DNA of 64,000 nt from Variovorax sp. UMC13 (GTDB lineage: Bacteria > Pseudomonadota > Gammaproteobacteria > Burkholderiales > Burkholderiaceae_C): the NCBI RefSeq assembly GCF_014170375.1, contig NZ_LZZW01000012.1, positions 248,001 to 312,000 of the forward strand, given 5' to 3'. The notes beneath the pieces are model-generated. The model saw only the letters and a program-made list of their open reading frames with translations, had not been told where the DNA came from and did not search any database. The position numbers were made by a program, and so were the translations under genes. This document shows positions 1 to 64,000 of this stretch, piece after piece. Each line of letters opens with the position of its first letter. The stretch's first letter is position 1.

Positions 1-1339
1 GCGTCTGCATGTGGCCCTGCGGCTGCATGTTGCCGCCCATCACGCCGAAGCTCATGACCGGCTGGCCGTCCTTGGTGAGGAAAGCCGGGATGATGGTGTG
101 GAAGGGGCGCTTGCCCGGTGCCGCGACGTTGGGGCTGGCCGCATCCAGGCTGAAGCCGTGGCCGCGGTTCTGCAGGCTGATGCCGAATTCCGGTTCCACG
201 CAGCCCGAGCCGAAGCCCATGAAGTTGCTCTGGATGAAGCTCACCATCATGCCGCTCTCGTCAGCGGCCGTGAGGTAGATGGTGCCGCCCTTGACCGGGT
301 TGCCGGCCTTGAAGTCTTGTGCCTTGTTCACGTCGATGAGTTTGGCACGCGAGGCCAGGTAGCCGCCATCGAGCATTTGCGCGACCGTCGTCTCCATCGA
401 CGAGGGCTCCGACACATAGCGGTAAACGTCGGCGAAAGCCAGCTTCATGGCCTCGATCTGCAGATGCTGCGACGCCACCGAGTCGATGGGCATCGAGGCC
501 AGGTCGAAGTTCTTCAGAATGCCCAGCGCGATCAGCGCCGCGATGCCCTGCCCGCTGGGCGGGATCTCGTGCAGCGTGTGGCCCGCGTAGTCCTGCGAGA
601 TCGGCGTGACCCATTCGGGCTTCCAGTTCGCAAGGTCGCGCACCTTGAGGCTGCCGCCGTTGGCATTGGAGAATTTCTCCAGCGCCTCGGCGATCTCGCC
701 GCTGTAGAAAGCTTCTCCACGGGTCGCGCCGATGGCGCGCAGCGCGCGCGCCGCGGCCGGGAAGCGGAACAGCTCGCCCACCTCGGGCGCACGGCCCCAG
801 GGCAGGAAGCTCTGGGCGAAGCCCGGCTGGTTCTGCAGGATCGGCGTGGCCGCGGCCCACTTCTGCTGCACCACCGGCGGCACCAGGTAGCCACGCTCGG
901 CGATCTCGATGGCCGGCGCCATCAGGGCCTCGAAGGGCAGCTTGCCGAAACGCTCCGACAGCGCGACCCAGCCGCCCACCGCGCCCGGCACGGTGACCGA
1001 GTCCATGCCGCGCTGCGGCGGCGTGGCGGCGCCATCGCCATGCTTGCGCCGGAAGTACTCGGGCGTCCAGGCCTGCGGCGCGCAGCCCGAGGCGTTGAGG
1101 CCGTGCAGTTCCTTGCCGTCCCAGAGGATGCAGAAGGCGTCGCTGCCCAGGCCGTTGCTCACCGGCTCGACCAGCGTCATCACGGCCGCGGTGGCGACGG
1201 CCGCGTCGACCGCGTTGCCGCCCTGCTGCAGGATGCGCAGGCCGGCCTGGGCCGCCAGCGGATGGGAGGTCGAGACGACGTTGCGTGCGAAGACCGGGAT
1301 GCGGACGGAACGGTAGGGGTTGGCGTAGTCGAATTTCAT
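1..1339 (-). CDS. Gamma-glutamyltransferase family protein, 3' end outside the window
   Basis: Ntn-hydrolase of the gamma-glutamyltransferase (GGT) family, which cleaves or transfers gamma-glutamyl groups after self-cleavage in front of a catalytic Thr. The 446 codons present begin at ATG 1339 and run off the left edge; family members are usually about 530 residues, so most of the small subunit is missing. Visible marks are the N-terminal block QQGGNAVDAAVA (about residues 38-49), the large-subunit core, and GGTIYLTAADESG, in which Thr353 sits where the nucleophile is expected. There is no signal peptide, which suggests a cytoplasmic YwrD-like member rather than the periplasmic E. coli Ggt (inference). 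It starts 14 bases after the Bug receptor gene, so the two are probably one transcript and the natural substrate may be a gamma-glutamyl compound taken up by that system. Confidence 0.88.
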   Translation of the reverse strand, partial: MKFDYANPYRSVRIPVFARNVVSTSHPLAAQAGLRILQQGGNAVDAAVATAAVMTLVEPVSNGLGSDAFCILWDGKELHGLNASGCAPQAWTPEYFRRKHGDGAATPPQRGMDSVTVPGAVGGWVALSERFGKLPFEALMAPAIEIAERGYLVPPVVQQKWAAATPILQNQPGFAQSFLPWGRAPEVGELFRFPAAARALRAIGATRGEAFYSGEIAEALEKFSNANGGSLKVRDLANWKPEWVTPISQDYAGHTLHEIPPSGQGIAALIALGILKNFDLASMPIDSVASQHLQIEAMKLAFADVYRYVSEPSSMETTVAQMLDGGYLASRAKLIDVNKAQDFKAGNPVKGGTIYLTAADESGMMVSFIQSNFMGFGSGCVEPEFGISLQNRGHGFSLDAASPNVAAPGKRPFHTIIPAFLTKDGQPVMSFGVMGGNMQPQGHMQT

Positions 1340-1353
1340 GGGATGGGGCGGGT

Positions 1354-2325
1354 TCAGTCGCCGACGATGCGGCGTTCGGTGATGATCTTTTTCCACTTGG
1401 CGGCGTCCTGCGCCACCATGCCGGCCAGTTCGGCCGGGGTGCTGGTCGTGGGCTCGATGCCCAGGCGCGAGAGCTTGTCGCGCACCTCCGGGTCGGCCAG
1501 CGACTGGTTGGCCGCGGTGTTGATGCGCGCCACCATCTCGGCCGGCAGGCCCTTGGGGCCGTAGAGCCCGAACCAGGTGTTGGACTCGAAGCCCGGCAGC
1601 ACGTCGGCGATCGCGGGCAGCTCGGGCGCGAGCGGGCTGCGCTTCAACGAGGTCACGCCCAGCGCGCGCAGCCGGCCGTCGCGCACGTGCGGCATGCCGG
1701 TGGGCAGCGAATCGAAGAGCACGTCGACCTTGCCGCTGATCAGGTCGGGAATGGCCAGCGCCGTGCCCTTGTAGGGGATGTGGGTGACGAACACGCCGGC
1801 CTGCGACTTGAACAGCTCGGCCGTGAGCTGCACGATGGTGCCGTTGCCGCTCGAGGCGTAGTTGAGCTTGCCGGGGTTCTTCTTCGCATAGTCGATCCAC
1901 TCGCGCACCGTCTTGGCGGGCGAGCTGTTGGGCACCAGCATGATGCTGGGCGCATCGCCCACGTGGGCGATGGGCGTGAAGTCGCGCACCGTGTCGTAGG
2001 GCAGCTTCGGGTTGATGGCCGGGCCGATCGAGTGCGTGCTGGTGGTGGCCAGCAGCAGCGTGTAGCCGTCGGCCGGCGCCTTGGCCGCGATGTCGGAACC
2101 GATGGCGCCGCCGGCGCCCGGCTTGTTGTCGATCACGATCGTGGCGCCGAGCTTCTCGCCCATCTTCTGCGACAGCGTGCGCGCGAACAGGTCGGTGGCA
2201 CCGGCCGCGGGGAACGGCACGACCAGCCGGATCGGCTTGGCCGGATAGCCCTGCGCCAGGCTGGCCGACGATGCGGCGATGCACAGCGCGATGGCGGCCC
2301 CTTGAAGAAACCGGATTCTTTTCAT
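1354..2325 (-). CDS. Bug-family tripartite tricarboxylate transporter solute-binding protein
   Basis: Periplasmic receptor of the Bug (TctC) family, 323 residues, the usual size. It starts MKRIRFLQ and has a signal peptide with a hydrophobic core (about residues 8-22), cleaved near ASLAQG. The mature start YPAKPIRLVVPFPAAGATD is the family signature, and the later DNKPGAGGAIGSD block is the second ligand-binding loop. The upstream in-frame ATG at 2385 would put about 20 non-signal residues in front, so ATG 2325 is preferred, although no clear Shine-Dalgarno sequence is visible. It is divergent from the LysR gene at 2424 and leads into the GGT gene. The ligand cannot be read from sequence; family members bind carboxylates and amino acids. 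The tctBA permease genes lie on the other side of the regulator. Confidence 0.93.
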   Translation of the reverse strand: MKRIRFLQGAAIALCIAASSASLAQGYPAKPIRLVVPFPAAGATDLFARTLSQKMGEKLGATIVIDNKPGAGGAIGSDIAAKAPADGYTLLLATTSTHSIGPAINPKLPYDTVRDFTPIAHVGDAPSIMLVPNSSPAKTVREWIDYAKKNPGKLNYASSGNGTIVQLTAELFKSQAGVFVTHIPYKGTALAIPDLISGKVDVLFDSLPTGMPHVRDGRLRALGVTSLKRSPLAPELPAIADVLPGFESNTWFGLYGPKGLPAEMVARINTAANQSLADPEVRDKLSRLGIEPTTSTPAELAGMVAQDAAKWKKIITERRIVGD

Positions 2326-2398
2326 GGTGCTGGATTCTGTCCCGGTGGAGCAAAGCTCGCATGCTATGCAGCCCCAGGGCATCAAGCCAGATAATTCC

Positions 2399-2416
2399 GC
2401 TTATTCAACTATAAGC
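2399..2416. promoter_or_regulatory. Candidate LysR-type operator in a divergent promoter region
   Basis: A perfect inverted repeat GCTTAT-N6-ATAAGC lies in the 98-bp gap between the Bug gene and the LysR gene and ends 7 bases before the regulator's ATG. It contains the T-N11-A spacing typical of LysR-type sites and is AT-rich against a very GC-rich background. Binding here could repress the regulator itself and activate the divergent Bug-GGT operon. The site is inferred from symmetry and position. Confidence 0.5.
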
Positions 2417-2423
2417 ACTGTTT

Positions 2424-3350
2424 ATGACAAAGAACGGCACCGAGGAGGTCTCGCTGCAACAGCTGCGGGCGCTGGCCGCCGTCGCCGAATCGGGCAGCTT
2501 CACATTGGCCGCCGAAGCCCTGCAGCTCACGCAACCCGCCATCAGCCACCTGATCAAGCGCATGGAGGAAGAACTGGGGCAGCCGCTGGTGGTGCGGGGC
2601 CGCCGCCTCCAGCTGACCGGCGCCGGCCAGGTGATGTTCGACACCGCCTTGCGCGCGCTGCGCCTGATCGACGAATCGGTCGAGGCCTGCCGCTCGCAGT
2701 CGCAGCTGCGCGAGGGGCGGGTGGTGCTGGCGGTGGGCCACCTCACGGCGGGCGCCCTGCTGCCGCCGGTGCTGGGCCGCTTTTCCCGCCTGCATCCCAC
2801 GCTGGCAGCGACGCTGCTCGACAGCACGGCCGAGCAGATGATCTCGCGCATCCTGTCGCAGGAGGCCGACCTGGGTTTCGGCTCGGACATCGGGCAGAAG
2901 CATTCGGAACTCGCGACCGAGCCGCTGTTCACCGAGCGCATGGCCCTGTTCGTGCGCGACGACCATCCGCTGGCCCAGCGCGTGGTGGTCGATGCGAAGC
3001 ACCTGGAGCCGCTGCCCTTCATCCACGTCAACCCCGATGCCAACGTGTGGCGCGCCGTCAGCCGCCAGCTCTCGAGCGTGGCCAACGTGTACCCGCGCGT
3101 GGCCCACCATGTGTCGATGCTGTCAACCGCCTTCGGCCTGATCCAGGCGGGCGCGGGTGTGGCGCTGCTGCCGCGCTACGTGGAAGTGTTGATGCCGGGC
3201 AACCTGCGCGCCGTGGCCGTGACGCGGCCGACGCTGGAATACCCGGTGGTCGCGATCCGGCTGGCCAAGCATCCGCTGAGCCCGGCGGCGATGGCCTTCC
3301 TGGCCATGGCCCGGCAGCACATGAAGCCGCCGCGCAGCGGCAAGCCCTGA
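2424..3350 (+). CDS. LysR-family transcriptional regulator
   Basis: 308-residue LysR-type regulator. The N-terminal winged helix-turn-helix (about residues 8-68) contains FTLAAEALQLTQPAISHLIKRME, in the usual place and form, followed by the linker helix and a periplasmic-binding-protein-like effector domain (about residues 95-295). It is divergent from the Bug-GGT pair and convergent with tctA, so it most likely controls the uptake locus in response to its substrate or a metabolite (inference from arrangement). ATG 2424 gives the standard N-terminus. The palindrome immediately upstream leaves no room for a normal ribosome-binding site, so translation may be weak or leaderless. Confidence 0.93.
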   Translation: MTKNGTEEVSLQQLRALAAVAESGSFTLAAEALQLTQPAISHLIKRMEEELGQPLVVRGRRLQLTGAGQVMFDTALRALRLIDESVEACRSQSQLREGRVVLAVGHLTAGALLPPVLGRFSRLHPTLAATLLDSTAEQMISRILSQEADLGFGSDIGQKHSELATEPLFTERMALFVRDDHPLAQRVVVDAKHLEPLPFIHVNPDANVWRAVSRQLSSVANVYPRVAHHVSMLSTAFGLIQAGAGVALLPRYVEVLMPGNLRAVAVTRPTLEYPVVAIRLAKHPLSPAAMAFLAMARQHMKPPRSGKP

Positions 3351-3363
3351 GCGGCTGCCGCGC

Positions 3364-3391
3364 AAAAAAAAACGGCGCCCGAAGGCGCCGT
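3364..3391 (-). terminator. Intrinsic terminator after tctA
   Basis: Stem ACGGCGCC (3372-3379), loop CGAA, stem GGCGCCGT (3384-3391). The plus strand has a run of nine A at 3364-3372, which is a U-run on the minus-strand transcript, so it terminates tctBA. It lies in the 66-bp gap between the convergent LysR and tctA genes and may slow plus-strand readthrough as well. Confidence 0.88.
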
Positions 3392-3416
3392 CTTGCGGAA
3401 GGAGCTAGCGCCCCGG

Positions 3417-4928
3417 TCAGTCCTCGACGAAGGCCTCTTCGCGCTTGGACTTCACGGCCGGCAGCAGCACGATGATCAGCAGCAGCAGCGCGGCGGCCAG
3501 CAGACCGGCGGAGATCGGACGGCTCACGAACACGCTCCAGTCGCCGCGCGACAGCAGCAGCGCACGGCGCAGGTTCTCTTCCATCATCGGGCCCAGGATG
3601 AAGCCCAGCAGCAGCGGCGCGGGTTCGCAGCCCAGCTTGAAGAAGGCGTAGCCGATGAAGCCGAAGGCGCCCACCATCCAGATGTCGAAGGTGTTGTTGT
3701 TGGTCGAGTACACGCCGATCGCGCAGAACAGCACGATGGCCGGGAACAGGTACTTGTAGGGCACCGACAGCAGCTTGATCCACATGCCGATCAGCGGCAG
3801 GTTCAGGATGATCAGCATCGCGTTGCCGATCCACATCGAGGCGATCAGGCCCCAGAACAGCTCGGGGTTGCTGGTCATGACCTGCGGACCCGGCTGGATG
3901 TTGTGGATGGTCATGGCACCGACCATCAGCGCCATCACCGCGTTGGGCGGAATGCCCAGCGTCAGCAGCGGGATGAAGGAGGTCTGGGCACCGGCGTTGT
4001 TGGCCGACTCGGGTGCGGCCACGCCGCGGATGTTGCCCTTGCCGAAGGGCACTTCGCCCGGCTTCAGCTTGGTCTTCTTCTCGATCGTGTAGGCCGCGAA
4101 AGCCGCCAGCAGCGCACCGCCGCCGGGCAGGATGCCCAGGGCCGCGCCCAGGGCCGTGCCGCGCAGCACGGCCGGGATCATGCGCTTGAAGTCTTCCTTG
4201 GTCGGGAACAGGCCGGACACCTTGGCGGTGAACACTTCGCGCTCTTCCTCGGGGCGCGACAGGTTGGCGATGATTTCGCCATAGCCGAACACGCCCATGG
4301 CGATGGCCACGAAGCCGATGCCGTCGGTCAGTTCAGGGATGTCGAAGCTGAAACGGGCCACGCCCGAGTTCACGTCGGTACCGACCAGGCCCAGCAGCAG
4401 GCCCAGCACGATCATCGCGATGGCCTTGAGCAGCGAGCCCGAAGCCAGCACCACGGCGCCGATCAGGCCCAGGATCATCAGCGAGAAGTATTCGGCCGGG
4501 CCGAACTTGAACGCGATCTCGGTCAGCGGCGGCGCGAAGGCCGCCAGGATCAGCGTGCCCACGCAACCGGCGAAGAAGGAACCCAGGCCGGCCGCGGCGA
4601 GCGCGGGACCGGCTCGGCCCTTGCGTGCCATCTGGTAGCCGTCGATCACGGTCACCACCGAGGAGGATTCGCCCGGCAGGTTGACCAGGATGGCGGTGGT
4701 CGAGCCACCGTACTGCGCGCCGTAGTAGATGCCGGCCAGCATGATCAGCGCCGACACGGGGGGCAGCGCGTAGGTGGCGGGCAGCAGCATCGCGATGGTC
4801 GCGACGGGGCCGATGCCGGGGAGCACGCCGATCAGCGTGCCGAGAATGCAACCGACCAGGCAGTACAGCAGGTTCGTGAAGGTGAACGCGACGCCGAAGC
4901 CGATCGAGAGGTTGTTTACCAGATCCAT
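3417..4928 (-). CDS. tctA: TctA, large permease subunit of a tripartite tricarboxylate transporter
   Basis: 503-residue polytopic membrane protein of the TctA family, full length (about 500). It has about a dozen hydrophobic segments and the conserved loops GTLIGVLPGIGPVATIAMLLP (shown in part; near residues 35-55), YYGAQYGGSTTAILVNLPGE-like and GTALGAALGILPGGGALLA. It couples ion flow to uptake of the substrate delivered by a Bug receptor. tctB ends 10 bases upstream, so the two are co-transcribed, and a strong terminator follows. The receptor gene is not in this operon; it lies beyond the LysR gene with opposite promoter control. Confidence 0.96.
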   Translation of the reverse strand: MDLVNNLSIGFGVAFTFTNLLYCLVGCILGTLIGVLPGIGPVATIAMLLPATYALPPVSALIMLAGIYYGAQYGGSTTAILVNLPGESSSVVTVIDGYQMARKGRAGPALAAAGLGSFFAGCVGTLILAAFAPPLTEIAFKFGPAEYFSLMILGLIGAVVLASGSLLKAIAMIVLGLLLGLVGTDVNSGVARFSFDIPELTDGIGFVAIAMGVFGYGEIIANLSRPEEEREVFTAKVSGLFPTKEDFKRMIPAVLRGTALGAALGILPGGGALLAAFAAYTIEKKTKLKPGEVPFGKGNIRGVAAPESANNAGAQTSFIPLLTLGIPPNAVMALMVGAMTIHNIQPGPQVMTSNPELFWGLIASMWIGNAMLIILNLPLIGMWIKLLSVPYKYLFPAIVLFCAIGVYSTNNNTFDIWMVGAFGFIGYAFFKLGCEPAPLLLGFILGPMMEENLRRALLLSRGDWSVFVSRPISAGLLAAALLLLIIVLLPAVKSKREEAFVED

Positions 4929-4938
4929 TTTTTATTCC

Positions 4939-5427
4939 TCAACCCGTGATGAAGGTCGGCCAGACCTGGATCTGCAGCTTGAGCGCCCAGATGAATGCCA
5001 CGTAGCTGCCGACGGCCAGCACGGTCGCGAGCAGCAGCACCTTCTTCAGATCGAACTCGGTGCCGGCCAGGCTGGAGATGATCACCAGGGCGTAGATCGC
5101 GATGATCATGCCCATGGCCGGAACGCCGACGCTCGGCAGGCCGCCCAGCAGGATGCCGAAGGCCAGGTTGGCGCCGATGATGTAGACCACCTGCTTCCAG
5201 GCCCACTTGCCGATCTTTTCACCGTCTTCGGTCTCGACGGTCAGGCCGGTGAACATGATGCCCAGGCCGATCAGGGCCATGACGATGCCCAGCATCAGCG
5301 GGAAGTAGCCCGGGCCCATGCGGGCGCCGCTGCCGACGTTGTAGGTCGATGCACCCCATGCGAAGGCGATGCCCACCACGGCGAACATCAGCCCTGCAAA
5401 AAAGTCGCGTTGACTTTTGATTTTCAC
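4939..5427 (-). CDS. tctB: TctB, small membrane subunit of the tripartite tricarboxylate transporter
   Basis: 162-residue protein with four hydrophobic segments (about residues 10-25, 38-60, 80-118 as two, and 130-155), the TctB architecture. The N-terminal RDFFAGLMFAVVGIAFAWGA and ARMGPGYFPLMLG motifs are characteristic. AGGAGA stands 7 bases before ATG 5427, fixing the start. It is the first gene of the tctBA operon. Its function is presumably to assist the TctA permease; the exact role of TctB is poorly defined in the family. Confidence 0.93.
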   Translation of the reverse strand: MKIKSQRDFFAGLMFAVVGIAFAWGASTYNVGSGARMGPGYFPLMLGIVMALIGLGIMFTGLTVETEDGEKIGKWAWKQVVYIIGANLAFGILLGGLPSVGVPAMGMIIAIYALVIISSLAGTEFDLKKVLLLATVLAVGSYVAFIWALKLQIQVWPTFITG

Positions 5428-5507
5428 GAACAGTCTCCTCGAACAAATCGAACGGGAGATTGTCTGGTCAGCTTCCGGTCAGTTTGATGTGGATTCCACC
5501 TATCGCC

Positions 5508-5523
5508 GGGCTAGGGTTAGCCC
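5508..5523 (-). other. Small hairpin between the gspE-like gene and tctB
   Basis: GGGCTA-GGGT-TAGCCC lies 12 bases past the stop of the PulE-type ATPase on the minus strand. There is no U-run after it, so it could be a weak or Rho-assisted terminator, or part of the tctB promoter region. The rest of the 107-bp gap (5428-5534) shows nothing else I can name except a loose repeat TGGTCAGCTTCCGGTCAG. Confidence 0.3.
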
Positions 5524-5534
5524 CAGGGACAACG

Positions 5535-7328
5535 CTACTCCAGGGGCGGCGTGGCGCTCAGCACTTCCTCGATGGTGGTCACGCCTTCGGCCACGCGCAG
5601 GGCGCCGGCCAGGCGCAGCGGGCGCATGCCGTCGGTCACGGCCTGGCGGCGCAGCGCGAGCAGGCTGGGTTCCTTGGTGACGCGGGCCTTGAAGTCCTCG
5701 CTGACGCTCAGCAGCTCGTACAGGCCCATGCGGCCCATGTAGCCGGTCATGCGGCAATCGACACAGCCCACGGGCCTGTAGGCGCGCACCGAGCCGGTGA
5801 TCTGCCAGGGCGCGACGAAAGCCGCGAGCTTCTCGCGCGTGACCGATTCGTCGGGCTGCTTGCACAGCGGGCACAGCGTGCGCACCAGGCGCTGCGCGAG
5901 CACGCCCAGCATCACGGCGTTGATCAGGTACGAGGGCACGCCGAGCTCCATCAGCCGCGTGATGGCGCTGGGCGCGTCGTTGGTGTGCAGCGTGCTGAAG
6001 ACCAGGTGGCCGGTGAGCGCCGACTGCACCGCCATCTCGGCCGTGGCGAGGTCGCGGATCTCGCCGACCATGATGATGTCCGGGTCCTGGCGCATCAGCG
6101 CGCGCAGGCCCTCGGTGAAGCCGAAATCGAGCTGCGGCTGCACCTGCGTCTGGTTGAACGCGGGCTCGATCATCTCGATCGGGTCCTCGATGGTGCTCAC
6201 GTTGACCTGCTCGGTCGCCACCCGCTTGAGCGTGGAGTACAGCGTGGTGGTCTTGCCCGAACCCGTGGGCCCGGTCACGAGGATGATGCCGTGCGGCCGC
6301 GTGACCAGCTGCTCCCAGCGCTTGGCGTCGTGCTGCGCGAAGCCCAGCGCGTCGAGGTCCTTGACCGCGGTGTCGGGGTCGAAGATGCGCATCACCATCT
6401 TCTCGCCGAAGGCCGTGGGCAAGGTCGACAGGCGCATCTCGACCTCGTCGCCGCGCATGTTGCGGGTCTTGATGCGGCCGTCGAGCGGGCGCCGCTTCTC
6501 GACCACGTCCATGCGGCCCAGCAGCTTGATGCGCGCGACCATCGCGTTCATCACGCCCATGGGCATCTGGTAGGCCGGGTGCAGCACGCCGTCGATGCGG
6601 AAGCGGATCACGCCCTGGTCGCGCCGCGGCTCGAGGTGGATGTCGCTGGCGCGCTGGTCGAAGGCGTACTGCCAGAGCCAGTCCACCACCTGCACCACGC
6701 TCTGGTCGTTGGCGTCGAGCTGCTTGTTGCTCTTGCCCAGCTCGACCAGCTGCTCGAAGCTCGCGCCACCCGCATTGCCGCCGGCCTTCTGCGCCGCGCG
6801 CACCGACTTGGCGAGCGCGAAGAACTCGGCGGTATAGCGCTGGATGTCGGTCGGGTTCGCGACCACGCGGCGCACCGAGCGGCGCGACTGGCGCTCGACC
6901 TCGGACACCCAGTCGACCAGGAAGGGCTCGGCCGTGGCCACCACCACCTCGCTGGGCGTGACCTGCACCGGCAGCACCTTGTGGCGCTCGGCATAGGCCG
7001 CGCTCATGGTGTCGGCCACCTTGCCCACGTCGACCTTGAGCGGATCGATGCGCAGGTAGCTGAGCCCGGCGCGGCCGGCCAGCCATTCGGTCAGCATCTC
7101 GAGGTCGAGCGGCTTGCCGTCGCGCTCGCGCGTCATCGCCACGTTGGCCAGGCGCACCAGCGGCGCCTGCCGGCTCTCGGCCTGCGCACAGCGCGCGATG
7201 GTGCGCTGCGCCTCGTGGGGCGAGATCACGCCGTCGGTGGCCAGCCAGCCGATCAGCAGCCGCAGGTCGAGCGGACCTTGGTGCTGCGGGGGCGCGGGCT
7301 GGGGCACGGGCGGCGAGACGGCGTTCAT
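5535..7328 (-). CDS. GspE/PulE-family secretion or pilus assembly ATPase
   Basis: 597-residue hexameric AAA-type ATPase. An MshEN-like N-terminal domain covers about residues 20-170. The C-terminal motor has Walker A GPTGSGKT (353-360), the Asp box around 381, Walker B DIIMVGEIRD (417-426), the His box and a tetracysteine zinc site (CPLC 486-489, CVDC 522-525). The zinc site and N-domain fit GspE/PulE/PilB-type type II secretion or type IV pilus extension ATPases. No other secretion genes are nearby, so its partners must be elsewhere. ATG 7328 overlaps the stop of the upstream methyltransferase-like gene (ATGA). A much longer open frame continues upstream but runs antisense-like through that gene and is not used. 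Confidence 0.9.
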   Translation of the reverse strand: MNAVSPPVPQPAPPQHQGPLDLRLLIGWLATDGVISPHEAQRTIARCAQAESRQAPLVRLANVAMTRERDGKPLDLEMLTEWLAGRAGLSYLRIDPLKVDVGKVADTMSAAYAERHKVLPVQVTPSEVVVATAEPFLVDWVSEVERQSRRSVRRVVANPTDIQRYTAEFFALAKSVRAAQKAGGNAGGASFEQLVELGKSNKQLDANDQSVVQVVDWLWQYAFDQRASDIHLEPRRDQGVIRFRIDGVLHPAYQMPMGVMNAMVARIKLLGRMDVVEKRRPLDGRIKTRNMRGDEVEMRLSTLPTAFGEKMVMRIFDPDTAVKDLDALGFAQHDAKRWEQLVTRPHGIILVTGPTGSGKTTTLYSTLKRVATEQVNVSTIEDPIEMIEPAFNQTQVQPQLDFGFTEGLRALMRQDPDIIMVGEIRDLATAEMAVQSALTGHLVFSTLHTNDAPSAITRLMELGVPSYLINAVMLGVLAQRLVRTLCPLCKQPDESVTREKLAAFVAPWQITGSVRAYRPVGCVDCRMTGYMGRMGLYELLSVSEDFKARVTKEPSLLALRRQAVTDGMRPLRLAGALRVAEGVTTIEEVLSATPPLE

Positions 7329-8077
7329 GACATGGCTTTGAAGACCCGCAGCCACTTGGGGGCCGGCAGGCCCCAGCGAGTCTGGATGGTTTGCGCACGC
7401 TCGGCAAGCACGCCGCGCGCGGGCCGCAGCGGCGTGCGCTGGGCCAGCACCACGGTGTTGCCCTCGCGCGTGGGCTTGAAGGCCCACACCGCGTCGGCGC
7501 CGAAGGCCGCGGCGATCTTTTCCAGGCTGCGCTCGTAGCTCGACGATCGGCCGAACAGGTTGACCGTCATCGCGCCGTCTTCGGTGAGCAGCGCGCGGCA
7601 GTCGGCGTAGAAGCTCTCGCTGTCGAGCACCGGCGCCGCGGCCTCGTGGTCGTAGAGGTCGACCTGCAGCGCATCGACGGTGCCGTGCCACTTGGGTTTC
7701 TGGATCTCGGCGCCCGCATCGGCCAGCACCACGCTGAGCTTGGCGTCGTCGGCCGGCAGCTTGAACCAGCCGCGGCAGGCCGCGACCACCTGCGGGTTGA
7801 GTTCGACCGCGGTGGTGCGCATGCGCAGCTGCTTGCGGCTGAACTTGGTCAGCGTGGCCGCGCCCAGGCCCAGCTGCATCGCATGGCGGCTCATCACGCT
7901 CGAGGGCTCGACGAACAGCAGCCAGGCCATCATGCGCTGCACGTACTCGAGCTCGATCTCGAAGGGCGCATCGATCTTCATCGAGCCCTGGACCCATTCG
8001 GTGCCCAGGTGCAGGTAGCGGATGTCGCCCCAGTCGGAGAAATTGACCTCGGGCAAGGCCGGTTTGCGCGCCGCCAT
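7325..8077 (-). CDS. Spermidine synthase-like protein (SAM-binding Rossmann fold)
   Basis: 250-residue protein of the spermidine synthase-like methyltransferase fold. Recognisable pieces are GLGAATLTKF (glycine-rich nucleotide loop), TTAVELNPQVVAACRGWF (acidic residue after beta-2), and DALQVDLYDHEA, with NLFGRSSSYERSL further on. Bona fide spermidine synthases have a GGGDG loop and a D in the D-V-D motif; here the loop reads LGLGAAT, so the true substrate is uncertain and it may not make polyamines. ATG 8077 shares one base with the stop of the glycosylase gene (TGATG), and its own stop overlaps the ATPase start, indicating a coupled three-gene operon. Confidence 0.8.
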   Translation of the reverse strand: MAARKPALPEVNFSDWGDIRYLHLGTEWVQGSMKIDAPFEIELEYVQRMMAWLLFVEPSSVMSRHAMQLGLGAATLTKFSRKQLRMRTTAVELNPQVVAACRGWFKLPADDAKLSVVLADAGAEIQKPKWHGTVDALQVDLYDHEAAAPVLDSESFYADCRALLTEDGAMTVNLFGRSSSYERSLEKIAAAFGADAVWAFKPTREGNTVVLAQRTPLRPARGVLAERAQTIQTRWGLPAPKWLRVFKAMS

Positions 8078-8691
8078 CAGGCCACCAGCCCGTGGCGCGC
8101 GAACACCTCGTGCCAGGCCTCGCACTTGCGCTCGAAGGACCAGGCCGCATGAGCCGGGCTGGTCGAGGGCAGCTTGTAGGCTGGCAGTTCGGCATGGCCG
8201 CCGGCGCGCAGCGCCTCGATCACCTTGGGCGCATGGCGGAAGCTCTCGGCGCCGTTGTGCGCCACCGCGGCCAGGCGCGGCAGGTCGAGGCCGGCGAAAT
8301 CGTTGAGCACCGCGTCGCGGATCGAGGCGTCGAGGCTGCCTTCGCGGGCACAGGTGCCGTAGACGTCCCAGACGCCGACACCGCGTTCGAGCAGCCAGTC
8401 GGCGCGGGGGGAGAAAGCCGTGCCGGGCGGCAGCGGGCTGGAGGGCCAGAGGGCTTGCAAGATCTTCCAGAATTGGTTTTGCGGGTGGGCATAGTAGCGC
8501 CCCTGCGCCAGCGAACGCGCGCTCGGGAAGCTGCCCAGCACCAGCAGCACCACCTCTGGCGAGACGATCGGCGCCAGCCCTTCGAGCGTGGGCGCTTCGC
8601 CGGCCCCACGAGAAAAAACCCGCCGAGGCGGGTTTTCGCTGGGGCCTTGGCGGCTGTCGCCGCCGGGGCGATCAGGGCTTGGCGGCTGCAT
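8077..8691 (-). CDS. Hypoxanthine (deoxyinosine)-DNA glycosylase-like protein, UDG superfamily
   Basis: The core matches the UDG-superfamily glycosylases that remove hypoxanthine or mismatched uracil: GLAPIV at the start, LGSFPSARSLAQGRYYAHPQN with the catalytic-loop position, NQFWKIL, and VAHNGAESF and LPSTSPAHAAW near the C-terminus. It would start base-excision repair. The start is uncertain: between the conserved domain and the terminator hairpin at 8615-8636 there is no in-frame ATG, GTG or TTG. The nearest is ATG 8691, which overlaps the upstream gene and makes translation run through that hairpin. With ATG 8691 the protein is 204 residues, about 35 longer than the domain needs. The stop overlaps the next gene. 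Confidence 0.8.
   Translation of the reverse strand: MQPPSPDRPGGDSRQGPSENPPRRVFSRGAGEAPTLEGLAPIVSPEVVLLVLGSFPSARSLAQGRYYAHPQNQFWKILQALWPSSPLPPGTAFSPRADWLLERGVGVWDVYGTCAREGSLDASIRDAVLNDFAGLDLPRLAAVAHNGAESFRHAPKVIEALRAGGHAELPAYKLPSTSPAHAAWSFERKCEAWHEVFARHGLVA
8613..8636 (-). terminator. Intrinsic terminator after the Lys/Ala-rich protein gene
   Basis: Stem AAAACCCGCC (8615-8624) and GGCGGGTTTT (8627-8636) with a 2-base apex. On the minus strand the hairpin is followed by a U-run from the A-run at 8613-8618. It lies 36 bases beyond the stop at 8672. It may also lie inside the 5' coding part of the glycosylase gene, depending on that gene's start. Confidence 0.8.
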
Positions 8692-9022
8692 TCTCGGCGG
8701 TGCCGGGGATCTTCTCGCCGATCTTGTGGCCGGCGCTGCGCATGCCATCAGCGGCCTTGTGACCGACGCCGGCGACAGCGTGGCCGGTCTTCTTGGCGGC
8801 GTTGCTGGTCGCATGGCCGGCCTTCTTGGCGGTGCGCTTGGTGGCCTTGTAGGCCTTCTTGGTGCCGGTCTTGGCCTTGTCGACCACGGTCGGCTCGGGT
8901 GCGGCGGCCGGCGCCATCGTGGTGGTCGCCGGTGCAGGCTGCTGTGCCATGGCGGAGAAACCGATGGACGCGATGCCCAGTGCGAGGATGGCGGGAACGG
9001 TACGGATGAAAGACGAGGTCAT
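8672..9022 (-). CDS. Exported Lys/Ala-rich helical protein of unknown function
   Basis: 116-residue protein I do not recognise as a named family. Residues 1-27 form a signal peptide ending IGFSAMAQQ. After an Ala/Pro/Thr linker (28-45) comes a basic repeat region built on KK-A-x-KxTKRTAKKAGHATS-type units, ending NAAAKP. It resembles the C-tails of H1-like proteins but carries an export signal, so it probably acts in the periplasm or outside, perhaps binding polyanions (inference). AAGGAG lies 7-8 bases before ATG 9022, which fixes the start over the longer in-frame ATG 9085. It is a single gene with its own terminator. Confidence 0.75.
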   Translation of the reverse strand: MTSSFIRTVPAILALGIASIGFSAMAQQPAPATTTMAPAAAPEPTVVDKAKTGTKKAYKATKRTAKKAGHATSNAAKKTGHAVAGVGHKAADGMRSAGHKIGEKIPGTAENAAAKP

Positions 9023-9148
9023 GAGGGTTCTCCTTGAACAGTTGTAGTCACGGACGGGCCGCACTGATCGAACAACGGGCCACATGGCGATCAGGATGAC
9101 AGCAAAAACACACGGTGTAATCGTCGAAACAGAAATCGGGCCGCGCGC

Positions 9149-10009
9149 CTACAGGCCAGCCTGACCGGAAGCTGACTCCGGCGTCAGCGCGCGCAGACGC
9201 GGCATCGCCTCCAGTGCATTGCGGGTGGTGGCCTCGGCCAGTGCTTCCAGCGAAATGCCGCGCAACAGCGCCAGTTCCTGCGCGATGCGCGGCAGCTCGC
9301 CCGGCTCGTTGCGACCCTGCGGCGCGCCGGCCTCGCGCTCCTCGCGCGTGCGGTAGAGCCAGTGCGGCTGGATGTCGGGCGCGTCGGTCTCCATCACGAT
9401 CGCCTCGAGCGGCAGCGTCGCGGCCAGGCGGCGCACCTGCAGCGCGCGGTCGAAGGTCAGCGTGCCGCCGAAGCCCAGCTTGAGGCCCAGGTCCAGGCAG
9501 GCCTGCGCCTGCTGCGCGCTGCCGTTGAAGGCATGGGCGATGCCGCGCCAGGGCCGGCCGGCGCCGACCCGGCGCAGCTGCTTGAGCACCTGGTCGACCG
9601 AGCGCCGCACATGGATCAGCACCGGCAGATCGTGCCGACGCGCGAGTTGCAGCTGTGCATGGAAGAAGTGCTCCTGCTTCGCCCAGTCCAGGCCGGGCAC
9701 GAAACCGTCCAGGCCGATCTCCCCCAGCGCCACCAGGCGCGGGTCCGCGAGCTTGTCGTGGAGCGCGGCCTCGAGCGTGGCGAGGTCCTGGTCGCCGGCC
9801 TGGCCGGTGAACAGCGGGTGGATGCCCAAGGCGTAGGCGTCGCCCTGCACATGCGCCAGATGGCGCACCGTCTCGAAGTTGAAGGCCCCCACCGCGGGAA
9901 TGACGCAGAGCGCCACCCCGGCCGCCGCGGCACTGGCACGGACCATGGGCATCTCGTCGCCGAACTCCGGGGCGTCGAGGTGACAGTGTGTATCGATGAA
10001 GGCGGGCAT
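9149..10009 (-). CDS. tatD: TatD-family metal-dependent hydrolase (DNase)
   Basis: 286-residue TIM-barrel amidohydrolase of the TatD family. It shows FIDTHCHLD (metal-binding His at residues 8 and 10), GLDWAKQEHFFHAQLQLA, LPVLIHVRRS (His) and METDAPDIQPHW (Asp). These proteins are Mg-dependent 3'-5' exonucleases acting in DNA repair or turnover; the Sec-independent-transport name is historical. ATG 10009 puts the metal motif at the normal distance from the N-terminus. It is divergent from the protease gene with an 87-bp shared promoter region (10010-10096). The C-terminal tail beyond the barrel, rich in Ala and Glu, is short. Confidence 0.92.
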   Translation of the reverse strand: MPAFIDTHCHLDAPEFGDEMPMVRASAAAAGVALCVIPAVGAFNFETVRHLAHVQGDAYALGIHPLFTGQAGDQDLATLEAALHDKLADPRLVALGEIGLDGFVPGLDWAKQEHFFHAQLQLARRHDLPVLIHVRRSVDQVLKQLRRVGAGRPWRGIAHAFNGSAQQAQACLDLGLKLGFGGTLTFDRALQVRRLAATLPLEAIVMETDAPDIQPHWLYRTREEREAGAPQGRNEPGELPRIAQELALLRGISLEALAEATTRNALEAMPRLRALTPESASGQAGL

Positions 10010-10096
10010 CGCTTCATGATGCCCGAACGCATGCAAAGGGCCACAAAGCGTGCTACCGTGATTTCCTCCCCACGCCACTCTTTGCCGGAGGTGTCG

Positions 10097-11062
10097 ATGC
10101 GCAGGACAGCTCTCTACAGCCGCTCGCCGCAGGCGTCGAAGGACGCCGAGGCGCCTGCGGCCGACACACCGCAGGCCGTCGCCCCGCCGGTCGCGGCCGG
10201 CGCGCGATGGCAGCCGGGCCGGCGCGCCTTCGGCGCCCTGCTGGCGCTGGTCGTCGCCCTGGGCGTGGGCGGGGCCGCGCTCTGGCCCCGGCAACCGGCC
10301 CACACGCTGACCCAGAAGGACATCGACGCGGCAGTGCTGCGCACGCTGCAGACCGCCACGCTGCCCTCGGCCGCGGCCCGCGCGGCGGCCCTGGTGCAGC
10401 CCTCGGTGGTGCGCGTGGTGAGCTACGGCCCCGAGCGCACCACGCCCGAGGCCAAGACCGAGAAGCGCGGCCGCAACCTGGCGCGCGGCAAGCCGCCCGA
10501 AGCCGACGGGCCGCCCGGCGAGGTCGAGCGCGGCATCGGCACCGGCGTGGTGATCGTCGACAAGGGCGTGATCCTGACCAACCTGCACGTGGTGGCCGGC
10601 GCCCAGACCATCAAGGTGACCTTCGCCGACGGCCTGGAAGCGCTTGCCACCATCACCGGCGTCCAGCCGGAGAACGACCTGGCCGTGCTGCAGGCGCGCA
10701 AGATCCCCGACGACCTGATCCCCGCCACCCTGGCCTCCACCGCCGACCTGCAGTCGGGCGACCAGGTGGTGGCGGTCGGCTTTCCCTTCGGCATCGGGCC
10801 CTCGGTGTCGGCCGGCGTGGTGTCGGGCCTCAAGCGTTCCTTCCGCTCGCCCGAAGGCAAGCAGGAGCTGGGCAACCTGATCCAGTTCGATGCCGCGGCC
10901 AACCCCGGCAACTCGGGTGGCCCGCTGGTGAACATGGAAGGCCAAGTGGTGGGCATCGTCACCGCCATCCTCAACCCGACCCAGCAGCGCACCTTCATCG
11001 GCATCGGCTTCGCCGTGCCGATCGAGAACGCGGCCTCGGCGATCGGCTCGCCGCCCTTCTGA
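10097..11062 (+). CDS. Membrane-anchored trypsin-like serine protease (S1C type, no PDZ domain)
   Basis: 321-residue DegP/HtrA-like protease. There is one N-terminal membrane anchor (about residues 43-63), so the catalytic domain faces the periplasm. The triad is visible as TNLHVVAG (His164), ENDLAVLQ (Asp194) and NPGNSGGPL (Ser273). The protein ends soon after the protease domain, so the PDZ domain typical of DegS/DegP is absent; activation must work differently. A basic, Pro/Ala-rich loop at 112-145 is inserted between the first strands. GGAGG at 10087-10091 with 5-6 bases spacing selects ATG 10097 over the in-frame ATGs at 10016 and 10019. It precedes the MoxR module by 36 bases and could be co-transcribed with it. 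Confidence 0.9.
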   Translation: MRRTALYSRSPQASKDAEAPAADTPQAVAPPVAAGARWQPGRRAFGALLALVVALGVGGAALWPRQPAHTLTQKDIDAAVLRTLQTATLPSAAARAAALVQPSVVRVVSYGPERTTPEAKTEKRGRNLARGKPPEADGPPGEVERGIGTGVVIVDKGVILTNLHVVAGAQTIKVTFADGLEALATITGVQPENDLAVLQARKIPDDLIPATLASTADLQSGDQVVAVGFPFGIGPSVSAGVVSGLKRSFRSPEGKQELGNLIQFDAAANPGNSGGPLVNMEGQVVGIVTAILNPTQQRTFIGIGFAVPIENAASAIGSPPF

Positions 11063-11098
11063 GCGCCTCTCTTCCACCCTCACCCCGAAAGCCGTCGC

Positions 11099-12095
<997 letters not shown>

Positions 12096-12115
<20 letters not shown>

Positions 12116-13097
12116 CAAGCGGGCGCGTGCCGCCAACGACGCCCAGGTGGCCGCTGCGGCCGAGACGGCCGCGGGCGCCGCCGAGCGCCTGCTGCGCCGG
12201 CTCGAATGGACCGTGATCCGCCGGCTCGACGGCCTGCTGCAGGGCAACTACCGCACGCTGATGCGCGGCACCGGGCTCGACCTGGCCGACCTGCGCGAGT
12301 ACCAGCTGCACGACGACGTGCGCCACATCGACTGGAACGTCACGGCGCGGCTGCAGACGCCGCATGTGCGGGTGTTCACCGAAGACCGCGAGATGGCCGC
12401 CTGGTTCGTGCTCGACCTGAGCCGCTCGGTCGACTTCGGCTCGGGCCTGCGGGCCAAGCGCGAGATCTCGGCCGGCTTCGTGGGCGTGCTGGCGCGCCTG
12501 CTCACGCGCCACGGCAACCGGGTGGGCGCGCTGGTCTACGGCAGCGACCTCGAGGCGGTGATTCCGCCGCGCAGCGGGCGCCGCCACGTGCTGCATCTGC
12601 TGCACAGCATGGAACGCCGCGCGGTCGAAGGCCCGGCGGCGCAGGGCATGACGCGGCTGGCCGAGCTGCTGCAGTCGGCCGCCACGCTGATGCCGCGGCG
12701 CGCCACGGTGTTCGTGGTGTCCGACTTCCTCAGCGAGCCCGGCTGGGAGAAGCCGCTGGCCCGGCTGGCGCAGCGCCATGAGGTCGTGGCCGTGCGCCTG
12801 TTCGATCCGCTCGAGCTCTCGCTACCCGACCTCGGCCTGGTGCCGCTGCGCGACGCCGAGACCGGCGACCAGCTCTGGGTCGACACGCACGACGCGGGCT
12901 TCCGCCAGCGCTTCGCGCGTCTTGCGGCCGAGCGCGAGAACACCTTGCGCACGGCGCTGGCCAAGGCCGGCGTCGATGCGCTCGAACTGTCGACCGACGA
13001 CGACCTGGCCGCCGCCATCCTGCGCTTCGCCGACCTGCGCAAGCGCCGCGTGCGCGCCGGCAGCGCGGCCCGCCCTTTGCAGGCGGCCACCGCATGA
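12096..13097 (+). CDS. DUF58 domain protein of the MoxR module
   Basis: 333-residue DUF58 protein. The family block LREYQLHDDVRHIDWNVTAR (in part, about residues 67-86) and the following VFTEDREMAAWFVLDLSRSVDFG form the start of a VWA-like fold with a partial MIDAS (DLSRS). It has no membrane span and is predicted cytoplasmic. It overlaps the MoxR gene by 20 bases and ends 25 bases before the VWA gene. In described systems DUF58 proteins act with MoxR and VWA proteins in envelope stress or assembly of large complexes, but no specific role can be given here. Confidence 0.93.
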
Positions 13098-13122
13098 CAC
13101 CGATGTCCACCCGGAGCGCACC

Positions 13123-14163
13123 ATGAGTTTCCTGTGGCCCCAGTTCCTCTGGCTGCTGGCGGCGTTGCCGCTGCTGGTGCTGCTCTATGTCTGGCTGATG
13201 CGGCGCAAGAAGAAGCTGGCGCTGCGCTATGCCAGCCTCTCGATCGTGCGCGAGGCCATGGGCGCGGGCCAGAGCGTGCGCCGCCACATCCCGCCGCTGC
13301 TGTTCCTGCTGGCCATGGCCGCGATGCTGATCGCCGCGGCCCGGCCGATGGCGGTGGTGGTGCTGCCCTCGAACCAGCAGACGATCATCCTCGCGATGGA
13401 CGTGTCGGGCAGCATGCGCGCCACCGACGTGCAGCCCAACCGGCTGGTGGCCGCGCAGGACGCGGCCAAGGGCTTCATCAAGGACCTGCCGCGCACCGTC
13501 AAGGTCGGCATCGTGGCCTTCGCCGGCAGCGCGCAGGTGGCGCAGCTGCCGACCACCAACCGCGACGACCTGGTCACCGCCATCGACGCCTTCCAGCTGC
13601 AGCGCGCCACCGCGACCGGCAACGCCATCGTGGTCTCGCTGGCCACGCTGTTCCCCAACGCGGGCATCGACATCTCGAACTTCGATCCGCAGAGCCGGCA
13701 GCGCGGCGTGCCGATCGAACAGGCGGGCAAGGCCCCGCCCAAGGACTTCGTGCCGGTGGCGCCCGGCTCCTACACCTCGGCCGCGGTGATCATGCTGACC
13801 GACGGCCAGCGCACCACCGGGGTCGATCCGCTCGACGCGGCCAAGGTGGCGGCCGACCGCGGCGTGCGCGTCTACACCGTGGGGATCGGCACCGTCGACG
13901 GCGAGACCATCGGCTTCGAGGGCTGGTCGATGCGCGTGCGGCTCGACGAAGAGACGCTCAAGGCCATCGCCAACAAGACCCAGGGCGAGTACTTCTACGC
14001 GGGCACCGCGGCCGACCTGAAGAAGGTCTACGACACGCTGAGTTCGCGCCTCACGGTGGAGAAGAAGGAAACCGAGGTCTCGGCGCTGTTCGCGCTGGGC
14101 GCGGCGCTGCTGGCCTTCCTGTCGGCCGGCCTGTCGCTGTTCTGGTTCAACCGGATCCTGTAG
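13123..14163 (+). CDS. BatA-like VWA-domain membrane protein
   Basis: 346-residue membrane protein. Two N-terminal membrane segments (about 7-25 and 57-73), a von Willebrand factor A domain with the metal site DVSGSM (Asp93, Ser95, Ser97), a later LTDGQ, and a final membrane segment (about 318-340) match the Aerotolerance/BatA type. An insertion between the metal motif and the TDGQ strand (around residues 185-215, NFDPQSRQRGVPIEQAGKA) lengthens the domain. ATG 13123 follows GGAGCGC weakly. It completes the MoxR-DUF58-VWA set; no second BatB or TPR-containing BatC/D gene follows, so the module is a minimal one. Confidence 0.93.
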   Translation: MSFLWPQFLWLLAALPLLVLLYVWLMRRKKKLALRYASLSIVREAMGAGQSVRRHIPPLLFLLAMAAMLIAAARPMAVVVLPSNQQTIILAMDVSGSMRATDVQPNRLVAAQDAAKGFIKDLPRTVKVGIVAFAGSAQVAQLPTTNRDDLVTAIDAFQLQRATATGNAIVVSLATLFPNAGIDISNFDPQSRQRGVPIEQAGKAPPKDFVPVAPGSYTSAAVIMLTDGQRTTGVDPLDAAKVAADRGVRVYTVGIGTVDGETIGFEGWSMRVRLDEETLKAIANKTQGEYFYAGTAADLKKVYDTLSSRLTVEKKETEVSALFALGAALLAFLSAGLSLFWFNRIL

Positions 14164-14182
14164 GGGCGGGGGCGACCGGCCC

Positions 14183-14917
14183 TCAGCCCGGATGGCGCAG
14201 CAGGCCCAGCCGCGTGGCCTCGAACACCGCCTCGTTCTTGGAGTGCACGGCCAGCTTGCCGTAGAGGCTCTTGATGTGGGTCTGCACGGTGTGCACGCTC
14301 AGGGACTTGAGCCGTGCGATCTCGGCATAGGAGAAGCCGCGCGCGATCAGGGTCAGCACCTCCTGCTCGCGCCCCGACAGCAGCGAGGGCGGCGCGGGCG
14401 CGGGGGCCGGCGGCGCGGCGCGCAAGGCATCGGCGGCCTCGCTGGCCTCGGACTGCAGGCTGCGGTACTTGGCCAGCACGCGGCGCGCGATCATGGGCGA
14501 GATCGGCGAGGCGCCGGCTTTCATCTCCAGGATGGTCTGGGCGATGTCCTCGGGCGGCGCGTCCTTGTGCAGGTAGCCCACGGCCCCGGCCTCGATGCTG
14601 GCCAGCACGTTGTCTTCGTCGCCGAAGACCGAGATCACCAGCGGCTCGCATTGGGGAAAGCGCGCGACCGCGGCGCGGATCACGTCCAGGCCCGTGCCGT
14701 CGGGCAGGCCCAGGTCCGACAGCAGCACATCGGGCGCCTCGGGCGTCGCGGCCAGCCAGGCCAGCGCCTCGCCCACCGTGCCCACCCCGGCCAGCCAGCG
14801 CAGCCGCGGGCTGGCGCGCACGCTGCGCTCGAAGAAGGCACGGGTGCCTTCGTCATCCTCGACCACCAGAACGCTGAAAGGGCGCCCGGCGCCCGCCGCA
14901 TAGACCTCGGTTTGCAT
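14183..14917 (-). CDS. Response regulator, receiver plus LuxR-type DNA-binding domain
   Basis: 244-residue NarL/FixJ-type regulator. The receiver domain (about 13-132) has the acidic pair ED21D, the phospho-acceptor in LLSDLGLPDG (Asp68), a Ser in place near 96 and Lys118 in YLHKDA. An Ala/Pro-rich linker (about 160-178) joins a LuxR HTH (about 178-240) with LSGREQEVLTLIARG and SVHTVQTHIKSLYGKL. No histidine kinase is adjacent, so it is an orphan. It is convergent with the VWA gene, 19 bases apart, with no visible terminator, and divergent from the lipoprotein gene 149 bp away, which is a candidate target. Confidence 0.92.
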   Translation of the reverse strand: MQTEVYAAGAGRPFSVLVVEDDEGTRAFFERSVRASPRLRWLAGVGTVGEALAWLAATPEAPDVLLSDLGLPDGTGLDVIRAAVARFPQCEPLVISVFGDEDNVLASIEAGAVGYLHKDAPPEDIAQTILEMKAGASPISPMIARRVLAKYRSLQSEASEAADALRAAPPAPAPAPPSLLSGREQEVLTLIARGFSYAEIARLKSLSVHTVQTHIKSLYGKLAVHSKNEAVFEATRLGLLRHPG

Positions 14918-15016
14918 AGACGCCGAGCATAAGCCGCGAAGACGGCGGAAATCCGCGGGAACTCACCGATTCATGGGATGCGCGAGCGCAGGCCGCGCTT
15001 CAGACTGCGCGGGCGC

Positions 15017-15031
15017 CGGTGTGTAACACCG
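15017..15031. promoter_or_regulatory. Short inverted repeat in the regulator/lipoprotein divergent region
   Basis: CGGTGT-GTA-ACACCG, a perfect 6-bp inverted repeat, lies 36 bp before the lipoprotein ATG in the 149-bp divergent gap (14918-15066). It could be an operator for the adjacent response regulator. It rests on symmetry and position alone. I could not make out convincing -35/-10 boxes in the gap. Confidence 0.3.
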
Positions 15032-15066
15032 CCGTTACCCCTCGATCCCCCAAGGAAGTACCTCCC

Positions 15067-17169
15067 ATGAAGCACCCCGCCATCGCCAGAACCCCCATCG
15101 CCTGGGCCTCTGCCCTGCTGCTCACCCTCGCCGCCTGCGGCGGTGGCGGCGGCGATGGCGCGTCTTCCGGCGGCGGTGGCGGCGGCGGCGCCGCGGGCGG
15201 CGGCGGGACCGAACAACCCGTGACCCTGGCCCAACTGCACGGCGTCGCCGCCACCGGCGCGCCCTTCGGCAACGCCACCGTGACCGTGACCGACCAGACC
15301 GGCGCGGTGGTCTGCACCCGCACCACCGATGCCAACGGCGCCTACACCTGCGAACTGCCCGCCGGCACCAAGGCGCCGCTGGTGATCCGCGCCAGCCGCG
15401 ACGACCTGAGCCTCTACAGCACCACCGCCAGCGCCACCGGCGGTATCGTCAACGTGACACCGTTGACCACGATCGTCGTTTCGCAGCTCTCGCCCGACGG
15501 CAACCCGGCCAGCCTGGCCGGCGCGATCCAGACCCGGCCCGACACGGTGACGGCCGCGACCATCCAGACCCAGGTGGCGGAACTCAGCGCCGCGCTCAAG
15601 CCGCTGCTCGATGCGCTGGGCCAGGGCGGCCTGGACCTGATGAACGGCAACTTCGCCGCCGACGGCACCGGCCAGGACCGCCTGCTGGACTCGATCGCCG
15701 TGAGCGTGCAGCCCGACGGCAGCGCCGCCAACATCCAGATCACGGTCAAGAGCGTGCCCTCCAGCGGCAGCCCCGAGCCGCTGTCGATCAGCTTCAGCAC
15801 CGCCGACACGGGCACGCCGGTGCTGCCCCCGGTCGATGCCGGCACGCTGGTGCAGCCGCCGACCCCGGCGCTGATCGCGTCCTTCCTGGCCCGCCTCAAC
15901 GCCTGCTACGCCCTGCCGCTCGCCCAGCGTGTGACGGCCGTCAACGATGGCGTGAACGCCACCGGCACCGCCGCAGACCTGGTGGCGCCGGCCTGCCGCA
16001 CGCTCTTCGTCGGCGACGACCCCGCGACCTACCAGGCCAACGGCGCCAGCGTGGGCCGCAACGCCAGCGGCCGCGGCGCCTTCGAGAGCCTGTTCCGCGC
16101 CGGCCCGACCGGCCTGGTGCACGACCGCGGCAACTTCGAGTTCTTCCGCAACGCGACCGACGTGGTGATCACCTACCGCTGGACCGACACCCTGGGCAAC
16201 ACCGACAACGACACCCTGCTGCTGCGCACCGAGAACGGCGTGCTCAAGCTGACCGGCAACGGCAACGCCTACCGCGTGTCGGTGCGCCCGATCGCCGAGA
16301 AGCGCGAGATGATCAACACGCCCGACTTCAGCTACAGCGCCACCGGCTACAACGTCAACATCGAGAACCGGCTCGACGAGAACTTCCAGCCGGTGCTCGA
16401 CAAGGTGGTGGTCACGCCGCCCTTCGGCGCGCCGCAGACCTACCGGCCCCAGCCCGGCTTCTCGTACCTCACGGTGGCACGGCCGAACGGCAACGCCGCC
16501 AACGCCAGCGGCAGCGTGATCTACCTGGCGGGCCGCTTCGACAACCCGGCCACGGCCGGCACGCCGGCCGACAAGGAGACCAACCTGAACTTCGTCAGCC
16601 CGGCCTACGCCGAAGCGGATCTGCGCGCGCTCAAGGACCAGAGCGTGTGGAAGATCGAGTTCTACCGCCTCGGCGAAAGCGCGCCCTCCACCACCCAGAG
16701 CGCGCGCACCATCGCCCGGGCCCAGACCCTCGACGAGATCAGGCAGCTGAGCTTCGCCGCGATCACGCCGGCCCTGCGCGACGAACTGCGTGCCGAAACG
16801 GCGAACACGACCGACCACGTGCTGGTGTTCGGCACCAGCACGCCGCAGGAGCCGAACCTCATCGACTTCAGCGCCGAAGGCAACAACCCGGGCTGGGCCG
16901 TGCCGACGGGCGCGCTGGCCCCCACGCTGTTCACCGCCTACGGCCGCTACAGCGGCACGCGCTGGGAAGACTCGGTGACGGTGCGCAACACCGCCCGCAC
17001 GACCATCCTCAACTGCTCGCCCTACACGGCGACCGATGCCCACTGCGTGACCCTCAACAACGCCCGCGAGTACCGGCCGGGCGCCAGCCTGAACACCTTC
17101 GACCTCTGGGCACGCAACGCGCGCCAGGTCGAGCTCAGCAGCAAGATCGGCCTCTACAGCATCCAGTAA
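15067..17169 (+). CDS. Large Gly-rich-leader lipoprotein, carboxypeptidase-regulatory-like domain
   Basis: 700-residue predicted lipoprotein: signal peptide with lipobox LAAC (Cys24), then glycine runs (residues 25-47) as a flexible tether. Residues 50-135 look like a carboxypeptidase-regulatory or transthyretin-like beta domain (AATGAPFGNATVTVTDQTG, TDANGAYTCELPAG). The remainder is Asn/Thr-rich and mostly beta, with several paired cysteines, and has no family I can name. It is probably an outer-membrane surface lipoprotein. AAGGAAG lies 10 bases before ATG 15067 and selects it over the in-frame upstream ATG at 15019. Function is unknown. A terminator follows. Confidence 0.85.
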   Translation: MKHPAIARTPIAWASALLLTLAACGGGGGDGASSGGGGGGGAAGGGGTEQPVTLAQLHGVAATGAPFGNATVTVTDQTGAVVCTRTTDANGAYTCELPAGTKAPLVIRASRDDLSLYSTTASATGGIVNVTPLTTIVVSQLSPDGNPASLAGAIQTRPDTVTAATIQTQVAELSAALKPLLDALGQGGLDLMNGNFAADGTGQDRLLDSIAVSVQPDGSAANIQITVKSVPSSGSPEPLSISFSTADTGTPVLPPVDAGTLVQPPTPALIASFLARLNACYALPLAQRVTAVNDGVNATGTAADLVAPACRTLFVGDDPATYQANGASVGRNASGRGAFESLFRAGPTGLVHDRGNFEFFRNATDVVITYRWTDTLGNTDNDTLLLRTENGVLKLTGNGNAYRVSVRPIAEKREMINTPDFSYSATGYNVNIENRLDENFQPVLDKVVVTPPFGAPQTYRPQPGFSYLTVARPNGNAANASGSVIYLAGRFDNPATAGTPADKETNLNFVSPAYAEADLRALKDQSVWKIEFYRLGESAPSTTQSARTIARAQTLDEIRQLSFAAITPALRDELRAETANTTDHVLVFGTSTPQEPNLIDFSAEGNNPGWAVPTGALAPTLFTAYGRYSGTRWEDSVTVRNTARTTILNCSPYTATDAHCVTLNNAREYRPGASLNTFDLWARNARQVELSSKIGLYSIQ

Positions 17170-17187
17170 GCCGCTCCAGCCCCCTAA

Positions 17188-17207
17188 AGCCCCGCCTGCG
17201 CGGGGCT
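17188..17207 (+). terminator. Intrinsic terminator after the lipoprotein gene
   Basis: Stem AGCCCCGC (17188-17195), loop CTGC, stem GCGGGGCT (17200-17207), then ATCTTCTT on the plus strand. It stands 18 bases past the stop codon. Confidence 0.85.
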
Positions 17208-17272
17208 ATCTTCTTGCAGAATCGGGATCCATACACCCGGGCTCGTCGCGCCCCCTCGACCGCCCCAATCGC

Positions 17273-17869
17273 ATGCCACAGCGTCCCGTCACCCACCTGC
17301 TCTACCTGCACGGTTTCCGCTCCTCGCCGCAGTCCATGAAGGCTCGGCTGGTGGCGGAGCGCGTCCAGCAACGCCACCCCCAGCTCCAGTGGTGGTGCCC
17401 CCAGCTGCCGCCCTCGCCGCGCGATGCGATAGACATGGTGATGCGCGGCATCGCCGACTGGCCGCGCGAATCGATGGCGGTCATCGGTTCCTCGCTGGGC
17501 GGCTTCTATGCGAGCTACGTGGCGGCCATGACGCGCTGCCGCGCGGTGCTGCTGAACCCGGCCGTCGAGCCGGCGCGCGACCTGGGCCGCCACATCGGCG
17601 AGCAGACCGCCTGGCACGACCCGCAGCAGCACTTCTTCTTCCGCCCCGAATTCATCGACCAGCTGCGAACGCTGGAGGTCGGCGAACTGTCGCGCCCGGA
17701 ACGGGTGTTCGCCATCATCGCCAAGGGCGACGAGGTGCTCGACTGGCGCGAGATGTCGGCCCGCTACCCGGGCAGCCGGATCCGCCTGCTCGAGGGCGGC
17801 GACCATGCGCTGTCGGACTTCGCCGCGAAGCACCTCGACGACGTGATGCGCTTCGTCCACCCCTGCTGA
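17273..17869 (+). CDS. YqiA-like alpha/beta-hydrolase (esterase)
   Basis: 198-residue small esterase. YLHGFRSSP (oxyanion strand), the nucleophile elbow GSSLGG (Ser74), the acid in AKGDEVLDW and the base in GGDHALSDF follow the YqiA order and length (E. coli YqiA is 193). It probably hydrolyses short acyl or palmitoyl-CoA-like esters; the physiological substrate is unknown. It is followed 47 bases later by the exonuclease gene. Confidence 0.88.
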   Translation: MPQRPVTHLLYLHGFRSSPQSMKARLVAERVQQRHPQLQWWCPQLPPSPRDAIDMVMRGIADWPRESMAVIGSSLGGFYASYVAAMTRCRAVLLNPAVEPARDLGRHIGEQTAWHDPQQHFFFRPEFIDQLRTLEVGELSRPERVFAIIAKGDEVLDWREMSARYPGSRIRLLEGGDHALSDFAAKHLDDVMRFVHPC

Positions 17870-17916
17870 TCCCGGCCTCGGCGCCGGCGCCGGGGCCGCG
17901 TGGGACAATCCGACCC

Positions 17917-19974
17917 ATGTTTGTATTGTTCGAAGAAGCCGGAAAGTACCTCGGCGGCCGCGTTTTGTCGGAGGCCGAGGCGTCGGCGCAGGTCGAGCTC
18001 GACACCGGCAAGCGGCTCAAGGTCAAGAGCGCCCACATCGTGCTGCGTTTCGAGAAACCGGCCCCGGCCGAGCTGATCGCGGAGGCGCGCGCACTGGCCG
18101 CCACCATGGACCTCGACCTGGCCTGGGAATTCGCGGCCGAGGGCGAGTTCGGCTTCGCCGACCTGGCGGCCGACTATTTCCAGTCCAATCCGACGCAGGC
18201 CCAGCAGGCGGCCGCGCTGTTCGCGCTGTTCGAGGCGCCCCACTACTTCCGGCGCGCCGGCAAGGGCCGCTTCAAGAAGGCGCCGGCCGAGATCGTCCAG
18301 CAGGCGCTGGCCGCGATCGAGAAGAAGAAGCAGGTGCTGGCGCAGATCGCCGAATGGGCGACGCAGCTGGTGGCCGGCGAATGCCCGGCGCCGGTGCGCG
18401 AGCAGCTCTACAAGATCCTGTTCAAGCCCGACAAGAACGCCCCCGAATACAAGGCCGTGGTCGAGGCCTCGCGCACCGCGCAGCGCGCGCCACTCGAGCT
18501 GCTCGAGCGCGCGGGCGCGATCGACTCGGCCTACCAGTTCCACTGGAAGCGCTTCCTGTTCGAGAACTTCCCCAAGGGCACGGCCTTCCCCGCGCTCGCG
18601 GCCCCGCCGATCGCCGACGACCTGCCGCTGGCCGAAGGTGTGCAGGCCTTCTCGATCGACGATTCGCAAACCACCGAGATCGACGACGCGCTGTCGGTGC
18701 AGGGCCTGGGCACGGGCACCGTCACGGTCGGCGTGCACATCGCGGCGCCCGGCCTGGCCTTCGCGCCGGGCAGCGCGCTCGACCAGGTGGCGCGCGCGCG
18801 CATGTCCACGGTCTACATGCCGGGCCACAAGATCACCATGCTGCCCGACGCGGTGGTGCAGACCTACACGCTGCTCGACGGCGGCGACCGCCCGGCGGTG
18901 TCGCTCTACGCGCGCTACGACGAAGCCACGCTCGAACTGCAGGGCACCGAGACGAAGATCGAGCGCGTGCCGATCGTCGCCAACCTGCGCCACGACCAGC
19001 TCGACAGCGTGATCACCCAGGCCTGGCTCGAGGACGCCTCGGTGCCCGGCGCCGACGCGCCCGCCATCGTCACGACGCTGCGCGACCCGCTGATGTTCCT
19101 GTTCCGCCTGGCCAAGGCGCTCAAGGCGCAGCGCGAGGTGGTGCGCGGCAAGCCGGAGAACTTCAACCGGCCCGACTACAACTTCCGGCTCGTGGGCAAC
19201 GACGGCGAGCCCGAGGGCAGCGAGCAGGTGCAGATCAGCACCCGCCAGCGCGGCGCGCCGCTCGACCTGATCGTCTCCGAGGCCATGATCCTGGCCAACA
19301 GCAGCTGGGGCGGCTGGCTGGGCGAGCTGGGCGTGCCTGGCCTTTACCGCAGCCAGGCCAGCCTGGCGCCGGGCATCAAGGTGCGCATGGGCACGCGCGC
19401 GCTGCCGCACGCGGGCCTGGGCGTGAAGAGCTACGCCTGGAGCACCTCGCCGCTGCGCCGCTACACCGACCTGGTGAACCAGTGGCAGATCATCGCCGCG
19501 GCCCGCCACGGCAAGACCGCCGCGCTGGCCGCGCCCTTCAAGCCCAAGGACGCCGACCTGTTCTCGATTCTTTCGGGCTTCGACGCGGCCTACGCCACCT
19601 ACAACGCCTACCAGGGCGGCATGGAACGCTTCTGGACGCTCAAGTACCTGGCGCAGCAGGGCATCACCGAGCTCACCGCGACGGTGATCAAGGACCTGCC
19701 CAACGGCGCGCTGGTGCGGGCCGACACGCTGCCGCTGGTGTTCCCGGTGGCCGGCCAGCAGGAGCGCGGCGCGCACCTGCGGGTGAAGCTGGGCGAGATC
19801 GACGAGATCGCGCTCGACGTGCACGGCACCGTGCTCGAGCGCCTCGATGCGCCGGTCGACGACGCCGCGCTGGACGACGGCGCGGGTGAGGACGACGAGG
19901 AAGTGGCCGGCCCGATCGCCATCGCGGTCGACCTGAGCGACAGCGAGGCCGGCACGGAGAACACGCCCGCCTGA
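17917..19974 (+). CDS. RNase II-type exoribonuclease (RNB domain)
   Basis: 685-residue 3'-5' exoribonuclease. The RNB catalytic domain contains FSIDDSQTTEIDDALS (about 246-260) with the Asp residues that bind Mg, then HIAAPG and YMPGHKITMLP. The C-terminal part has TSPLRRYTDLVNQWQI and an S1-like tail ending in an acidic stretch (about 645-685). The N-terminal 200 residues are not a clear cold-shock domain but include a helical, Lys-rich segment (FKKAPAEIVQQALAAIEKKK), as in the shorter beta-proteobacterial RNB proteins. It likely degrades mRNA fragments. ATG 17917 gives a compact N-terminus; a longer in-frame reading upstream overlaps the esterase gene and is rejected. Confidence 0.93.
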   Translation: MFVLFEEAGKYLGGRVLSEAEASAQVELDTGKRLKVKSAHIVLRFEKPAPAELIAEARALAATMDLDLAWEFAAEGEFGFADLAADYFQSNPTQAQQAAALFALFEAPHYFRRAGKGRFKKAPAEIVQQALAAIEKKKQVLAQIAEWATQLVAGECPAPVREQLYKILFKPDKNAPEYKAVVEASRTAQRAPLELLERAGAIDSAYQFHWKRFLFENFPKGTAFPALAAPPIADDLPLAEGVQAFSIDDSQTTEIDDALSVQGLGTGTVTVGVHIAAPGLAFAPGSALDQVARARMSTVYMPGHKITMLPDAVVQTYTLLDGGDRPAVSLYARYDEATLELQGTETKIERVPIVANLRHDQLDSVITQAWLEDASVPGADAPAIVTTLRDPLMFLFRLAKALKAQREVVRGKPENFNRPDYNFRLVGNDGEPEGSEQVQISTRQRGAPLDLIVSEAMILANSSWGGWLGELGVPGLYRSQASLAPGIKVRMGTRALPHAGLGVKSYAWSTSPLRRYTDLVNQWQIIAAARHGKTAALAAPFKPKDADLFSILSGFDAAYATYNAYQGGMERFWTLKYLAQQGITELTATVIKDLPNGALVRADTLPLVFPVAGQQERGAHLRVKLGEIDEIALDVHGTVLERLDAPVDDAALDDGAGEDDEEVAGPIAIAVDLSDSEAGTENTPA

Positions 19975-19997
19975 GCACCGCCGCCGACGCACGCCCG

Positions 19998-20858
19998 ATG
20001 AACCTCAAAGACCTGAGCACCCTGCAGATCGCGCTGGGCCTGTCGGTGGTGGCCCACGCCCTGCTGCTCACGGTGCGCTTCATCGACCCCGAGGCGATGA
20101 ACCGCGTGTTCCGCGACACGCCGCTCGAGGTGATCCTGGTCAACGCCGCCACGCAGGAGCGGCCCGACAAGGCCCTGGCCATCGCCCAGAAATCGATGGC
20201 CGGCGGCGGCGATCTCGAACGCGGCCGCGCCACCAGCCCGCTGCCTCCGTCGACCTTCACCGCGGTCGGCGATGCGATGGAGGACGCCGAGCGCAAGGTC
20301 GAGGCCCTGCAGGCGCAGCAGCAGCAGTTGCTCACGCAGATCCGGCAGCAGCTCGCGGCCATGCCGGTCCCCGACCCGCGCCAGACGGGCCAGCCGAGCG
20401 ATGCCGCGGCGCAGGAGGAGAAGCGCCGCCAGCTGCTCAACCTGCTGGCCGAGATCGAGCGCCGCGTGAACGAGGAGAACGCGAGGCCCAAGAAACGCTA
20501 CATCAGCCCGTCGACGCGCGAGGAGGCCTACGCCGTGTACGTCGATTCGCTGCGCCGGCGCATCGAGTCGCGCGGCACCGAGAACTTCCCCGAGGTCGCG
20601 GGCCGCAAGCTCTACGGCGAACTCACGATGCTGGTCACCGTCAACTTCGACGGCAGCGTGCTCGGCACCGAGATCGTCCAGACCTCGGGCAACCTGGCGC
20701 TCGACCGCCGGGCCCAGGCCATCGTGCGCAGCATCGGCAGCTTCGGCCGCTTCAGCGACGCGATGCGCCGCCAGGCCGACCAGATCGTGCTGCCCTCGCG
20801 CTTCCGCTTCACCCGCGACGAGACGCTGGAAACGCAGCTGTCCGCGCGCCAACCCTGA
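19998..20858 (+). CDS. TonB-like energy transducer (C-terminal TonB domain)
   Basis: 286-residue protein with one N-terminal membrane anchor (about 11-28), a coiled-coil-prone Gln/Glu/Arg stretch (about 90-160; KVEALQAQQQQLLTQIRQQ) and a C-terminal TonB/TolA domain (about 185-278; YGELTMLVTVNFDGSVLGTEI). It has no Pro-Lys repeat linker of classic TonB. No exbB or exbD lies next to it. It is 4 bases from aroE and probably in one transcript from the RNase gene through mtgA. Confidence 0.88.
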   Translation: MNLKDLSTLQIALGLSVVAHALLLTVRFIDPEAMNRVFRDTPLEVILVNAATQERPDKALAIAQKSMAGGGDLERGRATSPLPPSTFTAVGDAMEDAERKVEALQAQQQQLLTQIRQQLAAMPVPDPRQTGQPSDAAAQEEKRRQLLNLLAEIERRVNEENARPKKRYISPSTREEAYAVYVDSLRRRIESRGTENFPEVAGRKLYGELTMLVTVNFDGSVLGTEIVQTSGNLALDRRAQAIVRSIGSFGRFSDAMRRQADQIVLPSRFRFTRDETLETQLSARQP

Positions 20859-20862
20859 GACC

Positions 20863-21702
20863 ATGGACCTCTACTGCGTCATGGGCAACCCGGTCGCGCA
20901 CAGCCGCTCGCCGTGGATCCACGCCCGCTTTGCCGAACTCACGGGCCAGACCCTGGCCTACGGCCGCCGCCAGATCGCGCTCGACGGCTTCGCCGACGGC
21001 CTCGTGGCCTTCCGCGCCGATCCCGAGGGCACGGCCCGCGGCTGCAACGTGACCGTGCCCTTCAAGTTCGACGCCGGCGCGGTGGCGCAGCATGTGAGCC
21101 CGCGCGCGGCGCTGGCCCAGGCGGTGAACACGCTGAGCTTTCGCGAGGACGGCGTGCACGGCGACAACACCGACGGCGCCGGCCTGGTGAACGACATCCA
21201 GCGCAACGCGGGCGTCGCGATAGCGGGCAGCGACGTGCTACTGATCGGCGCGGGCGGCGCGGCGGCCGGCGTGATCGGCCCGCTGCTCGACGCCGGCGCG
21301 CGGCGCATCGTGCTGGCCAACCGCACGCTGGCCAAGGCCGTGGCGCTGGTGCGGCGGCATGCGGCGCTGGCGCTCGCGCACGGCGCGGTGATCGAGGCGC
21401 ATGAACTGCACACCGTGCCGGGCGATTTCGACATCGTGGTCAATGCCACCGCCTCCAGCCTCGCGGGCGCTGCGGTGCCGGTCGCGGCCGGCGTGCTGCG
21501 CCCGGGCGCGCTGGCGGTCGACATGATGTACGGGCCCGCGGCCGCGGGCTTCATGGACTGGGCCCGCGCCCACGGCGCCGTGCCGCGCGACGGGCTGGGC
21601 ATGCTGGTCGAGCAGGCGGCCGAGTCCTTCGCGATCTGGCGCGGCGTGCGCCCGCCCTCGGCCCAGGTGCTGGCCGAGCTGCGCGCGCAGCTCGACGGCT
21701 GA
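20863..21702 (+). CDS. aroE: Shikimate dehydrogenase
   Basis: 279-residue enzyme, NADPH-dependent reduction of 3-dehydroshikimate to shikimate in the aromatic pathway. The substrate-site motifs are GNPVAHSRSPWIH (about 8-20), NVTVPFKFDA with the catalytic Lys (about 62-71) and DNTDGAGLVND with the catalytic Asp; the dinucleotide fold has LIGAGGAAAGVIGPL. Length is normal. It is packed between tonB (4 bases) and mtgA (4 bases), so it is co-transcribed. Confidence 0.95.
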   Translation: MDLYCVMGNPVAHSRSPWIHARFAELTGQTLAYGRRQIALDGFADGLVAFRADPEGTARGCNVTVPFKFDAGAVAQHVSPRAALAQAVNTLSFREDGVHGDNTDGAGLVNDIQRNAGVAIAGSDVLLIGAGGAAAGVIGPLLDAGARRIVLANRTLAKAVALVRRHAALALAHGAVIEAHELHTVPGDFDIVVNATASSLAGAAVPVAAGVLRPGALAVDMMYGPAAAGFMDWARAHGAVPRDGLGMLVEQAAESFAIWRGVRPPSAQVLAELRAQLDG

Positions 21703-21706
21703 GCCG

Positions 21707-22468
21707 ATGCGCGCGCTGCTGCGCCTGATCGCCTGCCTCGCGGCCGCCGGCCTGGCGCTGCAGCTGTTCTTCATCGGCCGCATCGCGTTGATGGTCGCCA
21801 TCGACCCGCAATCGACCACCTTCCAGCGCTCCGAGGCCTGGCGCATCGCGAGCGCGGGCCGCGACAACACCACCCGGGGCGACGCGCGTGCGTGGCAACA
21901 GGAATGGGTGCCCTACGAGCGCATCGCCGACACGCTCAAGCGCGCGGTGATCGCCAGCGAGGACGCCGACTTCATCTCGCATGGCGGCGTCGAATGGGAA
22001 GCCATCGAGCGCGCGCGCCAGCGCAATGCCAAGGCCGAGGAGATCGCGGCCCGCCGCGCCGCCCAGGCGCGTGCGCGCGGCAAGGAGCCCGCGGCGCCGA
22101 AGATCCGCGGTGGCTCGACCATCACGCAGCAGCTGGCCAAGAACCTGCTGCTGTCGGGCGAACGCACGCTGCTGCGCAAGGGCCAGGAGCTGATGCTCGC
22201 CACCACGCTCGAGTTCCTGCTGGACAAGCGCCGCATCCTCGAGATCTACCTCAACAACGTCGAGTGGGGCGAAGGCGTGTTCGGCGCCGAGGCCGCCGCG
22301 CAGCACTACTTCAACAAGCCGGCCGCGCGGCTGAGCGCCAACGAGGCGGCACGGCTGGCCGTGATGCTGCCCAGCCCCAAGTTCTTCGAGCGCCGGCCGG
22401 GCTCGCCCTACGTGAGCGGCCGGGCCGCGACCATCATGGCCCGCATGCCCGCGGCCGAGCTGCCCTGA
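21707..22468 (+). CDS. mtgA: Monofunctional biosynthetic peptidoglycan transglycosylase
   Basis: 253-residue GT51 glycosyltransferase, anchored by an N-terminal membrane segment (about 5-28), polymerising lipid II into glycan strands. GT51 motifs are IASEDADFISHGG (catalytic Glu; about 83-95), GGSTITQQLAKNLLLSGERT and ILEIYLNNVEWGEGVFGAEAAA with the second acidic residue. The loop between the first two motifs is extended by a basic Ala/Arg helix (about 100-128). It complements the cell-wall cluster elsewhere in the window. Confidence 0.95.
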   Translation: MRALLRLIACLAAAGLALQLFFIGRIALMVAIDPQSTTFQRSEAWRIASAGRDNTTRGDARAWQQEWVPYERIADTLKRAVIASEDADFISHGGVEWEAIERARQRNAKAEEIAARRAAQARARGKEPAAPKIRGGSTITQQLAKNLLLSGERTLLRKGQELMLATTLEFLLDKRRILEIYLNNVEWGEGVFGAEAAAQHYFNKPAARLSANEAARLAVMLPSPKFFERRPGSPYVSGRAATIMARMPAAELP

Positions 22469-22475
22469 GCCTGCG

Positions 22476-22988
22476 TCAGGCGCGCTCGAACACGATGCGC
22501 GAGACGGCGGTGCGCCCCGAGCCATGGGGCCGGCGCGCCGGCTCGGCGAAGGTGTCGATCACGCTGAAGCCGGCCTTGCGCATCATGCCGGCAGAGGCCG
22601 CGTTCTCCTCGTGGCGATCGATGTAGACCTCGCGCAGGCCTTGCGCTTCGAGCACGCCCAGCGCAGCAGTGAGCAGGGCGGCACCGATGCCGCGGCCCAC
22701 GCCCTCGCGGTGCACCGCGGCTTCGCAGACGTAGCCATGCACCGCGTCGCGCCGGTCCTCGGATTGGTAGCGCGCAAAGTGCGTCGTGCGGCAGAAGGTG
22801 ACCACGCCCCGCACCCCGTCGCCCTCGCGCGCCACCACGGCGCCGACCTCGCCGGTCGCGATCTGCGCCAGATGGGCCGCCACCTCGTCGGGCGGCAGCC
22901 AGTTCCAGACGTTGGGGCCGTGCGTGAGGATCAACTCGGTCAGCACGGGAATGTCGGCGGCCGTCGCCGCATCGATCTGCCAGGTCAT
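22476..22988 (-). CDS. GNAT-family N-acetyltransferase
   Basis: 170-residue GNAT acyltransferase. The acetyl-CoA loop is REGVGRGIGAALLTAALG (Q/RxxGxG/A type, about 98-115); the C-terminal part has VYIDRHEENAASAGMMRKAGF. The family resembles the phosphinothricin/amine acetyltransferases. It overlaps the start-adjacent end of the next upstream gene by 4 bases (ATGA) and is convergent with mtgA, 7 bases apart. Confidence 0.88.
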   Translation of the reverse strand: MTWQIDAATAADIPVLTELILTHGPNVWNWLPPDEVAAHLAQIATGEVGAVVAREGDGVRGVVTFCRTTHFARYQSEDRRDAVHGYVCEAAVHREGVGRGIGAALLTAALGVLEAQGLREVYIDRHEENAASAGMMRKAGFSVIDTFAEPARRPHGSGRTAVSRIVFERA

Positions 22989-23398
22989 CGCTTCTGTCCT
23001 TTGAAGAAAACCACGTCGATCCACAGCACCGCCGCGCCGCCGATCGCATAGGCCAGCACGTCGAGCCAGTCCGGCGTGCTGCCCAGCAGGATGCGCAGCA
23101 CCGGGTTCGGGATCTGCCAGTGCCAGAGCTTGGCCAGGTACTGGCCCAGCTCCAGCAGGCAGCCACTGCCGAAGGCCGCCAGCGCGAGTGGCCAGCGCCG
23201 CGCGGCCACCACGGTCTTGAAGACGAAGTAGAGCCAGGCGACGGCCAGCACGTCGCCGAAGAAGCTGCGCAGCCAGCCGGCGCGCGCGCCCACGGTGGCC
23301 AGCAGCGCGAGCAGGATGAACAGGACCAGCGCCGCGAGGCCCGCGCGTGGATCGAAGCGCCAGGCCGCGGCGGGCCGGTCGAGGGATGGCGATGTCAT
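22985..23398 (-). CDS. DUF2809 / YjgA-family small membrane protein
   Basis: 137-residue membrane protein with about four hydrophobic spans. The conserved ending LGSTPDWLDVLAYAIGGAAVL and the LELGQYLA motif match the DUF2809 family. Function is unknown. Start choice is open: ATG 23398, 23410 and 23419 are all in frame; 23398 and 23419 both sit in CATG palindromes that also encode the candidate starts of the divergent plsC-like gene. The stop overlaps the acetyltransferase start. Confidence 0.75.
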   Translation of the reverse strand: MTSPSLDRPAAAWRFDPRAGLAALVLFILLALLATVGARAGWLRSFFGDVLAVAWLYFVFKTVVAARRWPLALAAFGSGCLLELGQYLAKLWHWQIPNPVLRILLGSTPDWLDVLAYAIGGAAVLWIDVVFFKGQKR

Positions 23399-24065
23399 GC
23401 CCCGTATCATCGCCTCCATGTTTGCCGCGAAGTTGCTGGGATGGGTCTTGCTGGGCGTGGTGCGTTTGCTCACCGGGGCACAGGCACGCTGGTGGGGCTG
23501 CCCGCCCAAGGCCGAGCAGCGCATCTACTTCGCCAACCACCAGAGCCACCTCGACCTGGTGATGATCTGGGCCGCGCTGCCCGAGGAACTGCGCAGCATC
23601 ACGCGCCCGATCGCGGCACGCGACTACTGGGCCAACACGCCGATGAAGCGCTGGATCACCACCGAGGTGTTCAACGCGATCTATGTGGAGCGCGGCGGCA
23701 CGCCCGCACCGGCCGAGGACGGCGCCCCCGCGCCCGACCCGATGGCGCCGCTCATGCCGTTGATCGAGGCGCTCAGGAGCGGCGACTCGATCATCATCTT
23801 TCCCGAAGGCACGCGCGGCCACACCGGCGAGCCGCAGAAGTTCAAGTCGGGCCTCTACACGCTGGCCCAGATGTTCCCCGAGGTGGTGCTGGTGCCGGCC
23901 TGGATCGACAACGTGCAGCGCGTGATGCCCAAGGGCGAGATCGTGCCGGTGCCGATCCTGTGCTCGGTGACCTTCGGCGCGCCCATCGCGCTGGGCGCCG
24001 ACGAGGAGCGCCGGGCCTTCCTGGACCGCGCGCGCGAAGCGGTGGTCGCACTGCGCAACGTATGA
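23397..24065 (+). CDS. Lysophospholipid acyltransferase (PlsC family)
   Basis: 222-residue 1-acyl-glycerol-3-phosphate acyltransferase. The catalytic HX4D motif is in FANHQSHLDLVMIW (about 43-56), the substrate motif is FPEGTRG (about 140), and VPAWIDNV is the fourth block. One N-terminal hydrophobic segment follows ATG 23397 (or the in-frame ATG 23418). A Pro/Ala-rich loop (GGTPAPAEDGAPAPDP) is inserted in the middle. Its stop overlaps the cdsA-like start (ATGA), so lysophosphatidate acylation and CDP-activation are coupled genes. Confidence 0.9.
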   Translation: MPRIIASMFAAKLLGWVLLGVVRLLTGAQARWWGCPPKAEQRIYFANHQSHLDLVMIWAALPEELRSITRPIAARDYWANTPMKRWITTEVFNAIYVERGGTPAPAEDGAPAPDPMAPLMPLIEALRSGDSIIIFPEGTRGHTGEPQKFKSGLYTLAQMFPEVVLVPAWIDNVQRVMPKGEIVPVPILCSVTFGAPIALGADEERRAFLDRAREAVVALRNV

Positions 24066-25114
24066 ACGCCTTCCTTCGCAACCTCACGCCCACCCAGCAG
24101 GTGGCCGCGCTCTTCGTGATCGTGTTCGGCCTGCTGACCGTGATCAGCATCGCGACCCTGCTGGTCGGCTTCCGCGAGCGGCGCAACGCCGCGCATGGCG
24201 AGGCCTGGCTGCGCGAATTCAACGACTTCCGCGCGCTGCTCAACACCACCTGGTTCATGGTGGTCGTGTTCTGGATCGGCTGGGCGCTGGGGCCCAGCGT
24301 GGCGACCGTGCTGTTCGCGATCATCTCCTTCTTCGCGCTGCGCGAGTTCATCACGCTCTCGCCCACGCGCCGGGGCGACCACCGCAGCCTGATCCTGGCC
24401 TTCTTCGTGGTGCTGCCGATCCAGTTCGTGCTGGTGGGCACGGCGCGCTTCGACCTGTTCACGGTCTTCATCCCGGTCTACGTCTTCATCGCCATCCCGG
24501 TGGTGAGCGCGCTGGCCAACGACCCCAGCCACTTCCTCGAGCGCAACGCCAAGCTGCAGTGGGGCATCACGGTCTGCGTCTACGGCATGAGCCATGTGCC
24601 GGCGCTGCTGCTGCTGAGCTTCCCGGGCTACGAGGGCAAGAGCGCCTTCCTGGTCTTCTTCCTGGTGTTCGTGGTCCAGACCTGCATGGTGGTGCAGCAC
24701 CTGATCGCGCGCCAGTTCGCCCCTCTGGCGGCCGATGCGCCGCAGCCCACCGGCCTGCGCGGCCGGCTCCAGCGCCTGCTGGGCCGCGCGCCCTTCGCGC
24801 CCAACGTGAGCCGCAGCTTCAACTGGACCAGCTGGGGCGTGGGCATGGCGATCGCGAGTGTGGTGGGCGCGCTGATGTCCTTCATCACGCCCTTCAAGTT
24901 CGGCCAGGCCCTGGCCATGGCGCTGATCGCCTGCGTGGCGGGCTCGATGGGCCACCTGGTGATGAAGGCGCTCAAGCGCGACCGCGGCATCCCCAACTGG
25001 GGACCCAAGGGCGTGGGCGTGACGGGCGCCAACGGCCTGCTCGACCGGGTCGATGCGCTGTGCTTCGCGGCGCCGATCTTCTTCCATTCGGTGCGCTGGT
25101 ACTTCGGCGTATGA
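24062..25114 (+). CDS. Phosphatidate cytidylyltransferase-like protein (CdsA family)
   Basis: 350-residue polytopic protein with eight or more hydrophobic segments. CdsA makes CDP-diacylglycerol from phosphatidate and CTP. The C-terminal signature is here as [14 protein letters not shown] followed by [12 protein letters not shown] (about 303-330); classic CdsA has GHGG before the LDRxD, so His is replaced by Ala and Gly by Asn. It belongs to the divergent subgroup found beside plsC-like genes rather than the essential cdsA of the lipid cluster (inference). Activity therefore needs testing. It overlaps the acyltransferase gene by 4 bases. Confidence 0.85.
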
Positions 25115-25135
25115 ACACGAGACCGGATGCGGGAA

Positions 25136-25248
25136 CCGGACGCAGAGGACGCAAAGGTTCCGCAGAACAAACGTCCAAAGAATCCGGATTCAGATTCCCG
25201 GGTTGTCTTCTGCGACCTCTGCGAGACTTTCGCGTCTTCTGCGTCCGG
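25136..25248. repeat. 113-bp palindromic intergenic element before ruvC
   Basis: The outer arms CCGGACGCAGA (25136-25146) and TCTGCGTCCGG (25238-25248) are perfect inverted repeats, and the arms stay similar inward (GGACGCAAAG against GACGCGAAAG on the other strand). The element is made of GACGCAGA-like units and fills nearly all of the 154-bp gap between the cdsA-like gene and ruvC. It has the form of a small dispersed palindromic repeat; no second copy is in this window. Confidence 0.6.
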
Positions 25249-25268
25249 AAGTCCGCTTCCCGCGAACC

Positions 25269-25817
25269 ATGCGCATCCTAGGCATCGACCCCGGCCTGCA
25301 GACCACCGGCTTCGGCGTGGTGGACCTCGACGGCCATGCGCTGCGCTACGTGGCCAGCGGCACCATCAGCACCAGCAAGCTCGAGCGCGGCAACCTGCCG
25401 GCGCGGCTCAAGGTGCTGTTCGACGGCATCGGCGAGATCGTGGCGCGCTACCAGCCGACCACCTCGGCGGTCGAGATCGTGTTCGTCAACGTGAACCCGC
25501 AGTCCACGCTGCTGCTGGGCCAGGCCCGCGGCGCCTGCCTGACCGCGCTGGTGTCGCACGACCTGCCGGTGGCCGAGTACACGGCGCTGCAGATGAAGCG
25601 CGCGGTCGCGGGCCACGGCCAGGCGGCCAAGGCGCAGGTGCAGGAGATGGTCAAGCGCCTGCTCGACCTGCCGGGCCTGCCCGGCAGCGACGCGGCCGAC
25701 GCGCTGGGCATTGCGATCACGCATGCGCACGTGGGCAGTTCGATGGCGCGGCTGGGCGAGGCTTCGGCACTGGCGCGCAGCACCAGCGGGATGTACCGGC
25801 AGGGACGGACGCGCTAG
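25269..25817 (+). CDS. ruvC: Holliday junction resolvase RuvC
   Basis: 182-residue endonuclease that cleaves Holliday junctions with RuvAB. The catalytic acids are at the normal places: Asp7 in ILGIDPG, the Glu in TSAVEIVF (about 68), and the Asp pair in [11 protein letters not shown] (about 138-142). It starts MRILGIDPG at ATG 25269. ruvAB are not adjacent. Its TAG stop is part of a CTAG palindrome shared with the stop of the opposing 58-residue gene. Confidence 0.96.
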
Positions 25818-25990
25818 GCGACGCGCTCGGCGATCAGCACCGCGAAGAAGCCGAAGGCCGCGAGCAGCGTCCACTTCAGCACGATCCAGCCGAAGCGGCG
25901 GTACTTCATCTGCCCGGTGCCCGCGTAGAACGCGAAGGACACACCGGCGATCAGTAACAGCAGCAGGATGGCCCAGCGGAACAGCAGCAT
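25814..25990 (-). CDS. 58-residue hydrophobic membrane protein downstream of lpxC
   Basis: Read directly from the minus strand: [20 protein letters not shown], a short polar loop [14 protein letters not shown], then a second hydrophobic stretch and the end LIAERVA. Two membrane spans (about 4-22 and 34-54) with a basic loop (KYRR) between them suggest an inner-membrane hairpin. It starts 18 bases past the lpxC stop in the same direction and so would be the last gene of the division operon. Its stop TAG overlaps the ruvC stop by three bases. There is only a weak GCAGG ahead of the ATG. I do not recognise a family. Confidence 0.7.
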
Positions 25991-26008
25991 CGGTCGTCGG
26001 CGCCTGCG

Positions 26009-26932
26009 TTACCAGGCGCGCGCGACTTCGGCGAAACCGGCCGGCGCGCGCTTCTCGTCGTCGAAGGTGACGATCTCGAAGGCGTCGGGGTGCGCCAGCA
26101 GCTCGCGCAGCAGCTGATTGTTCATCGCATGGCCCGAGCGGAAGGCGCTGTAGGCGGCCAGCAGCGGACGACCGACCACGTAGAGGTCGCCCATCGCGTC
26201 GAGGATCTTGTGCTTAACGAATTCATCGTCGTAACGCAGGCCGCCGACGTTCAGCACCTTGGTGTCGTCCATCACGATCGCGTTGTCGAGCCCGCCGCCC
26301 AGGGCCAGGCCCTTGCTGCGCATGTACTCGACTTCCTTGGTGAAGCCGAAGGTGCGTGCGCGCGCGATGTCACGGCTGTAGGAACCCAGCCCCAGGTCGA
26401 ACTCGACGCGCTGGCCGGTCGAATCGACCACCCGGTGGTCGAAGTCGATCTCGAAGCTCAGCTTGAAGCCGTGGTAGGGCTCCAGCCGTGCCCACTTGGC
26501 GTTGGCGCCCTCGCCTTCGCGCACTTCCACGGGCTTCAACAGCTTGATGAAGCGCCGCGGTGCGTTCTGCAGCGCGATGCCCGCGCTCTGCAGCAGGAAC
26601 ACGAAGGAAGAGGCGGAGCCGTCGAGGATCGGTACCTCGTCGGCCGTGATGTCGATCAGCAGGTTGTCGATGCCCAGGCCCGCGCAGGCCGACATCAGGT
26701 GCTCGATGGTCTGCACCTTGGCGCCGCCGTTGGAGACGGTCGACGCGAGGCGCGTGTCGGTGACGGCCTCGGCCGTCATCGGAATGGAAACGGGTTCGGG
26801 CAGGTCGACGCGGCGGAACACGATGCCCGTGTCCGGCGCCGAAGGCCGCAGCGTGAGCTCGACCCGCTGCCCGCTGTGCAGCCCCACGCCGACGGCGCGG
26901 GTGATGGACTTGAGGGTTCTTTGTTGCAGCAC
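26009..26932 (-). CDS. lpxC: UDP-3-O-acyl-N-acetylglucosamine deacetylase
   Basis: 307-residue zinc amidase for the committed step of lipid A synthesis, standard length. Zinc ligands are in [11 protein letters not shown] (His about 79) and [13 protein letters not shown] (His and Asp about 238-245); the general-acid region is FRSGHAMNN. The conserved start [20 protein letters not shown] is preceded by a GTG at 26932, which I take as the start; an ATG at 26992 would add 20 unconserved residues. It closes the dcw cluster, 193 bp past ftsZ with a palindromic element in between. Confidence 0.96.
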
Positions 26933-27007
26933 GGACGTGATTTTAAGAGCGCGCCGTTCCCCGCGGGCCACGCTCCAGACTATCTTGCCCATAGCGACCG
27001 CCAGGAG

Positions 27008-27130
27008 ATTGATGGTGCAGAAAGCGTAGCGAGCGGCCCGAACGTGCGGCGAGGAGCGGAGCCGTACTTCGGTACGGTGAGCACCACAGCCGCGCGATCG
27101 GGTCGCGCAGTAGCTTTATGCGCCATCAAT
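27008..27130. repeat. 123-bp imperfect palindromic element between ftsZ and lpxC
   Basis: Ends are ATTGATGGTGCA (27008-27019) and, on the other strand, ATTGATGGCGCA (27130-27119). The two halves align over about 60 bases with roughly 70% identity and meet at a perfect CCGTAC-TTCG-GTACGG hairpin (27062-27077) with a UUCG tetraloop. The right end overlaps the last codons of ftsZ and contains its TGA. The transcript would fold into one long hairpin, which may terminate, process or stabilise the ftsZ mRNA ahead of lpxC. The size and terminal inverted repeats also fit a MITE/REP-type element; no target-site duplication is obvious. Confidence 0.7.
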
Positions 27131-28334
27131 CCGCTTGGCGGCGCAGGAAGGCGGGGATCTCGAAGTCGTCCATGCCGCCCGAAGACAGCGCGTCGACCTT
27201 GGCCGCGGCCATCGTGCGGTTGGTGCGCCACACGCTGGGCACCGCCATGCCTTCGTAGTTGGGCTGGCCGTGCGCGCCGGCGTGGCCCATGCCACCCATG
27301 GTCGGCACATTGAACGGGATGTTGTCGGTGCCGGTGCGGATCACTTCCAGCAGCGGCGCCTGGCGGCGTGCGTCGGCGCGCGACAGGCCGGTGGCGACCA
27401 CCGTCACGCGCATCTCGTCGCCCAGGTTCTCGTCGTAGGCGGCGCCGTAGATCACGTGCGCGTCGGGCGAAGCGTAGGCGCGGATGGTGTTCATCGCCAG
27501 CTTCGATTCCGACAGCTTCAGCGAGCCCTTCGACGCGGTCACCAGCACCAGCACGCCCTTGGCGCCAGAGAGGTCGATGCCTTCGAGCAGCGGGCAGGCC
27601 ACGGCCTGTTCGGCGGCGATGCGCGCGCGGTCCGGGCCGCTGGCCGCGGCCGTGCCCATCATGGCCTTGCCGGGTTCGCCCATCACGGTGCGCACGTCTT
27701 CGAAGTCGACGTTCACGCCGCCGTACTCGTTGATGATTTCCGAGATGCCGCCGACGGCGTTCTTCAGCACGTCGTTGGCGTGCGCGAAGGCTTCCGCCTG
27801 CGTCACGTCCTCGCCCAGCACTTCGAGCAGCTTCTCGTTCAGGATCACGATCAGCGAGTCGACGTTGGCTTCGAGCTCGGCCAGGCCGCTGTCGGCGTTG
27901 GTCATGCGCTTGCCGCCTTCCCAGTCGAAGGGCTTGGTCACCACGCCCACGGTCAGGATGCCCATTTCCTTGGCGATGCGCGCGATCACGGGGGCCGCGC
28001 CGGTGCCGGTGCCGCCGCCCATGCCGGCGGTGATGAACAGCATGTGCGCGCCGTCGATGGCCGCGCGGATCTCGTCCACCGCCAGCTCGGCCGCTTCACG
28101 GCCCTTGTCCGGCTTGCCGCCGGCGCCCAGGCCGTTGTTGCCCAGCTGGATCAGCTTGGGCGCGTTGCTGCGCGACAGCGCCTGCGCATCGGTGTTCGCG
28201 CAGGAGAACTGCACGCCCTGCACGCCGCGCTCGATCATGTGCGCGACCGCGTTGCCGCCGCCGCCGCCGACGCCGATCACCTTGATCTGGGTGCCTTGGT
28301 TGAACTCTTCCATTTCGATCATTTCGATGGCCAT
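27126..28334 (-). CDS. ftsZ: Cell division protein FtsZ
   Basis: 402-residue tubulin-like GTPase that forms the Z-ring. The tubulin signature GGGTGTG is at 106-112, the N-terminal nucleotide loop GVGGGGGNAV at 21-30, and the T7 loop GVNVDFEDVRTVM holds the catalytic Asp. A 50-residue variable linker ends in the conserved tail DDFEIPAFLRRQAD, the FtsA/ZipA-binding peptide. AGGAG, 7 bases before ATG 28334, fixes the start, so the N-terminus carries an extra MAIEMIEMEEFNQG. It is 163 bp from ftsA, the widest gap in the cluster apart from ftsZ-lpxC, leaving space for a private promoter. Confidence 0.98.
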   Translation of the reverse strand: MAIEMIEMEEFNQGTQIKVIGVGGGGGNAVAHMIERGVQGVQFSCANTDAQALSRSNAPKLIQLGNNGLGAGGKPDKGREAAELAVDEIRAAIDGAHMLFITAGMGGGTGTGAAPVIARIAKEMGILTVGVVTKPFDWEGGKRMTNADSGLAELEANVDSLIVILNEKLLEVLGEDVTQAEAFAHANDVLKNAVGGISEIINEYGGVNVDFEDVRTVMGEPGKAMMGTAAASGPDRARIAAEQAVACPLLEGIDLSGAKGVLVLVTASKGSLKLSESKLAMNTIRAYASPDAHVIYGAAYDENLGDEMRVTVVATGLSRADARRQAPLLEVIRTGTDNIPFNVPTMGGMGHAGAHGQPNYEGMAVPSVWRTNRTMAAAKVDALSSGGMDDFEIPAFLRRQAD

Positions 28335-28372
28335 TTGGAACTCCTAATTTCTTGCTGCTGCAGTTGCTGTTG

Positions 28373-28449
28373 TTTCAATGAATTTTTCTTGTCGTTCACC
28401 GGATGCGTGTCATGAGGGCGGCCCGGTGCGTCGCCATCGCTCATTGAAA
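28373..28449. promoter_or_regulatory. 9-bp inverted repeat spanning the ftsA-ftsZ gap
   Basis: TTTCAATGA (28373-28381) and TCATTGAAA (28441-28449) are perfect inverted copies, 59 bases apart, within the 163-bp ftsA-ftsZ gap (28335-28497). This AT-rich pair could be a split operator or a long-range stem in the ftsZ leader. A GTCATGA/ATGTCA pair nearby is weaker. No confident -35/-10 pair is visible. Confidence 0.3.
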
Positions 28450-28497
28450 TGACGAGGGGGGCTTCCGCGCGCCAGCCACAGTGGGTAATGCGTCATG

Positions 28498-29727
28498 TCA
28501 GAAGTTCCCCACGATGAAGTCCTTGAAGCGGCCGAAGGCCGTCTTCACCGAACCGTTTTTCTGGGCCACCTTGTAGCCGCGCATGCGGGCAAAGCGGGCT
28601 TCCTCGAGCAGGCCCATCACGGTCGCGGCACGGGGCTGGGCCACCATGTCGGACAGCGCGCTCGCATATTTGGGGATGCCGCGGCGCACCGGCTTGAGGA
28701 AGATGTCCTCGCCCAGTTCGACCATGCCCGGCATCACGGCGCTGCCGCCGGTCAGCACGATGCCCGACGACAGCACTTCCTCGTAGCCGGACTCGCGGAT
28801 CACCTGCTGCACCAGCGAGAAGATCTCCTCGATGCGCGGCTCGATCACGCCGGCCAGCGCCTGCTTGCTCAGCATGCGCGGGCCGCGGTCGCCCAGACCC
28901 GGCACTTCCACCTGGGTGTCGGGGTCGGCCAGCAGCTGCTTGGCGTAGCCGTTCTCGACCTTGATGTCCTCGGCGTCCTTGGTCGGGGTGCGCAGCGCCA
29001 TCGCGATGTCGCTGGTGATCAGGTCGCCCGCGATCGGGATCACCGCGGTGTGGCGGATCGCGCCGTTGGTGAAGATCGCCACGTCGGTGGTGCCGGCGCC
29101 GATGTCGACCAGGCACACGCCCAGTTCGCGCTCGTCCTCGGTCAGCACCGCCTGGCTCGAGGCCAGCGGGTTCAGCATCAGCTGGTCGACCTCGAGGCCG
29201 CAGCGGCGCACGCACTTGATGATGTTCTCGGCCGCGCTCTGGGCGCCGGTCACGATGTGCACCTTGGCTTCGAGGCGCATGCCGCTCATGCCGATCGGTT
29301 CCTTGACGTCCTGGCCGTCGATCACGAACTCCTGCGGTTCGACCAGCAGCAGGCGCTGGTCGCTCGAGATGTTGATCGCGCGCGCGGTCTCGACCACGCG
29401 GGCCACGTCGGCCGGCGTGACTTCCTTGTCCTTGACCGCCACCATGCCGCTGGAATTGATGCCGCGGATGTGGCTGCCGGTGATGCCGGTGTAGACCCGC
29501 CCGATCTTGCAGTCGGCCATCAGCTCGGCCTCCTTCAGGGCCTGCTGGATGCTCTGCACGGTGGCGTCGATGTTCACCACCACGCCGCGCTTCAGGCCGT
29601 TGCTCGGTGCCACCCCCAGGCCCGCGAGCTTGAGCTCGCCGTTGGGCAGCACCTCGGCCACCACCACCATCACCTTGGCGGTGCCGATGTCGAGGCCGAC
29701 AACCAGGTCTTTGTATTCTTTGGGCAT
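28498..29727 (-). CDS. ftsA: Cell division protein FtsA
   Basis: 409-residue actin-like ATPase tethering FtsZ to the membrane. The actin phosphate-1 loop is VVGLDIGTAKV (about 9-19), phosphate-2 VDIGAGTTDVAIF (about 205-217), and the adenosine loop GIVLTGGSAVMPGM. The amphipathic C-terminal membrane helix is visible as FGRFKDFIVGNF. Full length. ATG 29727 is 20 bases from ftsQ. Confidence 0.97.
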   Translation of the reverse strand: MPKEYKDLVVGLDIGTAKVMVVVAEVLPNGELKLAGLGVAPSNGLKRGVVVNIDATVQSIQQALKEAELMADCKIGRVYTGITGSHIRGINSSGMVAVKDKEVTPADVARVVETARAINISSDQRLLLVEPQEFVIDGQDVKEPIGMSGMRLEAKVHIVTGAQSAAENIIKCVRRCGLEVDQLMLNPLASSQAVLTEDERELGVCLVDIGAGTTDVAIFTNGAIRHTAVIPIAGDLITSDIAMALRTPTKDAEDIKVENGYAKQLLADPDTQVEVPGLGDRGPRMLSKQALAGVIEPRIEEIFSLVQQVIRESGYEEVLSSGIVLTGGSAVMPGMVELGEDIFLKPVRRGIPKYASALSDMVAQPRAATVMGLLEEARFARMRGYKVAQKNGSVKTAFGRFKDFIVGNF

Positions 29728-29747
29728 GAAATGTCCTCGGTATTCGC

Positions 29748-30530
29748 TTATTTCTTCTTGGGGTCGGTGACGACCGTGGTGACGCCGCGCATGCGCAGCG
29801 CATAACCCTCGTTGTGACGCAAGTCCGCGCCCTCCACCGAGGCCACGGTGCGCCCGTACTGCGCCGCCACCTGCTTCACGGTGCGCAGGAAACGCTCGGT
29901 GCGCACCACCACCTCTTCGCTGCGTCCACGGCCGAGCTCGACCGTGGCGCCGTTGTCCAGCAGCACATGCCAGCTGCCGCGGCTCGACAGGCCCAGTTCC
30001 TCGACCGTCAGGTCGTAGGGCTTGAACAGCGGCGCCAGCAGCCGGTACATGCCCAGCACTTGGCTGGCCTGCTCGATCGGACCGTCGAGGCGCGGCAGGT
30101 CGTCGTCGACCTCGGCCGTGTTGGCTTCGAACACTTCGCCGAAGCCATTGACCATCTTCGAGGCCGTCTCGTCGCCCCAGTGCGCGACCGGCACGTGCTC
30201 GGTCAGCGTGGCGCGCAGCCGGTTCGGAAACTCGCGCCGCACCACCGCCTTGCGCACCCACGGCACCGATTCGAAAGCCGTGCGCGCGCGCGCCAGGTCG
30301 ACAGTGAAGAAGTTGCCGGCCAGCTGCGGCGCCACGTTGGCGCGCAGGGTGACCGCGTTGTTGTGCGTGACCTCGCCGTCGACCTTGAGGCCGGCGATCG
30401 GGAAGAAGGGCTGCCGCAGCACCCACCACGCGCCCGCCGCCAGCAACACCAGCGCGAACGACACGAACACCAGCGTGGCCGTGAAGTTCATCAGCTTGAC
30501 GTCGAAGGGGACGGGGGCGGTGGTGGCCAT
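29748..30530 (-). CDS. ftsQ: Cell division protein FtsQ
   Basis: 260-residue bitopic membrane protein of the divisome. A short cytoplasmic start, one membrane span (about 17-38), the POTRA domain (about 42-112; PIAGLKVDGEVTHNN) and the beta domain (about 115-250) follow the family order. It links FtsB/FtsL to the upstream divisome. It ends YALRMRGVTTVVTDPKKK. It is 4 bases from ddlB. Confidence 0.95.
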   Translation of the reverse strand: MATTAPVPFDVKLMNFTATLVFVSFALVLLAAGAWWVLRQPFFPIAGLKVDGEVTHNNAVTLRANVAPQLAGNFFTVDLARARTAFESVPWVRKAVVRREFPNRLRATLTEHVPVAHWGDETASKMVNGFGEVFEANTAEVDDDLPRLDGPIEQASQVLGMYRLLAPLFKPYDLTVEELGLSSRGSWHVLLDNGATVELGRGRSEEVVVRTERFLRTVKQVAAQYGRTVASVEGADLRHNEGYALRMRGVTTVVTDPKKK

Positions 30531-30534
30531 GGGG

Positions 30535-31518
30535 CTAGACCTTGCCTTCCGAATCGAGTGCGGCCGAAGCCAGAACGCGCACGCACAGGTCCTCGTAGGC
30601 GATGCCCACCGCGCGCGCCGACATCGGCACCAGCGAATGGGTGGTCATGCCGGGCGAGGTGTTCATCTCGAGCAGGAAGGGCTTGCGGTCGCTGGCGCGG
30701 ATCATCACGTCCGCACGGCCCCAGCCGCGGCAGCCCAGCGTGCGGTAGGCGGCCAGCGCGATGCGCTGGATCTCGCGTTCCTCGGCCTCGGGCAGGCCGC
30801 TCGGGCAGTGGTACTTCACGTCGTCGGTGAAGTACTTGTTCTGGTAGTCGTAGGCGCCTTCGGGCGCGGCGATGCGCACCACCGGCAACGCCTGCGCGTC
30901 GAGGCCGTGGCCCAGCACCGCGCAGGTGACTTCCTCGCCCTCGATGAATTCCTCGCACAGCACGTCGGCGTCGTACTTCGCCGACAAGGTGACCGCGTCC
31001 TGCATCTCGGAGTAGCCCTGCACCTTGGTCACGCCGATGGACGAACCCTCGCGCGGCGGCTTGACGATCAGCGGCAGGCCCAGCAGGTCGGGCACCACGC
31101 GGACCTGCTCGCGGCTCTGCTGGTCGGCCGCCAGGCGCACGTACTTGGGCGTGGGCAGGCCGTCGGCCACCCAGATGCGCTTGGTCATGACCTTGTCCAT
31201 CGCCACGCTCGAGGCCATCACGCCCGAGCCGGTGTAGGGGATGCCGAGCAGCTCGAGCGCGCCCTGCACCGTGCCGTCTTCGCCGTGACGGCCGTGCAGC
31301 GCGATGAAGCAGCGCGCGAAGCCTTCGCGCTTGAGCTCGACCAGCTCGCGTTCGGCCGGGTCGAAGGCATGGGCGTCGACGCCGCGCGCGCGCAGCGCCT
31401 CCAGCACGCCGGTGCCCGAGAGGATGGAGATGTCGCGCTCGGCCGAGGTGCCGCCGAACAGCACGGCGACCTTGCCCAGGGAGGAAACGGAAGAAGTGGG
31501 AATGGATGGTGTGCTCAC
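30535..31518 (-). CDS. ddlB: D-alanine--D-alanine ligase
   Basis: 327-residue ATP-grasp ligase joining two D-Ala for the UDP-MurNAc-pentapeptide. Motifs: [18 protein letters not shown] (about 18-35), [13 protein letters not shown], the Ser-containing loop [13 protein letters not shown], and [14 protein letters not shown] with the Mg-binding Glu and Asn. The start is GTG 31518: there is no in-frame ATG ahead of the conserved GKVAVLFGG, and GTG 31518 overlaps the murC stop (GTGA). Confidence 0.96.
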
Positions 31519-32972
31519 AGTGCACGCCCCTCGGAGGTGAAAGAAACCGTCTTCGGCGAAGCGGCCGCGCCGCCCAGCTCGACCACCCGGCCCGGCACCG
31601 CGCCGATCGAGCCGGCGCCCATGCAGACCACGACATCGCCCGCACGGGCGTTGTCCAGGATGGCCTGCGCCATCGCGCCGATCTCGTCGACGAACACCGG
31701 CTCGACCTTGCCGGCCACGCGCAATGCGCGCGTCAGGGCCCGGCCGTCGGCGGCCACGATCGGCGCCTCGCCGGCCGCATAGACCTCGCTCAGCAGCACT
31801 GCGTCGGCGGTGCCCAGCACCTTGACGAAGTCCTCGAAGCAGTCGCGCGTGCGGGTGAAGCGGTGCGGCTGGAAGGCCAGCACCAACCGGCGGCCCGGGA
31901 AGGCGCCGCGCGCGGCGGCGATGGTGGCCGCCATCTCGACCGGATGGTGGCCGTAGTCCTCGATCAGCGTGAAGGCGCCGGCAGTGGCCGCGTCCTTCGC
32001 CACCACGTCGCCGTAGCTCTGGAAGCGCCGGCCCACGCCCTTGAAGTCGGCCAGGCCGCGCTGCACGGCTTCGTCGGGCACGCCGAGCTCGACCGCCATC
32101 GCGATCACCGACAGCGCGTTGAGCACGTTGTGCTCGCCCGCCAGGTTGAGCACGATGTCCAGGTCGGGCAGCGTCACGCCGTTGCGGCGCTGCGCGGTGA
32201 AGTGCATCTGCGCGCCCACCGCGCGCACGTTGACCGCGCGAACCTGGGCTTCTTCGTTGAAGCCGTAGCTGGTCACCGGACAGGTCACCTCGGGCACGAT
32301 GGCGCGCACCGCGGCGTCGTCGGTGCACAGGATCGCCACGCCGTAGAAGGGCATGCGGTGCAGGAAGTCGACAAAGGCCTTCTTGAGGTTGCCGAAGTCG
32401 TGCCCGTAGGTCTCCATGTGGTCGGCGTCGATGTTCGTGACCACCGCCATCACCGGCAGCAGGTTCAGGAACGAAGCATCCGATTCGTCGGCCTCGACCA
32501 CGATGTAGTCGCCGCTGCCCAGCTGCGCATTGGCACCGGCGCTGTTGAGCCGGCCGCCGATCACGAAGGTCGGGTCGAGCCCGGCCGCGGCCAGCACGCT
32601 GGCCGCCAGGCTGGTGGTGGTGGTCTTGCCGTGGGTGCCGGCGATCGCGATGCCCTGCTTGAGGCGCATCAACTCGGCCAGCATCATGGCGCGCGGCACC
32701 ACCGGGATGCGCTTCTCGCGCGCGGCCAGCACCTCGGGGTTCTCGGACTGCACCGCGGTCGAGGTCACGACCGCATCGGCGCCCGCGATGTTGGCCGCGG
32801 CATGGCCCACGTAGGTGGTGATGCCCAGGCCCGCGAGCCGGCGCAGCGTGGCGCTGTCGCTCAGGTCGGAGCCGGAGATCTGGTAGCCCAGGTTGAACAG
32901 CACCTCGGCGATGCCGCTCATGCCGGCGCCGCCCAGGCCGACGAAGTGGATGTGGCGGATGGCGTGCTTCAT
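31515..32972 (-). CDS. murC: UDP-N-acetylmuramate--L-alanine ligase
   Basis: 485-residue Mur ligase adding L-Ala to UDP-MurNAc. The N-terminal domain has [21 protein letters not shown] (in part, about 9-26), the P-loop is [10 protein letters not shown] (about 114-123), and the central domain has [10 protein letters not shown] and [11 protein letters not shown]. Normal length. ATG 32972 overlaps the murG stop by 4 bases, and its own stop overlaps ddlB. Confidence 0.97.
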
Positions 32973-34054
32973 GCGCGGCTCCCCTTCTTCCTTTTGTCGG
33001 CCAGTTCTTCGCAGGCGCGGACCACCAGGTCGACCGCCTCGGTCTTCTGCATCGTCTTGGCCTTCGAGGCCTTGTCCACCAGGGTGGTTCTTTCGGTTTT
33101 CTGTAGCAAGTCAGCCAGCAATTCGGGAGTGAGTTCGGTCTGCTGGACGAGCCAGCCGCCACCCGCGTCGACCAGGAATCGCGCGTTGGTGGTCTGGTGG
33201 TCGTCCACCGCCGAGGGGAAAGGCACGAACAGCGCTGCTGCGCCGACGGCCGCGATTTCGGTGACGGTGCTGGCACCGGCGCGCGCGACGATAAGGTCGG
33301 CCGTGGCGTAGGCCTCGGCCGTATCGTCGATGAAGGGGGTGAGCTCGGCGTCGACGCCGGCGGCCGCATAGTTGGCGCGCAGCTCGTCGATCTGCTTGGC
33401 GCCGCTCTGGTGCAGCACGATCGGCCGCTCGGCGGGCGCGATGCGCGCCAGCGCCTGCGGCACGATGGTGTTGAGCGCGCGCGCGCCCAGGCTGCCGCCC
33501 ACGACCAGCAGCTTCAACGGACCGCTGCGGCCCAGGAAGCGCACGACCGGGTCGGGCTGCGAAGTGAAGGCCGCGCGCAGCGGGTTGCCGACCCATTCGG
33601 CGTTCTTCAGCACCTTCGGGAAGGCGGTGAAGACCCGGTTCGCGACGCTGGCCAGCACCTTGTTGGCCAGGCCCGCGACCGAGTTCTGCTCGTGCAGCAC
33701 CAGCGGGCTGCCCAGCAGCACGCTCATCAGGCCGCCGGGGAAGGTGATGTAGCCGCCCAGGCCGATGACCACGTCGGGCCTCACGCGGCGCAGCACGCCG
33801 ACGCTCTGGGCGAAGGCGCGCAGCAGGCGCACCGGCAGCATCAGCACCGTGAGCGGACCCTTGCCGCGCAGGCCGCCGAACTGCACCGGCTCGAAGGCGA
33901 AGCCGCGCGGCGGCACCAGCTGCTGCTCCATGCTGCCGGGCGCGCCCAGCCAGTGCACGGTCCAGCCGCGCGCGCGCAGCGCCTCGGCCACGGCCAGGCC
34001 GGGGAAGATGTGGCCGCCGGTGCCGCCGGCCATCACGAGGGCCGTGCGCGTCAT
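32969..34054 (-). CDS. murG: UDP-GlcNAc:lipid I N-acetylglucosaminyltransferase MurG
   Basis: 361-residue GT28 glycosyltransferase making lipid II at the cytoplasmic face of the membrane. G-loops [19 protein letters not shown] (about 5-23), [23 protein letters not shown] and [10 protein letters not shown], and the C-terminal [15 protein letters not shown], are all present. The C-terminus ends in a basic KRKKGSRA tail. It overlaps ftsW (ATGA) and murC. Confidence 0.97.
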
Positions 34055-35349
34055 ACACGCCCCCCACGCATGAGGACCCGGTTCTCGTAGTCGACGCGCA
34101 GCACCACGGCCAGCGCGATCGAGATCATCAGGATCGCCGAGCCGCCGAAGCTCATCAACGGCAGGCCCAGGCCCTTGGTCGGCAGCGCGCCCAGGTTCAC
34201 GCCCATGTTGATGAAGGACTGGAAGCCGATCCAGATGCCGATGCCCTGCGCCACCAGGCCGGAGAACACGCGGTCGAGCGCGATCGCCTGGCGGCCGATG
34301 TGCATGATGCGGCGCGTGAGCCAGAGGAACAGGCCGATGACCAGCAGCACGCCGATCAGGCCGAACTCCTCGCCCAGCACGGCCAGCAGGAAGTCGGTGT
34401 GGGCCTCGGGCAGCCAGTGCAGCTTCTCGACGCTGCCGCCCAGCCCGACGCCGAAGATCTCGCCGCGGCCGATCGCGATCAGCGAGTGCGAGAGCTGGTA
34501 GCCCTTGCCCAGCGCGTGCGCTTCGCTGAAGGGGTCGAGGTAGGCAAAGATCCGCTCGCGCCGCCATTCGCTGGTCATCACGATCAGCGCGAAGGCCGCC
34601 ACCACCAGCGTGGCGATCACGAAGAACATGCGCGCGTTGACGCCGCCCAGGAACAGGATGCCCATCGCGATGACCGCGATCACCATGAAGGCGCCCATGT
34701 CGGGCTCGGCCAGCAGCAGCATGCCGACCACCACCACCGCCACGCCCATCGGCAGCACGGCGCGGAAGAAGCGCTCCTTGATCTCCATCTTGCGCACCAT
34801 GTAGCTGGCGGCATAGAGCACCATCGCGAGCTTGGCGAGCTCGGAGGGTTGGAAGTTCATGATGCCCAGCGGCAGCCAGCGACGCGCGCCGTTGACCACG
34901 CGGCCGATGTGCGGGATCAGCACCGCCACCAGCAGCAGCAGCGAGACGACGAACAGCCAGGGCGCGATGCGCTCCCAGGTCTGCATCGGGATCTGGAAGG
35001 CCAGCAGCGCCGCGACGAAGGCGATCGCGATGAACAGCACGTGGCGCGTGAGGAAAAACATCGGCCCGTAGCCGGCGCGCGCGAAACGCGGGTTGTCGGG
35101 CAGCGCGATCGAGGCCGAATAGACCATCACCGCGCCCCAGGCCAGCAGCGCCAGCGTGACCCACAGCAGCGCCTGGTCGAAGCCCAGCACGCGCATCGGC
35201 GCGGCCTTGGTCTGCGACATGGTGCCGCCGCCCAGCCGCACCGGCAGGTGCATCGGCAAGGCGTCGATGCCGCTCTTGGCGGCGCGCGTGAACCAGCCCT
35301 TGAGGCGGCCCGGCGCTTCGTTGGGGGTGGCGGCGCTGGCGTTGTTCAT
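34051..35349 (-). CDS. ftsW: Septal peptidoglycan polymerase FtsW (SEDS family)
   Basis: 432-residue SEDS glycosyltransferase with ten predicted membrane spans that works with FtsI. Family motifs: [30 protein letters not shown] (in part, about 175-194), LLAEPDMG with the key Asp, and [19 protein letters not shown] 50-residue Ala/Gly/Pro-containing cytoplasmic leader precedes the first span. ATG 35349 overlaps the murD stop. Further in-frame ATGs (for example at [10 protein letters not shown]) cannot be excluded. Confidence 0.96.
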
Positions 35350-37421
35350 GCCGAATGTCCTTCGTCGATGCCGTCGTAGGACGACTCGGGCAGGGCCTGC
35401 ACCGCTTCGCAGAACACCGCGGCGCGGTGGCCGTAGTCCCTGAACATGTCGAAGCTCGCGCAGGCCGGCGACAGCAGCACCGCGTCGCCCGGATGGGCGC
35501 GGCGCGCGGCCAGCTGCACGGCCTGTTCCATCGACTCGGCGTGCACGATCGTGACGCCGGTGTCGGCCAGCGCGGCCTCGATCACCGGCGCGTCGCGCCC
35601 GATCAGCACCACCGCGCGCGCGAACTGGCGCACCGGCGCGGCCAGCGGCGTGAAGTCCTGGCCCTTGCCGTCGCCGCCCAGGATCGCGACCACGCGGCGC
35701 TCGGCGCCGAGGCCGCCCAGCGCGGCCACGGTGGCGCCCACGTTGGTGCCCTTGCTGTCGTCGAAGTATTCGACCTGGTCGAGGATCGCGACCGACTCGA
35801 CGCGGTGCGGCTCGCCCTGGTACTCGCGCAGGCCGTAGAGCATCGGGCCCAGCGGGCAGCCGGCGGCGCTGGCCAGCGCGAGCGCGGCCAGCGCGTTGAG
35901 CGCGTTGTGCTGGCCGCGGATGCGCAGCGCATCGGCGGGCATCAGGCGCTGCAGGATGATGTCCTCTTCCTGCGCCGCCGCGCCGCGCTTGCGCTTGATG
36001 GTTTCGTCGGCCTCGAGCGCGCGCACCAGCCAGGTCATGCCGTTGACGCGTTCGATGCCGAAGTCGGAGGGCCGCAGCGGCAGGCCGGCGCCGAAGGTGA
36101 TATGGGTGCGGATCTGCGGGCGCTGCAGCTTGACGCGCACCGGCGGCGGCAGCATCGCCATCACGCCGGCGTCGTCGCGGTTGAGGATCATCAGGCCGCG
36201 CGCGCCGAAGATGCGCTGCTTGGCGCCGGCATACGCCGCCATGTCGCCGTGCCAGTCCAGATGGTCCTGCGTGAGGTTGAGCACGGTCGCGGCCGTGGGC
36301 TCGAAGCCCTGCACGCCGTCGAGCTGGAAGCTGGAGAGTTCGAGCACCCAGACCTCGGGCAGCGTGTCGGCATCGAGGTGCGCGCTCAGCGTGTCGAGCA
36401 GGGTCGGGCCGATGTTGCCGGCCACGGCCACGGTCTTGCCGGCGCGCTCGACCAGCTGGCCGGTGAGCGCGGTGACGGTGGTCTTGCCGTTGGTGCCGGT
36501 GATGGCCAGCACCGCGGGCTCGTAGCCCTTGGGCACGGCGACCTCGACGACCGGCGGCGCTTCGGCCACCGGCGCGGCTTCCTCGACCGCGGCCGAAGCC
36601 GGGTTCGAGACCGCCAGTTCGGCGATGCGGGCGACGAACTCGGCCGCCTCCTTGGCGGCGCTGGGAACGTAGGGCTGGCCGGCGGTCGGCTGGCGAAGGG
36701 CTGCGGCGGGCGCGACCGCGGCGGCGGGCACGGCCTGCGCCTCGGTCGCGGCGGCATCGGCCGGCTCGGCTTCTTCGGGCTGCGCCACCGCCACATGGGT
36801 CGACGGATCGCGCGGCGCGCTCTCGGCCATCGCGCTCGGCGTGGCGGCCGGTTCGGGCTCGACGGCTTCCGCTTCGATCGCTTCGGTCGGCAGGACCGCC
36901 TCGACCGATGCCGACTCGGACGGCGGCACCACGGCCTCCGGCGCTTCGGCAGGCGCCGGCGCTTCCGGCACCGCCTCGGCGGCGGCCGGTTCTTCGATCG
37001 TCTGCGGCGCCATCTCGATCTGCATCTGGGCGTCGGGCTCGGCTTCGGGCTCGGCCACCACCGGCGGCAGTTCGACCGTGCGCAGGTCGCTCAGCGCGCG
37101 CGCGAACAGGTCGAGTTCGCCGCCCACCGGCAGGCCGACCGCGCGCGCCGCATCGACCACCGGGGCCAGCGTGGCGGGCGTCAGGCCGGGCGAGCAGTAC
37201 ACGGCGCGCACAGAAGTGCCCTCGATCAGCGCGGCGCTCAGCGGACCGCCGACGAAGGCCACGTCGGGCCATTCGGCCTGCAGCCGGCCGAGCAGCGCCG
37301 GCGCTTCGCGCGTGTCGGCCACCGTGACCCGCGCGCCGTGGCGCGCGCACCAGCGCGCCATCGCCAGCCCAGACGCACCAAGGCCGAGGACGAGGACGGG
37401 GAGGTCTTTCAGATGCCGCAT
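35346..37421 (-). CDS. murD: UDP-MurNAc-L-Ala--D-glutamate ligase with a large inserted low-complexity region
   Basis: 691 residues, against about 440-500 for typical MurD. The N-terminal Rossmann part runs normally ([15 protein letters not shown] at about 11-25; [16 protein letters not shown] at 101-110). About 190 residues of Ala/Glu/Pro/Val then intervene (about 112-300, genomic 36520-37090) before the P-loop [11 protein letters not shown] (307-317). The remainder has [33 protein letters not shown] and [10 protein letters not shown], all as expected. A smaller charged loop ([15 protein letters not shown]) follows near 485-500. The insertion falls between domains, so catalysis may be intact. 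It lies 7 bases from mraY. Confidence 0.95.
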
Positions 37422-37428
37422 GGTCTCG

Positions 37429-38607
37429 TTACCGCAGCTTCAGCGTCGACAGGCCCACGAGGCACAGCAGCATCGTGATGATCCAGAAGCGCACCACGAC
37501 CTGGGTCTCGCGCCAGCCGCTCTTCTCGAAGTGATGGTGCAGCGGCGCCATCTTGAGAATGCGCCGGCCTTCGCCGAAGCGCTTCTTGGTGTACTTGAAG
37601 TACATGACCTGCGCCATCACCGAGATCGCCTCGACCACGAAGATGCCGCCCATCACGAAGAACACGATCTCCTGGCGCACGATGACCGCGATGGTGCCCA
37701 GTGCGCCGCCCAGCGCCAGCGCGCCGACGTCGCCCATGAAGACCTGCGCCGGGTGCGTGTTGAACCACAGGAAGGCCAGGCCCGCGCCGGCCATGGCCGA
37801 GCAGAACACCAGCAGCTCGCCCGAGCCGGGGATGTGCGGGAACAGCAGGTACTTCGAATACACCGAGCTGCCGGTGACGTAGGCGAACACGCCCAGCGCC
37901 GAGCCGACCATCACCACCGGCATGATCGCCAGGCCGTCGAGCCCGTCGGTGAGGTTCACCGCATTGCTCGCGCCCACGATCACCAGGTAGGTCAGGATCA
38001 CGAAGCCGATGCCGCCCAGCGGGTAGCTGATCTCCTTGAAGAAGGGCACCAGCAGGTTGATCTTGGGCGAGAACTCGAGCGCGAAGCCCGAGCGCACCCA
38101 GGCGCCGAACAGTTCCAGCACGCGCCAGTTGGAGCTCTCGGAGATGCTGAACAGCAGGTAGAAGCCGGCCACCAGGCCGACCAGCGACTGCCACAGGTAC
38201 TTCTCGCGCGAGCGCATGCCCTCGGGGTCCTTGCGCACCACCTTGCGCCAGTCGTCGACCCAGCCGATGGCGCCGAAGCCCAGCGTGACCCACAGCACGA
38301 TCCAGACGAAGCGGTTGCTCAGGTCGAACCACATCAGGGTGGCGAAGGCGATCGAGAACAGCACCAGCACGCCGCCCATGGTGGGCGTGCCGCTCTTGCT
38401 CAGGTGCGTTTCCATGCCGTAGCCGCGCACCGGCTGGCCGATCTTGAGGGCGGTCAGGCGGCGGATCGCGTAGGGGCCGACCGCCAGGCCGATCAGCAGC
38501 GCGGTGGTCGCGGCCATCAGCGCGCGGAAGGTCAGGTACTGGAAGACGCGCAGGAACCCGAGTTCGGGCGACAGCGTCTGCAGCCATTGGGCCAGGCTCA
38601 TCAGCAT
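37429..38607 (-). CDS. mraY: Phospho-MurNAc-pentapeptide translocase MraY
   Basis: 392-residue polytopic enzyme with about ten spans, making lipid I from UDP-MurNAc-pentapeptide and undecaprenyl phosphate. [11 protein letters not shown] (about 72-82), [13 protein letters not shown] (catalytic Asp pair), [13 protein letters not shown] and [15 protein letters not shown] are present, as is the C-terminal [13 protein letters not shown]. Length is normal. It lies 15 bases from murF. Confidence 0.97.
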
Positions 38608-38622
38608 GGGGTGTTGCGCGGT

Positions 38623-40086
38623 TCATGCGGCATGACCGGCCTCCTTGTTGTTGTTGTCGTCTATCGATTCGGGCTGCACGGCGGCGGCCGTCACGGCCTG
38701 CACCACCCGTTCCATGCGCATGGAGCGCGAGCCCTTGACCAGCACGCTGGCGGTCCGTGGCAGCTGTTCTCGCACCGCGGCCTGCAGCGCGTCGATGTCG
38801 GCGAAGTGCCGGCCATCGCGGCGCTGGCGCGTGTCGTCGAAGGCCGCGACGCTGTGCGCCGTGGCCTCGCCCAGCGCGAACAGCACCTCGATGCCCTGCT
38901 CGCGCGCCCAGGCACCGACCTCGGCGTGGAAGCCCTCGGATTGATCGCCCACCTCGGCCATGTCGCCCAGCACCAGCAGGCGCGGGCCGGGCAGCGCGGC
39001 CAGCACGTCGATGGCGGCGCGCACGGAGTCGGGGTTGGCGTTGTAGCTGTCGTCGATCAGCACCAGCGTGCGGCCGTCGGCCATCGGCAGTTCGAGCGCG
39101 CGCGAGCGGCCCTTGACCGGCTCGAAAGCCGCCAGGCCTTCGGCGATCTTCTCGATCGAGACACCGGTGGCCAGCGCGCAGGCCGTGGCGGCCAGCGCAT
39201 TGATCACGTTGTGGCGCCCGGCGATGCGCAGCGTCGTGTGGAAGGCGCCGAGCGGCGTGCGCACCTCGACCTGCCAGGCGCCATGCGCCCAGGTGGCGCC
39301 GCCCAGCGAGATGTCGGCATCGGGCGTGTCGCCGAAGGTCATGCAGCGGCGCGTTCCGCCTTCGCGGGCGATCTCGTTCCACAGCGGCGTGAAGTCGTCG
39401 TCGGCCGGGAACACCGCGGTGCCGTTGTCGGGCAGTGCCGAGAACACGGCCGCGTTCTCCAGCGCCACCGCCTCGACGGTGCGCATGAACTCCTGGTGCT
39501 CGCGCTGCGCGTTGTTGACCAGCGCGATGGTGGGCTTGGCGATGGCGGCCAGCCGCGCGATCTCGCCCGGGTGGTTCATGCCCAGCTCGACCACCGCCAG
39601 CTGGTGCTGCGGGCGCAGCCGCATCAGCGTGAGCGGCAGGCCGATCTCGTTGTTGAAGTTGCCGACGGTGGCGAAGGCGCGCTCGCCCGAGGCGGCCTGC
39701 ACGACCGCCGCGATCATCTGCGTGACGGTGGTCTTGCCGTTGCTGCCGGTCACGGCCACCAGCGGCAGTGCGAACTGGGCGCGCCAACCGGCCGCGACCG
39801 CGCCCAGGGCGCGCAGCGTGTCGGGCACTTCGAGGCCCGCCAGGCCGGCTTCGCGCAGGCCGCCGTGGGCGATGGCCGCGACCGCGCCGCTCGCGCGGGC
39901 GTCGGCCAGGAAAGCGTTGGCGTCGAAGCGCTCGCCCTTGAGCGCGACGAACAGGTCGCCCGGCTGCAGCGTGCGGCTGTCGGTGTGCACGCGCGCGATC
40001 GGCGTGGCGGGGTCGCCCACCAGGCGCGCCTCGGGCACCCAGGCCAGCAGTTGGCCCAGCGTCATCAGGGTGGCGCCCTGCGTCAT
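38623..40086 (-). CDS. murF: UDP-MurNAc-tripeptide--D-Ala-D-Ala ligase
   Basis: 487-residue Mur ligase attaching D-Ala-D-Ala. Motifs: DSRTLQPGDLFVALKGERFD (in part, about 36-55), P-loop VTGSNGKTTVT (about 112-122), ELGMNHPGEIA, GRHNVINALAA and DSYNANPDSV. A Gln/Asn-rich end (PESIDDNNNKEAGHAA) is the only odd piece. ATG 40086 overlaps the murE stop (ATGA). Confidence 0.97.
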   Translation of the reverse strand: MTQGATLMTLGQLLAWVPEARLVGDPATPIARVHTDSRTLQPGDLFVALKGERFDANAFLADARASGAVAAIAHGGLREAGLAGLEVPDTLRALGAVAAGWRAQFALPLVAVTGSNGKTTVTQMIAAVVQAASGERAFATVGNFNNEIGLPLTLMRLRPQHQLAVVELGMNHPGEIARLAAIAKPTIALVNNAQREHQEFMRTVEAVALENAAVFSALPDNGTAVFPADDDFTPLWNEIAREGGTRRCMTFGDTPDADISLGGATWAHGAWQVEVRTPLGAFHTTLRIAGRHNVINALAATACALATGVSIEKIAEGLAAFEPVKGRSRALELPMADGRTLVLIDDSYNANPDSVRAAIDVLAALPGPRLLVLGDMAEVGDQSEGFHAEVGAWAREQGIEVLFALGEATAHSVAAFDDTRQRRDGRHFADIDALQAAVREQLPRTASVLVKGSRSMRMERVVQAVTAAAVQPESIDDNNNKEAGHAA

Positions 40087-41585
40087 GCGGCACTCCTCGC
40101 GCTCAGCGCGTCGATCGCATGCACGCGGTCGGAGAAGGCGATGCGCTCGCCCGCGATCTCCTGCCAGGCCTCGTGGCCCTTGCCGGCGATCAGCACCACG
40201 TCTTCGGGTGCGGCCTGGGCCAGCGTGGCGGCGATGGCCGCGGCGCGGTCGGGCTCGACCTGCGCGGCTTCGGGCCGCGACAGGCCCAGCAGGATCTGGC
40301 TCAGGATGGCAGCCGGCTTCTCGCTGCGCGGGTTGTCGCTGGTCAGCACCACGCGGTCGGCCTGGCGCTCGGCCACGGCGGCCATCATCGGCCGCTTGGT
40401 CGCATCGCGGTCGCCGCCGCAGCCGAACACGCACCAGAGCTTGCCGCCGCGCTGCGCGGCCAGCGGCTGCAGCCCGGCCAGCGCCTTGTCGAGCGCATCG
40501 GGCGTGTGGGCGTAGTCGACCACCGCCAGCGGCCGGCCCGGCAGCGCGATGCGCTCCATGCGGCCGGGCACGCTGTGCAGGCCGCGGCAGGCGTCGACCG
40601 CCTCGGCCAGCGTCATGCCCAGCGCGCGCAGCGCACCGATCACGCCCAGCAGGTTGGCCACGTTGTACTGGCCGATGAGTTGCGTGGCGAGCGACTGCGG
40701 TGCCGCGCCCTGCTCGACCACCTCGAAGGACAGGCCTTCGGCGCCGTGATGGATGTTCTGAGCCATCAGCCGCGCGGCACCGCCGTCGGCGGAGGTGGTC
40801 CAGATGTCGAGCGCGCCGGTGCCGCGGTCGATCAGCTGGGCCACCAGGCTCGCGCCGTGCAGGTCGTCGATGTTGACCACCGCCGCGCCCAGGCCCGGCC
40901 AGCGGAACAGCTCGGCCTTGGCTTCCCAGTAGGCGTCCATGTCGCCGTGGTAGTCGAGGTGGTCCTGCGTGAAATTGGTGAACACCGCGACGCGGATCTC
41001 GCAGCCGTCGAGGCGGCGCTCGGCGATGCCGATCGACGAGGCCTCGATGGCACAGGCGCTGAAGCCGCGCGCCACGAAGCCGCGCAGCTCGCGCTGCAGC
41101 ATCACCGGGTCGGGCGTGGTCAGGCCGGTGTGGACCATGTCGGGCGGCACGCCGATGCCCAGCGTGCCGACCAGCGCGCAGGGCCCCTGGCCGGGGCGCT
41201 GCGACAGCGCCTCGGCCAGCCACCAGGCGGTCGAGGTCTTGCCGTTGGTGCCGGTGACGGCGATCAGCGGGATCTGGCTCGAGGGCTGGCCGTAGAAGGA
41301 GGAAGCGATCGGGCCGGTGGCGGCCTTGAGGCCGGCGAAGGACGCGATGCCCTCGTGTTCGAAGCCGAAGGCCTCGACGCCCTCGCGCTCGACCAGGCAG
41401 GCCACCGCGCCCTGCGCCAGCGCCGCGGCCACGTGGGCGCGGCCGTCGGTGGCGGCGCCGGGCCAGGCGATGAAGGCATCTCCGTCGCCCACGCGGCGGC
41501 TGTCGGCATGCAGGTCGCCCGGCACGCACGAACGCAGCCAGTGCGCGGCTTCGTTGGGGCTGGAAAGAAGGATGTCGTCGTCCAT
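40083..41585 (-). CDS. murE: UDP-MurNAc-L-Ala-D-Glu--meso-diaminopimelate ligase
   Basis: 500-residue Mur ligase. P-loop VTGTNGKTST (110-119), the first-domain motif DSRRVGDGDAFIA, DYAHTPDALDKAL and the specificity motif TSDNPRSEKP: DNPR marks meso-diaminopimelate as the substrate, giving A1-gamma peptidoglycan. It fits with dapF in this window, which supplies meso-DAP. The start shares one base with the ftsI stop (TAATG). Confidence 0.97.
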   Translation of the reverse strand: MDDDILLSSPNEAAHWLRSCVPGDLHADSRRVGDGDAFIAWPGAATDGRAHVAAALAQGAVACLVEREGVEAFGFEHEGIASFAGLKAATGPIASSFYGQPSSQIPLIAVTGTNGKTSTAWWLAEALSQRPGQGPCALVGTLGIGVPPDMVHTGLTTPDPVMLQRELRGFVARGFSACAIEASSIGIAERRLDGCEIRVAVFTNFTQDHLDYHGDMDAYWEAKAELFRWPGLGAAVVNIDDLHGASLVAQLIDRGTGALDIWTTSADGGAARLMAQNIHHGAEGLSFEVVEQGAAPQSLATQLIGQYNVANLLGVIGALRALGMTLAEAVDACRGLHSVPGRMERIALPGRPLAVVDYAHTPDALDKALAGLQPLAAQRGGKLWCVFGCGGDRDATKRPMMAAVAERQADRVVLTSDNPRSEKPAAILSQILLGLSRPEAAQVEPDRAAAIAATLAQAAPEDVVLIAGKGHEAWQEIAGERIAFSDRVHAIDALSARSAA

Positions 41586-43339
41586 TAGAAACTCTCGTCG
41601 ACGCCCTTGGTCAGGACCAGCGGCTTCACGGCCAGGTCGGGTGCCACATTCATCATGCGCAGCGTCTGCTGCACCACTTCGCTGAACACCGGGGCGGCGG
41701 CGATGCCGCCGAAGTAGCGGCCGTCGCCGGGCTCGTCGATCATCACGCCGACGATGATGCGCGGCGTCTCGATCGGCGCCATGCCGGTGAACCAGGCGCG
41801 GTACTTGTTGCTGGCGTAGCCCTTGCCGACCTGCTTGTGCGCGGTGCCGGACTTGCCGCCGACGGAATAGCCCACGGTCTGCGCCAGCTGGCCGGTGCCG
41901 CCAGGGCCCGCGGCCATCTGCAGCATCTTGCGCACCGCGTGCGCGTTCTCGGCCGAGAACACGCGCACGCCGACGGCCGGCTCCGAACTCTTGAGCATGG
42001 TCACCGGGATGATGCTGCCGTCGTGCGCGAAGGAGGTGTACGAATGTGCCATCTGAAACAGCGAGGCCGACAGGCCGTAGCCGTAGGCCATGGTGGCCTG
42101 CTCGACCGGCTTCCAGTTCTTCCAGGGCCGCAGCCGGCCCGTGACGGCGCCGGGGAACTGGATCTGCGGCTTCTGGCCGTAGCCGAGGGCGGTGTAGGTG
42201 TCCCACATCTCGTGGGGCGTCATCTTCTGCGCGATCTTGAGCGCACCGACGTTGCTGGACTTCTGGATCACACCCTCGACCGTCAGCGCGCCGTAGTTGT
42301 GCGTGTCGCTGATGGTGAAGCCGCCGATCTGGTAGCGGCCGGGGGCGGTGTCGATGATGGTCGACGGCTTGACGCGGCCGGCCTCGAGCGCCATGCCCAC
42401 GGTGATCGGCTTCATGGTCGAGCCGGGCTCGAAGGTGTCGGTGATGGCGCGGTTGCGCAGCTGTTCGCCGGTCAGGTTCTGGCGCTTGTCGGGCACATAG
42501 CTCGGGTAGTTGGCCAGCGCCAGCACCTCGCCGGTGATGGCATCGAGCACCACCACGCTGCCGGCCTTGGCCTTGCGCGCGATCACCGCGTCGCGCAGCT
42601 TCTGGTAGGCGAAGAACTGCACCTTGCTGTCGACGCTGAGCTGGATGTCCTTGCCGTCGAGCGGCGGCACGGTCTCGCCCACGCCCTCGACCACGCGGCC
42701 CAGCCGGTCCTTGATCACGCGGCGCGAGCCGGCCTTGCCGGCCAGCTCCTTGTCGAAGGCCAGTTCGATGCCTTCCTGGCCGTGGTCTTCCACGTTGGTG
42801 AAGCCGACCACGTGCGCGGCGGCCTCGCCTTCGGGGTACTGGCGCTTGTATTCCTTGCGCTGGTAGATGCCCTTGAGGTTGAGGTCGGCGATCTGCTTGG
42901 CGATGGGCGCATCGACCTGGCGCTGGATCCAGACGAAGGTCTTGTCCTCGTCCTCGAGCTTCTTGTCGAAATCCTTCTGCGCCATGCCCAGCAGCTTGGC
43001 CACCTGCCTGAGCTTGGCGCGCACCTCGGGGTCGTTGCGCTCCACGTCTTCCGGGATGGCCCAGATGCTGGGCGCGACCACGCTCGACGCGAGCAGCAGG
43101 CCGTTGCGGTCGAGAATGCGGCCGCGGTTGGCCGGGAGCTCGAGCGTGCGCGCGAAGCGCACCTCGCCCTGGCGCTGGAAGAAGTCGTTGCCGATCACCT
43201 GCACGTAGGTGGCGCGGGCGGCCAGCACCACGAAGCCGAGCGCGATCGCGGCCACGATGAACTTGCTGCGCCAGACCGGCGTCTTGCTCGCGAGCAAGGG
43301 GCTGGTCGTGTACTGGACGCTGCGGCTGTTGCGGGCCAT
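41585..43339 (-). CDS. ftsI: Septal transpeptidase FtsI (PBP3)
   Basis: 584-residue class B penicillin-binding protein. A basic cytoplasmic tail and one membrane span (about 27-46), the pedestal domain (RGRILDRNGLLLA, about 72-84) and the transpeptidase domain with STMK (Ser307-Lys310), SSN in QKSSNVG and KSGT in VGGKSGTAHK. It cross-links septal peptidoglycan with FtsW. Full length. Overlaps by one base with both ftsL (TGATG) and murE. Confidence 0.97.
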   Translation of the reverse strand: MARNSRSVQYTTSPLLASKTPVWRSKFIVAAIALGFVVLAARATYVQVIGNDFFQRQGEVRFARTLELPANRGRILDRNGLLLASSVVAPSIWAIPEDVERNDPEVRAKLRQVAKLLGMAQKDFDKKLEDEDKTFVWIQRQVDAPIAKQIADLNLKGIYQRKEYKRQYPEGEAAAHVVGFTNVEDHGQEGIELAFDKELAGKAGSRRVIKDRLGRVVEGVGETVPPLDGKDIQLSVDSKVQFFAYQKLRDAVIARKAKAGSVVVLDAITGEVLALANYPSYVPDKRQNLTGEQLRNRAITDTFEPGSTMKPITVGMALEAGRVKPSTIIDTAPGRYQIGGFTISDTHNYGALTVEGVIQKSSNVGALKIAQKMTPHEMWDTYTALGYGQKPQIQFPGAVTGRLRPWKNWKPVEQATMAYGYGLSASLFQMAHSYTSFAHDGSIIPVTMLKSSEPAVGVRVFSAENAHAVRKMLQMAAGPGGTGQLAQTVGYSVGGKSGTAHKQVGKGYASNKYRAWFTGMAPIETPRIIVGVMIDEPGDGRYFGGIAAAPVFSEVVQQTLRMMNVAPDLAVKPLVLTKGVDESF

Positions 43340-43665
43340 CAGCCGCCCCTTCGCGCCGGTGCCGGCGCCGGTGGGGGCGCCGGGATCGGCGGGATCACCG
43401 TGCCGTCGGGACGCACGTACTGCGTGATCGCCGGCGTGGTGGTGCGCATCTTGAGCTGCTCCTTGGCCAGCTTCTCGACCCGCAGCGGCGTGGCCTGGGC
43501 CCGCTTCTCGACCTGCAGCCGGTCGCCGTCGACCTCGAGCCGGCGCGCCTCGGTGTTGGCGCGGTCGAGCTCGGTGAACAGCAGGCGCGAGCGGTACTGC
43601 GTGTGCACGAGGAACAGCGCGGTCGCCATCACGGCCATCAGCAGGAGCACGTTGAGCCGCGCCAT
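43339..43665 (-). CDS. ftsL: Cell division protein FtsL
   Basis: 108-residue bitopic protein: one membrane span (about 4-22) and a leucine-zipper-like coiled coil (about 30-75) as in the FtsQLB complex. The C-terminal tail is unusually proline-rich (PPIPAPPPAPAPARRGG). It is one base from rsmH and overlaps ftsI. Identification rests on position, size and topology, since FtsL sequences diverge strongly. Confidence 0.92.
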   Translation of the reverse strand: MARLNVLLLMAVMATALFLVHTQYRSRLLFTELDRANTEARRLEVDGDRLQVEKRAQATPLRVEKLAKEQLKMRTTTPAITQYVRPDGTVIPPIPAPPPAPAPARRGG

Positions 43666-43666
43666 G

Positions 43667-44605
43667 TCAGGCCTCGGTGCGTTCGGCGATCCGCAGGATC
43701 GCGCTGCGCGAGCGCGGGTTGCCCGCCACCTCGGCCGCCGACGGCCGCACCCGGCCCAGCGCGCGCAGCTTCATCACCTTGGGCGCCGCGAAGGGCGCGC
43801 GGCGGTCGTAGACCTCCTTCGAGTGGGTCGCGATGAACTGCTTGACGATGCGGTCTTCCAGCGAATGGAAGGCGATCACCGCCAGCCGCCCGCCGGGTTC
43901 GAGCACCGAGAGGCTGGCCTCTAGCGCTTGTTGCAGCTCTTCAAGCTCGGCGTTGATGAAAATCCGAAGAGCCTGAAATGTGCGCGTTGCAGGGTTCTGG
44001 CCCTGCTCGCGGGTTTTGACCGCGCCAGCCACGAGCTCGGCCAGCTCGGTGGTGGTTGAAATTGGGCCCCGTTCTTGTCGGCGAGCATCAATCGCCTTTG
44101 CAATCTGAACAGCAAACCGTTCTTCGCCATAGTCACGAATCACCTCTGCAATCTGCTGAGTTTCGGCCGTCGCCAGCCAGTCGGCCACGCTTTCGCCGCG
44201 CGTGGTGTCCATGCGCATGTCGAGCGGGCCGTCGAAACGAAAAGAAAAACCCCGTGCGGGGTTGTCGATCTGCGGAGAGCTGATGCCCAAATCCATGAGC
44301 AAGCCGGTCACGCTGCGCGGCGGCAGCTCCCCCAGATCCTTGAAACCCTGGTGCCGGATCGAAAAACGCGCATCGGTGATGCGCGCTGCTTCGGCCACCG
44401 CTTCCGCGTCCTTGTCGAACGCGATGAGCCGGCCCTCCGGCGCCAGTTTTTCCAGCAGCCGCCGGGTGTGCCCCCCGCGGCCGAAGGTGGCATCCACGAA
44501 GGTGCCACCGAGTGCGTCCGGCCGGTCGGCGGTCAGTGCGTCGACCGCTTCATCCAGCAAGACGGTGGTGTGGGTCCATGAAGTGTCCAAGGCGGTACTC
44601 GTCAT
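43667..44605 (-). CDS. rsmH: 16S rRNA m4C1402 methyltransferase RsmH (MraW)
   Basis: 312-residue SAM methyltransferase for N4-methylation of C1402 in 16S rRNA. Motifs: [13 protein letters not shown] (about 12-24), [12 protein letters not shown] (SAM loop, about 37-48), [19 protein letters not shown] (in part, about 108-126), and [13 protein letters not shown]. Full length. Two things are odd: GFSFR is encoded by GGT TTT TCT TTT, rare codons here that create a terminator-like hairpin, and 43921-44160 has about 57% GC by hand count against about 70% around it. ATG 44605 shares a base with the mraZ stop. Confidence 0.96.
44238..44263 (-). terminator. Terminator-like hairpin with U-run inside rsmH
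   Basis: Minus-strand reading: AACCCC-GCAC-GGGGTT followed by TTTCTTTTCG. The 6-bp stem with a tetraloop (44248-44263) and U-rich tract lie in the coding sequence of rsmH, second gene of the dcw operon. It has the form of a factor-independent terminator on the transcribed strand. Translating ribosomes would normally mask it; uncoupling could cut off downstream transcription. Whether it works is untested. Confidence 0.5.
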
Positions 44606-45036
44606 CAGAAGGCGAGGTCCTGGAAGGACTCCGAAGCGAGACCGGCCTGGATGGCTTCGGCCTCCTTGGCATCGTGCGTGGCCTTGTCCCACAGCTCGAA
44701 GTGGCTGCCCATGCCCAGCAGCAGCGCGTCGCGCGAGATGTTGGCCGCGGCACGCAGCTCGGGCGACACCAGCACGCGGCCGGTGCCGTCCATGTCGACG
44801 TCCATCGCGTTGCCCAGGAACAGGCGCTTGAGCCACTGGTCCTTGAGCGACATCGCGGCGATGCGTTCGCGGAACTGCTCCCAGGCGGGGCGCGGAAAGA
44901 CCATCAGGCAGCCGTGCGGGTGACGTGTGATCGTGAGTTGACCGCCGGCCGTTGCGGCCAGCACGTCACGATGCCGGGTCGGCACGGAAAGGCGACCCTT
45001 GGCATCCAGACTCAGCGATGAAGCGCCTTGAAACAC
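44605..45036 (-). CDS. mraZ: MraZ, transcriptional regulator of the dcw cluster
   Basis: 143-residue AbrB-fold protein with two SpoVT/AbrB-like halves: [20 protein letters not shown] (in part, about 2-20) and [18 protein letters not shown] (about 78-95). In E. coli MraZ represses its own operon by binding TGGG-N6-type repeats. I choose GTG 45036, which gives the family's usual start VFQGASS and lies 57 bases after the repeat operator; ATG 45105 would put coding sequence over that operator. ACAAGGG lies about 10 bases ahead of the GTG. It is the first gene of the cluster. Confidence 0.94.
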
Positions 45037-45092
45037 GGCCACGAAACCCTTGTGATGGGACAGCGCGGGCACCTCGACGAGGTACAAACCGA

Positions 45093-45126
45093 CACTTTTT
45101 CCCACTTAACTGCACTTTTTTCCACT
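45093..45126 (-). promoter_or_regulatory. Four 10-bp-spaced AGTG repeats, candidate MraZ operator
   Basis: On the minus strand the motif AGTG occurs four times at exactly 10-bp spacing: AGTGGAAAAA, AGTGCAGTTA, AGTGGGAAAA, AGTGTCGGTT (plus-strand CACT at 45123, 45113, 45103 and 45093). E. coli MraZ binds TGGGN units repeated every 10 bp upstream of mraZ; the third unit here fits best (TGGGA). The site is 57 bp upstream of the mraZ GTG. A TTGCTG at 45136-45131 could be the -35 element, but no good -10 pairs with it. Confidence 0.75.
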
Positions 45127-45194
45127 GTAGCAGCAAAGTTCAGGCGTGCAATCAGGCGTCGCGAGTATTTTTTGTAATGGAATCAACGACTTAG

Positions 45195-45222
45195 CGCGGT
45201 TTCCGAACCTTCGGAAACCGCG
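45195..45222. terminator. 13-bp perfect stem-loop between hslU and mraZ
   Basis: CGCGGTTTCCGAA (45195-45207), CC, TTCGGAAACCGCG (45210-45222). It is about 75 bases past the hslU stop on the minus strand. There is no U-run after it, so it may be a Rho-assisted terminator or 3'-end stabiliser for hslVU, isolating that operon from mraZ. The 261-bp gap 45037-45297 otherwise contains only the AGTG repeats. Confidence 0.5.
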
Positions 45223-45297
45223 AATTCCGTTGCAAATGAAGCACTTAGCTCACGCAGTGAATGTGTTGCGTGAAGCCATGCGCCGTCGCGGCCCGCC

Positions 45298-46626
45298 TCA
45301 AAGGATGAAACGCGACAGGTCTTCGTCGTGACTTAGTGCCGCCAGCCGCTGATCGACGTAGGCCGCGTCGATGCGCACGGTCTGCCCCGACAGCTTGGCA
45401 GCGTCGAAGCTGATCTCGTCGAGCAGGCGCTCCATCACCGTCGACAGCCGGCGTGCACCGATGTTCTCGGTGCGCTCGTTGACCTCGAAGGCGATGCTCG
45501 CCAGCCGCGTGATGCCCTCGGGCGCGAAGTCGATGGTCACGCCTTCGGTGGCCAGCAGGGCCTGGTACTGCTTGACCAGCGAGGCGCGGGTCTGCGTGAG
45601 GATGGCCTCGAAGTCGGCCACCGAGAGCGACTGCAGCTCGACGCGGATCGGGAAGCGGCCCTGCAGCTCGGGGATCAGGTCGCTGGGCTTGCTCACGTGG
45701 AAGGCGCCGCTGGCGATGAACAGGATGTGGTCGGTGCGCACCACGCCGTACTTGGTGCTCACGGCCGTGCCCTCGACCAGCGGCAGCAGGTCGCGCTGCA
45801 CGCCCTGGCGCGACACGTCGCTGCCCTGGGCCTCGGCGCGGGTCGCGACCTTGTCGATCTCGTCGATGAACACGATGCCATTCTGCTCGGCGTTGGCAAT
45901 CGCCTGCGCGCGGATCTCTTCCTCGTTGACCAGCTTGCCGGCCTCCTCGTCGATCAGGAGGCGCATCGCCTCGGCGATCTTGAGCTTGCGCGTCTTGCGC
46001 TGCCCGCCCCCCATCTGGCCGAACATGCCGCGCAACTGCTCGGTCATCTCCTCCATGCCGGCTGGGCCCATGATTTCGAGCGGCGTGCGGGTTTCGGCCA
46101 GATCGAGTTCGATCTCCTTGTCGTCGAGTTCGTGCTCGCGCAGCTTCTTGCGGAAGGCCTGGCGGGTGGGGTTGGGCGCGTCCAGGGCGGTGGCGCCACC
46201 GTCGGCACCGCGCGCCGGCGGCAGCAGCACGTCGAGGATGCGCTCTTCGGCCGCGTCCTCGGCGCGCATGCGCACCTTGGTGCTTTCCTTCTCGCGCGTC
46301 TGCTTGACGGCGATCTCGGCCAGGTCGCGGATGATCGCGTCGACGTCCTTGCCGACGTAGCCGACCTCGGTGAACTTGGTGGCCTCGACCTTGATGAAGG
46401 GCGCATCGGCCAGGCGGGCCAGGCGGCGCGCGATCTCGGTCTTGCCGACGCCGGTCGGGCCGATCATCAGGATGTTCTTGGGCGTGATCTCGTGGCGCAG
46501 CGCGCCCTCGACCTGCTGGCGGCGCCAGCGGTTGCGCAGCGCGATGGCCACGGCGCGCTTGGCGTCCGGCTGGCCGACGATGTGGTTGTCGAGTTCGGAG
46601 ACGATCTCCTGCGGGGTCATGGACAT
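45298..46626 (-). CDS. hslU: ATP-dependent protease ATPase subunit HslU
   Basis: 442-residue Clp/AAA+ unfoldase that feeds HslV. Walker A GPTGVGKT (56-63), an I-domain (about 110-235) with an acidic [18 protein letters not shown] region, Walker [12 protein letters not shown], sensor IASGAFH and the C-terminal tail DLSRFIL that docks into HslV. Standard length. ATG 46626 (or the ATG two codons later) is one base from hslV's stop. Confidence 0.97.
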
Positions 46627-46627
46627 G

Positions 46628-47173
46628 TCAGAGCGTCTCAATCGTGTGGTGCATGTTGGTGTAGATGCAGAGGTCGCCGGCGATCTCGAGCGACTTCTTG
46701 ACGATCTCGGCGGCCGAGAGCTCGGTGTTCTCGAGCAGCGCCTTGGCCGCCGACTGCGCATAGGCGCCGCCCGAACCGATGGCCACGATGCCGTCCTGTG
46801 GCTCCAGCACGTCGCCGTTGCCGGTGATGATCAGCGAGGTGGTGGCGTCGGCCACGGCCAGCATCGCCTCGAGGCGGCGCAGCACGCGGTCGGTGCGCCA
46901 GTCCTTGGTCAGCTCGACGGCGGCGCGGGCCAGCTGGCCCTGGTGCTTCTCGAGCTTGGCCTCGAAGCGCTCGAACAGGGTGAAGGCGTCGGCGGTGGCG
47001 CCGGCGAAGCCCGCGATGACCTTGCCGTGGTGCAGCCGGCGCACCTTGCGCGCCGAACCCTTGATGACGATGTTGCCCAGCGTGACCTGGCCATCGCCGC
47101 CGATGGCGACCTGGTCGCCTCCGGGGCCCTTGCGGCGCACGCTGATGATCGTGGTTCCGTGAAATTGTTCCAT
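46628..47173 (-). CDS. hslV: ATP-dependent protease peptidase subunit HslV
   Basis: 181-residue Ntn-hydrolase. The short propeptide MEQFHG is removed to expose the catalytic Thr of TTIISVRR, as in other beta-proteobacterial Hsl[27 protein letters not shown] and the C-terminal sodium-site region [15 protein letters not shown] are present. The start at ATG 47173 is preferred over 47182. The strand after the active site carries a slightly longer Gly-rich turn (KGPGGDQ). It forms the HslUV protease, a heat-shock system, with the next gene. Confidence 0.96.
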
Positions 47174-47216
47174 CGGAGCCACTTGGGGACCCTGGCGCCC
47201 AATGCAAGGGCCGATG

Positions 47217-48800
47217 TCAGTTCTCGCGCACCCGCACCAGCGCGTGGTCGGCGATGCCCACCACCTTGAAGAAGGCGGCGATCAGCCGGTGCGCGTCGAC
47301 GAACTGCACCCGCTGGCCGCTGGCGTCGCGCTCGGTGACCCAGTTCAGCAGCGTGCCCGCGGCCGTGAGGTCCAGCCGCACCAGCGCGGCACAGGAAATG
47401 GTGGCGGCCGCCGCCGGCTGGGCCGTGCCGGCCTCGGCGATCTCGGCATCGAGACGGCGCCAGGTCGAGACCGAATCGCCGCTCAGGTCGCCGGTCAGCG
47501 CGGCCCGCATCGACTCCGGGCCGGCGTTCGCCGCGGGCATGGCGTCGAGCGAAAGCGCCGCCGGGGCGGTGCGCGGCGTGGTCGGCGCCTCCGCAGGCAG
47601 GCAGCGGCCGCGCGGCTCTTCCCAGGCCGGCGGCGACACCTCGTAGGTGATGCAGTAGTTGAGCGCGGCCAGCTCGAAGGGATCGACCGCGTTCAGCAGC
47701 CGCAGCGCCGCCATGCGCAACTGCCACCAACCCTGCTCGATGTCCCGCTCGTTGACCGGGGTGGCTTTCTCGAGCACGGCCAGCAGGCGCCCGACCCCCA
47801 GGAAACGCATGTCGACGGGCGACGCGGCCCAGTGGGCGAACAGCGCGCGCAAGGGACCGGCCGCGTTGGGCTCGATGCCGCCGAGCGCTCGCCAGTCGAG
47901 CGTCCAGACGTTGCCGGCCGCGGACAGCGCACGCGTGAGTTCGGCCAGGCTTTCGCGCGTGACCTGGGGCGGGCTGCGCCAGTCGGCCTCGTGGCCGCCG
48001 CCGACCGCCGCCTGGGTCTTGGCATGGCGCGCCAGCGCCCGCAGCGACACCCATTCGGGGCCGTTGCGCTTGAGCCGCTGGGCATAGCGCGTGCTGGCGG
48101 CCGCGAATTTCTCGGCATCGCCGGTCGCGCGGTACAGATCGAGCAGGGCCAGCCAGTTCTCGTTGTGGTCGGCCTGGCCGTCGGCCACCAGGCTCTGCAG
48201 CAGGATCGATTCGGCGCCGGCATCGTCGCCATGGGCGAAGCGGATCGCGGCCTCGTCGAGCGCGCTGTCGTAGACCAGCAGCGGCGAGGGCACGCTCGAC
48301 GGCGCGTGGTCGAAGGCCATCGGCGACGAGGCGGGCACCGCATGTTCGGGCGGCAGGCCGGGCGTGGTGTCGGCATAGGCGCGCGCGCGCTGCTCGGCCA
48401 GCTCCTCGGGGTGGACCGACGAGACCGATTCCTCGGCCGGGCCGCCCTTCCACCACTGCTGGGACATCTGCTCTTCGATCTCGTCGATCTTCTTGAGCGT
48501 CAGGGCACGTCCCTCGGTCTTGTCCGTGGAGTTGCCGACGTTGAGCGAGGACGGCTGGTCGGGGTCGTGCGCGCCGGCCGCCTCGCGCTGGCGCATCTTG
48601 CGCAGCACGTCGAACTCGCGGCGGCGCACGAAGTCGTTGCGCTGGCGCCGCTCGATCATCTCCTTGAGCATCTCGCGGCTGTAGCCGTTCTCGTCGGTGC
48701 CGGTCTCCTGCGCATCGAGCTCGGCCCAGTCCTTGAGCGGGTTGCGCACGAACTTGGCCACCTTCGACAGCAGGCGGCCGGTCGGTTCTTCCTTGGACAT
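47217..48800 (-). CDS. Uncharacterised protein with TPR-like and STAS-like regions
   Basis: 527 residues. The N-terminal 120 residues are charged and helical ([20 protein letters not shown]). A TPR-like helical pair lies at about 175-235 ([20 protein letters not shown], then [17 protein letters not shown]). The last 100 residues resemble a STAS/anti-sigma-antagonist fold, with [20 protein letters not shown] at the phosphorylatable-Ser position. GGGAGGG precedes ATG 48800. No membrane span or catalytic motif is seen. It lies between hslV and dksA; function is unknown, perhaps a protein-interaction hub for signalling. Confidence 0.7.
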
Positions 48801-48913
48801 GGCCCTCCCGTCAGGACACCGAAGAAAGGTCGTGGCCCGGGCCACGCACGCCCATGCACGGCGGCACCCGAACCGGAAGCCGGATCGGCCACAGCCCCGG
48901 ACGCGCGCGCAGG

Positions 48914-49924
48914 CTAGTCACCGAACATCTTCTGCTTGAGTTCGCGGCGTTGCTGCGCTTCGAGCGACAGCGTGGCGGTCGGGCGGGCCAGCAGGCGGCC
49001 GACGCCGATCGGCTCGCCGGTCTCGTCGCAGTAACCGTAGTCGCCGGCATCGATGCGCTGGATCGACTGCTCGATCTTCTTGAGCAGCTTGCGCTCGCGG
49101 TCGCGCGTGCGCAGTTCCAGCGCATGCTCTTCCTCGATGGTGGCGCGGTCGGCCGGGTCCGGCACGACGACGGTGTCTTCGCGCAGGTGCTCGGTCGTTT
49201 CACCGGCGTTCTCGAGGATGCCGCGCTTGAGTTCGACCAGCTTCAGGCGGAAGAACGCCATCTGCTTCTCGTTCATGTACTCCGCGTCGGGCATGGCGAT
49301 GACCTCGGCGTCGAGCAGTTCCTCGGCGCTCTTGGTCTTCCAGTTGTTGGCCAGCTTCGGGTCCTTCTTCACGGCCACGTGCGGCGGCGGCACCAGGGCG
49401 GTCGAGACGATCTGGGTGAAGCTGGACTTGGCGGCGGTCGAGGCGACCGACTGGGCCATCGAGGGCACGGTCAGTTGGGACAGGCGCGAGACCCGTCCGC
49501 CGCGGGCGGCGGGCGCTGGCGGCGTGGCGTTGTTCGCGGTCGAAGTTGTCGCCGGGGCGGTGGTGGAGGCGGCAGCCGTCTTTTTCATGGGGGTCGGGGG
49601 AGCTGGAAGAACGGCAGCGGAACTGCCGACAGGTTTGGATGACGATGGGCCCACGCCTGCAGTCTTGGTTGCAGCAGCGACAAGCTTGGCGGATTTTTTC
49701 GCAACGGTCTCGGCCTTGGCCGGTGATGCTGCGGACTTTTTGGAAGCGCTCTTCTCCTTCGAGGCAGAAGCCGGGGCGGTGGCGGAAACCTTCTTGGCCG
49801 CAGGGGTCGCCTGCTTGGCAGCCGCCGCATGCGTTGCTGCGGCGGGCCGGGTGGCGGGCGTTGCCTTGGCGGCGGGTTTCTTCACGGTGACTGGCTCCTT
49901 GAACGAACTGGAACGCGCTTTCAC
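48914..49924 (-). CDS. dksA: DksA-type RNA polymerase regulator with long basic N-terminal extension
   Basis: 336 residues; E. coli DksA has 151. Residues about 211-336 are the DksA core: coiled-coil tip DPADRATIEEE (from 256; Asp pair conserved), LRTRDRERKLLKKIE, then the zinc-finger region GYCDETGEPIG...RPTATLSLEAQ. Only one cysteine (299) remains of the four in E. coli, as in other beta-proteobacterial forms, so zinc is probably not bound. Residues 1-200 are Ala/Lys/Ser/Thr-rich and H1-like (KKPAAKATPATRPAAATHA). The start is GTG 49924 after GGAGGAG at 8 bases. It modulates RNA polymerase with ppGpp. Confidence 0.93.
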   Translation of the reverse strand: MKARSSSFKEPVTVKKPAAKATPATRPAAATHAAAAKQATPAAKKVSATAPASASKEKSASKKSAASPAKAETVAKKSAKLVAAATKTAGVGPSSSKPVGSSAAVLPAPPTPMKKTAAASTTAPATTSTANNATPPAPAARGGRVSRLSQLTVPSMAQSVASTAAKSSFTQIVSTALVPPPHVAVKKDPKLANNWKTKSAEELLDAEVIAMPDAEYMNEKQMAFFRLKLVELKRGILENAGETTEHLREDTVVVPDPADRATIEEEHALELRTRDRERKLLKKIEQSIQRIDAGDYGYCDETGEPIGVGRLLARPTATLSLEAQQRRELKQKMFGD

Positions 49925-50275
49925 TGGGTGTCTCCTCCCATGGGAGCCCCGAGGGCCCCCGTTGTCGAGGTGCTCGCCTGTCGGCGAACCCCGGGGTTAT
50001 ACCCCTTAAAGCTCTCCAGAAACACGCGGCACCCCGTGCCGACAGCCACATCCCGTCGTGCGGGACCCGTCTGGCTCTCGGAACAGGCGCGCGATTGTAT
50101 AGAGAACTCGGGGGCGCGGGCCATAGGGTGGGGGCGCCATCGTCCGGCCCCGGACGCCCGCCGCCGGGATGGCCCGCAAGACCTTGGAGAAAAAGGCTGT
50201 ATGGAGGCGCCCCAAAGCCAAACGGCGCGCCCCTCGCGGGACGCGCCGTCGTTCAGGGCCGAAGCCGCCGCGGGA
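49925..50275 (-). promoter_or_regulatory. 351-bp gap: dksA promoter region and 3' end of the GTPase gene
   Basis: Reading towards dksA, a TATAAC (plus strand GTTATA, 49996-50001) is a good -10 candidate, overlapped by a perfect 12-bp palindrome AACCCCGGGGTT (49987-49998). A transcript from it would have a leader of about 60 bases. A second TACAAT-like box sits near 50090. No convincing -35 box was found for either. The part nearest 50275 is the terminator hairpin of the GTPase gene. The rest shows no ORF I would trust. Confidence 0.35.
50222..50249 (-). terminator. Hairpin after the COG0523 GTPase gene
   Basis: ACGGCGCG (50222-50229) pairs with CGCGCCGT (50242-50249); the loop has further CCC/GGG pairing. 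On the minus strand it is followed by TTTGGCTTTGG, a poor U-run. It lies 26 bases past the stop at 50276. Confidence 0.65.
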
Positions 50276-51334
50276 TCAGACCAGGCACTGGTCCAGGCCC
50301 TGCACCAGGATGTCGCGCGGCAGTTCGATGCCGATGAACACCATGCGGCTGTTGCGCGCCTCGTCCGCACCCCATTCCGGACCCAGGTCGCTGCCCATGA
50401 GCTGGTGCACGCCCTGGAAGATCACCTTGCGGTCGGTGCCCTTCATGTTCAGCACGCCCTTGTAGCGCAGCATGCGCGGGCCGTAGATGTTGACGATGGC
50501 GCCCAGGAAGTCCTCGAGCTTGGCCGGATCGAAGGCGCGGTCGGCCTTGTAGACGAAGCTCTTGACGTCGTCGTCATGGTGGTGATGGTGGCCGTGGCCT
50601 TCGTGCTTGTGCGAGGGATGGTCGCAATGCTCGCCGTGTTCGTGGTCGTGGCCCGCGTGATCGTGGTCGTGGTCGTCTTCCTTGAGGAAGTCGGGGTCGA
50701 TGTCCAGCTTGGCGTTCAAGTTGAAGCCGCGCAGGTCGAACACGCTGGAGAGCGGCACTTCGCCGAAATGCACCTTCTGCTGCGGGGCGCGCGGGTTCAT
50801 GTGCTTCAGGCGATGGATCAGCGCGTCGGTCTCCTCGGCCGACACCAGCTCGCTCTTGCTGATGAAGATCTGGTCGGCGAAGCCCACCTGGCGGCGTGCT
50901 TCCTGGCGGTCGTTGAGCTGCTGCGGCGCGTGCTTGGCGTCGACCAGCGTCAGGATCGAGTCGAGCAAATAGCTCTCGGCGATCTCGTCGTCCATGAAGA
51001 AGGTCTGGGCCACCGGGCCGGGGTCGGCCAGGCCGGTGGTCTCGATCACCACGCGGTCGAAGTCCAGCAGGCCCTGGCGCTTCTTGGCGGCCAGCAGCTG
51101 CAGCGCCTCGCGCAGGTCTTCGCGGATGGTGCAGCAGACGCAGCCGTTGCTCATCTGCACGATCTGCTCCTTGGACTCGGTCACCAGGATGTCGCTGTCG
51201 ATGTTCTCCTCGCCGAACTCGTTCTCGATCACGGCGATCTTCTGGCCGTGGGCCTCGGTGAGGATGCGCTTGAGCAGCGTGGTCTTGCCCGAGCCGAGGA
51301 AGCCGGTGAGGATGGTGGCGGGGATGAGGGCCAT
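50276..51334 (-). CDS. COG0523 (CobW/ZNG1-like) G3E GTPase with His-rich metal-binding linker
   Basis: 352-residue metallochaperone GTPase. Walker A GFLGSGKTT (11-19), IENEFGEENIDSD, the metal motif NGCVCC (63-68), IETTGLADP and the SKSE/D base motif are intact. A linker at about 221-256 has 16 His with Asp/Glu, plausible for Zn, Co or Ni buffering. The C-terminal CobW_C domain follows. Some COG0523 proteins serve zinc starvation together with alternative DksA; here a zinc-independent-looking DksA is the neighbour. I saw no Zur-like box ahead of it. Cobalamin genes are absent. Confidence 0.92.
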   Translation of the reverse strand: MALIPATILTGFLGSGKTTLLKRILTEAHGQKIAVIENEFGEENIDSDILVTESKEQIVQMSNGCVCCTIREDLREALQLLAAKKRQGLLDFDRVVIETTGLADPGPVAQTFFMDDEIAESYLLDSILTLVDAKHAPQQLNDRQEARRQVGFADQIFISKSELVSAEETDALIHRLKHMNPRAPQQKVHFGEVPLSSVFDLRGFNLNAKLDIDPDFLKEDDHDHDHAGHDHEHGEHCDHPSHKHEGHGHHHHHDDDVKSFVYKADRAFDPAKLEDFLGAIVNIYGPRMLRYKGVLNMKGTDRKVIFQGVHQLMGSDLGPEWGADEARNSRMVFIGIELPRDILVQGLDQCLV

Positions 51335-51416
51335 GGGATGCTCCGGAGGGTCGAAAACGGGAAAGGGCAGAAAGTTTAACGAGGCGGGACTACACCCGCT
51401 GGCGCAAGGGCAAAGC

Positions 51417-52619
51417 CTACTTGCGCACCACCACCAGGCCCTTGAGGTACTCGCCTTCGGGGAATTCGATGGTCATCGGGTGATCGGGCGCCGCGCCCAG
51501 GCGCTCGCTGATGTAGCCGTCCACGCCCGCGTCGATGCCGGCCGAGGCCACGATCTTGTGGAACAGGTCGGCGCCGATGCCGCCCGAGCAGGAGAAGGTC
51601 AGCAGCACGCCGCCCGGCGCCAGCAGCTTGAGCCCGAGCCGGTTGATGTCCTTGTAGGCGCGCGCGGCGCGCTCGGCATGGGCCACCGTGGGCGCGAACT
51701 TGGGCGGATCGAGCACGATCGCGTCGAAAGTCCGGCCTTCCTCGATGAAACGGCGCAGCGAGGCGTTGACGTCGGCATCGAGGAACTGCGCGTTGGCGCC
51801 CTCGAAGCCGTTGAGCGCCAGGTTGGCGCGTGCCCGGTCGAGCGCGGGCAGCGAGGAATCGATGGAGGTCAGCTCGGCGCCCTCGATCGCGCCGGCCGCC
51901 TTCAGGCCGGCCAGCGCGGCCACGGTGAAGCCGCCCGTGTAGCAGAAGCAGTTGAGCACGCGGCGGAATTTGCGGTGCTGCGCCATCTCGGCGAAGCGCT
52001 GGCGGCTGTCGCGCTGGTCGAGGTAGAAGCCGGTTTTGTGGCCGGTCGCGATGTCCAGCGACAGCCGCCAGGCATGCTCGCGGATCACCTGCGCGGTGTC
52101 GCCCTCGCCGCGCAGCCAGCCGGTGACGGGCTTCAGGCCCTCGCGTTCGCGCCCGCTGGCGTCGGAGCGCTCGTAGAGCTTCGACAGCCCCGTGGCGGCC
52201 AGCAGCGCATCGGCCAGCACCGGCTTCCAGCGCTCGACGCCGGCCGACAGGAACTGCGCGACCAGCGTGTCGCCATAACGGTCGACGATCAGGCCCGGCA
52301 GGCCGTCGGCCTCGCCGTGCACCAGCCGCACGCCGTCGCTCTGCAGGTCGAACAGGCCGCGGGCGTCGACCGCCTTCTTCACCCGCTCCTGGAAGAAGGC
52401 CGCGTCGATGCGCTGCGTCTCCACGAAGCTCCAGGCCCGGGCCCGGATCTTCGAAGCCGGGCTGGTCGAGGCCCAGGCCAGGAACTGGCCCTCGCTGGAC
52501 TCGACGCGCACCGTCTCGCCCGCGTCGCCGCTGCCCTTGGCGATGGCCGAATCGAACACCCAGGGATGGCGCCGCAGCAGCGAGCGCTCCTTGCCAGGCC
52601 GCAGCCGCAATGCCTTCAT
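51417..52619 (-). CDS. rlmI: 23S rRNA m5C1962 methyltransferase RlmI-like
   Basis: 400-residue class I SAM methyltransferase with an N-terminal PUA domain (about 1-75; RLRPGKERSLLRRHPWVF). Catalytic and SAM motifs: GFYLDQRDSRQRF (about 215-227), CYTGGFTVAALAGLK, DALDADV-like acid strand, VLDPPKFAPT and CSGGIGADLFH with the catalytic Cys region. RlmI methylates C1962 of 23S rRNA in E. coli (396 aa). ATG 52619 overlaps the xerC stop (ATGA). Confidence 0.92.
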   Translation of the reverse strand: MKALRLRPGKERSLLRRHPWVFDSAIAKGSGDAGETVRVESSEGQFLAWASTSPASKIRARAWSFVETQRIDAAFFQERVKKAVDARGLFDLQSDGVRLVHGEADGLPGLIVDRYGDTLVAQFLSAGVERWKPVLADALLAATGLSKLYERSDASGREREGLKPVTGWLRGEGDTAQVIREHAWRLSLDIATGHKTGFYLDQRDSRQRFAEMAQHRKFRRVLNCFCYTGGFTVAALAGLKAAGAIEGAELTSIDSSLPALDRARANLALNGFEGANAQFLDADVNASLRRFIEEGRTFDAIVLDPPKFAPTVAHAERAARAYKDINRLGLKLLAPGGVLLTFSCSGGIGADLFHKIVASAGIDAGVDGYISERLGAAPDHPMTIEFPEGEYLKGLVVVRK

Positions 52620-53620
52620 TTGTCTTTTGCTTTCGTCTCGGGGGAATCGTCGTTGCGCGCTTTCGCGCGGGGATGGGCGGCGTCGTAGGCCCTGGCCAGG
52701 TGCTGGAAGTCCAGCCGGGTGTAGACCTGCGTGGTCGTGATGTTGGCGTGGCCCAGCAGCTCCTGCACCGCGCGCAGGTCGCTGCTCGATTGCAGCACAT
52801 GGCTGGCGAAGGAATGGCGCAGCATGTGCGGATGCACCGGCGCGGCCAGGCCGGCCTTGAGGCTGCGCGCGCGGACCTGCTTCCAGGCGGCCTGCGGCGT
52901 GAGGCGCATGCCGGTGCGGCCGATGAACAGCGCCGCGGCGCTGGCCGGATCGCGCAGCGCCGCGGCCGCCAGCGCGGGCGCATCGGCGCGCACCGCGAGC
53001 CAGGCGCGCAAGGCTTCGGCCGCCTTGGAGCCGACCGGCACGCTGCGGCGCTTGCCGCCCTTGCCCAGCACATGGGCCTCGCCCGCAGCCAGGTCGACCC
53101 AGCCCGCGGCGTCGCGGTTGGCGTGCAGGTCGAGGCCGGTGAGCTCGCTCACGCGCAGGCCGCAGCCGTAGAGCATCTCGACCACCGCGCGGTCGCGCGC
53201 CTCGGTCCAGGGGTCGGCCTCGGCGTCATGCCATTCGGCCAGCCGCACCGCGTCGTCGACCGCCAGCGCCTTGGGCAGCGGCCGGCCGGCCTTGGGTGCG
53301 CGCACGTCCTGCACCGGGTTCGAGGCCACCAGGCCTTCGTGGCCCAGCCAGCGGTAGAAGCTGCGCCAGCACGACAGCACCAGCGCGATGCCGCGCGGCT
53401 CGCGGCCGGCACCGTGCAGCTGCGCCATCCAGCGGCGCACATGGGCCGCGGTGACGCGCTGGACGCCGAGCCGGGCCTCGGCGATCTTCGCGGCCAGCAG
53501 CCGCAGGTGCTCGGCGTAGATGTCGAGCGTGCGTGTGGCCAGCCGGCGCTCCACGCGGGCGTGCTCGAGGTAGCGCGCGATCAGCGCCTCGTCGGTGGGA
53601 TGTTGTTCAGCCATGGCCAT
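52616..53620 (-). CDS. xerC: Tyrosine recombinase XerC
   Basis: 334-residue site-specific recombinase resolving chromosome dimers at dif with XerD and FtsK. N-terminal core-binding domain about 10-98; catalytic Arg156 (GCGLRVSEL), Lys near 187-190, His265/Arg268 (HMLRHSFASH), His291 (LGHANITTT) and the nucleophile Tyr300. The neighbour order dapF-DUF484-xerC is conserved from E. coli. It is a chromosomal housekeeping gene, not a phage integrase. ATG 53620 or 53614. Confidence 0.94.
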   Translation of the reverse strand: MAMAEQHPTDEALIARYLEHARVERRLATRTLDIYAEHLRLLAAKIAEARLGVQRVTAAHVRRWMAQLHGAGREPRGIALVLSCWRSFYRWLGHEGLVASNPVQDVRAPKAGRPLPKALAVDDAVRLAEWHDAEADPWTEARDRAVVEMLYGCGLRVSELTGLDLHANRDAAGWVDLAAGEAHVLGKGGKRRSVPVGSKAAEALRAWLAVRADAPALAAAALRDPASAAALFIGRTGMRLTPQAAWKQVRARSLKAGLAAPVHPHMLRHSFASHVLQSSSDLRAVQELLGHANITTTQVYTRLDFQHLARAYDAAHPRAKARNDDSPETKAKDK

Positions 53621-53658
53621 GCGCAGCGGGGTTCACGGTGGCAGGGCCCGGCGGGCGC

Positions 53659-54351
53659 TCAGGGCCGCAGGCGCGACAGCGATGCCGACGCGAGTTCGGC
53701 GATGCGCTCGAGGAAATCGGTGCCCATGTCGGGGTTGAAGCGCTGCGAGTCGGGCGAGGCCAGCACCAGCATGCCGAAGGCCGGCGATTCGGGGTCGGCC
53801 CGCAGCGGGATCATTGCGATCGACACCGCCGCGCGCGCGTCCTCCAGCCAGCCCGAGGCCTCGAAGCCCGAATTGAGCCCGCAGTACGGCGCGCTCAGCG
53901 AGGTGGCCAGCGCCTTCACGTCGTCGCTCACCCACTGGGCATAGGCCTCGTTCTGGTAGGCGGCGTCGCAGTCCCAGAGCTTGATCGCGGTCTGCGGCAC
54001 CATGAAGAAGGCGCGCAGGTCGTCGGTCAGGCTGTAGGGCAGGCCGCGCGGATCGCGCGCGGTCAGCAGGCCGCGCGTCCAGCGCTGCATGCGGTCGGCC
54101 GTCATCGCGTTCTCGGTGCCGTGGCGCACCATGTCCATCAGCCGGTGCTCGAGCGCCTTGATCTTCTCGCGCAGCATCTCGGCCTGGCGCTCCTGCAGGC
54201 TCACGGCCCGGCTGCCGTGCGGGCTGGTGAGCTGCACCTGGGCCAGCAACTGCGCATGGCGCTCGAAGAAGTCGGGCGTGTTCGCCAGGTAGTTGGCGAT
54301 GTCGTCCTCGGTGATCGGGTTCATGGCGGCGTCGTTGTAGGAGGTGGTCAT
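53659..54351 (-). CDS. DUF484 family protein
   Basis: 230-residue GAF-like protein, family of E. coli YigA. The N-terminal ITEDDIANYLANTPDFFERH (about 13-32) and LQERQAEMLREKIKALEHRL helix are characteristic. It lies between dapF and xerC as in many proteobacteria, and the family is suspected to be linked to chromosome or envelope processes, but no activity is known. ATG 54351; an internal ATG at 54324 gives the family's more usual start. Confidence 0.9.
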   Translation of the reverse strand: MTTSYNDAAMNPITEDDIANYLANTPDFFERHAQLLAQVQLTSPHGSRAVSLQERQAEMLREKIKALEHRLMDMVRHGTENAMTADRMQRWTRGLLTARDPRGLPYSLTDDLRAFFMVPQTAIKLWDCDAAYQNEAYAQWVSDDVKALATSLSAPYCGLNSGFEASGWLEDARAAVSIAMIPLRADPESPAFGMLVLASPDSQRFNPDMGTDFLERIAELASASLSRLRP

Positions 54352-54423
54352 TCAGGGTTCCATGAGGACGGGTCAACCGGCTGCATCAGCCGAGGTGGGC
54401 AGACGACACGCAGTGCGCGCGGC

Positions 54424-55296
54424 TCAGATTTCCGGAATCTCGATGTCGCCGGCAAAGACGGTGACGGCCGGCCCGGTCATGCGCACCGGCTGGCCCAGGC
54501 CCTGCCATTCGATGGTCAGCAGGCCGCCGCGCGTCTCGACGTCGACCCGCGCGTCGAGCCGGCCCGAGCGGATGCCCGCCACCACCGCCGCGCAGGCGCC
54601 GGTGCCGCAGGCCAGGGTCTCGCCCGCGCCGCGTTCGAACACGCGCAGCCGCACGTGGGTGCGGTCGACGATCTGCAGGAAGCCGGCGTTCACGCGCTGC
54701 GGAAAGCGCGGATGGTGCTCGATCAGCGGGCCCTGGGTGGCCACGGGCGCGGTGTCGACGTCGTCGACGATCTGCACCGCGTGCGGGTTGCCCATCGACA
54801 GCACCGCCAGCGCGACGATCGCGCCCTCGGCATGGGTCGACAGCGCCAGGTGCCAGTTCTCCCAGCCGCCGTCGGCCTGCGGCGTGAGGCCGGCCGCGTC
54901 GAAGGGCACGCGCGCCAGTTCGAAGACCGGGGCGCCCATGTCGACCGTGACGCGGCCGTCGGCGTTCATGCGCGGCTCGATCACGCCGGACAGCGTCTGC
55001 ACCCGCACCGCGTCCTGGGTCGTGAGGCCCTGCTCGCGCACGAAGCGCATGAAGCAGCGCGCGCCGTTGCCGCACTGCTCCACCTCGCCGCCGTCGGCGT
55101 TGTGGATCACGTACTGGAAGTCGACGCCCGCCGCGGGCGAGGGCCGCACCGAGAGGATCTGGTCGGCGCCCACGCCGAAGTGGCGGTCGGCCAGGAACTG
55201 GTACTGCGCGGTCGACAGGCCGAGCGGCGCACGGGTCTCGTCGAGCACGACGAAGTCGTTGCCGGCGCCCTGCATCTTGGTAAAGCGGATTCGCAT
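54424..55296 (-). CDS. dapF: Diaminopimelate epimerase
   Basis: 290-residue PLP-independent epimerase making meso-DAP for lysine and peptidoglycan. The two catalytic cysteines are in QCGNGARC (about 76-83) and ACGTGACA (about 220-227); the N-terminal [14 protein letters not shown] is standard. Product feeds MurE in this window. ATG 55296 gives the family start; the upstream reading is discarded. Confidence 0.96.
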
Positions 55297-55330
55297 CGTC
55301 GGATTATCCGCCGCGCGCGCTTGCCCCTGC

Positions 55331-56221
55331 TCAGGCCTCGCCCAGCCGCGCACCCAGGAAATCGAGGAAACAGGCGATGCGCGCCGCCAGCTGGGTGTTG
55401 CGGTAGTACACCGCGTTGATCGGCTGGCGCACGTCGACCGTCTCCTTCGCCAGCACCTGCACCAGGTCGCCGCGCTCGCGGTCGGGCCCGGTCATGAAGT
55501 CCGACAGGCAGGCGATGCCCACGTCCTGCAGCGCCAGCTGGCGCAGCGTCTCGCCGTTCGACACCGTGATGTCGGGCGTGATCGGCCACTCGTCACCGTG
55601 CGCGCCGCGCAGCGGCCAGCGGTTGAGCGATTCGGGCTGGGTGAAGCCCAACAGCGTGTGCGGCGCCAGGCCCAGCACGCCCTTGGGCTTGCCCTGCGCG
55701 GCAAGGTAGGCCGGGCTCGCGAGCAGCCGCAGCCGGCTGGTGCACAGCGGGCGCGCATGCAGCGTGGAGTCGCGCAGCACGCCGATGCGGATCGCGATGT
55801 CGGTGCGGCGTTCGAGCAGGTCGATGTTGAGCTCGTCGGTGTCGAGCTCCAGCGTGATCTCGGGGTAGCGGCGCCGGAACTCGGGCACCAGCGGCACGAT
55901 GGCATGCAGCATGAAGGGCGTGGCCGCATTGACCCGCAGCCGCCCGGCCGGCTTCTGGCGCCGCGCCGCCATCTGCTCCTCGGCATCGTCGATCGAGGCC
56001 AGGATCGCGCGCGTGCGGCCCAGGAACAGCGCGCCCTCCTCCGTGAGCTCGATCCGGCGCGTGGTCCGGCGCAGCAGCGTGGTGTCGAGCTTCTTCTCCA
56101 GCCGGCCCAGCGCGCGGCTCACGCCGGAGACGGTCTGCTCCAGCTGGTCGGCCGCGGCGGTCAGCGAGCCGGTGGCGACGACGGCGGCGAAGGCCTGGAG
56201 TTCTTCGAGGGTGGTTTTCAT
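55331..56221 (-). CDS. LysR-family regulator, YafC-like
   Basis: 296-residue LysR-type regulator. HTH at about 5-62 ([20 protein letters not shown]), effector domain about 90-290. The stretch [12 protein letters not shown] followed by [20 protein letters not shown] closely resembles E. coli YafC, which is the neighbour of dkgB there. In this window dkgB lies at 59594 with an MFS gene before it, so the ancestral layout was probably divergent yafC and MFS-dkgB, now separated by the AlbA/HATPase gene. ATG 56221 fixes the usual start. Confidence 0.92.
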
Positions 56222-56357
56222 GGGGAAGCTTGGTGCATAGGAGTCCGATGAACCAAGGAAAAAAACGTTGCCTGACAACGACTTGGAAAGAGAACCCGGC
56301 AGCTTTGGCGCATGGCCTTGGCGCTGGCACCCTCGATAGCCCGCGATTTGAACCAAG

Positions 56358-57992
56358 TCATGGGAGCCGATAGCGCGTACCGCTGCGCACCCCTTGCGGC
56401 GCCAAGCGCCCGTCCTTGACGAGTTGCTCGACCGCTCGGCGAACACGGGAACGCGGGATCTCCTGGCCGATGCGCTGGTGGACCTCGCCGATCCTCGACT
56501 GCGGATAGCGCCCCACGTCTTCCACGATGAGCGCCAGCAACCGATGCGGCTCGATGCGCTGGAGCGTGGTCTGCCCCGCGAAATCGAGGCTGCGCAGCAA
56601 TCCTGGATCGACGAAGTAGCGCGTGGCCTGGGTGCGGCCGACGCTCTGCACCAACTGCCACGCCAGCAGGCGCCTGATCCAGGGCTGCAGCGCGTCCACG
56701 TCCGGCAACTCGACCCGGGCGGCCAATTCGCGGGCCGTCAGTGCGTCATGCTGCGCCAACAAGCCCAAGGCGATGCGCTCGCGCTGCGTGAGCTGATAGC
56801 TCTGGTCCGCCTTGGCGATGAAGTCGATGACCTCGGGCTTGAGGATGCGGCGATACACGGTGACTTGCACGCGGTCATGCGTCTCGATCAGCTCCGGCGC
56901 AGGCCGGCCCTGTGACAGCAGCACCTCGTAGATCTTGTCGATGCCGCTGCCCTCCCGCTCCATCAACTTCAGGTCATGGAACAACCGGGCGAGATGCTCG
57001 TTGCGGCGCACGGTCGTATGCAGCACGTTCTGCGGCGTGACACCCAGCGGCAAGAGGCCGGGATTGACGATCTCCAGGCGGTCGGGGTGCAGGTTCAGGA
57101 AGATGTCGCCGCGCTGGGTGTAAGGCCGGTGTACCAGCGCATTGACCAGCAGTTCGCGCACCACGATTTCATCGAAGGCTGGCACGCTCTGGCGATACAG
57201 GCCGTCGGGCAGTTCGTAGCGCTCGCGGAAATCCGGCACCTGCTGCCAGACTGCTTCGATGAGCGACATCGGGCTCAGCGCATGGTCGTCCCACACCAGC
57301 TTGTTGACCTTCTGGCCGTGCGCGTCGTACTTGATGAACTGAACGACCGGGGCGGTCGCCAACCGGGCGCGCTGGGCCGGACGCCCAAGGCAGAGCAGGC
57401 CCAGATGGGTGAGGTGTCCCTCGGATGCAAGAAGGTAGTGGGACAAGAGCTCAGGATCGGACTTTTCCTTAACCGAGGATTTGACGCGATCGGACATGCG
57501 CAGCGCATGCAGCAGCCCGTCAAGCTGGGCACCATCCGCCTCGGCGCTGGAAACACGCAGGCTGACCTGTGTCTCCCATGGCAGCGTCGAACGCTCGCTG
57601 GCCAAGCGCATCACATCGTCGCCGGTGACGGGCTTGCTCTGGTCGGCCACCCGCAGGAAGTAACGGCCGTCCGTGGTGGACGCCACCGCCAGCGCGCGCG
57701 GAATGCGCAGTTCGACGTACTGCCCACCGCTCGCCGCCGTGACGACATCGGGCAGCACGGTCACGTTGACGGTGCGCTCGCTCAACTTGCGTCGAAGGGT
57801 GTCCGGCAAGTCGGGAGGAATTTTCTGACCGCTCGGCGGCACCGTCTGACCATCTTCAATGCCGATCAGCAAACGGCCGCCCGTTGCATTGGCGAAAGCC
57901 ACGCAATCCTTCGCGACTTCGTTCCAGTCGGCCGTGCTGCCCGTCACCGCGCGCAAGGACTTGCAGTCGAGGAGTTGTCCTTCCTGGCTCAA
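56358..57992 (-). CDS. AlbA_2/Schlafen-type and HATPase_c-containing predicted regulator
   Basis: 544 residues. N-terminal AlbA_2-type domain (about 8-115) with NEVAKDCVAFANATGGRLLIG (part) and GIEDG; central region; a GHKL-type ATP-binding region (about 275-365) with RELLVNALVHRPY, LEIVNPGLLP and EREGSGIDKIYEVL; then winged-helix segments (about 395-540; ALTARELAARVELPD, RSRVRRAVEQLVKDG). Such COG2865-like proteins are poorly understood and often found in accessory regions. The start is TTG 57992, supported by GGGAGG 6 bases ahead. Base composition is lower in GC than its neighbours. It separates a LysR gene from its likely target. Confidence 0.85.
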   Translation of the reverse strand: MSQEGQLLDCKSLRAVTGSTADWNEVAKDCVAFANATGGRLLIGIEDGQTVPPSGQKIPPDLPDTLRRKLSERTVNVTVLPDVVTAASGGQYVELRIPRALAVASTTDGRYFLRVADQSKPVTGDDVMRLASERSTLPWETQVSLRVSSAEADGAQLDGLLHALRMSDRVKSSVKEKSDPELLSHYLLASEGHLTHLGLLCLGRPAQRARLATAPVVQFIKYDAHGQKVNKLVWDDHALSPMSLIEAVWQQVPDFRERYELPDGLYRQSVPAFDEIVVRELLVNALVHRPYTQRGDIFLNLHPDRLEIVNPGLLPLGVTPQNVLHTTVRRNEHLARLFHDLKLMEREGSGIDKIYEVLLSQGRPAPELIETHDRVQVTVYRRILKPEVIDFIAKADQSYQLTQRERIALGLLAQHDALTARELAARVELPDVDALQPWIRRLLAWQLVQSVGRTQATRYFVDPGLLRSLDFAGQTTLQRIEPHRLLALIVEDVGRYPQSRIGEVHQRIGQEIPRSRVRRAVEQLVKDGRLAPQGVRSGTRYRLP

Positions 57993-58257
57993 ACGATGCC
58001 TCCCGCAACGTGTTTCATGGGTTCCTGCTCGGCGTCGGCGGATCGTCGGCCTCTTCGACCCGCACCTCGTCGGCGCGCCAGTTTAGAGCCTCCCGCGAAG
58101 CCCGTCGCAGCCCCTGTCGCTGGGCAATGATCGATGGACCGGCACGTGAGGCCGCCGATGACTATTGATTTTCTCGCAAGTATCTTTGGTGAAAAACCGT
58201 CTTTTTCTGCAAGGACCCCAGCCTCAGACTCCACCCCATTCCCAAGGAGTCCCTTCC
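57993..58257 (+). promoter_or_regulatory. Divergent region ahead of the MFS exporter gene
   Basis: The 265-bp gap holds an AT-rich segment (58158-58200). A tentative promoter is ATGACT (58158-58163), 17 bases, TATCTT (58181-58186), about 70 bases upstream of the MFS ATG, with CAAGGAG as ribosome-binding site. An 81-codon open frame over 57989-58234 on the minus strand is not convincing. No clear palindromic LysR site was seen. Confidence 0.35.
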
Positions 58258-59460
58258 ATGCCCATCGCCCTGCTCGCGCTGACGCTCAGCGCCTACGCCA
58301 TCGGCACGACAGAGTTCGTGATCGTCGGCCTGCTACCCACCGTCGCCGCCGACCTCGGCATCGGCCTGCCCTCGGCCGGCCTGCTGGTCAGCCTCTACGC
58401 ACTGGGCGTCGCCATCGGCGCGCCGGTGCTCACCGCCCTCACGGGCAAGCTGCCGCGCAAGGCGCTGCTGCTCGGCCTGATGGCCCTGTTCACGGTCGGC
58501 AACCTGCTGGCCTGGCAGGCGCCCAGCTACGAGACGCTGGTGGCCGCGCGCATCCTGACCGGGCTCGCGCATGGCGTGTTCTTCTCGATCGGCTCGACCA
58601 TCGCCACCGGCCTGGTGCCGAAGGAGAAGGCGGCCAGCGCGATCGCGATCATGTTCACCGGCCTGACGGTGGCGCTGGTCACGGGCGTGCCGCTGGGCAC
58701 CTTCATCGGTCAGCACTTCGGCTGGCGCGAGACCTTCCTGGCCGTGTCCGCCCTCGGCGTGATCGCCCTCGTCGGCAGCTGGATCTTCGTGCCGAACAAC
58801 ATCCGCCACACCGCCCCCGCCTCGCTGGTGGAGCAGGCCAAGGTGCTGGCCGAGCCGCGGCTGCTGCTGGTCTACGCCAAGACGGCCATCGGCTACGGCG
58901 GCACCTTCATTCCCTTCACCTTCCTGGCATCGATCCTGACCGAGGTCTCGGGCTTCAGCGCCGGTGCGGTGGGATGGGTGATGCTGGTCTACGGCATCTC
59001 GGTGGCCGCGGGCAACATCTGGGGCGGCAAGCTGGCCGACCGCATGGGCCCGATCCCCGCGCTGAAGATCATCTTCGCGCTGCTGGCGGCCGTGCTGCTG
59101 GTGCTGCAGTTCACCGCGCCGCACAAGTGGCTGGCGCTGGCCACGGTGCTGGCCTGGGGCGCGGTCGCCTTCGGCAACGTGCCGGGCCTGCAGGTCTACG
59201 TGGTGATGCAGGCCGAACGCTTCACGCCGCAGGCGGTGGACGTGGCCTCGGGCCTGAACATCGCGGCCTTCAACCTCGGCATCGCCGGCGCGGCCTGGGC
59301 CGGCGGCCTGATCGTCACCCACCTGGGGCTGATGCACACGCCCTGGATCGGCGCTCTGGTGGTGCTGGTCTCGCTGGCCCTGACACAGTGGAGCGGCAAG
59401 CTCGACCGGCGTGCCGGCATCCCGCTGCGCTCCAGCGGCCCGGTGCCGGTCGGCCACTGA
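58258..59460 (+). CDS. MFS exporter, DHA1 (AraJ/YdhP-like) family
   Basis: 400-residue transporter with 12 predicted spans. The first helix has [21 protein letters not shown], typical of sugar/drug efflux MFS of the AraJ-YdhP-SotB group, and motif A appears as GKLPRKALL and [14 protein letters not shown] precedes ATG 58258. It lies ahead of dkgB in the same direction, 133 bases apart, and the pair may be controlled by the YafC-like LysR on the far side of the inserted gene. The substrate is unknown. Confidence 0.93.
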
Positions 59461-59509
59461 CGCCTTTGCCACAGCCGCGGGCTTCGCTGCGCGCAGCCCG
59501 CATGTTCCC

Positions 59510-59526
59510 GGCCCCTCGAAGGGGCC
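59510..59526. other. Small hairpin in the MFS-dkgB gap
   Basis: GGCCCCT-CGA-AGGGGCC, a 7-bp stem with no U-run, in the 133-bp gap. Another GC-rich inverted pair, GCGGGCT ... AGCCCGC, lies just upstream (59477-59501). They may slow readthrough or protect the mRNA end. Low confidence in function. Confidence 0.3.
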
Positions 59527-59593
59527 AAATCCGATCCCCCGGCATCCACGAAGCGATCCGCCGGATCATCCACGCAAGAGAAAGAAACGCCTC

Positions 59594-60409
59594 ATGAGCA
59601 CGCACAACACCATCCCCGCCTTCGGCCTCGGCACCTTCCGCTTGCAGGACCAGGTCGTGATCGACTCGGTCAAGACCGGCCTCGAACTCGGCTACCGCGC
59701 GATCGACACCGCGCAGATCTACGGCAACGAAGCCGAGGTCGGCCAGGCCATCGCCGAGAGCGGCGTGGCCCGCCAGGACCTGTTCATCACGACCAAGATC
59801 TGGACCGACAACTACGCGCAGGACAAGCTGGTGCCCAGCCTGAAGGACAGCCTGGCCAAGCTGCGCACCGATCAGGTCGACCTGACGCTGATCCACTGGC
59901 CCTCGCCCGGCAACGCCGTGCCGGTGGCCGAGTTCATGGGCGCGCTGGCCGAGGCCAAGGCGCAGGGCCTGACGAAGCACATCGGCGTGTCGAACTTCAA
60001 CATCGCGTTGATGAAGGAAGCCATCGCCGCCGTGGGCGCCGACGCCATCGCGACGAACCAGATCGAGCTCTCGCCCTTCCTGCAGAACCGCAAGCTGGTC
60101 GAGTTCGCGAAGAGCCAGAGCATCCACATCACCTCGTACATGACGCTGGCCTACGGCAAGGCGCTGCAGGACCCGGTGATCGGCGCCATCGCCAAGGCGC
60201 ACGACGCGACGCCCGCGCAGGTGATCCTGGCCTGGGCGATGCAGCTGGGCTACGCGGTGATCCCCTCGTCCACGAAGCGCGAGAACCTGGCGAGCAACCT
60301 GCTGGCGCAGCAGCTCACGTTGAGCGATGCCGACATGGCGCAGATCGCCGCGCTCGAGTGCAACGGCCGGCTGGTCAGCCCCGACGGCCTGGCACCGGCC
60401 TGGGATTGA
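59594..60409 (+). CDS. dkgB: 2,5-diketo-D-gluconate reductase B (aldo-keto reductase)
   Basis: 271-residue NADPH-dependent aldo-keto reductase. It follows E. coli DkgB closely: [17 protein letters not shown] at the start, [20 protein letters not shown] with catalytic Asp and Tyr, TTKIW with the Lys, [12 protein letters not shown] with the His, [18 protein letters not shown], and [15 protein letters not shown] for cofactor binding, ending GLAPAWD. It reduces methylglyoxal-type and 2,5-diketogluconate carbonyls. It is followed at 5 bases by a small MoaF-like gene. Confidence 0.95.
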
Positions 60410-60414
60410 GCGCC

Positions 60415-60750
60415 ATGTCACACGACACGCTGCCCTTCGTGGGCCGTTCCTTCGAGATCCGCTACGGCACGGCCATGACGGTGCGCAACAGCTACGCCGG
60501 CGACGGCCGCACCATGACCTACGAGGTCACCGAGGGCGAGTTCGCCGGGGCCACGGCCACGGTGCAGTACGAGGCGGTGGCGCTGTCGCCGGGCCTGTTC
60601 GCCCTGTCGTGGCAGGAAGCCGACCGCGGCGTGGTGGTGCACCTCGACGACTTCTCGGCCGGCAGCTCGCGCAGCTTCTACACCACCGCGGGGCTCGAAC
60701 TGTTCCGCATGGCCGGCACGCTGACGCGCATCGAACAGCCCGCGCCATGA
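60415..60750 (+). CDS. MoaF-related small protein
   Basis: 111-residue single-domain protein. VGRSFEIRYGTAMTV, MTYEVTEGEFAGATATVQY and LFALSWQEADRGVVVHLDDF fit the beta-barrel (lipocalin-like) MoaF C-terminal family. MoaF itself is a regulator gene annotated as molybdenum cofactor protein F, but no molybdenum genes are near, so function is unknown. It begins 5 bases after dkgB and its stop overlaps the next gene (ATGA). Confidence 0.7.
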   Translation: MSHDTLPFVGRSFEIRYGTAMTVRNSYAGDGRTMTYEVTEGEFAGATATVQYEAVALSPGLFALSWQEADRGVVVHLDDFSAGSSRSFYTTAGLELFRMAGTLTRIEQPAP

Positions 60751-61175
60751 GCACCGCGCCCGAATACATCCGCACGCCCACCGGCTACCTGATGGTGCTG
60801 CGCCAGGGCGCGGACGTGTTCGCGCGGCTCGAGCACCTGGCGATCGCGGAAGCGATTCCGTCGGCCAGCTTCACCGGGCTGGGCTTCGTGCACGCGACCT
60901 TCGGCTTCTGGGACGCGGCGAAGAAGGTGTTCGAGCCGCAGACCTTCCGCGACGTCGAGCTCGGCAGCCTGGTCGGCAGCCTGGCGTGGAAGGAGGGCCG
61001 GCCCTCGGTCCATGCCCACGGCGTGGCGGCCGGGCGCGATTTCCGCGCCTACGGCGGCCACCTGCTGGGGCTGGAGGTCGGCACCGGCTCGCTCGAGCTC
61101 ACGCTGCTGCTGCACGACAAGCGCCTCGAGCGCGCCATCGACGAGTGCCTCGGCGCCAACGTGCTGGGCCTCTGA
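60747..61175 (+). CDS. PPC/DUF296 domain protein
   Basis: 142-residue protein of the plants-and-prokaryotes-conserved (DUF296) type. GYLMVLRQGADVFARLEHLA at the start, SFTGLGFVHATFGFWDAAK, a His-rich centre SVHAHGVAAGRDFRAYGGHL likely to be metal- or DNA-related, and the end LGANVLGL. In plants the domain accompanies AT-hooks; here it is alone, so DNA binding is not established. Translationally coupled to the MoaF-like gene and 82 bases before the second MFS gene. Confidence 0.85.
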   Translation: MSTAPEYIRTPTGYLMVLRQGADVFARLEHLAIAEAIPSASFTGLGFVHATFGFWDAAKKVFEPQTFRDVELGSLVGSLAWKEGRPSVHAHGVAAGRDFRAYGGHLLGLEVGTGSLELTLLLHDKRLERAIDECLGANVLGL

Positions 61176-61257
61176 CACATCGCGCGGGCAGGATGCCGTC
61201 GACCATCGACGGCACCGATCCTGCTTGCGCATCCTTCATTCAACGAACGGCCCCCCC

Positions 61258-62427
61258 ATGAAATCCACCTGGTCCCTGCTGGCGCTCGCCGTCGGCGCCT
61301 TCGGCATCGGCACCACCGAGTTCGCGCCCATGGGCCTGCTGCCCGTGATCGCCGACGGCGTGCAGGTGTCGATCCCCTCCGCCGGCCTGCTGATCAGCGC
61401 CTACGCCATCGGCGTGATGGTGGGCGCGCCGCTGATGACGCTGGCGCTCGGGCGCATCCGCGTCAAGGCGGCGCTGATCGCGCTGATGAGCATCTTCGTG
61501 CTCGGCAACCTGCTGTCGGCGCTGGCGCCCGGCTACTGGACGCTGCTGGCCGCGCGGCTGGTCACCAGCCTCAACCACGGCGCCTTCTTCGGCCTCGGCT
61601 CGGTGGTGGCGGCCAGCCTGGTGCCCAAGGACAAGCAGGCCAGCGCGGTGGCGACCATGTTCATGGGCCTGACCATCGCCAACATCGGCGGCGTGCCCGC
61701 CGCCACCTGGATCGGCCAGCAGATCGGCTGGCGCATGGCCTTCGCCGCCACGGCCGGCCTGGGCGTGCTGGCCATCGCGGCGCTGGCCTGGGCGCTGCCG
61801 CGCGGCGAGGCCGGCCAGATGCCCGAGGTGCGCAAGGAGCTGCGCGTGCTGAGCCAGCCCGAGGTGCTGATGGCCATGGCCACCACCGTGATGGGCGCGG
61901 GCGCGATGTTCACGCTCTACACCTACGTGGCGCCGGTGCTGCAGAGCCTGACGCATGCCTCCACCGGCTTTGTCACGCTGGCGCTGGTGCTGATCGGCAT
62001 CGGCTTCACGATCGGCAATGCGCTGGGCGGCCGGCTGGCCGACTGGTCGCTCGACGGCGCCACCCGGCTGTTCCTGGCCGCGCTGGCGGTGATCATGCTG
62101 GCCCTGCCCTGGCTGCTGCCCAGCCACGCCGGCGCGCTGGTCGGGCTGCTGGTGTGGGGCATCGCCACCTTCGCCATCGTGCCGCCGGTGCAGATGCGCG
62201 TGATGCAGGCCGCGGCCGGCGCGCCGGGGCTGGCCTCGTCGGTCAACGTCGGCGCCTTCAACCTGGGCAATGCGCTGGGCGCGGCCGTGGGCGGCGGCGT
62301 GATCTCGGCCGGCCTGGGATATGCCGCGGTGCCGATCGCGGGCGCGGCGCTGGCCGGCGGCGGCCTGCTGCTGGTGCTGGGCGGCGCGGCCCTGCGTCGG
62401 CGCCAGGCCGCGGCGAGCGCGGCTTGA
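61258..62427 (+). CDS. Second MFS exporter, DHA1 (AraJ/YdhP-like) family
   Basis: 389-residue, 12-span transporter related to the MFS at 58258: LALAVGAFGIGTTEFAPMGLLPVIADG at helix 1, GVMVGAPLMTLALGRIRVK for motif A, and TWIGQQIGWRMAFAATAGLG. The pair may be ancient duplicates. A C run stands before ATG 61258 and the ribosome-binding site is poor. It is followed at 116 bases by an AraC regulator that may control it. The substrate is unknown. Confidence 0.92.
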   Translation: MKSTWSLLALAVGAFGIGTTEFAPMGLLPVIADGVQVSIPSAGLLISAYAIGVMVGAPLMTLALGRIRVKAALIALMSIFVLGNLLSALAPGYWTLLAARLVTSLNHGAFFGLGSVVAASLVPKDKQASAVATMFMGLTIANIGGVPAATWIGQQIGWRMAFAATAGLGVLAIAALAWALPRGEAGQMPEVRKELRVLSQPEVLMAMATTVMGAGAMFTLYTYVAPVLQSLTHASTGFVTLALVLIGIGFTIGNALGGRLADWSLDGATRLFLAALAVIMLALPWLLPSHAGALVGLLVWGIATFAIVPPVQMRVMQAAAGAPGLASSVNVGAFNLGNALGAAVGGGVISAGLGYAAVPIAGAALAGGGLLLVLGGAALRRRQAAASAA

Positions 62428-62543
62428 GCGCCGGGACGGCCCGTCGAGCACACCGGCGGCGCGTTGCCGCGGGCTTGACCCATGCGCTTCCAGGGTTGCG
62501 CCCGCCCGCCTAAGATGCCGCTCCGCCCACGACGACCCTGCCC

Positions 62544-63452
62544 ATGACCGCCGTCGCCGCATCGCCCAGCCGATTTGCCCGCCAGCTCGCGCACCAATAC
62601 GGGCTGGACGCGGTCGCGGCCGCGAGCGCCGGCACCCGGCCGCTGGACATGGTGCGCATGCACTACGAGCAGCCGCATCTGTTCGTGCTGGCACCGCTGC
62701 CGGCCGACGATGCCTTCGTGGTCAGCGTGGAGCTGTCGCGCGCGGGCAGCCGGCGCTTCTTCCAGGGCGATGCGCAGACGCGGCTGGGCCTGATGGAGGT
62801 CGGCGCGGTGCACATCGCCGACCTGGCGGCCCGGCCCGCGGCCTATGTCTGCAGCCCCTTCCATTCGGTGCTGTTCCGCATCACGCGCGCGGCGATGGAC
62901 GACTTCGCGCGCGATGCCGGCCAGGCCCCGGCCACGGCGCTGCGCTGCACGCCCGGCATCACCGACCCGGTGCTGGCCCATCTGGCGGCCGCCCTGCTGC
63001 CCTCGCTGCAACGTCCGCAGGAAGCCTGCCCGCTGTTCCTCGACCAGATGGCGCTGGCCCTCTACGCGCACGTGGCCCACACCTATGGCGACTCGGCGCA
63101 GCGCACGGCGACCGCGCCGGGCCGGCTGGCGCCGTGGCAGGAGCGGCGCGCCAAGGAACTGCTGGGCACCGACCTCGCGCGCGAGCTGTCGCTGGCCGAA
63201 GTGGCGGCCGAATGCGCGCTCTCGCGCAGCCATTTCGGCAAGGCCTTCAAGGCCAGCACCGGCCTGGCCCCGCACGCCTGGCGCATCGGCCGGCGCATCG
63301 AGGCCGCGCAGGCCATGCTGGGGCGCGACGACGCCTCGCTGTCGGAGATCGCCATCGCCTGCGGCTTCGCCGACCAGAGCCACCTGACACGCGCCTTCAG
63401 CGCGCGCGTGGGCCGCTCGCCGGCGCAGTGGCGGCGCATGCGCCGGACTTAG
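62544..63452 (+). CDS. AraC-family transcriptional regulator
   Basis: 302 residues. The N-terminal 190 are a cupin-type sensor domain resembling the AraC_N family. The C-terminal domain has two HTHs (about 200-300): LSLAEVAAECALSRSHFGKAFKAST and LSEIAIACGFADQSHLTRAFSARVG. Usually such regulators sense aromatic or sugar compounds and control neighbouring transporters. It lies after the second MFS in the same direction. Confidence 0.93.
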   Translation: MTAVAASPSRFARQLAHQYGLDAVAAASAGTRPLDMVRMHYEQPHLFVLAPLPADDAFVVSVELSRAGSRRFFQGDAQTRLGLMEVGAVHIADLAARPAAYVCSPFHSVLFRITRAAMDDFARDAGQAPATALRCTPGITDPVLAHLAAALLPSLQRPQEACPLFLDQMALALYAHVAHTYGDSAQRTATAPGRLAPWQERRAKELLGTDLARELSLAEVAAECALSRSHFGKAFKASTGLAPHAWRIGRRIEAAQAMLGRDDASLSEIAIACGFADQSHLTRAFSARVGRSPAQWRRMRRT

Positions 63453-63648
63453 GGGCGCGCGGTCAGCACCCCGTCAGCAACCCGCGTCGTCGGCGCTGCG
63501 GGAACCACTAAGATTTGCGCCGGCGCGCGGTCCCGCGCGCCATGCGGCCCTCCCCACCCCGTCCGTCGTTGCTGCCTCCGATGTCCGTCGACACGCTCCT
63601 CGTCCCGCCCGCGCCCCGTCGCCGTTCGCCGCCCGGGTGCGCCGCGCC

Positions 63649-64000
63649 ATGAGCCGCCAGCGCAGTTCCGCCTTCGCGTCCGGCGGCGGCGCCATGGGCG
63701 CACGGATGCGCGCCTTCGACTGGTCGGCCACGCCGCTCGGGCCCATCGCCGCCTGGCCGGCCGCGCTGCGGATCTCGGTCGACGGCATGCTGTCTTCGGA
63801 CTTCCCGGCCTGCCTGTTCTGGGGTCCGGACCTGATCGCCATCTACAACGACGGCTACCGCAAGATCCTGGCCGACAAGCCCGACGCGCTGGGCCAGCCC
63901 TTCCGCGTGACCTGGCACGAGGTCTGGGACCAGCTGCGGCCCATCGCCGAGCGGGCGCTGCAGGGCGAGTCGACCTTTATCGAGGACTTCCCGGTCCGCA
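63649..64000 (+). CDS. PAS-domain sensor protein, 3' end outside the window
   Basis: The first 117 codons are present. ATG 63649, then MSRQRSSAFASGGGAMGARM and the typical FDWSATPLGPIAAWPAALRI start, followed by a PAS fold (FPACLFWGPDLIAIYNDGYRKILADKPDALG, shown only in part). This N-terminus is characteristic of PAS-domain sensor histidine kinases of proteobacteria; the kinase part would lie to the right. The preceding 196-bp gap (63453-63648) has no feature I can name apart from an upstream Pro/Arg-rich reading frame. There is no strong ribosome-binding site. Confidence 0.8.
   Translation, partial: MSRQRSSAFASGGGAMGARMRAFDWSATPLGPIAAWPAALRISVDGMLSSDFPACLFWGPDLIAIYNDGYRKILADKPDALGQPFRVTWHEVWDQLRPIAERALQGESTFIEDFPVR

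Follow-up and report, generated by a model that had tools for sequence, protein, structure and literature searches.

A conserved reading frame nested within rsmH, and a terminator-like hairpin upstream of it, in Variovorax and related bacteria

Genes lying inside other genes are deemed rare anomalies in bacteria and are dropped by many annotation tools, as set out in PMC12350097. Described same-strand cases include rpmH, nested in rnpA of Thermus (Feltens et al. 2003, cited in PMC9841429), and comS, in srfA of Bacillus (PMC12350097). The reading frame that we describe here in rsmH resembles the former in being a gene for a small protein fully contained in another gene, on the same strand and in another frame; as described in PMC9841429, however, rpmH and rnpA start one nucleotide apart and share an initiation site, whereas the nested start in rsmH is internal, at codon 157, and the rpmH product is ribosomal protein L34, whereas the product nested in rsmH is without a family assignment. 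With comS, a same-sense, out-of-frame small gene within a long gene, the likeness is one of arrangement, the host gene being a different one (PMC12350097). In E. coli, PIRT-Seq yielded 125 nested candidates, 116 of them on the same strand and 98 of those in the +1 frame; the candidates derive from translation fusions, some possibly reflecting frameshifts according to the authors, and the terms rsmH and mraW are absent from the main text of that paper (PMC12350097). Transcription ending within coding regions, the counterpart of a terminator-like hairpin that we also find in rsmH, has been described from mapped RNA 3' ends (PMC7815308; PMC8297930), whereas both the hairpin and the nested frame treated here are known from sequence alone. 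Among the literature matches listed, a coverage outside which most subscription journals fall, there was no report of a nested gene in rsmH/mraW.

The window analysed is a stretch of 64,000 nucleotides from Variovorax sp. UMC13. The start of rsmH at ATG 44605 is our choice from the frame, and the true start of mraZ probably lies further inside its ORF, since the TIGR00242 match starts at residue 25.

44605–45105, minus strand: mraZ ORF, upstream of rsmH (TIGR00242, E 3.6e-31, above cut-off)
43667–44605, minus strand: rsmH (mraW), 16S rRNA (cytosine1402-N4)-methyltransferase, 312 aa (PF01795, E 1.1e-92; TIGR00006, E 1.1e-92)
43339–43665, minus strand: ftsL, next gene downstream of rsmH (TIGR02209, E 1.1e-19, above cut-off)
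41585–43339, minus strand: ftsI-like transpeptidase (NF011685, FtsI, E 3.5e-133, under the model cut-off; a PBP2 PenA model scores higher)
38623–41529: murF-containing ORF, 968 aa (NCBIfam; best MurF match from residue 516, bifunctional MurE/MurF model from residue 505)

The initial annotation had assigned rsmH to second place in a 20-kb operon comprising all later division and cell-wall genes. The position behind mraZ and ahead of ftsL, the ftsI-like gene and the murF-containing ORF stands, the gene order having been covered with NCBIfam models that far. The first half of the 968-aa ORF probably runs out of frame over murE.

Within rsmH, the +1 frame is open between a start and a stop codon that both lie inside the gene, with the following features.

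43921–44136, minus strand: nested ORF in the +1 frame of rsmH, GTG start, 71 codons, TAG at 43923–43921 (from the ORF list, frozen synonymous sites and frame selection tests)
43921–44130, minus strand: the same ORF from an inner ATG, 69 codons, the sole start in many relatives (from the start-codon survey)
44139–44147, minus strand: Shine-Dalgarno (SD)-like AGAGGTGAT, ending 2 nt before the GTG, with its GAGG 6 nt before (from the sequence and relatives)
44140–44142, minus strand: TGA closing the nested frame two codons before the GTG (from the sequence; kept in 91/97 congeneric and 95/114 other intact rows)

Both nested starts rest on codon choices that are silent in rsmH, CGT against other Arg codons and TAT against TAC, and the nested TAG is created by CTA at Leu codon 228, a codon that makes up a rough 3% of Leu codons in three neighbouring ORFs. 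In many relatives GGAGGTGAT replaces the SD-like AGAGGTGAT of the window. Among 107 open, similar frames from beyond the genus, L114 and L176 lack both start codons; the other 105 have at least one (both in 36, GTG only in 21, ATG only in 48). When 10 records of the window's own genus are included the four classes number 46, 21, 48 and 2 (Fisher p = 1.4e-4, uncorrected for relatedness), and from this pattern the two starts appear to back each other up. The nested start is seen to shift between GTG and the inner ATG in relatives (rsmH codons 157–159); in one genus that uses only the ATG (g29, see below), 18 of 20 copies are rich in purines where the GTG used to be (GAG in 10, GGG in 6, AGG in 2), possibly forming a new SD.

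Across 100 congeneric copies, the synonymous diversity of rsmH codons 158–227 is 0.028, as against 0.165–0.392 in seven other segments tested, and the reduction of synonymous variation in the host frame is confined to the overlap. A codon alignment of 96 of these copies (three cut loci and L082 were left out) shows many rare AT-ending codons between 157 and 228 to be identical in all 96, among them CGT157, TAT159, TTT164, GCT165, GTT166, GCA169 and ATT172; this conservation stops at codon 228, whose CTA forms the nested TAG. We relate the freezing of codons 158–227 to the 71-codon ORF that occupies the +1 frame of the same strand. Such sites as do vary in the block are mostly first positions of rsmH codons, which are wobble positions of the nested frame.

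Two contrasts were used to separate the demands of the two frames, with Fisher tests that ignore relatedness. Contrast (1) considers variants that are silent in rsmH but change the nested protein, seen against possible. Counting variants found in at least two copies within the genus, 9 of 147 were seen in the block, as against 91/143 in the upstream control (p about 1e-27) and 96/144 in the downstream control (p about 1e-29). Contrast (2) takes the variants that change RsmH and compares those without effect on the nested protein with those that change it too: in the block of the genus set these were seen in 11/130 and 2/290 cases, respectively (p = 8e-5), with 22/149 and 24/293 upstream (p = 0.047) and 26/150 and 44/281 downstream (p = 0.68). 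One of the 10 possible changes to a nested stop was scored as seen in the genus block, in 12 copies with GCA at codon 173; in these the nested codon reads CAG owing to a second change, and none of the complete congeneric frames is interrupted.

Outside the genus the block remains unusually well preserved. In 53 rows, codon identity to the window at columns with the same residue is 0.889 (2781/3127) in the block and 0.42–0.72 in eight other segments, and in the nearest other genera the block is 93–97% identical beside flanks of about 71–86%. A wider set of 63 rows, which includes 10 records of the window's own genus, gave 47/149 in the block for contrast (1) against 110/139 and 107/145 in the controls; for contrast (2) the block reached p = 0.02 and the upstream control p = 0.006, so that this contrast does not discriminate there. 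Pooling 51 more distant intact rows gave a weaker depletion in contrast (1), with 102/139 in the block against 129/142 (p = 1.5e-4) and 125/145 (p = 0.008) in the controls; for contrast (2) the block reached p = 0.004, and neither control was significant (0.53 and 0.83).

Three other genera of the same GTDB-style family (g29, g12 and g32) were compared separately, counting a variant if seen once and leaving out L319–L321, which are second or weak matches of their genomes. In g29 the ORF is open with the ATG in all 20 copies, contrast (1) gave 46/143 against 76/128 and 88/142 (p = 1e-5 and 5e-7), and contrast (2) was significant in the block (p = 0.004) and in neither control. In g12 the ORF is likewise open with the ATG in 17 of 17 copies (69 codons in 11, 65 in 6) and contrast (1) gave 53/141 against 76/130 and 73/133 (p = 7e-4 and 5e-3); contrast (2) was not significant in these 17 copies (p = 0.17). 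The third genus, g32, sampled as the best-scoring 30 of 41 genomes with a match, has ORF lengths of 73 codons in 21 copies, 37 in 4, 121 in 2, 13 in 2 and 69 in 1, and keeps the inner ATG in 21 of these 30. Here contrast (1) showed no depletion (101/149 against 90/128 and 89/127; p = 0.7), so that g32 serves as a natural negative control for that measure, and contrast (2) gave p = 0.03 despite the decaying ORF. Selection on the nested amino acids is accordingly visible in the genus, in g29 and in the 51 distant rows; it did not reach significance in g12 and was not specific in the 63-row set. The decay of the ORF inside the single genus g32 (L193, L277–L305) offers a chance to date the loss and to look for compensation.

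The range of the nested ORF was surveyed with a rule for intactness that combines length, start and N-terminal similarity. By this rule, which is looser than an earlier strict-motif label that had put open frames (e.g. L122, L140, L188 and L203) among 32 non-intact rows, 97 of 100 congeneric loci have an intact ORF and the remaining three are cut by contig or stretch ends; beyond the genus 104 of 130 rows qualify, as do 56 of the 80 loci L101–L180, four of which are Variovorax. Genera that carry it include Limnohabitans, Ramlibacter, Rubrivivax, Burkholderia, Massilia, Janthinobacterium, Bordetella and Methylobacillus; it is broken in Comamonas (2/2), Polynucleobacter (2/2), the gammaproteobacteria among the 80 loci and others, and one gammaproteobacterial locus (L174) has a long but dissimilar frame. 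Given these losses in Comamonas, Polynucleobacter and others, the nested ORF is not required everywhere. A class-wide profile search with matches in 137 of 323 genomes was not counted as presence, many of the listed matches having in-frame stops; we think that these matches reflect the conserved protein of rsmH itself read out of frame.

The predicted nested product has 71 residues and a pI of about 12. Residues L8 and L9 are the same in all of 68 diverse sequences, and K5, N6, G7, R11, L12, Q13, R15, L16, S35, W36, S40, F54, G58, F59 and S61 nearly so. Part of this conservation follows from the RsmH protein itself: when 13 rsmH copies were recoded synonymously, a mean of 3.9–6.8 of 18 N-terminal residues still matched, compared with 14–18 observed, in a comparison based on a rule that needs no start codon. 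Since 5–64% of the recoded frames of these 13 copies stay open, the openness of a frame in GC-rich DNA is by itself weak evidence. Two candidate clues to function were rejected: the strong basic charge arises from the frame itself, with recoded window frames averaging +19.4 and 211 intact real ones having a median of +13, and helix amphipathy did not go beyond shuffles in any of six sequences. The nested protein gave no match to Pfam, NCBIfam or PHROGs models and none by tblastn in plasmids; a PDB profile search returned one match at chance level (E 0.52), and the AlphaFold model is poor (pLDDT 62.6, pTM 0.25). As a guess, weakly held, the product might be a small protein that associates with RNA or the ribosome, with a supply linked to the division and cell-wall operon.

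About 100 nt upstream of the nested ORF, and outside it, lies the element on which the initial annotation had focused.

44238–44263, minus strand: terminator-like hairpin (44263–44248) with T-run (44247–44238) in rsmH codons 115–123 (from the sequence and a strict scan)

The stem-loop AACCCC-GCAC-GGGGTT is found at 44263–44248 and is followed at 44247–44238 by TTTCTTTTCG, exactly where it had been placed; a GC-rich stem directly before a T-run is the structure expected of an intrinsic terminator. It is encoded by AAC CCC GCA CGG GGT TTT TCT TTT CGT, corresponding to RsmH N115–R123 (NPARGFSFR). The remark that these codons are unusual for the genome is borne out by three neighbouring ORFs of the cluster, in which TTT makes up 5% of Phe and GGT 14% of Gly codons and TCT is absent, although these figures are rough because only the MurF half of ORF 38623–41529 matches a real product. 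A loose terminator scan showed no enrichment, with 11 sites in 20 kb against 9.5 (sd 3.0) in shuffles. Under a strict criterion (a perfect stem of at least 6 pairs, at least 4 of them G-C, a loop of 3–8 and at least 8 T in 10), which was chosen after the rsmH site had been seen, both strands of the 64 kb hold two sites, the rsmH hairpin and an intergenic one at 3372–3391, and 60 dinucleotide shuffles hold none. By this rarity the rsmH hairpin is a good terminator-like sequence for a GC-rich stretch, in an odd place. Folded alone, the 55-nt piece is unremarkable (z -0.67; 48 of 200 shuffles equally good); a single fold of 44150–44350, a region entirely upstream of the nested block, has z -3.24 and retains the hairpin.

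Among the 100 congeneric rsmH loci two forms can be told apart by a rule of our own: form A, with the hairpin and T-run, in 42 loci including the nearest relatives, and form B, with an AGY serine codon and no hairpin (mostly CCG..CGC GGY TTC AGT TTT), in 52, the remaining 6 having neither. The initial annotation had held that absence of the codon pattern from sister species would count against it, and by this comparison the pattern is present in them. The loop codon varies among the 42 A copies (GCA, GCG, GTA, GCC, GTT, GCT, GAG, GTC), the stem and T-run codons being kept. Of 130 rows outside the genus, 13 fit a loose A pattern and 8 have a perfect stem of 6 pairs followed by the T-run. On a tree of 97 of the 100 congeneric copies, inferred with the hairpin stretch and nested block excluded and with 5 of the 97 rows unlabelled, the A and B labels require two changes, B forming a 49-row clade and a separate pair and A spreading over the remaining branches. 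In the 48 non-B copies, a set selected partly via codon 121, itself one of the tested codons, synonymous diversity at the stem and T-run codons is 0.140 against an average of 0.309, and 8.9% of 192 control windows are equally low. The hairpin would accordingly be under moderate constraint, kept in many relatives and lost in half of the genus; because 52 of 100 congeners carry the AGY-serine form, it is dispensable. That the nested gene depends on the hairpin was rejected, as among the 52 congeneric copies lacking the hairpin 51 retain all 71 codons of the ORF and one is a truncated locus. At codons 121–123 (44237–44245) both haplotypes mostly retain codons ending in A or T (AGT or TCT, TTT, CGT), the hairpin being present in one only.

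The frozen block could in principle be explained by something other than a second protein. It might be a nucleic-acid element, such as an embedded small RNA, a structured RNA or a DNA site, since any constraint at the level of the sequence lowers synonymous diversity and contrast (2), clear in the genus set and g29, is not so in g12; we regard this as improbable, as the edges of the block coincide with SD, start and stop, its variable sites are mostly nested wobble positions and the start codons complement each other. Contrast (2) within the genus likewise argues for a nested protein over a mere nucleic-acid element. Neither strand gives more than a weak consensus fold for 101 diverse rows (-8.0 and -3.6 kcal/mol over about 300 nt), and an Rfam search of 42500–46000 found no match at the block, its sole match (43073–43154, other strand, E 1.9) being at chance level. 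SD-like sequences are able to promote frameshifting, as in prfB. A programmed +1 frameshift near codon 156, fusing the N-terminal part of RsmH to the nested sequence, would draw on such a sequence and on a fitting direction of shift, yet the conserved TGA two codons before the GTG speaks against a fusion, leaving almost no room to shift, and the nested start codons are kept, which makes this reading very improbable. Hardly credible, finally, is that the block has no second function and owes its conservation to recombination or local codon habits; its codon use is indeed odd for the genome, but the block stands out from its flanks in the nearest other genera, and the depletion is found again in g29 and g12 but not in g32, the genus with a decaying ORF.

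For the hairpin, whose reading as an intragenic intrinsic terminator is plausible from its structure, the initial annotation had gone further and suggested an attenuator linked to translation. The hairpin and T-run would then be a working terminator: the leading ribosome would keep it from acting, and a lag in translation would set it free and so attenuate the dcw cluster as a whole. We rate this as a tentative possibility, on the doubtful side. It would accord with the rarity of the hairpin under the strict scan, its retention with a variable loop in congeners and the perfect stem in some rows outside the genus, and intragenic 3' ends that change under a translation inhibitor have been reported elsewhere (PMC8297930; PMC7815308); against it stand the many congeners from which the hairpin is missing, the modest conservation and a stem of only 6 pairs, and no leader peptide, competing fold or regulator came to notice in the course of these comparisons.

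With regard to the block, the comparison shows a conserved nested ORF with start and stop signals, under a constraint that favours the nested reading at the expense of synonymous freedom in rsmH. It is probable, on this comparative evidence, that rsmH encodes two proteins and that the nested ORF is a conserved overlapping gene, predicted to be translated. Ribosomes on the dcw mRNA would read RsmH in frame 0, and some would initiate inside rsmH, using the SD AGAGGTGAT with GTG 44136 or the inner ATG 44130; these would read a basic protein of 69–71 residues in the +1 frame and end at TAG 43921. The hairpin at 44238–44263 would be a separate element, a candidate terminator cutting off the nested gene and all that lies downstream when ribosomes lag. 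As a speculation that is more doubtful than not, the overlapping gene may be old, present in an ancestor of the Burkholderiales or of the betaproteobacteria and repeatedly lost since; its microprotein, constrained more tightly than the rRNA methyltransferase that it overlaps, might couple ribosome maturation to the division and cell-wall operon, and in part of Variovorax it might be gated with the rest of the operon by a translation-sensitive terminator 100 nt upstream. A nested gene that has persisted in many genera, within a core gene of the division cluster and with almost no synonymous change, would make a clear case from the sequence by itself and would be notable among same-strand nested genes for breadth and constraint. 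Mutants and synonymous recodings of rsmH in these bacteria may affect two genes.

Two further sites attracted our attention. A second conserved patch of AT-ending codons lies at rsmH codons 64–82 (44360–44416), where GAA68, GCA73, GAT78, CGT80 and TTT81 occur in at least 90 of 96 congeneric copies; in B-type copies the 7-codon window at codon 70 has a diversity of 0.005, and identity outside the genus is only 0.62. The intergenic hairpin at 3372–3391 is a strong terminator-like structure with a run of nine T, situated downstream of the minus-strand ORF 3417–4928 and facing the plus-strand ORF 2424–3350.
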